Assembly (NCBI GenBank): GCA_016209665.1
Contig: JACQVT010000937.1
Coordinates: 1 to 23,992, forward strand
From: Planctomycetota bacterium
GTDB lineage: Bacteria; Planctomycetota; Phycisphaerae; UBA1845; PWPN01
Length of the DNA stretch: 23,992 bases
Reading direction: 5' to 3'
In this document: piece after piece, positions 1-23,992 of the stretch
How positions within the stretch are numbered: position 1 is the stretch's first letter
How the letters are laid out: each line of letters begins with the position of its first letter
Program-made: the position numbers and the translations under genes
Notes under the pieces: model-generated
Database searches by the model: none
What the model saw: the letters and a program-made list of their open reading frames with translations, nothing else
Told to the model about the DNA's origin: nothing

Positions 1-236
1 CCGTGGAAGAAGTACAGCATCCGGTAGTTCCGTCCCTGGAGGGCGACGCGGAGTTCATAGATGTCGTCTCGCAGGTAATCAGCCTCCGGGCGTCGCAACT
101 CGTGACCCAGCTCCCGGAGTCGCTCGATTCGGACACGACACTTCGCGACAGCCTTGACCGCGATGCTGTCCATCCAATCCAAGAGCGGCACGCTCCCGTC
201 GTCCTCCCTGTAGAAAACCACCCTTGTTCGAGGCAC
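1..236 (-). CDS. RelE/HigB-like (phage Gp49-like) toxin, 3' end cut by window edge
   Basis: This open frame runs off the left edge of the window, so only the first 78 codons are seen. It begins at a GTG; an in-frame TGA lies two codons upstream, and a GGGGA motif stands about 9 bases before the GTG. The residues VVFYREDDGSVPLLDWMD, then REL..ELRRPEADYLRDDIYELRV and GRNYRMLYFF, follow the pattern of the phage-derived Gp49-like/HigB branch of the RelE superfamily: a short N-terminal strand, a helix, then ElR...yRvlYf strands. Known members are ribosome-dependent mRNA interferases, often encoded just before an Xre-type antitoxin. Any antitoxin would lie outside this window. The family call is by eye. 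Activity cannot be judged because the C-terminal catalytic part is missing. Confidence 0.72.
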   Translation of the reverse strand, partial: MPRTRVVFYREDDGSVPLLDWMDSIAVKAVAKCRVRIERLRELGHELRRPEADYLRDDIYELRVALQGRNYRMLYFFH

Positions 237-402
237 GTATTCTCATCCCCATTCTTCGCAATTTTGAGACGTTTGTCAAGCCGCGGGCGCCGGTCTTGTT
301 CAGCCGCCCTTACCGGGTCAGCGTGGCCATAGGCCGAGGCAGATTGTACAGGTAACGGAAACTGACGCCAGTGGGTGGCTGGTCGCTCGAGCAAGAGGGC
401 AT

Positions 403-408
403 TATAAT
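403..408 (+). promoter_or_regulatory. Perfect -10 box (TATAAT) upstream of the exported amidohydrolase
   Basis: TATAAT stands about 50 bases before the ATG at 460. The matching -35 position (around 380-385, TGGTCG) is poor, so this is a -10-only prediction. The rest of the 237-459 intergenic stretch shows no gene or other recognisable element. Confidence 0.4.
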
Positions 409-459
409 GACCACCAGAACCGGTGCCACAGATTTCAGTCAAAGGAATAACAGGACGAC

Positions 460-1422
460 ATGCTCATGCGGTGTGACGCCATCGCGATCGTTGTCGTGTT
501 CCTGGCCATGAGCGTCTGGGCAGTGCCCTCGGTCGGCGGCGGTGCTTCCGCCAGCCAGCCGGCTGCTGAGCAGCCGTCGGGCCCGGGCCGGCTCCGCGTG
601 GCTTCCTGTCAGTTCCCGGTCTCCAGCGACGTGCGGGCGAACGGGGAGTGGATTCGCAAGCAGGTGCGGACCGCCCACGAGCAGCACGCCGATATCGTTC
701 ACTTCCCCGAGGCGGCCCTGGCGGGTTATGGGAACGTCGATCACACCTCGTTCGACCACTTCGACTGGGCCGTGCTGCGGGCCGAGACCGAGTCGATTCT
801 CCGCCTGGCCGCGGAACTCAAGGTGTGGGTCGTCCTGGGAACCATGCACCGGCTCACCGGCGAGCACAAGCCGCACAACTGCCAGTACCTCATCAATGCG
901 GAGGGCCGGATCGTCGACCGCTACGACAAGCGGTTCTGCACCACCGACGATCTGAAGTTCTACACGCCCGGCGACCACTTCGTGACCTTCGAGATCAACG
1001 GCATCCGCTGCGGGCTGCTGATCTGCTACGACGTGCGTTTCCCCGAGCTGTACCGCGAGTACCGCCGGCGGAACGTGCAGGTGGTCTTCCACTCGTTTTA
1101 TAACGCCCGCATGACGCCGGACAAGATCCTTCCCCAGATCATGCCGGTGACGGCTCAGGCCCACGCGGGCATGAACTACATGTTCCTGTCGCTGACCAAC
1201 TCGTCGGCCCCGCTGAGCTGGCCTTGCCAGTTCATCACGCCCGACGGCCTCGTGGCGGCCAGGCTGCCGGCCAACGAGCCGGGCGTGCTGGTGAACCTGA
1301 TCGATACCACCAGAAAGTACTACGACGGCAGCCACGACCAGCGGCCGTTGGCCCTGGACGGGCACCTCAGCAGCGGCGAAACGCCCGACGACGAGCGTTC
1401 GAAGGACCGGCGATCCTACTGA
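460..1422 (+). CDS. Exported carbon-nitrogen hydrolase (nitrilase superfamily)
   Basis: The 320-residue protein belongs to the nitrilase/amidase superfamily. The Glu-Lys-Cys triad is visible: E84 in HFPEAALAGY, K157 in RYDKRFC and C189 in LLICYDVRFPE. These enzymes hydrolyse or form amide bonds from nitriles, amides or carbamoyl compounds; the substrate here is unknown. Residues 1-22 form a hydrophobic signal-like segment followed by a Ser/Ala/Gly/Pro linker, which is unusual because most family members are cytosolic. The start ATG is preceded by an AGGA-containing stretch. The last 20 residues are charged and probably disordered. It stands alone: the next gene is convergent and the gene to the left points away. 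The export call rests only on the N-terminal hydrophobicity. Confidence 0.88.
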   Translation: MLMRCDAIAIVVVFLAMSVWAVPSVGGGASASQPAAEQPSGPGRLRVASCQFPVSSDVRANGEWIRKQVRTAHEQHADIVHFPEAALAGYGNVDHTSFDHFDWAVLRAETESILRLAAELKVWVVLGTMHRLTGEHKPHNCQYLINAEGRIVDRYDKRFCTTDDLKFYTPGDHFVTFEINGIRCGLLICYDVRFPELYREYRRRNVQVVFHSFYNARMTPDKILPQIMPVTAQAHAGMNYMFLSLTNSSAPLSWPCQFITPDGLVAARLPANEPGVLVNLIDTTRKYYDGSHDQRPLALDGHLSSGETPDDERSKDRRSY

Positions 1423-1591
1423 TACGCAAACCAGTGTTTGCGTCGCGGCCGACCTGGAGGTCATCGCGACCGGCTTGAGTATCCGGTTCCCACACGACCA
1501 CGAGAATGCCCAGGCCGACTTCGCTGATGGTGAGGGCGAGGGCGAGCAGCATCACAACGGAACCTAAGGGATGCCCTCGGTGACCTGCCAT
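1367..1591 (-). CDS. Possible small single-pass membrane protein (uncertain)
   Basis: An open frame follows the P-type ATPase stop almost directly: a TTG lies at 1630, two bases after the stop, and an ATG at 1591. From the ATG it encodes 74 residues with one strongly hydrophobic stretch (GSVVMLLALALTISEVGLGI) followed by a polar Arg-rich tail. It overlaps the 3' end of the convergent amidohydrolase by 56 bases. No family was recognised. The position behind the ATPase would fit a small accessory membrane peptide, but chance coding in GC-rich DNA is equally possible. Confidence 0.22.
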   Translation of the reverse strand: MAGHRGHPLGSVVMLLALALTISEVGLGILVVVWEPDTQAGRDDLQVGRDANTGLRISRIAGPSNARRRAFRRC

Positions 1592-1631
1592 ACACAACAC
1601 GAAGGCGTCTCCGTCGCCGGGCGCTCGCAAC

Positions 1632-3470
1632 TCACGCTCTCATGCGAAGAAGACGAGCCGAATTCAGCACGACTGCGACGGAACCGACGTTGTGAACGAT
1701 CGCAGCCATGATCGGCGAAAGCCACCCAACGCTTGCGAGGAGAATCGCGATCCCGTTGTAGAGAACCGCAAACACGAGCAGGTTTTCCCGGATACGGCGC
1801 TTCGCGCGGCGGCCAAGGCGGATGAGTTCCGGTACACGCCCGACATCTGGATTCAGAACCCCAATGGGGGCCGTCTCCAAGGCGAGCGGAGAAGCGCCGG
1901 CGCCAAATGCCGCGCCGACGTAGCTACTGGCCAGCGCGGGCCCGTCATTCACGCCGTCCCCCACGTAGAGCACCTTAGCCCCGCTGGCCCGCAAGCGTTC
2001 GAGGTGTTCGACCTTCTCGTGCGGGAGTAGCCCGCCTTGCGAAGAATCGATCCCAACCTGCTCCGCCAGTCGCCCAACGGCGGCGGCGCGGTCGCCAGAC
2101 AGGAGATGGATATCACGAAGCCCGAGCTTTCGCAGTTCGCCCACCGCGGTTGCTGCCGAATCCCGGGGTGGATCTTCTAAGATGATCGCGCCTACCGACC
2201 GCTGGTCGCGCTCCACCCACAGCACGCTGCTGGCGTTGACATTCTCAAGGTTTGGGGTGGCCGACTCCATGAATCGCTGCCGGCCTACACGCACGGAGCA
2301 TCCGCCTACGACGCCGCTTACTCCCAACCCTGTAGTGCTCTGAAACCCCTCGACCGGCATGATTGGCACGTTGCGCCGCTGCGCCTCTCGGACCACGGCC
2401 TCGGCCAGGGGGTGCTCGCTCTTCTGCTCCACGCTAGCGGCCCACGACAGCACTTGATTCTCGGTCTGCCCGTTCAGTGCGACGATGCGGCTCAGGCTCG
2501 GGCGCCCGGAGGTCAGCGTTCCCGTTTTATCGAATACAACCGCGTTGACTTCGCCAACGGCCTCCAGGAACTTGCCGCCTTTGATCATCAGGCCGCGGCG
2601 GGCAGCCGCTCCGAGTCCCGCGACCACGGCGGTCGGTGTGGCCAGGATTAGCGCGCATGGACACCCTACAACCAACACCGAGACGCAACGGATGAAATCG
2701 CCGCTCCAGAGCCACACGAACGCTGCCAGCGTAACAATTGCGGGCGTGAACCATCGGGCAAAGGCGTCGGCGCTGCGAACGATCGGTGCCTGGTGTGACT
2801 CGGCATCCCGGATCAACGCGACGATCTTGCCAAGGGATGAATCCTCACCGACGCGTGTGGTCGCCACCGTCAAGGCGCCTCCTTGAACCAGACCGCCGGC
2901 GAAGACCGGCGTGCCAACTTCCGCTTCGACTGGCATGGACTCCCCGGTGACTGCTGCCTGATCGACCGAGGCGCTCCCTTCGACCACCTGTCCGTCAACG
3001 GGAACCTTCTCACCCGGCTTCACCAGTATGTGCTGCCCGGGGCGGACTTCCGCGACGGGCACGACACGTTCGATACTGCCGTCGATGATGCGCGCCGTCT
3101 CGGGGGCCAAATCTACCAGCGACTCAATGGCCCGTCGTGCCCTGCTGGACGTGAACGACTCCAGCAGACTGCCGAGAATCATGATGAAACTGACGGTCGC
3201 CGCGGTGAGGTACTCGCCGATGATCAGCGCGGCGACGATCGCCAGGCTCACCAACTCATCGACGTTCAGTTGTCGACCGAGCAAGCCCCACACCGCCCCA
3301 TGGAGGATGCGCCCGCCGCACAGTGCCGTGGCCAGCAACGCCAGGCCGGTCTCGACAAGCGGTTGGGGATGCCAGAGCCGAAGCATCCAGCACGCACCGA
3401 TGGCCAAGCCGGCCGCTGATGTCATTGCGACCTGTTTCGTAATGCCTCGATCTCGAAAGCGGGCAATCAT
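1632..3470 (-). CDS. Heavy-metal P1B-type ATPase (metal exporter)
   Basis: The 612-residue protein carries the full P1B-ATPase signature: actuator TGES at 175-178, transmembrane metal site CPC at 270-272, phosphorylation motif DKTGT starting at D314, the HP pair at 353-354, and GDGVND at 504-509. It should couple ATP hydrolysis to metal extrusion across the inner membrane. There is no N-terminal HMA metal-binding domain; the first helices begin near residue 15. The metal is uncertain. Helix 7 has the YN pair (571-572) of copper pumps, but helix 8 reads HNVGS..VVLNSARL, not the copper MxxSS or the zinc DxG pattern. ATG start with a weak GGAA. It lies 25 bases after the RcnR-like regulator and should share its promoter. 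The adjacent regulator suggests Ni/Co or another divalent metal. Confidence 0.95.
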   Translation of the reverse strand: MIARFRDRGITKQVAMTSAAGLAIGACWMLRLWHPQPLVETGLALLATALCGGRILHGAVWGLLGRQLNVDELVSLAIVAALIIGEYLTAATVSFIMILGSLLESFTSSRARRAIESLVDLAPETARIIDGSIERVVPVAEVRPGQHILVKPGEKVPVDGQVVEGSASVDQAAVTGESMPVEAEVGTPVFAGGLVQGGALTVATTRVGEDSSLGKIVALIRDAESHQAPIVRSADAFARWFTPAIVTLAAFVWLWSGDFIRCVSVLVVGCPCALILATPTAVVAGLGAAARRGLMIKGGKFLEAVGEVNAVVFDKTGTLTSGRPSLSRIVALNGQTENQVLSWAASVEQKSEHPLAEAVVREAQRRNVPIMPVEGFQSTTGLGVSGVVGGCSVRVGRQRFMESATPNLENVNASSVLWVERDQRSVGAIILEDPPRDSAATAVGELRKLGLRDIHLLSGDRAAAVGRLAEQVGIDSSQGGLLPHEKVEHLERLRASGAKVLYVGDGVNDGPALASSYVGAAFGAGASPLALETAPIGVLNPDVGRVPELIRLGRRAKRRIRENLLVFAVLYNGIAILLASVGWLSPIMAAIVHNVGSVAVVLNSARLLRMRA

Positions 3471-3495
3471 CCATGGTTCCGTTCACAAATGGGTA

Positions 3496-3774
3496 TCACT
3501 TCAAGTAAGCTCGTATCACGTCGAGAAGCGTCTCGGTCGCTCGGCTTTGTTCGGCCGTGAGCGGCTTGCGAGCATCGTGGACGTGGTGCAGGATGTGGCC
3601 CCGGATCAGTTCGCACATCAGGGCGTTCATGGCCCCCCGGCAGGCCGCGATGGTCTGCAGCATGGTGTCGCAATCCTGCTCCGCCTCAAGGGCCTTCTCG
3701 ATGGCCTCGACCTGGCCGCGGATGCGGCGGACGCGGTGCAGCAGCTTTTGCTTGTCCTGGATGGTATGGGCCAA
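3496..3774 (-). CDS. RcnR/CsoR-family (DUF156) metal-sensing repressor, TTG start
   Basis: All-helical, tetrameric metal sensor of the CsoR/RcnR/FrmR family, which releases DNA when it binds metal. The TTG at 3774 was chosen because a GGGAGG ribosome site lies 8 bases upstream and the 92-residue product (MAHTIQDKQKLLHRVRRIRG...) matches family length; a longer frame from 3849 would run through the promoter. With this start the residues are H3, C35, H60 and H64, the positions E. coli RcnR uses for Ni(II)/Co(II). Copper CsoR proteins use Cys-His-Cys, and FrmR has Glu at 64. Two extra cysteines, C45 and C54, are present. It is first in an operon with the P1B ATPase and likely represses itself through the operator at 3821-3847. 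The Ni/Co assignment is inference from ligands. Confidence 0.9.
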   Translation of the reverse strand: MAHTIQDKQKLLHRVRRIRGQVEAIEKALEAEQDCDTMLQTIAACRGAMNALMCELIRGHILHHVHDARKPLTAEQSRATETLLDVIRAYLK

Positions 3775-3820
3775 CGGACGGTCCTCCCGGGCAACCTGGC
3801 GCTTGACAATGGACTCGACA

Positions 3821-3847
3821 CCCCTATAGTATACCCCAGTAGGGTAC
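3821..3847 (-). promoter_or_regulatory. RcnR/CsoR-type operator overlapping the promoter
   Basis: A perfect inverted repeat TACCC-N5-GGGTA spans 3832-3846 on the plus strand and fills most of the 17-base spacer between the -35 and -10 boxes. Just beside it, plus-strand TATAGTATACCCC resembles known DUF156-family operators (C/G tract flanked by AT-rich TATAGTATA sequence, as recalled for FrmR and RcnR). Repressor bound here would block RNA polymerase directly. Binding is inferred. Confidence 0.72.
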
Positions 3848-3854
3848 ATGACAA
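3826..3854 (-). promoter_or_regulatory. Sigma-70-like promoter for the regulator-ATPase operon
   Basis: Reading the minus strand: -35 TTGTCA (3854-3849), 17-base spacer, -10 TACTAT (3831-3826). TATACT, two bases upstream, is an alternative -10. It lies about 50 bases before the TTG start at 3774 and contains the operator inside the spacer. Confidence 0.6.
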
Positions 3855-3914
3855 GGGCTTGTTTTTGAGTTCTTGGCCGTAACGGAGACTCAGGGCACGA
3901 CGTCTCGTCCGGTA

Positions 3915-3943
3915 TGGCGAGGTCGGCGAGACGCCGATAGAAT
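3915..3943 (+). promoter_or_regulatory. Possible promoter for the RND efflux operon
   Basis: The -10 candidate TAGAAT (3938-3943, five of six consensus) lies 17 bases after a weak -35, TGGCGA. If used, transcription would start near 3950. It lies about 70-90 bases from the operator on the divergent side, so shared control by the RcnR-like protein is possible but not shown. Confidence 0.35.
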
Positions 3944-3986
3944 GCATTCGATGGATAGACGCACCCAGATATGCCGATCGACCGCG

Positions 3987-4445
3987 ATGGGGGGCTTCCG
4001 CCGGATGCTTCGGTGCCGATTCCCCTGTTTGCTCTCGGCGGTGGGCCTGTTTCCCGTATTAGTCCTCGGGCCCCTCGGGCCTGGCACCATCGTCATTCAC
4101 GATCACCAGGAAGAGGTTCTTCACGCCCACAGGGTTCATCCGGCATCCGGCGGAGGCGGTGCGGCCCGCGTCGGGCACGATCACCCGGGAGGAACGGTCG
4201 TTGACCTTGAAGGCACGCGGTTCGTTCTGACGCTCCCCGACCTACCGCGACTCTCCACACATGTGCAGGGGTCCGGTCTTCAGGTGAAACCCTTGCCGCC
4301 CCCGGTTGTCATCGCGAGCATCCTGCCCGAGGACATGGTTCTATCTGCCGTCGATTTCGGGGTGCGGGCTCGGCCGGTAGCGCCATTGCGCGCACACGAT
4401 ACGATGACCAGCCTCCTGCTGGGCGGTCACTCCCTCCTGATCTGA
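3987..4445 (+). CDS. Small His-rich exported protein ahead of the RND pump
   Basis: About 152 residues and no recognised family. A short basic N-terminus (FRRMLRCRF) is followed by a hydrophobic segment (LLSAVGLFPVLVLGPLGPG), consistent with a signal peptide or anchor. After it come closely spaced histidines: IHDHQEEVLHAHRVHP and GHDHPGG, with more to the C-terminus. It stands first in the same direction as the CzcB/A/C-like genes, so a periplasmic metal-binding or metal-buffering role is a reasonable inference. The start is uncertain: the frame is open from 3873, with ATGs at 3942, 3951, 3987 and 4005. I chose 3987 because it lies downstream of the putative promoter and gives a normal signal-peptide n-region; 4005 has a G-rich stretch upstream and is also plausible. 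Confidence 0.6.
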   Translation: MGGFRRMLRCRFPCLLSAVGLFPVLVLGPLGPGTIVIHDHQEEVLHAHRVHPASGGGGAARVGHDHPGGTVVDLEGTRFVLTLPDLPRLSTHVQGSGLQVKPLPPPVVIASILPEDMVLSAVDFGVRARPVAPLRAHDTMTSLLLGGHSLLI

Positions 4446-4556
4446 TCTGATCTTCCTCTCGTTCGGCTTCGTCTTCGGTGTCGCCGTGCGCTGTGTTTTG
4501 CGCGGGTTGTGCCTTTCGCGTTTGTCTGGTACCCCAACTGAAGCTAGGACCTTACC

Positions 4557-6308
4557 ATGAAATGCCTTGTCTTCATCATGATCTTCTCTGCCGCCATGGC
4601 CATTGGTGCCATGGCCGGCTGCAATCGCAAGAACCCTGCTTCCTCCGGCGATCATGGACATGCACCGGTCGCCCAGGGCGCCAACGGGGGAGCTGCCCAC
4701 GCCGAGGAGAATGGACTCGACCCGATCAGCGTGACGCTGTTCACGCCCAAGGTCGAGTTGTTCATGGAGTACCCGCACCTGGTGCGCGGGCAGAAGGCGC
4801 GGTTCCTCGCCCACCTGACTGTGCTGGCCGCGGGTGAGCCGGTGCGTGCCGGGACGTTGGTCCTGGAGGCGACTGGGCCGGACGGCAAACCGCTCCAGGT
4901 GAAGCTGGATGCTCCGGCACGCGATGGGCTGTTCACTCCAGAACCGACATTCGATACGCCCGGCTCCTACAAGGCCCGGCTGGTCCTGCAAAGCTTGCAG
5001 GTGGAGGAGGCCATTGACCTGGGGGAGCTGGTTGTCCACGCCGACGCAGCCGCTGCGGCGAAGACTGCCGAAGCGGCGGCCGGTGAAGACCCGCCCGGGG
5101 CCATTCCCTTCCTGATGGAGCAGCAGTGGAAGATCGCGATGCTCATGGGCCAAGCCAGCAAGCAGACGCTCACCCGTCGTCTGACGTTGCCCGGCCAGAT
5201 CGTCGCCCCGCAGGGAGCGGAAGCGGTCATCAGCCCGCCCGTGGCTGGCCGTCTGATGCCGCCCGGGGCCGGTAGAATCCCGCGCGTCGGAGATCGGGTG
5301 GAAGCCGGACAGGTGCTGGCGATGATCGAGCCGCCCCTGCCGCTCACCGAGGCCATTCAACTCTCCGCCAACCAGGCCCAAATCCGCACTTTGGAAACGG
5401 AATTGGCTCTCCGCTCGTTCGAGATGCACTCAAAGGCTCTTGAAGTTGAAAGGTCGATCGTGCAGGCCAGAACCCGGCTGGACTTCGCGCGGCGGGCGTT
5501 CGATCGAGCCGCGCGCCTGCGGGAACAGGGCGCCGGCAGCGAGGCCCAGCGGGAACAGGCCGAAGAGGAACTGCGTCTGGCCCAGGCCGAGCATGACAGT
5601 GCCTTCGCCGTCCAGAAGCTCTACCAGGAGTCGCTGGCCCAACTGCCCCGGCTTAGGCCGACCACTCGGCCGGAGGAAGCCAACGTGAGCGTCAGTCAGA
5701 TGCATATGCCTCTTCGAGCAGCCATCTCCGGCACCATTATCTCAGCCGAGCACATTGAAGGCGAGCACATCGATGCCCACCAGGAGGTCTTCCGCATCGT
5801 CAATACCGACCACGTCTGGGTGCTGGCCCACATCTCGGAGTTCGACCTGGCCGAGGTGGGGCCGACACCGGACGCCACCTTGACGCTGGCGGCATACCCG
5901 GATCGCTCGTTGGACATCACCGCGTCGGGAGGCCGGCTGGTCAACATCGGCACGGTGGTCGATCTCGAGTCCCGCACCGTGCCCATCCGATACGAACTCC
6001 CCAATAAGGACGGCCTGCTTCGCGTTGGCCTGTTCGCAGACGTTCACCTGGCGACGAAGCGAGCCGCCGACGTGATCGCCATCCCGGAGGAAGCCATCGT
6101 CCTGGACGCCGGTCGGCCGACGGTCTACGTCATGCTCGAAGGCGAGACCTTCCAGAAGCGCGAACTCACGCTCGGCATCCGCGACCAGGGTTTCGTTGAA
6201 GTGACCAGCGGCATTAACGAGGGCGAGCGGGTCGCTACCCGTGGAGCCTACGAAATCAAGCTCGCTTCGTTGTCACCCGAGTCCTTCAGCCACGGCCACG
6301 CGCACTGA
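4557..6308 (+). CDS. RND efflux periplasmic adaptor lipoprotein (CzcB/CusB-like)
   Basis: 583-residue membrane fusion protein that would bridge the inner-membrane pump and the outer-membrane channel. The N-terminus is a lipoprotein signal with lipobox MAGC (C22), followed by a His/Gly/Ala linker (GDHGHAP). Residues 55-165 form an extra N-terminal beta domain seen in metal-type adaptors. A barrel-sandwich half motif (ISPPVAGRLMP...GDRVEAGQVLA, about 225-257) precedes a coiled-coil hairpin (about 265-365), then the second half (AAISGTIISAEHIEGEHI, about 388-405), beta-barrel and membrane-proximal domains to about 565. The C-terminus ends HGHAH, a possible metal site. ATG start with AGGA seven bases upstream. 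It lies 15 bases before the permease gene. The metal is not readable from sequence. Confidence 0.93.
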   Translation: MKCLVFIMIFSAAMAIGAMAGCNRKNPASSGDHGHAPVAQGANGGAAHAEENGLDPISVTLFTPKVELFMEYPHLVRGQKARFLAHLTVLAAGEPVRAGTLVLEATGPDGKPLQVKLDAPARDGLFTPEPTFDTPGSYKARLVLQSLQVEEAIDLGELVVHADAAAAAKTAEAAAGEDPPGAIPFLMEQQWKIAMLMGQASKQTLTRRLTLPGQIVAPQGAEAVISPPVAGRLMPPGAGRIPRVGDRVEAGQVLAMIEPPLPLTEAIQLSANQAQIRTLETELALRSFEMHSKALEVERSIVQARTRLDFARRAFDRAARLREQGAGSEAQREQAEEELRLAQAEHDSAFAVQKLYQESLAQLPRLRPTTRPEEANVSVSQMHMPLRAAISGTIISAEHIEGEHIDAHQEVFRIVNTDHVWVLAHISEFDLAEVGPTPDATLTLAAYPDRSLDITASGGRLVNIGTVVDLESRTVPIRYELPNKDGLLRVGLFADVHLATKRAADVIAIPEEAIVLDAGRPTVYVMLEGETFQKRELTLGIRDQGFVEVTSGINEGERVATRGAYEIKLASLSPESFSHGHAH

Positions 6309-6323
6309 AAGGAGCCTGAGCCC

Positions 6324-9300
6324 ATGATCGACTTCATCATTCGCTGGTCCCTGGCCAATCGCCTGGCGGTGGTCATCATCTCGGCTGTCCTGCTGTTCGC
6401 GGGCACCTATACGGCGACAACCATGCCGGTGGACGTGTTTCCCGACCTTACCGCACCCACGGTCAGCATCCTGGTTGAAGGCCGGGGAATGGCCCCGGAA
6501 GAGATGGAAACGCTGGTGACGTTCCCGATCGAAACAGCCGTCAACGGGGCCGCTCACGTTCGCCGCGTGCGTTCGGCGACGGCCGTGGGCATCGCGGTCG
6601 TCTGGGTGGAGTTCGACTGGGGCACGGACATCTATCGGGCCCGGCAGACGGTGACCGAGCGGATGGCCACGGTGTCGTCGAGTCTGCCGCCCCAGGTCCA
6701 GACGCCGGTGCTCGCCCCGATCTCCTCCATCATGGGTGAGATTCTCTTTGCCTCGCTGACCTCTGACCGGCACAGCCAGCTTGAACTGAACACGGTGGCC
6801 CGCACCGAGATTCGCCGCCGCCTGCTCTCGGTGGCTGGCGTCGCCCAAGTCACGCCCATCGGCGGAGACACGAAGCAGTACCAGGTCATCCTGTCGCCGG
6901 AGCGATTGAGAGCCTATCAGATCAGCATCAACGAGGTGGCGGAGGCACTTCGCAAGACCAACGAGAACGTCTCGGCCGGTTTTCTGGTGCAGGCTCAGCA
7001 GGAATACCTGATCCAGGGCGTTGGCCGCATCCAGCGGCCAGAAGACATCGGCCGAACGGTGGTCGTGTTGCGTGACGGCAAACCTATCTACGTCTCCGAC
7101 CTGGGAGCGATCACGGTCGGAGCGGCCATCAAGCGTGGCACTGGCTCGGCGTCCCGGCGCGGGCCAAACTGGGAGCCGGCCATCGAGCCCGGCGTCATCA
7201 TCGCCATCCAGAAGCAGCCGGGCACCAACACGCTGGCCCTCACCCGGACGCTCGACGCGGCCCTGGACGAGATACAGGCCAGCCTTCCGCAAGGCATGTT
7301 CATCAACAAGAATCTGTTCCGTCAGGCCAACTTCATCCAGGTCTCGATCCATAACACGATCGAGGCCCTTCGCGACGGCGGGATCATGGTGGTGATCGTC
7401 GTCGTGCTCTTCCTGGCCAGCCTGCGGGCGAGTGTCATCACGTTGCTGGCCATCCCCGTTTCGCTGGTGGTCGCCATTCTGACACTCAAGGTGTTCGGCT
7501 CGACGATCAACACCATGACCTTGGGCGGCATGGCCATCGCTATCGGGGCGCTGGTGGACGACGCGATCATCAACGTCGAAAACGTCGTTCGTCGGTTACG
7601 TGAGAACGCGGCGCTCCCGGAGAGTCAACGACGCTCGCCGCTGGAGGTTATTTACAGGGCCAGCGTCGAGGTTCGCGCCTCCATCGTGTTCGCCACGATC
7701 ATCATCCTGATCGTATTCACGCCTATCTTCTTTTTGAGCGGAGTGGAAGGGCGGCTGCTCCAGCCGCTTGGTGTGGCCTTCACCGTTTCGTTGACCGCTT
7801 CGCTCGTGACGGCACTCACGTTGACGCCCGCCCTGTGCTCATACTTGCTGCCCAGGAGCAAAGCCGTCGCCAAGGCGAGCGAACCACTGGTGGTGCGATT
7901 GCTGAAGCGGCCGTATGGCTGGATGATCAACTTCGCGCTGAGCCATCCGTGGCTGGTGGTCCTGCCGACACTGGCCCTGTTCGCCGCCGCCCTGGTGGGC
8001 GTGAGCTACGTGGGCCGCAGCTTCCTGCCGGAGTTCAACGAGGGGGCACTGGTCGTGGGCCTTGTGACCGTGCCGGGCACGTCGATCCAACAGAGTGACG
8101 CGATGGCCCACCGGGTCGAGCAAGCTCTCATGCAGCACCCCCAGATCGCCGCCATCGGCCGACGCACGGGGCGGGCCGAGGAGGACGAGCATGTCCAGGG
8201 CGTGGAGGCCAGCGAGATTGACCTGACGCTGGACATGGACGCGCCCACTCGAATGGGCAAGCCACGCCGGACCAAGAATGAATTGCTGGAGGTGCTCCGT
8301 CGCGATCTTGCTGCCATCCCAGGAGTGCAAGCCACTTTCGGCCAGCCTATCGGGCACCGCATCGACCACATGCTCTCCGGCACGAGGGCCAACATCGCCG
8401 TCAAAATCTTCGGCGAAGACCTGCTCAAGCTGCGCGAGTTGGCCAAGCAGGTGGAATCGACCATGAGGACCATTCCCGGTGTGGTGGACCTCTCCACCGA
8501 ACAGCAGGTGGACATCCCGATCATGCGGGTGGAGTTCGACCGGGCCAAGATCGCCCGTCATGGGCTGCAAGTCTCCAGCGTGGCCGATACGCTCCAACGG
8601 GCATTCAGCGGCGACGTGTTGACCCAGGTGCTTGAAGGTCGCAACGCCTTCGATCTGGTGCTTCGGGTCGGAAAACCGGGGACGGCCTCAATCAGCGGCG
8701 GAACTTCGATGGACCGAATCGGCGAGGCACTGGTGGATACACCCGGTGGGGCCAAGATTCCGCTCAAGGCACTGGCCCGCATCAGCGAGGAGCGTGGGCC
8801 GAATCTCATCAGCCGCGAGAACGTGCAGCGCAAGATCGTGGTCATGTGCAACGTCGCCGGCCGGGACGTGGGCGGCGTAGTAGATGACATCCGCCGGACC
8901 ATCGCCGAGCGCGTGCCGTTACCGCGCGGGTACTACGTCCAGTTCGGCGGGCAGTTCGAGAGCGCCGAACAAACCCGGAAGCTCCTGAGCGTCCTGGGCA
9001 TCATCATCGTGGTGGCCATTGGCTTTCTGCTGCACATCGTGTTCCGCTCCGGCCGGGACGCCGTGCTCATCATGGTCAATCTGCCGCTGGCCCTGATCGG
9101 CGGCGTGGGCGGCGTGTTCCTTTCGGGCGGATCGCTTTCGGTGGCGTCCACCATCGGTTTCATCACCGTTTTCGGCATCGCCGCCCGCAACGGCATCATG
9201 ATGGTGTCGCACATGCGCCACCTGCAAGTCGCGGAGGGTGTCCACGACTTCCGTGAGGCCGTCCATCGAGGTGCCACGGAGCGTCTGGCTCCCATTCTCA

Positions 9301-9548
9301 TGACCGCCCTGGCGGCCGGTCTGGCATTGATTCCTCTGGCCTTCTCCGGCGACAAGCCGGGCAACGAGATACTGACCCCGATGGCCATCGTGATCCTTAC
9401 CGGCCTGCTGTCGTCCACGTTCTTGAACATGCTGGTGGTGCCGGCCTTGTACCTGCGGTTCGGGCGAGCCGTTGACCGGCAGTCGAAAGCTGAATCCGAG
9501 GTCATACGTCTGCTCGGCACGGCTGAATCACCGGCTGTCCCCGTGTAA
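6324..9548 (+). CDS. Heavy-metal RND efflux permease (CzcA/CusA family)
   Basis: The 1074-residue inner-membrane proton/metal antiporter has the usual RND length. Visible landmarks are the first helix at about 10-30; PVDVFPDLTAPTVSI at 35-49; the porter domain at 50-335; a helix cluster from 340; the helix-4 motif GALVDDAIINVENVVRRL (408-425) with D412/D413 and E419, the likely proton-relay and family-defining acids; a second porter domain from about 570; and a final helix cluster with GIAARNGIMMVSHMRH, typical of heavy-metal RND pumps. A good ribosome site (AGGAG) precedes the ATG. It is middle gene of the adaptor-permease-outer-membrane trio. The substrate is probably a divalent cation; the RcnR-like regulator nearby suggests Ni/Co, but Zn or Cd is not excluded. 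Confidence 0.95.
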   Translation: MIDFIIRWSLANRLAVVIISAVLLFAGTYTATTMPVDVFPDLTAPTVSILVEGRGMAPEEMETLVTFPIETAVNGAAHVRRVRSATAVGIAVVWVEFDWGTDIYRARQTVTERMATVSSSLPPQVQTPVLAPISSIMGEILFASLTSDRHSQLELNTVARTEIRRRLLSVAGVAQVTPIGGDTKQYQVILSPERLRAYQISINEVAEALRKTNENVSAGFLVQAQQEYLIQGVGRIQRPEDIGRTVVVLRDGKPIYVSDLGAITVGAAIKRGTGSASRRGPNWEPAIEPGVIIAIQKQPGTNTLALTRTLDAALDEIQASLPQGMFINKNLFRQANFIQVSIHNTIEALRDGGIMVVIVVVLFLASLRASVITLLAIPVSLVVAILTLKVFGSTINTMTLGGMAIAIGALVDDAIINVENVVRRLRENAALPESQRRSPLEVIYRASVEVRASIVFATIIILIVFTPIFFLSGVEGRLLQPLGVAFTVSLTASLVTALTLTPALCSYLLPRSKAVAKASEPLVVRLLKRPYGWMINFALSHPWLVVLPTLALFAAALVGVSYVGRSFLPEFNEGALVVGLVTVPGTSIQQSDAMAHRVEQALMQHPQIAAIGRRTGRAEEDEHVQGVEASEIDLTLDMDAPTRMGKPRRTKNELLEVLRRDLAAIPGVQATFGQPIGHRIDHMLSGTRANIAVKIFGEDLLKLRELAKQVESTMRTIPGVVDLSTEQQVDIPIMRVEFDRAKIARHGLQVSSVADTLQRAFSGDVLTQVLEGRNAFDLVLRVGKPGTASISGGTSMDRIGEALVDTPGGAKIPLKALARISEERGPNLISRENVQRKIVVMCNVAGRDVGGVVDDIRRTIAERVPLPRGYYVQFGGQFESAEQTRKLLSVLGIIIVVAIGFLLHIVFRSGRDAVLIMVNLPLALIGGVGGVFLSGGSLSVASTIGFITVFGIAARNGIMMVSHMRHLQVAEGVHDFREAVHRGATERLAPILMTALAAGLALIPLAFSGDKPGNEILTPMAIVILTGLLSSTFLNMLVVPALYLRFGRAVDRQSKAESEVIRLLGTAESPAVPV

Positions 9549-9578
9549 GCGAATAGATGCGGAATGAGGTGAGCACAG

Positions 9579-11138
9579 ATGAGTTGCACTGCGAGTGTAT
9601 CCTGGAGTGTGTGGATCAGGCCGGTGGGTGCCGTCCTTCCCGTTCTGGTGCTCGTGGCCTGTGTGAAGGTCGATCCGTCGGCAGACTTCCGTCTTGCCCG
9701 CGAGGCGATCCGGGAATCCACGGGCGTTCGAGATGTGTATGCACCGGAATCCGACCCAATCTCCGAGGCCGAAATCAACGTCACCGTCCAGGATGGCCTG
9801 GCGCTGGATGAGGCTCTGCGCCTGGCCCTGGTAAACAATCGCGGTCTGCAAAGCGATTTTCTGGAGATCGGCATCGCCCGAAGCGACCTGGTGCAGTCCG
9901 GACTGTTCTCGAACCCTTCTCTGGCGTTGTCGGTGCAGTTCCCGGAGGGTGGCGGACGGAGCAATCTCCAGACCTCCCTGGCCCAAAACATCGTGGACCT
10001 ATGGCAGATTCCAGCACGCAAGCGTGTGGCGCAAAGCGATCTCGACCAGGCGGTCCTGCGGCTTGCCCGTCTGGCCAATGTGCTGGCCATCGACGCGCGC
10101 CGCAGCTACTTCGCGGCCGTGGCCGCACAGGACATGCTCCAGGTCGCGCAGGAGAACCTCCAACTCGTTGAGAAGTCGGTCCGGACCATAAGAGCGCAGC
10201 GGGAGGCGGGAGCAGCCAGCCAACTCGATGAGAACCTGGCGCGTGGACAGGTCCTCAACGCGCAACTTGCCCAGATAGCGGCCCGCTTGGAAGCGGTGAA
10301 TTCAAAGCGCCGCCTGGCACGGTTGCTGTCCATTGAGGCGGACATGGCCCAAGTTATGCTGACCGATCCGTTGCCCGGCCCACTTGCCGAGGGGCTGACC
10401 GCCGAGGCGCTCGTCCCGGCAGCCCGCGAGCATCGACTCGACCTGCGGGCGCTGGATGCCGGCGTCAGGTCCGCCGAGTCCAAGGTGCGCCTCGAATACC
10501 TCGATATCTTCCCGGAAGTGTCCGTCGGTCCGTTCCTGGAGAGAGGCGAACGGCGAGCCTCGCCCGGACGCGATGTGCTGGCCGATACCGCCCGCGCTTC
10601 TATCGCCAGCGGTGCCTTGACCGCCCCGGATATTCAGAGCCGGGGCCAGCGCCGCAAGGAACGGCGGCAGGAGATCGACGCGATCCTGGGACCGGCCATG
10701 ACCATGACGCTGCCCATCTTCGATCAGAATCAGGCTCAGATCGCCAAGGCGAAGTACCAGTACGAGCAGGCCGTCAAGTCGTTCGAGGCGAGTTACCTCG
10801 CCATTGCCCAGGACATCCGCATGGGCGTCGAGCGGGCCAACACCGCATCCCGCAACGTCGCCTTCTACCGCGACGAACTCCTGCCCCAGGCCCAGCGAAA
10901 CCTGGACATCGCCACGTCGGCCTTCAATGCAGGCGGTACGAGCATCCTGGCTGTTCTTGAGGCCCAGCGATCCTTCCTGGAGGCACGACGGGGACTGCTC
11001 ACCGCGCGTGCCGAGGCGGCCAGCGCCTGGGCCGACCTCGAACTGGCAGTGGGCGTCCCACTGGTCGAGATGCGAAGGACACCGGCCCCGGCATCGCAGC
11101 CTCTCATGTCCGAAATAATAGGTCACTCCGGCCAGTAA
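9579..11138 (+). CDS. TolC-family outer-membrane efflux lipoprotein (CzcC/CusC-like)
   Basis: The 519-residue outer-membrane channel subunit completes the tripartite pump. A hydrophobic signal ends in LVAC (C28), so it is probably acylated. Two TolC repeats are visible: the first begins LALDEALRLALVNNRGLQSDFLEIGIARSDLVQSGLFSNPSL, the second is the C-terminal half with Q.QIAKAKYQYEQAV and a long coiled coil ending ...AGGTSILAVLEAQRSFLEARRGLL. ATG start with AGGTG seven bases upstream, 30 bases after the permease stop. An insert around residues 325-360, between the repeats, is rich in Arg and Gly. It should dock with the adaptor encoded at 4557. Confidence 0.93.
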   Translation: MSCTASVSWSVWIRPVGAVLPVLVLVACVKVDPSADFRLAREAIRESTGVRDVYAPESDPISEAEINVTVQDGLALDEALRLALVNNRGLQSDFLEIGIARSDLVQSGLFSNPSLALSVQFPEGGGRSNLQTSLAQNIVDLWQIPARKRVAQSDLDQAVLRLARLANVLAIDARRSYFAAVAAQDMLQVAQENLQLVEKSVRTIRAQREAGAASQLDENLARGQVLNAQLAQIAARLEAVNSKRRLARLLSIEADMAQVMLTDPLPGPLAEGLTAEALVPAAREHRLDLRALDAGVRSAESKVRLEYLDIFPEVSVGPFLERGERRASPGRDVLADTARASIASGALTAPDIQSRGQRRKERRQEIDAILGPAMTMTLPIFDQNQAQIAKAKYQYEQAVKSFEASYLAIAQDIRMGVERANTASRNVAFYRDELLPQAQRNLDIATSAFNAGGTSILAVLEAQRSFLEARRGLLTARAEAASAWADLELAVGVPLVEMRRTPAPASQPLMSEIIGHSGQ

Positions 11139-11239
11139 GCGCGGCGCGGCGGCAACGGATCGCTTCGGCACAGGCGGGCCTTCGCCACGCCGGAGCGGCT
11201 ACGGCGGCGCAGCCGGGCCTGAGCCGTCGGCGGCAATCC

Positions 11240-11260
11240 GTTCGCTTGCCTTCGGCGAAC
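11240..11260 (+). other. Hairpin in the gap after the efflux operon
   Basis: GTTCGC and GCGAAC are perfect complements separated by 9 bases. No T-run follows, so it is not a convincing intrinsic terminator. The gap between the efflux operon and kup (11139-11402) shows nothing else recognisable. Confidence 0.3.
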
Positions 11261-11402
11261 TCCCCCGAGCCGCGTTCAGGGCGATGAAGGCCTCGTTCCC
11301 GGGTGTTACATTCCGCTCGTCGGTGCGGGGCGGCGTGCTTGTGTCCGGCCGCGGGTTGGTCTAAGGTACCGTTTTTGCTGTTGGCTTTGACGATACTGAG
11401 CG

Positions 11403-13379
11403 ATGTCGGGCGAACAGACCCAGGTGACACACCCGCCGACTGATTCGGTTCCCGCGGCGGCGCGGCGTGCGACGCCGGCCGCTGTGGCCCACGGCCATGC
11501 CCCGCGGGCCTCGCTGGCGGCGCTTTCGCTGGGCGCGCTGGGCGTGGTCTACGGGGACATCGGCACCTCGCCCCTGTACGCGCTAAAGGAGTGTTTCAAC
11601 CCCCGCGAGGGCGTGCCCCCTCTGCCGCACAACGTGCTGGGCCTCCTGTCGCTGTTCTTCTGGTCGCTGACGCTGGTGGTGGCCGTCAAGTACATCAACT
11701 TCGTCCTGCGGGCGGACAACCGGGGCGAGGGCGGCATCCTCTCCCTGATGGCCCTGGCGGTTCCGCAGGATGCGAGTCCGGCGAGCCTGTGGTCGCGGCG
11801 GGGCGTCGCGATCGCCCTGGGTCTGTTCGGGGCGTCGCTGCTGTTCGCCGACGGCATGATTACGCCGGCCATCTCCGTGCTGAGTGCCATTGAGGGGCTC
11901 GAGGTCGAGGCCCCCATGTTCGGGCCCTACGTGATCCCGATCACGCTGGCGATTCTGGTCGGCTTGTTCCTGGTGCAGAAGCACGGTACGGGCTTCATCG
12001 GGGGGATGTTCGGCCCGGCGATGCTGGTGTGGTTCACGACGCTCGCCGTGCTCGGCCTGATCTGGATCGTTCGTGAGCCGAGTGTGCTCTGGGCGCTCAG
12101 CCCGCTTCACGCCGTGCGGTTTTTCCTGGAACACGGCGGGCACGGTTTCCTGGTGCTGGGGGCCGTAGTCTTGTGCATCACGGGCACCGAAGCGCTCTAC
12201 GCCGATCTGGGTCACTTCGGTCGCAACCCCATCCGGCTGGCATGGTACGTCGTGGTCTTCCCGGGCCTGCTCATCAACTACTTCGGGCAGGGGGCGATCG
12301 TCATCCGCATGGGCGAACAGGCGGCCCGGAACCCGTTCTACATGCTGGGCAGCGGCTGGGTTCACTACCCGCTGGTGGTGATCGCCACGCTGGCGACAGT
12401 GATCGCGTCGCAAGCCCTGATCTCGGGGGCGTTCTCGCTGGCCCAGCAGGCGGCCCAACTCGGATACTCGCCGCGGTTGACCGTCGTCCACACCTCGCGC
12501 AAGGCGATCGGGCAAATCTACGTGCCCGAGATCAATGCCTGGCTGATGGTGGCCTGCTGCGGCCTGGTGGTGGCGTTTCGGCGGTCGACCAACCTGGCCG
12601 CGGCCTACGGGATCGCGGTGATGTCGACCATGACGATGACGTCGCTGCTGTTCTTCGTGGTGGCCCGTCGACGGTGGGGGTGGAGTCTGCTGAGGGCCGG
12701 CTCGCTCACGGCGGCGTTCCTGTTCGTCGACCTGGTCTTCCTGTTCTCCAACGTCACCAAGATCGTCCACGGCGGGTGGTTCCCGCTGGTGGTGGCCCTG
12801 GTGTTCTTCGCCGTCATGTCGACCTGGAAGCGGGGACGCTCGCTGCTGTGGGCCCGCCTCGCGAAGGTGAGCCTGCCCCTGAACACGTTCCTGGACAGCC
12901 TGGCTCACGGCACCAAGCCGATCCGCGTGCCGGGCACGGCGGTGTTCATGACCTCGAACGCCCAGGGGACCCCGGTCGTGCTCATGCACCACTACAAGCA
13001 CAACAAGGTGCTCCACGAGCGGATCATCCTGCTGTCGGTCACGACTCTGGAGGTGCCCTCCGTGCCGGCCCGAGAGCGGGTGAAGGTCCGCGATCTGGGT
13101 CAGGGGTTCTTCCAGGTGCTGGCGTTCTACGGTTTCATGCAGGCGCCGAGCGTCAAGGACATCTTCCGGTGCTGCGAGCAGGAAGACCTGAAGGTCGATC
13201 CGACGCTGAGCAGCTTCTACCTCGGCCGCGAGACGCTCATCACCACCAAACGGCCGGGCATGTCCCGCTGGCGCAAGACCCTGTTCTCGGTCCTGTCCCG
13301 CAACGCCGTCTCCGCCGTCGCGTACTTCGACATCCCCGCCAACCGCGTCGTGGAACTGGGCACGCAGATTGAGTTGTAG
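11403..13379 (+). CDS. kup: Kup-family potassium uptake permease
   Basis: 658-residue K+:H+ symporter of the KUP/HAK/KT family. After a 36-residue low-complexity N-terminus comes the family hallmark LGALGVVYGDIGTSPLYALKE (about residues 43-63), then about twelve hydrophobic helices to near residue 470, with conserved stretches such as GGEGGILSLMAL-like (RGEGGILSLMAL), TEALYADLGHFG and PGLLINYFGQGA. A cytoplasmic C-terminal domain follows (VFMTSNAQGTPVVLMHHYKHNKVLHERII). Length matches the family. No clear ribosome site precedes the ATG. It stands alone, with the next gene convergent only 12 bases away. The link to the neighbouring metal genes is positional only. Confidence 0.94.
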   Translation: MSGEQTQVTHPPTDSVPAAARRATPAAVAHGHAPRASLAALSLGALGVVYGDIGTSPLYALKECFNPREGVPPLPHNVLGLLSLFFWSLTLVVAVKYINFVLRADNRGEGGILSLMALAVPQDASPASLWSRRGVAIALGLFGASLLFADGMITPAISVLSAIEGLEVEAPMFGPYVIPITLAILVGLFLVQKHGTGFIGGMFGPAMLVWFTTLAVLGLIWIVREPSVLWALSPLHAVRFFLEHGGHGFLVLGAVVLCITGTEALYADLGHFGRNPIRLAWYVVVFPGLLINYFGQGAIVIRMGEQAARNPFYMLGSGWVHYPLVVIATLATVIASQALISGAFSLAQQAAQLGYSPRLTVVHTSRKAIGQIYVPEINAWLMVACCGLVVAFRRSTNLAAAYGIAVMSTMTMTSLLFFVVARRRWGWSLLRAGSLTAAFLFVDLVFLFSNVTKIVHGGWFPLVVALVFFAVMSTWKRGRSLLWARLAKVSLPLNTFLDSLAHGTKPIRVPGTAVFMTSNAQGTPVVLMHHYKHNKVLHERIILLSVTTLEVPSVPARERVKVRDLGQGFFQVLAFYGFMQAPSVKDIFRCCEQEDLKVDPTLSSFYLGRETLITTKRPGMSRWRKTLFSVLSRNAVSAVAYFDIPANRVVELGTQIEL

Positions 13380-13391
13380 GGAGGCTCCCGC

Positions 13392-13940
13392 TCACTCGTG
13401 TGGCAGCAGGTCGGCTTCGGAGACGCGCTGGGCGAGCCGGCGGTAGGCATGCACGAAGTCCTGACAGATCAGGTCGATCCGCTGCCGCAGGTCGCGGCGC
13501 TCGCGGATGATCTTCGAGGTTAAACGGCGGAGGCGCCGCCGGCGTGTTCGGGCTCGCTGACGGGCCAGGGCCCGCTCGCTTGTCCGCTGGACCAGGACGC
13601 ACATCTGGGCCGTGTCGAACGGCTTGAGGAGGATCTCCATCGCCCCCATCCGCATCGCCTGCAGGAGGTCGTCGACGGACGGGTCCGTGGCAAGCAGGAT
13701 CAGCGGCGCGCGGTTGGTCAGCCGGAGTTCGCGGACGAGGTCCGGCCAGGCGGCATCGGGCAGGTCCATCGAGATCATCAAAACATCGTGGCGGGCGGTC
13801 AGTTCTTCACGCAAGACGGCGGCGGCATCGGCCGCGGACGTCACCGTGCAGGCCATCGCCTCGCGCAGGCAGCGCCGCATCAGAGTCGCCAGTTCGATGT
13901 CCGGCTCGGCGAGCAGAATGTCGGGAGGTCGGTCCTGCAT
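13392..13940 (-). CDS. Degenerate receiver-domain protein with basic C-terminal coiled coil
   Basis: A 182-residue protein. Residues 6-118 fit a response-regulator receiver fold: DILLAEPD strand, the DVLMISMDLPD strand and ...AMRMGAMEILLKPF with the conserved Lys at 106. The phospho-acceptor position is Ser57, not Asp, the acidic pair is reduced to E-P (residues 12-13), and the switch Thr/Ser is Ala (84). It therefore looks like a pseudo-receiver that cannot be phosphorylated in the normal way. Residues 124-175 are Arg-rich and helical, with no recognised DNA-binding domain. The ATG at 13940 was chosen because the receiver fold starts right after it; an ATG 42 bases upstream is also in frame. 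It lies downstream of an HDOD-kinase and a true receiver protein on the same strand, so a partner role there is likely. Confidence 0.78.
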   Translation of the reverse strand: MQDRPPDILLAEPDIELATLMRRCLREAMACTVTSAADAAAVLREELTARHDVLMISMDLPDAAWPDLVRELRLTNRAPLILLATDPSVDDLLQAMRMGAMEILLKPFDTAQMCVLVQRTSERALARQRARTRRRRLRRLTSKIIRERRDLRQRIDLICQDFVHAYRRLAQRVSEADLLPHE

Positions 13941-14018
13941 GGTCCGTCCAACTGTCGGGTCACACGCATGGGGCTCGCGCACAGTCGGTCGACCGGGTCC
14001 GCGCCGCCCGGTAGAGTT

Positions 14019-14045
14019 AAAAAGAGGCCGGCGGCAGTTTCGGCC
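14019..14045 (-). terminator. Possible intrinsic terminator after the HDOD-kinase operon
   Basis: On the minus strand, GGCCG (14045-14041) pairs with CGGCC (14030-14026) across a 10-base loop, followed by TCTTTTT. The stem is short (5 bp). It lies about 145 bases past the kinase stop and before the pseudo-receiver gene. Confidence 0.4.
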
Positions 14046-14053
14046 GCGAGAGC

Positions 14054-14074
14054 GAGGAGGAGGTGGAGGAGGAG
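14054..14074. repeat. Purine mirror repeat
   Basis: GAGGAGGAGG-T-GGAGGAGGAG is a perfect 10-1-10 mirror repeat within a longer purine-rich run (about 14048-14079). It lies in the 248-base gap between two signalling genes, which shows no other element apart from the terminator candidate. Such tracts can form triplex DNA; a function here is not established. Confidence 0.55.
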
Positions 14075-14188
14075 AAAGGCCTACGCTGCCCGCCCGGCCC
14101 GGATTTCGTTGTTGCCAACCGACGATGCGGCTGGTTTCGTGAACCCCATGCCGTCTGACCGGCCGGCGCCCCCCGTGGGTGTGTGCTT

Positions 14189-16453
14189 TCAGCTTGCAGC
14201 GGCAGCCGGCAATTCCACGATTACCGCCGTGCCCTCCTTGACCCGACTCGACAGCCTGATCGTCCCACCGTTGATCTGGGCATATCGAGCCGCCCGGGAC
14301 AAGCCCAGGCCCCGGCCCCGTCCCGCGGGCCGGTACGAGAAGAACGGGTCCGTGGCCCGTTCGGCCACGTCGGGCGTCATCCCGCCCCCGTTGTCCTCGA
14401 TGCTGATGACGAGCCTGTCATCGGCTACATCCCCACGGCAGTTGACGACCAATCGGCGGGGAGAAGTGTCGCCCATGGCCTCGACGGCATTGCGGATGAG
14501 TTCGTCAAATAATAAGCGAATCTGGGCGGCATCGGCGTGCACTTGGGGCAACTCGTCCGATAGCTCGATCGTGAATTCCTCGGCGGTGAGGGCGTCTTTT
14601 CCCAACCAGGCCTGCCGGATTTCCTGGAGGAACGGCCCGAGCGGCCAGGCGGTGGGCCGGGGTGGCGTGGGCTTGGCGAATTCCATCAATTCGCTCACGA
14701 TGGCGCTGGCCCGGTGAGCGTGGTCGGCTATCGTCTGGGCGGCCTTGCGGGTTTCCTCGTCGGCGTTGTCGCGGGCCAATAACTGGGCACGACCGGAGAT
14801 GACGGCCAGAGGGTTGTTGAGTTCGTGGGCGGCGCCGGCGGCCATTTCGCCGACCATGGTCAACGACCTCATGCGGGCGACCTCGGCCTGGGAGCTGACG
14901 AAGCGGCGGTTGATCTCGGCGAGTTCCTCCGTGAGCTGCCGGGCGACGAAGGCGGACTCGGCGTTGTTCAGCCAGGAGGCGGCCCAGGCACCGATGGTCC
15001 GCAAGGCGGGTTCGAGGTCGTCCGCGATCGGGCCGCCGGTGACGATGCCGGCGCTCAGACGGCCCTGACAGGACAGCGGCCAGCACCGCAGCGGCGAGCG
15101 CTGGCCGAAAACGCTGGTGAATCGGTCCAGCAGGGGCGGACTGAGCAGGGCCTCCGCCGGCGCCGGGCCGCTGCCCAATGCTCCCACGACGCCCGCGGCA
15201 CCGGCGGCCAGCACCTCGACCCGAGGATGAGCTTGACCGATCGCGTCCAGCCCGACCAGTGTCAGTTGACGGGTCGGCGATGAAACGAACGCTCCCACGC
15301 CGGCGTCCGGAGCGAGTATCCTCACGGCTTGCACCAGGGCCTGGACGACCGTTTCGTGGCGACAGTCGCCGTCGAGCCGGCGATGGGCGGCGCACAACGC
15401 GTCGAGGGTCCGCCCGCGCCGCTCCAGGTCGCGGTTGGCCAGCGTCAGGGCGGCGTTGAGGCGAGCCAACTCGGCGTTGGTGCGAACCAGGGTCTCATGG
15501 ATGACTTCCCGCGACGTGATCTCGCGAAGGCCGAGCGCCTCCGCCCGCAGTTCGATGGCCTCGGGCAGCTCGACCATGACTTTGCTGGCCGTCTCCTCGT
15601 CGAGATCATCCGGGCCGGGATCGAGCGAGTGCGTTCCGGAGTATCCGATGCGCATCTGCCGGACGAGCCGGTCCGCGGCCTGCACCAGCCGCACGTGGTC
15701 GGGGAACGCGATGCGGGTCGGCGTCGAGGCGGGCGTGTGATGGTGCAGCCAGATGCACTCGGCGATCACCGTCGGCAACTTCCAGTGCAGGGCCAGCCGA
15801 TGGCCCGCCACGGCATGGTCGACGCCGAAGACGCCGCGCTCGACGTCGGCAATGTCGGCGTGGCGGGCCTCGACGCGCTCGACGACGCGGTCGTAGCTCT
15901 TCGGAAAACACGCGTCGAACACCACCTTGCCCAGGTCGTGCAGCAGGCCGCAGACGAACGCCTCCTCGGGTCGGGCCAGCGGCCAGCCCATGCGGGCGGC
16001 GGGGGCCCGGGCGAGGTTGGCGATGCGCTGCTCCGCGATCAGGCGGGCGGCGCAGCCGACGGCCAGGCTGTGCCGCCAGAATCCCACCCGGTCGAACCGG
16101 CTGTCGGCCTGCTCGGCACGGTGGCTGAACAGCTCGAAGATCTGCACGCCCAGCACCAGGCTGCGGACGGCGTCGGCCCCGAGCAGCACCACCGCCCGGC
16201 CCACCGTTTGAGCATCCGAGCCGATGTGCGATCGGCGGACCAGCGACAGAATCCGGGCGGACAGGCTGGGGTCGGATTCGACGAGGGCGGCGATCTCCCC
16301 GGTGCCGCTGCGGTCGTCCAGGGTCATCTCGAGCAGCCGGGCGGCGACCGCCGGCAGCGTGGGCAGCGACTCGATCTGCGACAGGATCAGCTCGACCTGG
16401 GCGGGAGTCACGCCGGGGCTGTCGGCGGGGTCAAGGACGTGCGTCGCGGCCAT
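14189..16453 (-). CDS. HDOD-domain sensor histidine kinase
   Basis: A 754-residue cytoplasmic fusion. Residues 18-230 form an HDOD domain (LPTLPAVAARLLEMT; FVCGLLHDLGKVVFD with H172/D173). A coiled-coil linker lies near 315-355, a GAF-like region spans about 365-495, then a dimerisation/phosphoacceptor domain with H543 in AAGAAHELNNPLAVISGRAQLL, and an ATPase domain with N-box RNAVEAM (N655), DNGGGM (687-692) and GRGRGLGLS (711-719). No transmembrane helix was seen, so it senses an internal signal. The ATG has AGGA(A) upstream. It follows the HTH-receiver gene by 48 bases in the same direction, a likely co-transcribed kinase/regulator pair. HDOD domains fused to kinases are known but uncommon; the signal is unknown. 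Confidence 0.9.
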   Translation of the reverse strand: MAATHVLDPADSPGVTPAQVELILSQIESLPTLPAVAARLLEMTLDDRSGTGEIAALVESDPSLSARILSLVRRSHIGSDAQTVGRAVVLLGADAVRSLVLGVQIFELFSHRAEQADSRFDRVGFWRHSLAVGCAARLIAEQRIANLARAPAARMGWPLARPEEAFVCGLLHDLGKVVFDACFPKSYDRVVERVEARHADIADVERGVFGVDHAVAGHRLALHWKLPTVIAECIWLHHHTPASTPTRIAFPDHVRLVQAADRLVRQMRIGYSGTHSLDPGPDDLDEETASKVMVELPEAIELRAEALGLREITSREVIHETLVRTNAELARLNAALTLANRDLERRGRTLDALCAAHRRLDGDCRHETVVQALVQAVRILAPDAGVGAFVSSPTRQLTLVGLDAIGQAHPRVEVLAAGAAGVVGALGSGPAPAEALLSPPLLDRFTSVFGQRSPLRCWPLSCQGRLSAGIVTGGPIADDLEPALRTIGAWAASWLNNAESAFVARQLTEELAEINRRFVSSQAEVARMRSLTMVGEMAAGAAHELNNPLAVISGRAQLLARDNADEETRKAAQTIADHAHRASAIVSELMEFAKPTPPRPTAWPLGPFLQEIRQAWLGKDALTAEEFTIELSDELPQVHADAAQIRLLFDELIRNAVEAMGDTSPRRLVVNCRGDVADDRLVISIEDNGGGMTPDVAERATDPFFSYRPAGRGRGLGLSRAARYAQINGGTIRLSSRVKEGTAVIVELPAAAAS

Positions 16454-16501
16454 GTCTTGAGTTCCTTGAACGGCGGCGCGGGGTCGGCCCGCGACCGGTC
16501 G

Positions 16502-17065
16502 TCACGCCTGGACAAGGTCCAGGATACGGGCGATCAGTTCGTCGATCTGGAACGGCTTGCGGAGGAAGTCATCCGCGCCGGCCGCCCGCAGTTCGACGAT
16601 TTCGTCGGGGTCGGCCACGCCGCTGATCATGATGATCTTGACGTGGCTGAACCGCTGGTTGGCCCGCAGCGTCTGACAGACCCGGTTGCCGTTAATGTCC
16701 GGCAGCTTGTAGTCCAGCACGATCACGTCGGGCTCGAACTCCTGCGTAAACATGCCGGCCTCGTAGCCGGTGCGGGCCACCCGGACCTCGAACCGCCCAT
16801 CGCGGTCCAGCAGCTCGACGAGCATTTCCAGGATCGCCTCGTCGTCGTCGACGATCAACACCTTGCGCTTGCCGGAGTCCAGGTCGGTGATCGGGATGTT
16901 GTTCGCCCGCATGAACTGCAAGAGGCTTTCCCGCGGGATCCGGCGGAACCTCGAGCCCGGCACGCGGAAACCTTTCAGCTTGCCGCTGTCGAAACAGCGG
17001 ATGACGGTCTGCTGGCTGACCTTGCAGATCTCGGCGACCTCGCCTGTCGTGAAAACGCTTTTCAT
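16502..17065 (-). CDS. Response regulator with N-terminal excisionase-type HTH
   Basis: A 187-residue protein with reversed order compared with common response regulators. Residues 4-56 form an excisionase/MerR-like winged HTH (FTTGEVAEICKVSQQTVIRC...GFRVPGSRFRRIPRESLLQFM), and residues 68-187 form a receiver domain. The receiver is intact: acidic pocket D73-D75, acceptor D118 in DVIVLDYKLPD, switch S148, K170 in LRKPF. It is therefore a plausible phosphorylation target of the HDOD kinase encoded 48 bases downstream. A G-rich stretch stands upstream of the ATG. A consensus-like promoter and a perfect hairpin lie upstream. Its target genes are unknown; autoregulation is possible. Confidence 0.9.
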   Translation of the reverse strand: MKSVFTTGEVAEICKVSQQTVIRCFDSGKLKGFRVPGSRFRRIPRESLLQFMRANNIPITDLDSGKRKVLIVDDDEAILEMLVELLDRDGRFEVRVARTGYEAGMFTQEFEPDVIVLDYKLPDINGNRVCQTLRANQRFSHVKIIMISGVADPDEIVELRAAGADDFLRKPFQIDELIARILDLVQA

Positions 17066-17106
17066 GGCGGTCGTACCCCCACGGCTGCCGGCGTCCGCGT
17101 CCCTCC

Positions 17107-17122
17107 GTCCGATATCTCGGAC
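17107..17122. promoter_or_regulatory. Inverted repeat in the leader of the HTH-receiver gene
   Basis: GTCCGA-TATC-TCGGAC is a perfect 6-4-6 inverted repeat about 42 bases before the ATG at 17065. It could be a DNA site for the excisionase-like regulator or an RNA hairpin in the leader. Nothing in the sequence decides between these. Confidence 0.4.
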
Positions 17123-17179
17123 TCGTCCACTCGCACAACCGGGACAGTTTGCCCAGCTTAGCCATCTTCCCCAGTATCA

Positions 17180-17208
17180 ATCTAACAATGCCGAGGGAAG
17201 GGTGTCAA
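17180..17208 (-). promoter_or_regulatory. Promoter of the HTH-receiver/HDOD-kinase operon
   Basis: Minus strand: perfect -35 TTGACA (17208-17203), 17-base spacer, weak -10 TTAGAT (17185-17180). The predicted start near 17172 leaves a leader of roughly 105 bases before the ATG. Confidence 0.5.
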
Positions 17209-17256
17209 CAGGAATCACTGGGGATTTCCGGAATGAGGGAAACGCTGACCGATGGT

Positions 17257-17279
17257 CTCGGCCGGAACCCCGGTCCGAG
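17257..17279 (-). terminator. GC-rich hairpin just after mnmG
   Basis: Minus strand: CTCGG and CCGG pair with CCGG and CCGAG around a GGTT loop, with one bulged A. It starts 7 bases past the mnmG stop. No T-run follows, so it may protect the 3' end of the RNA or act with Rho and not as a classic terminator. Confidence 0.35.
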
Positions 17280-17285
17280 GGCGGC

Positions 17286-19091
17286 TTATCGGAGCAGGTA
17301 GAGGGACAGCGTGGCGATGTCGGCCGGGCTGATGCCGCTGATGCGGGCGGCCTGGCCCAGGGAGCGTGGACGAAACCGCGTGAACCGCTCGCGGGCCTCG
17401 AACCTCAGGCCGGAGAGGGTCTGGAAGTCGAAGTCGTCCGGGATACGTCTGGATTCGAGCTGTCGATGGCGCTGGATCAGCCGCTGCTCGCGCTCGAGGT
17501 AGCCGGAGTATTTGACGTCGATCTCGACCGCCTCGACCACCTGGGCCGCCACGTCCGCAAGGTCGAGTTGCGAGACCTGCGTCGCCAGTTCGGCCAGGCG
17601 AATCTCAGGCCGCCGGAGCCATTCGATCAGCGTGCGGTTGTCCAGCCGCAGTTCGGCGAGCGTGCGCCGCAGTCGTTCGATGCCGGTCCGCTTGTCCCCG
17701 AAGGCCGACCACCGCCGATCATCGACCAGGTCGACCCGCCGGCCGATGGGCGTCAGCCGCACGTCGGCGTTGTCGCTGCGGAGGTGCAGCCGGTACTCGG
17801 CCCGGGACGTGAACATGCGGTAGGGCTCATCGGGCGGGCGGGTGACCAGGTCGTCGATCATCACGCCGATGTAGGCTTCGTCGCGGCCCAGGACGAGCGG
17901 TTCGAGGCCGCGGACCCTGGCGGCGGCGTTGATCCCCGCGACGATGCCCTGCCCGGCCGCCTCCTCGTAGCCGCTGGTGCCGTTGGTCTGGCCGGCGAGA
18001 AACAAGCCCCCGACGCGCTTGGTTTCCAGCGTGGTCCGAATCTGGTCCGTCGGCACCCAGTCGTACTCGACGGCGTAGCCCCACTGCACGATGCGGGCGT
18101 TCTCGAGGCCGGCGATCGAGTGCACGAGGGTTTGCTGCACGTCCCGCGGCAGCGACGTCGAGATCCCGTTGCAGTAGATCCAGTCGCTGTCGTAGCCCTC
18201 CGGCTCGAGGAACACTTGGTGCGACGTCTTGTCGGCGAACCGCATGATCTTGTCCTCGATGCTCGGGCAGTAGCGGGGACCGCGGGACTTGATCTGGCCG
18301 GAGTACATCGGAGCGCGGTGGATGTTGTCGCGGATGAGCTGGTGCGTCCGCTCGTTGGTGTGCGTGATCCAGCAGGCGACCTGCGGCCGGCGGATGGCGT
18401 CGGTCAGGAACGAGAAGGGCAGCGGCGGCTCGTCGCCGGGTTGAGGCAAACACTGGCTGAAGTCGACGGAATCGCGATGGACGCGGGGCGGCGTGCCGGT
18501 CTTGAGGCGTCCCAGCTCGAAACCCAGCCGGCGAAGTTCGTCGCTCATGGTGACGGCGGCGGGCTCGCCGACGCGGCCGCCCTCGGTCTGCTCGGCCCCG
18601 CAGTGCAGCAGACCGCGGAGGAACGTCCCGGTGGTCAACACAACCGCGCGGCAGCTCAATTCGCGCCCATCTGCCAGCCGCACACCCACAAGCTTGGCGT
18701 CTTCGAGAATGAACCGCTCGACCAACCCCTCGATCAGGTCGAGTCCGGGCGTGGTGCGGAGCAGCTCCTGCACCGTGGCCGCGTACAGCGCGCGGTCGGC
18801 CTGGGCCCGCGGTGCCCAGACCGCCGGACCCTTGCTGCGGTTGAGCATGCGGAACTGGATGCCGGCCCGATCGGTGGCGATGCCCATCAGGCCGCCGAGG
18901 GCGTCGACCTCGCGGACCATGTGTCCCTTGCCCAGGCCCCCGATGGCCGGGTTGCAGGACATGCGGCCGATGGCCTCGACCTGCATCGTTACCAGCGCGG
19001 TCGCGCAGCCCATGCGAGCGGTCGCCCACGCCGCCTCGGCCCCGGCGTGTCCGCCGCCGATCACGATGACCTCATAGCTCCGCGCACTCAT
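17286..19091 (-). CDS. mnmG: tRNA uridine-5-carboxymethylaminomethyl modification enzyme MnmG
   Basis: The 601-residue FAD enzyme (GidA), with MnmE, places a carboxymethylaminomethyl or aminomethyl group at C5 of wobble uridine-34 in certain tRNAs. Diagnostic stretches are the dinucleotide-binding motif IVIGGGHAGAEAA (about 9-21), CNPAIGGLGKGHMVREVDALGG (46-67), RMLNRSKGPAVWAPRAQADR, YCPSIEDKIMRF and NGTSGYEEAAGQG. The helical C-terminal region that contacts MnmE and tRNA is present (YSGYLEREQ..., then ...ISGISPADIATLSLYLLR). Length is near the 629 residues of E. coli. ATG with GGGAA six bases upstream. It appears to be a single-gene unit with its own promoter; no mnmE is seen nearby. This is a housekeeping gene between two accessory regions. 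Confidence 0.97.
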   Translation of the reverse strand: MSARSYEVIVIGGGHAGAEAAWATARMGCATALVTMQVEAIGRMSCNPAIGGLGKGHMVREVDALGGLMGIATDRAGIQFRMLNRSKGPAVWAPRAQADRALYAATVQELLRTTPGLDLIEGLVERFILEDAKLVGVRLADGRELSCRAVVLTTGTFLRGLLHCGAEQTEGGRVGEPAAVTMSDELRRLGFELGRLKTGTPPRVHRDSVDFSQCLPQPGDEPPLPFSFLTDAIRRPQVACWITHTNERTHQLIRDNIHRAPMYSGQIKSRGPRYCPSIEDKIMRFADKTSHQVFLEPEGYDSDWIYCNGISTSLPRDVQQTLVHSIAGLENARIVQWGYAVEYDWVPTDQIRTTLETKRVGGLFLAGQTNGTSGYEEAAGQGIVAGINAAARVRGLEPLVLGRDEAYIGVMIDDLVTRPPDEPYRMFTSRAEYRLHLRSDNADVRLTPIGRRVDLVDDRRWSAFGDKRTGIERLRRTLAELRLDNRTLIEWLRRPEIRLAELATQVSQLDLADVAAQVVEAVEIDVKYSGYLEREQRLIQRHRQLESRRIPDDFDFQTLSGLRFEARERFTRFRPRSLGQAARISGISPADIATLSLYLLR

Positions 19092-19121
19092 GCTGATTCC
19101 CGTGTGCTTGCGTTCGTGCCT

Positions 19122-19130
19122 ATTCTAGCA
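19122..19130 (-). promoter_or_regulatory. Extended -10 promoter for mnmG
   Basis: On the minus strand TGC-TAGAAT forms an extended -10 element about 31 bases before the mnmG ATG. The -35 region is poor (TGAACG, 17 bases away). Confidence 0.42.
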
Positions 19131-19308
19131 AGGCTGAGCTGGATCGTTCATCGAGACGCTGGACATGGCTGGCCTGGGTTCGTTTTTGACCGGCGGCGGG
19201 ACCCGGTCGCAAGAGGGGCCGACGTAACTGACGCGGTTACAGGAGGATCAGAGGTGGGAAGGCGTTCGTAGCCGGGGGTGCGCTCACGTTGGTTCGCTAA
19301 GTCCGGCG

Positions 19309-19338
19309 TTGACAAGTGGTTGGCGGGCGTCATACGCT
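19309..19338 (+). promoter_or_regulatory. Promoter of nikR
   Basis: Perfect -35 TTGACA (19309-19314), 18-base spacer and weak -10 TACGCT (19333-19338). TCATAC (19330-19335), identical to one half of the E. coli NikR operator, overlaps the -10, but its partner half-site is not found at the expected distance. The intergenic stretch between mnmG and nikR (19092-19390) shows only this and the mnmG promoter. Confidence 0.45.
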
Positions 19339-19390
19339 AGCCGACCGGGGAGATGTCGGGGTCCTGCGGATCCGTCGGCGAGGGTGGATC

Positions 19391-19807
19391 ATGTCAGACT
19401 TGGTGCGGCTGAGCCTGTCGATCGAGCAACCGCTGTTCGATCAACTCGAAAAACTCGTCAGGAAGAGCGGCTACGTCAACCGCTCGGAGTTCGTGCGCGA
19501 CCTGATCCGCGACCGCCTGGTCCGCACCGAGTGGGACAAAGACGAGGAGGTTCTGGGCACCATCACGCTCGTGTATGACCACCACCGGCGCCAACTGGCG
19601 GAGAAACTGATCGACCTGCAGCACCACCACCACACCGCGGTGCTGGTGACCACGCACGTTCACCTGACCCAGCACTTGTGTGCGGAGGTCATTCTGGTCC
19701 GCGGCCGGGCCCACCTCATCCAGAAGCTGGCCGACCTGATCCACCAGCAGAAGGGCGTGCTGCATTCCGAACTGTCCATGACCAGCACGGGGGCGGAACT
19801 GCACTGA
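19391..19807 (+). CDS. nikR: Nickel-responsive regulator NikR
   Basis: 138-residue ribbon-helix-helix/ACT-domain repressor that binds DNA when loaded with Ni(II). Residues 1-45 form the RHH DNA-binding part (VRLSLSIEQPLFDQLEKLV...YVNRSEFVRDLIRDRL). The C-terminal regulatory part keeps the nickel ligands: H78 in LQHHHH, H89 and H91 in TTHVHLTQH, and C97, equivalent to E. coli H76, H87, H89 and C95. The start ATG was chosen over a longer frame because an AGGGTGG site precedes it and the length fits the family. No nik transporter genes follow. The next gene downstream has an operator-like inverted repeat in its promoter. NikR usually represses nickel uptake genes, so the downstream genes are its likely targets. 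Confidence 0.95.
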   Translation: MSDLVRLSLSIEQPLFDQLEKLVRKSGYVNRSEFVRDLIRDRLVRTEWDKDEEVLGTITLVYDHHRRQLAEKLIDLQHHHHTAVLVTTHVHLTQHLCAEVILVRGRAHLIQKLADLIHQQKGVLHSELSMTSTGAELH

Positions 19808-19835
19808 TCTGGCCGCAGTTTTTTCACCCTGGGGG

Positions 19836-19864
19836 TTGACACGGCGGCCCGGATGTATTACCTT
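19836..19864 (+). promoter_or_regulatory. Promoter of the dockerin/pseudopilin/FmdE genes
   Basis: Perfect -35 TTGACA (19836-19841), 17-base spacer and a weak -10 TACCTT (19859-19864). TATTAC (19856-19861) is a better -10 match but with a 14-base spacer. It lies 28 bases after the nikR stop. The -10 region coincides with the left arm of the operator-like repeat, as expected of a repressed promoter. Confidence 0.5.
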
Positions 19865-19881
19865 TATTACTTTAGTAATAT
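19855..19881 (+). promoter_or_regulatory. NikR-like operator (GTATTAC-N13-GTAATAT)
   Basis: Six of seven positions are complementary between the arms. The spacing of 13 resembles deltaproteobacterial NikR sites as I recall them (GTGTTAC-N13/14-GTAACAC). Inside it a second, tighter palindrome, TATTAC-N4-GTAATA (19865-19880), gives an extra TATTAC half-site. The AT-rich composition contrasts sharply with the flanking GC-rich DNA. The site overlaps the promoter -10 and lies 35 bases before the ATG at 19917. NikR binding is inferred from sequence and from the adjacent nikR gene. Confidence 0.6.
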
Positions 19882-19916
19882 CAATGGTGATGTCGCAGCG
19901 CCGAAAGGGGACTGGC

Positions 19917-21050
19917 ATGAGAAGCATCGGATGGGCCTTGATCGTCGCCTTGGCAGCGGCGGCGGCCTGGGCAGAGGATCCCGATTGGTCGTCCATGTCG
20001 TACACGTTGCACAAGGACTACCAGGCAGTGGATGCGGCCGGCAACGGGACGTTTCCGACCCACCATGCCCTCGTCATGCGGGGTGTACTGATCAACTGGC
20101 CCGCCACGATGCTTCCGACGGCGGCGGGGTTCGAGCCATTCCTCGGCGGTCAGTGGCAGGAATGCGTGCAGGCGGTGGAGGAGGACGATTTCGGCGGCAC
20201 GGCCCTGTGGATGGGCCAGTATTACGGGCATCTGCCGTTCATCGGCGATCCCCTGAACGTCTACAGTGACGAGGAGTGGCGGGCCGAGCTGCACCGGCTG
20301 AACCACGACCCGGCCACAGGACGGCTGTTCCGGCCGGGCGATCTGGTGGAAATCCGCGCTCGCGCCCCCGGTCTGTTCCACAACGGGAAAACCAACATCA
20401 ACGAACAGCACACCGTCGATCTGGAGGCGAACTTCGACGTGGTACTGTTGCAGGCCAACCACAGCTCCCCCGCGCCGCTGACGATCACGCTGGCGGACGT
20501 GAAGGACGACAGCGACGAGTTCATTTTCGATGCGACTGGAATAACCGGCGCCGAGCATTACCAGGCGGCGCTGGTCAGAATCGAGAATGTCCAGTTCATG
20601 GACGGCACCTGGGGGCCGAACCGGCAGATGACGATCGGCGACGGGTCCGGGCGCACGTTGCCCTTGCTCTTGGGGCTCGGCAGCGGGTTTACGCTCTACG
20701 GCCCGCCGACAGGGGCATTCGACGTCGTGGGCGTGTTCGATCAGGAGGACGCAATCGAGGCCGACGGGTTCAAGACGGGCTATCGGCTGTGGGCGATGGA
20801 CTACGACGGCAGCCGGTTTGTCCTGCTGCGGCACGTCAAACCGGATTTCGACCACGACGGCGACGTGGACAACGACGACGTGGCTCATTTCGAGCAGTGT
20901 GCCCTGGGGCCGGCGATCCCGCAGACCGATCCCGGCTGTCTGGACGCGGATTTCAATTATGATGGGAGCGTGGACTCAATTGACTTCGCAACGTTCCAAC
21001 GATGTCGCTCGGGAGCGGAGGAGCTGGCCGACCTGTTCTGCGACCAGTGA
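19917..21050 (+). CDS. Secreted protein with two C-terminal dockerin-type calcium repeats
   Basis: A 377-residue protein with a signal peptide (residues 1-19, cleavage likely after AWA). The body (about 45-300) looks like a beta-rich, OB-fold-like exported domain with motifs FHNGKTNINEQHTVD, FIFDATGITGAEHYQ and MTIGDGSGRTLPLLLG. I do not recognise a named family. Residues 309-328 and 344-363 are dockerin type I-like calcium loops (DFDHDGDVDNDD; DFNYDGSVDSID), common on planctomycete secreted proteins. The ATG was chosen for its AAGGGGA site six bases upstream; a longer frame from 19836 would run through the promoter and operator. It is first of three exported-protein genes behind the NikR-like operator. 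A role in nickel handling is inference; an attachment function for the dockerin is possible. Confidence 0.85.
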   Translation: MRSIGWALIVALAAAAAWAEDPDWSSMSYTLHKDYQAVDAAGNGTFPTHHALVMRGVLINWPATMLPTAAGFEPFLGGQWQECVQAVEEDDFGGTALWMGQYYGHLPFIGDPLNVYSDEEWRAELHRLNHDPATGRLFRPGDLVEIRARAPGLFHNGKTNINEQHTVDLEANFDVVLLQANHSSPAPLTITLADVKDDSDEFIFDATGITGAEHYQAALVRIENVQFMDGTWGPNRQMTIGDGSGRTLPLLLGLGSGFTLYGPPTGAFDVVGVFDQEDAIEADGFKTGYRLWAMDYDGSRFVLLRHVKPDFDHDGDVDNDDVAHFEQCALGPAIPQTDPGCLDADFNYDGSVDSIDFATFQRCRSGAEELADLFCDQ

Positions 21051-21744
21051 ACCCGCGGCGGGTGGCGCCGCCGGCTTCACATTGATCGAGGTGCTCGTCG
21101 TGGTCGCCGTCGTGGCCCTGCTGGTGGCGATGCTGCTGCCCTCGCTGGCCAGCGCCAGGATCAAGTCGCGGATCGTCGCAGCCCACGCCGACCTGCGGCA
21201 GATCACCCTGGCCTTGGACGCCTACGCGATGGAGCACAAGGACCATTACCCGCCGACGCGGCAGTCCTGTGGAACGCCCATTCTATACCAATTGCCGCTG
21301 GAGCTGGCGGTCAAGAAGTATTTCCCGAGGAGCCCGGACAACCTGAAGCGGGCGTTTCTCGAGGATATCTTCTATCCGGGGCAGACCTATCGGTATCGGG
21401 CACCGGGGGCGGTCTGGCAGAACGGCACGCTCATGGATTTCCCGGAGAGCACTTGGCGGCCGCGGGCTCAGGTCTGGGTGCCCGATGACGTTCCGCGGTG
21501 CGCCAGCGAGTCTGGCCGGTATTACGCGGCCCGCAAGGGCGAGCCGAGGAGCCCGGTGACCTATGCCGTGTGGAGCGTCGGGCCAAAACTCGATTCGCCC
21601 AAGCTCCCGCGGTCGAGCGATGGAAGCCTCGACGAATCGAAGTTTCCGCTGCCCAGTAAGTTCTGGCTGACTCTGGATGGTCGGCCGTCGGGCCTGATCA
21701 CACACTTCAGGACCGCCGACGGTCCGACGTACGCGAGTCCGTGA
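20980..21744 (+). CDS. Pseudopilin-like (type II secretion/type IV pilin-type) protein
   Basis: A prepilin processing motif, AAG^FTLIEVLVVVAV, followed by a hydrophobic helix (VVALLVAMLLPSLASA), marks a class III signal cleaved after Gly. The roughly 220-residue mature domain (DLRQITLALDAYAMEHKDHYPPTR...) resembles the many planctomycete DUF1559-like/type II pseudopilin proteins. The start is uncertain. TTG at 20980 or ATG at 20962 gives a long 31-37-residue leader and an overlap of 70-90 bases with the dockerin gene. A GTG at 21047 overlaps the upstream TGA in the manner of coupled genes but is one base out of frame, which raises the possibility of a frameshift or sequencing error. It probably sits in the inner membrane with its C-terminal domain outside. 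Confidence 0.75.
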   Translation: MTSQRSNDVARERRSWPTCSATSEPAAGGAAGFTLIEVLVVVAVVALLVAMLLPSLASARIKSRIVAAHADLRQITLALDAYAMEHKDHYPPTRQSCGTPILYQLPLELAVKKYFPRSPDNLKRAFLEDIFYPGQTYRYRAPGAVWQNGTLMDFPESTWRPRAQVWVPDDVPRCASESGRYYAARKGEPRSPVTYAVWSVGPKLDSPKLPRSSDGSLDESKFPLPSKFWLTLDGRPSGLITHFRTADGPTYASP

Positions 21745-21799
21745 GGTCCGGGTTTCGGATCGTGAGTGGGGTCAGGACAATCGGGAAGTGAGGACCCTG

Positions 21800-22552
21800 A
21801 TGGTCAATATTGCCTGGGCGGCGCGTTTGATGGTTATGATGGGTGGGTTAGCCGCGGCGGGCGGCTGCGTTCAAGACGGAGTTGGCGGGGGCCACCAGAT
21901 GGGCGGGCAGACAGGTTCACCGGCGGGCGGGCATTCTCACCTGCGGCACTATCAGGCAGCGGACACGGACGCGCCGTGGCTGGCCAAGGCGGGCGACTTG
22001 CATGGGCACCTGGGCCCCTGGGTGGTCGTGGGGGCGATGATCGGCCGCGATGCCATCGAGCGTTTGAATACGGACGGGCAGTGGGAGATCGAGGTGATCT
22101 GCTGGATGCCGCAGGCCAAGCAGCGGCCGCCGTTCACCTGCATTCTCGATGGCCTCCAGGCGTCGTCGGGGGCGACCATGGGCAAGCGGAACATCCGGAT
22201 GGACGACGGCCCGGCCATCACCGAAACCGGCGAGCCGGTCGTCCACGTCGTGCACAAGCGCGCCGATGGTACGGTCGACGCCGGTGTCGTGTACGAGATG
22301 GCCCCCGTGCTGGCGGACATCCTGGCCCGTTCGTCGCCGGACCGTATCGAGGCCATCGCCCGCGAGATCGCGGGCCATCCGCCGGACGAGTTGTTCGTCA
22401 TCCGGTCGATGACGGCCGAGGAGTTGACGCGGACCCGGCTGGATCCCACCGGTTCGACCGGCAGGGCTCGAACGCACTCTCGCAGCTTATGGTCCGTTTT
22501 CGGGCCGGGCTTCAGCGTCGAGAGGTTCGGGCGTCACCTTCCTTTTTCGTGA
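21800..22552 (+). CDS. FmdE-domain lipoprotein
   Basis: A 250-residue protein. The N-terminus (MVNIAWAARLMVMMGGLAAAGGC) is a lipoprotein signal with probable acylated C23, followed by a Gly/His-rich linker (GGGHQMGG, GGHSHLRHY). Residues 62-205 match the FmdE domain (PF02663): DLHGHLGPWVVVGAMIG (66-82) and CILDGLQASSGATMGKRNI (114-132). Typical FmdE proteins read GCT before GKxN; here that Cys is Ala125. FmdE domains bind zinc and occur with formylmethanofuran dehydrogenase, but many stand-alone members have no proven role. An exported form near nikR suggests extracytoplasmic metal binding (inference). The ATG has GTGAGGA six bases upstream. It follows the pseudopilin by 55 bases; its 3' end overlaps the convergent DUF1579 gene by 41 bases. 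Confidence 0.85.
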   Translation: MVNIAWAARLMVMMGGLAAAGGCVQDGVGGGHQMGGQTGSPAGGHSHLRHYQAADTDAPWLAKAGDLHGHLGPWVVVGAMIGRDAIERLNTDGQWEIEVICWMPQAKQRPPFTCILDGLQASSGATMGKRNIRMDDGPAITETGEPVVHVVHKRADGTVDAGVVYEMAPVLADILARSSPDRIEAIAREIAGHPPDELFVIRSMTAEELTRTRLDPTGSTGRARTHSRSLWSVFGPGFSVERFGRHLPFS

Positions 22553-23189
22553 GCTTGATGGTCATCATCTTGAATTCCTTGCCGCTCTTGTGATCGGTGG
22601 CGAACATCTCGAGCGTCTTGGTGTCGGGGCCGGTGATGGTCTCGATCTCCCGAAGCACGGTGGGCTTTTGGGTGATCGGACAGTTGACGGTGAACTCCCA
22701 GGTGATCGTCTTGCCGTCCTCCGACATCGCTCCCACGCCGTTCATGATGCCGGTGCTATGGTTGTCGATCCAGACCGAGACGAACTTCTGCGAGACGTTG
22801 TCGAAGCCGTAGATACCCAAGCCCTCGTATGGCCCCATGTCGCATCCCTGGCCGGACATCTTGATCTTCGTGTAGCGGCCGTCCAGGATCGACTTGACGG
22901 TCGAAGTGCACTCGCCCTTGGTAGGTTCGGCGTCGGGCACCATCCACATGGTGGTCTGACCGCGCCACTCGCCGACGCTCTTGGCGAGATGCTCGTGCAT
23001 CTTGCCGGGCGTGCCGGCCCGCACGCACGCCTGCATGTCGGCCTCGGTCCAGCCGGGCGGCAGTTTCATCTCCGGTTGGGTGGTGGGTTTGGACTCCCGG
23101 GACGGGTCGGCGATCGCGATCGACCCAACAACGATGGCCAGGCCGGCGGCAACGATCAACGCCGGGGCAACCAGTTTCTTGCGGTCCAT
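22512..23189 (-). CDS. Secreted DUF1579-family protein
   Basis: A 225-residue protein with an N-terminal hydrophobic signal (about residues 7-31), a linker rich in Ser/Thr/Pro, and a DUF1579 domain from about residue 60: HEHLAKSVGEWRGQTTMWMVPDAEPT, then ILDGRYTKIKMSG..MGPYEGLGIYGFDN..KFVSVWIDNHSTGIM. The family is a lipocalin-like beta-barrel of unknown function, frequent in planctomycetes. The ATG at 23189 is preceded by a perfect GGAGGT four bases upstream, which decides it over the ATG 12 bases earlier. It is convergent with, and overlaps, the FmdE gene by 41 bases. No ligand can be named. Confidence 0.88.
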   Translation of the reverse strand: MDRKKLVAPALIVAAGLAIVVGSIAIADPSRESKPTTQPEMKLPPGWTEADMQACVRAGTPGKMHEHLAKSVGEWRGQTTMWMVPDAEPTKGECTSTVKSILDGRYTKIKMSGQGCDMGPYEGLGIYGFDNVSQKFVSVWIDNHSTGIMNGVGAMSEDGKTITWEFTVNCPITQKPTVLREIETITGPDTKTLEMFATDHKSGKEFKMMTIKLTKKEGDARTSRR

Positions 23190-23272
23190 GATAACCTCCA
23201 AAGATCAGCCGTTCCGCCGCCCCACGCGGGCGGATCGGATCGGCTGGTAGTAGTGAGCAATCGGTACACGGT

Positions 23273-23710
23273 TCACGGCCTCATCGTTGGCTCACGGCAC
23301 GTGCTCGACCCAAGGATTCGTCGGACGCGTCCCGCCGCCAGGTAGACCAGCGACCCCACGCAGAGGATTGTCAGGACGACTCGCATGTAGGTCGCCGAGG
23401 AGACGGAAATCCCCACGCCGGTCGCGAGTGCGACGTACGCGGCGAGGCAGGCGGGGCCGAACATGAAATGTTTGACGATCAACTGGCTGCGTCCGTCGAA
23501 GAGGTCGGCGAGGGTCTTCGTGCCATCCAGCGTGTCGAAGACGTATTCCTTCTCGACCTTGACCCAGGGCAGGTCACGCCGCTCGGCGCTCAATCGGTCA
23601 CGCTGCCGGGTCAGCTCCTTTTCTTTGGCCAGGTGGGCTTGGCGGGCCGCCAGCCATTGGTCTCGGGATACGATCCGGTGGGGTGAAATCGGTGTCTGGA
23701 TTGCGTTCAT
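23273..23710 (-). CDS. Truncated DUF899 protein fused to a membrane segment
   Basis: A 145-residue protein. Residues 1-87 closely follow the N-terminus of DUF899 thioredoxin-like proteins ([22 protein letters not shown]..., [36 protein letters not shown]). Full members are about 230-250 residues and continue from FMFGP into the thioredoxin-like core with its cysteines. Here the sequence switches after FGP to an unrelated hydrophobic segment ([18 protein letters not shown]... [17 protein letters not shown]) with two likely helices. The thioredoxin core is missing, so the usual function is probably lost. An internal deletion fusing two neighbouring genes is the simplest explanation. The ATG has AAGGAG eight bases upstream, so the chimera is probably still translated. 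Confidence 0.72.
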
Positions 23711-23881
23711 CGCTTGGACTCCTTTTAGTGGGCGCGGGTCCTCGCCGGCTGGCTTGTCGGCAGGCTCGGCAGCTCCATGACCGGCCGAATTTACTCTCCA
23801 TCACTCAGTCGAACGGGGGGTACCAAAATCGACAGCCGCGCGAAAAAGACTGAACGCTCGAATGCCTGCGGCCGACCCTGC

Positions 23882-23992
23882 TCACGGCTCTGCAGCGCGG
23901 GTCCTGGCGGCGATCAATTCATTGATCTCCTCGGCGGCCGGCCGAATCTCAAAGGGGCCTCCGAGGCGCACTCCCGGGTGCTTCGACATCAA
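23882..23992 (-). CDS. C-terminus of a probable YciI-like protein, 5' end outside window
   Basis: The last 36 codons of a frame entering from the right edge, ending at the TGA at 23884-23882. Visible residues include [19 protein letters not shown] and [16 protein letters not shown]. The [14 protein letters not shown] pattern recalls the C-terminus of YciI/DGPF-domain proteins, which are small ferredoxin-like-fold proteins. The match rests on memory of the family and a short segment. No gene is seen in the stretch between this and the DUF899 gene (23711-23881). Confidence 0.5.

Follow-up and report, generated by a model that had tools for sequence, protein, structure and literature searches.

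Exported products of a probable NikR-repressed nickel-acquisition operon in planctomycetes

The genes that follow nikR in the planctomycete DNA analysed here (a stretch of 23,992 nucleotides, called the window below) are likely to form the exported half of a NikR-repressed operon for nickel acquisition. Regulation of the operon by NikR is strongly supported by comparison with relatives, and its role in uptake is likewise suggested by comparison. Planctomycetes probably switch this exported set on to gather scarce extracellular nickel. The features of the window that bear on this reading are as follows.

19391..19807, plus strand: nikR, predicted to encode a nickel-responsive ribbon-helix-helix repressor (RHH_1 and NikR_C)
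19836..19841, plus strand: TTGACA, candidate -35 hexamer, an exact match 28 bases past the nikR stop codon
19855..19881, plus strand: candidate NikR operator GTATTAC-N13-GTAATAT, assigned from its uniqueness, homologous loci and a published consensus
19917..21050, plus strand: DocN, an exported protein with two OB-fold domains (about residues 19-302) behind its signal peptide and dockerin repeats at the C terminus (310-359)
21073..21744, plus strand: dedicated pseudopilin; conserved region counted from the GFTLIE motif, with an uncertain start codon farther upstream
21788..22552, plus strand: FmdE-family (PF02663) protein with a possible lipoprotein signal; domain at 21998-22327

Results

Regulator and candidate operator

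The product of nikR scores above the Pfam cut-offs for both NikR domains (RHH_1, 36.4 bits; NikR_C, 88.2 bits) and matches the solved NikR 2bj1 in phmmer with an E value of 1.2e-35. Its LQHH and HVH...C residues align with the nickel sites of 2bj1 and 2ca9, the site being H76, H87, H89 and C95 in E. coli numbering. The gene is thus what an earlier, sequence-only reading of this DNA had called it. That reading had also described a -35 box 28 bases after nikR and an inverted repeat lying over the -10 region. The hexamer and the repeat were both located at these places; the label "-10 region" is unconfirmed because no sigma-70 hexamer pair at TTGACA and the repeat passes a promoter scan.

The arms of the repeat are complementary in six of seven positions, and within one mismatch of GTRTTAC-N13-GTAAYAC it is the sole site in the 4.87-Mb assembly to which the window belongs. 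As excerpted from PMC545781, the delta-proteobacterial NikR consensus is GTGTTAC-N13/14-GTAACAC, with which the repeat shares 11 of 14 arm positions and the 27-bp geometry.

We searched the DNA ahead of 39 distinct DocN loci, to a distance of at most 300 bp, allowing two mismatches and using 100 shuffles as control. The 27-bp repeat is found at 19 of the 39 loci (six of them perfect) versus 0.05 in shuffles, and it precedes DocN with or without an adjacent nikR. A related variant, GTADYAC-N14-TATGC, lies upstream of 11 further loci; in the lineage that uses it, the NikR recognition strand changes from R-x-S-x-S to R-x-G-x-S. Homologous clusters devoid of nikR as well as the repeat, the case that the sequence-only reading had set against itself, do occur in part: nine loci have neither repeat nor variant, and nikR is nearby in four of these (L158, L189, L190 and L191). 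It was not found in the examined DNA of L087, L168, L169, L174 and L176. The genome of L087 (G016) has nikR elsewhere, the upstream DNA of L174 spans 75 bp only, and near-variants of the box occur at L087, L176 and L191.

Perfect copies of the repeat number 14 in 61 genomes of relatives. They lie upstream of DocN (five), CbiM (four), ZnuA-type transporters (three, one of them via FmdE), a DUF4198-CbiM unit adjoining nikR (one) and, in a same-genus genome, an exported PEP-CTERM protein with a pseudopilin (one). At this last site, a sulfatase-family gene lies divergently on the opposite side of the box. Counted genome-wide at up to one mismatch, the box shows no excess in the 61 genomes (38 versus 48 for a backward-pattern control). 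The signal resides in where the boxes lie and in the perfect copies, not in genome-wide totals.

DocN also keeps company with the regulator. In a phylum sample, nikR is present in 9/9 DocN genomes versus 112/392 overall (hypergeometric 3.5e-5 for the eight DocN genomes other than the window's own), and among 61 relatives it is present in 13/14 DocN genomes versus 10/47 others; these genome counts, like the locus counts above, are uncorrected for kinship. NikR was not found in G010 (99% complete, 7% contamination), despite a full operon and a box with one mismatch. Co-occurrence with nikR and the same repeat upstream of DocN were the two genome comparisons that had been proposed for the idea of NikR control, and both lend it support.

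Importer and metal

In relatives, the genes that continue the run after DocN include a ZnuA-type ABC importer at 18/39 loci, FmdE at 8/39 and CbiM at 2/39. The importer has PF01297 and PF00950 members above cut-off. Its binding protein is of a type that we call CPGHFD after a motif invariant in 14 aligned members; it is distantly related to manganese, zinc and iron binding proteins, and in an alignment with a PsaA-like manganese protein the PGH of the motif falls opposite PH. The CPGHFD protein occurs in 10 of the 61 genomes, all 10 of which are DocN genomes. Relatives encode the importer either in the DocN operon or, in five genomes, apart from DocN in a unit that itself carries a NikR box, perfect in G007, G009 and G021 and with two mismatches in G003 and G049. 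In the window's own assembly (77.6% complete), neither the CPGHFD protein (E 1e-15; 41 of 50 candidates scored) nor a close ABC-3 permease was found, and same-genus genome G001 yielded neither a full-length DocN nor the importer. The remark in the sequence-only reading that the window holds no canonical nickel or cobalt transporter extends to the ZnuA-type importer, also absent there, but leaves out its place in the run at 18 of 39 loci. The transporter link as a whole, the importer in the operon of relatives together with CbiM operons sharing the repeat, had been overlooked.

The choice of metal admits a second reading, in which the NikR-controlled operon serves cobalt or several metals and the regulator or importer favours cobalt or a metal-chelate. 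The family of the CbiM-type transporters that share the box carries cobalt or nickel, and the distance of the CPGHFD protein from the manganese, zinc and iron proteins would also allow it. The regulator, however, has NikR_C and the aligned nickel-site residues, and the box is of the NikR type as given in the portion of PMC545781 used here. We regard a cobalt or multi-metal operon as unlikely and nickel as the probable metal.

The exported products

The pseudopilin is the first gene past DocN in 35/39 loci. It scores 22.5 bits for N_methyl (PF07963), above cut-off, and its full-length family alignment holds 32 members. The start codon lies upstream of the GFTLIE cleavage motif near 21073 (TTG at 20980 is one candidate among others), and the gene therefore overlaps the end of DocN. 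The best curated match, type II secretion GspG, reaches 48.4 bits, under the TIGR01710 equivalog cut-off of 88.85; we therefore call the protein pseudopilin-like and reject its identity as GspG. Dockerin-like ends can mediate attachment, and a pseudopilin family so regularly adjoining DocN might suggest that the two build a fibre or adhesin on the cell surface, holding cells to particles that bear nickel, rather than that the pseudopilin aids secretion. Although solved type IV pilins match the N-terminal helix equally well, the best curated match is a type II secretion protein, and such a fibre is very improbable in our judgment; a part in the export or display of DocN seems the better reading.

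DocN starts at ATG 19917 with a signal peptide that looks typical by eye. Its dockerin assignment is marginal (PF00404, 23.4 bits versus a gathering score of 22.9), and the C terminus differs between homologues. There are 22 invariant columns in 48 DocN sequences. Database matches are numerous, the best 120 of 241 all having E < 1e-91, and a search of NCBIfam at E 0.01 gave no match, the ZepA/all3515 family included. A same-genus protein (L139:6667-7452) matches all3515_fam weakly, at 28.8 bits against a cut-off of 75. The invariant columns, and the precedent of a nickel-free isozyme with a predicted NikR site, the iron-only hydrogenase of Desulfovibrio (excerpted from PMC545781), could fit DocN as a nickel-independent substitute or housekeeping enzyme shut off by NikR and next to the importer by coincidence, but DocN runs into the metal importer or FmdE at the rates given above and a fold search returned OB folds, with no exported enzyme among the matches listed, so that we give this idea hardly any weight.

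Export is least certain for the FmdE protein among the three products, because its lipobox is non-ideal (LAAAGGC, after a hydrophobic start), the database gene call P0121 starts at an internal ATG that excludes the signal, and the operon FmdE proteins of relatives, e.g. L075, L107 and L108, begin without a signal as judged by eye. Lipoprotein-like starts are present in six of eight homologues inspected by eye, of 21 listed besides our own (P0122, P0123, P0124, P0129, P0130 and P0132). The claim that all three products carry export signals thus holds for DocN and for the pseudopilin, through N_methyl, and is less certain for FmdE.

Membership of the family is clear (PF02663, 49.8 bits versus a gathering score of 22.9). 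Compared with the four-ligand HxHxC + C site of 2glz, H72, H74 and C118 are retained and the equivalent of Cys19 is Gly; at the position of H74, L168 and L169 have Gly. The second motif (D58, Q61 and T67 in 2glz) is present as D121, Q124 and T130. Excerpts of PMC2954224 indicate that the four-ligand site is not universal, one solved member being without core-domain zinc, that one structure contains zinc and nickel, and that, according to the authors, most genes of the family adjoin metal-transporter genes.

Discussion

The operon might work as follows. When nickel is plentiful, Ni-NikR would occupy 19855-19881 and shut the promoter; under nickel scarcity, the DocN, pseudopilin and FmdE genes would be derepressed. 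DocN, outside the cytoplasm, may then capture nickel or a nickel-chelate, tethered to the surface or matrix by its dockerin-like end. The pseudopilin could be its dedicated partner, exporting or displaying DocN via a type II secretion-like apparatus. The FmdE protein, given the metal site of its family and its gene neighbourhoods, might receive or relay the metal at or inside the membrane, and the ZnuA-type ABC importer would carry it into the cell. Metal binding by the products and the role of the pseudopilin are our inferences, and so are the capture of nickel, the location at the surface and the response to nickel.

A broader proposal, which we consider possible but put at somewhat below even chances, is that planctomycetes practise protein-based nickel scavenging, in which a NikR-controlled binder of nickel or nickel-chelate with two OB folds and its own pseudopilin would pass metal through FmdE to ABC nickel importers of a new class (CPGHFD). 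It would amount to a full nickel equivalent of the zinc system of ZepA, with an exported protein that is swappable, because a PEP-CTERM protein with a pseudopilin has the box in a same-genus genome.

Extracytoplasmic nickel gathering is known mostly from Helicobacter outer-membrane proteins and from small metallophores. If our reading is true, a NikR-controlled exported protein, with its pseudopilin and ABC importer, would provide a further route based on protein, and would give a function to more than 100 unnamed planctomycete proteins (the best 120 of the 241 matches) and a role to lipoprotein-like FmdE proteins. The operon would also let one ask whether the pseudopilins of planctomycetes are dedicated to single exported proteins and, with box, operon and regulator defined, each step is testable.

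Comparison with known systems

The closest parallel is ZepA (All3515), a Zur-controlled zinc exoprotein (PMC10957091, in excerpt). Both systems have an exported protein repressed by a metalloregulator and, in some genomes, linked to ZnuA, and for both extracellular scavenging of a scarce metal is shown or proposed. The regulator is Zur there and NikR here, and DocN lacks a ZepA-family match. ZepA is a PEP-CTERM protein, whereas DocN has two OB folds and dockerin repeats, and the DocN operon has a dedicated pseudopilin, FmdE and a separate CPGHFD binding protein.

The delta-proteobacterial NikR regulons (NikMNQO/NikKMLQO; PMC545781) share NikR, a near-identical inverted repeat and CbiM/NikM-type targets. 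The planctomycete regulon adds DocN, the pseudopilin, FmdE and the ZnuA-type importer, none of which is among the regulons in the excerpts of that paper. In Helicobacter pylori, NikR represses extracytoplasmic parts for nickel uptake, as it would in planctomycetes (FecA3, HopV and HopW; PMC5385501, in excerpt, with FrpB4 among its references), but these are outer-membrane receptors or porins, in contrast to the exported protein and pseudopilin of planctomycetes.

With the FmdE family (PF02663), as excerpted in PMC2954224, the operon protein shares the HxH, C, D, Q and T core motifs and the frequent metal-transporter neighbours. It differs in that Gly replaces the Cys19 ligand in the aligned set and that a lipoprotein-like form exists; a link to formylmethanofuran dehydrogenase was not seen in the loci examined for FmdE. 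Finally, the importer resembles ZnuA/ABC-3 systems in its PF01297 and PF00950 members and in the alignment of its motif with a PsaA-like manganese protein, and it is set apart by the invariant CPGHFD, the distant sequence and the NikR box.

The nikR-DocN region

The window is the entire contig C853 (23,992 bases) of a planctomycete assembly of 4.87 Mb and 77.6% completeness. Its relevant features are these.

1632-3470, minus: heavy-metal P-type ATPase
3496-3849, minus: RcnR/FrmR/CsoR-family repressor (RcnR model 77.8 bits, cut-off 138; FrmR 84.8, cut-off 133)
4557-11138, plus: CzcB/CusA-type RND adaptor, pump and outer-membrane protein
19391-19807, plus: nikR
First base 28 bases past the nikR stop: TTGACA
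19855-19881: GTATTAC-N13-GTAATAT repeat
19917-21050, plus: DocN, an exported protein with two OB-fold domains and dockerin repeats; start ATG 19917, preceded by AAGGGGA
From 21788: FmdE gene, after the pseudopilin gene
22512-23189, minus: DUF1579 gene, downstream of FmdE
23273-23710, minus: DUF899 gene, downstream of FmdE

The hexamer and repeat that the sequence-only reading had described after nikR are both present. Both NikR domains are present in the nikR product, which aligns end to end with structures 2bj1 and 2ca9, the HVH...C metal-site residues being in register. PMC545781 gives the delta-proteobacterial NikR signal as GTGTTAC-[N13/14]-GTAACAC, with one instance GTaTTAC-[N13]-GTAACAC; against this consensus the window repeat has 3 mismatches in its 14 arm positions.

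The pseudopilin reading frame overlaps the 3' end of DocN. After the FmdE gene, whose frame runs about 25 residues past the ends of its homologues, the strand switches and the transporter genes of relatives are absent, which gives the impression of a truncated operon. The minus-strand DUF1579 and DUF899 genes (22512-23710) occupy the place of the ABC importer of some relatives. Separately, a metal-export island (1632-11138) puts uptake and export genes for metals on one contig.

The candidate operator upstream of DocN and elsewhere

We examined 48 DocN loci, 39 of them distinct after 9 duplicates were dropped, and scanned the 300 bp before DocN for the box (N13 or N14 spacer), with dinucleotide shuffles as the control. 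A box with at most two mismatches precedes 19 of the 39 loci (0.05 in shuffles), with at most one mismatch 16 (0.0), and a perfect box 6 (0.0). Before 11 further loci (L163, L164, L165, L170, L171, L172, L173, L175, L186, L187 and L192) lies a variant, GTADYAC-N14-TATGC, duplicated in L163 and L165 and, by eye, often adjoined by a TTGACT/TTGACA-like hexamer; it never appeared when the 23 upstream regions under test were shuffled 200 times, but the count of 11 is post hoc, the element having first been spotted by eye. In the five loci having both this variant and a nikR (L163, L165, L172, L186, L192), the NikR recognition strand reads ERVG/ERIG followed by V/I-S; in the window and close relatives it is RLSLS-like. 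The variant is a lineage-specific operator-like element. NikR control of the module, as originally proposed, is well supported: loci with box or variant speak for it, and the 9 of 39 with neither upstream speak against it.

Across 61 genomes (our own and 60 relatives), GTRTTAC-N13-GTAAYAC with at most one mismatch occurs 38 times, 14 perfect and 24 with one mismatch. The reversed pattern matches 48 times, so there is no genome-wide excess and most one-mismatch sites are background; position, rather than genome-wide count, is the informative test. The perfect boxes lie before DocN in five genomes (G003, G004, G007, G012, G049), before CbiM in four loci (L136, L137, L140, L141), before ZnuA-type transporters in three (L138, L098 and, via FmdE, L108), between nikR and a DUF4198-CbiM pair in L102, and before a PEP-CTERM protein and pseudopilin in L139, with a sulfatase-family gene divergent opposite. 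Among the one-mismatch boxes, DocN is downstream in 4 of 24 (G000, G006, G008, G010) and CbiM in 2 of 24 (G006, G010); of the remaining 18, five were inspected (L142, L145-L148), four being intragenic and the fifth lying some 25 bases ahead of an uncharacterised gene. Comparison shows a NikR-type operator before DocN, FmdE-importer units and CbiM.

A class I SAM methyltransferase gene, whose product's substrate is possibly a chelator, diverges from the ZnuA-type operon and shares its box in L138:413-1039 (Pfam-checked) and L098:12770-13387, and diverges from DocN in L176:1635-2222.

Co-occurrence with nikR

The pairing of nikR with DocN, proposed earlier as a check, was borne out. In 392 genomes of the phylum (DocN threshold E 1e-20; the four best first-look candidates scored per genome, so that misses are possible), DocN is found in 9, all with NikR_C, against 112 of 392 overall, kinship being ignored; for the 8 DocN genomes other than our own, the hypergeometric chance, again ignoring kinship, is 3.5e-5. 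In 7 of the 9, our own included, no more than 0.5 kb separates nikR from DocN. Among the 61 genomes, nikR accompanies DocN (E 1e-20) in 13 of 14, against 10 of 47 others (kinship ignored), the single exception being G010, despite its complete operon and one-mismatch box.

The operon and importer in relatives

Comparison also shows that the operon is conserved. Pseudopilin is the first gene 3' of DocN in 35 of 39 loci, pilin matches spanning fewer than 120 residues being excluded. Of the four exceptions, L171 ends 224 bases past DocN and L085 has masked bases; L166 (Thermoguttaceae) and L167 (Pirellulales) have no pseudopilin directly after DocN, L167 showing an N-terminal pilin match alone, 1.3 kb on. 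FmdE is in the DocN run in 8 of 39 loci and CbiM in 2; L157 and L158 instead have a weak match to FmdE upstream of nikR. The window has no canonical Nik, Nix or Cbi transporter, as had been noted, but relatives supply the missing piece: a ZnuA-type binding protein follows in 18 of 39 DocN runs, mostly with an ATPase and ABC-3 permease. In L075 (G010) a single run comprises DocN, the pseudopilin, FmdE, the ZnuA-type protein, the ATPase and the ABC-3 permease, in that order.

In 14 aligned binding proteins, the CPGHFD motif is invariant and His190 nearly so. The protein is distantly related to Mn/Zn/Fe binding proteins, and the PGH of its motif lines up with the PH of a PsaA-like protein. It occurs (E 1e-15) in 10 of 61 genomes, all ten with DocN: inside the DocN operon in G004, G008, G010, G012 and G016, and apart from it in five, where its own box, perfect in G007, G009 and G021 and with two mismatches in G003 and G049, precedes it or the preceding FmdE gene.

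Proposed role and precedent

Because NikR-type operators accompany a conserved operon, we infer that the operon would be derepressed when nickel is scarce and would serve in nickel uptake; the capture or processing module first suggested is plausible. More tentatively, DocN, outside the cell, might bind nickel or a nickel chelate, the pseudopilin might export or display DocN, and FmdE might pass the metal on to the importer. In the portions of the literature surveyed, we found no joint description of these parts.

The exported protein itself may vary. The same-genus genome G001 lacks full-length DocN. What follows a perfect box there (L139:6592-8300) is a PEP-CTERM protein that matches the all3515/ZepA family weakly (28.8 bits, cut-off 75), together with a pseudopilin gene, identified by eye, of a different type. 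Another exported protein thus seems able to take DocN's place without changing the arrangement.

The DocN operon is plausibly a metalloregulator-controlled extracytoplasmic metal-uptake system of a known kind, here for nickel. Its nearest precedent is ZepA (PMC10957091), an exported zinc protein under Zur repression that reportedly mediates zinc uptake; in some genomes it is encoded near ZnuA.
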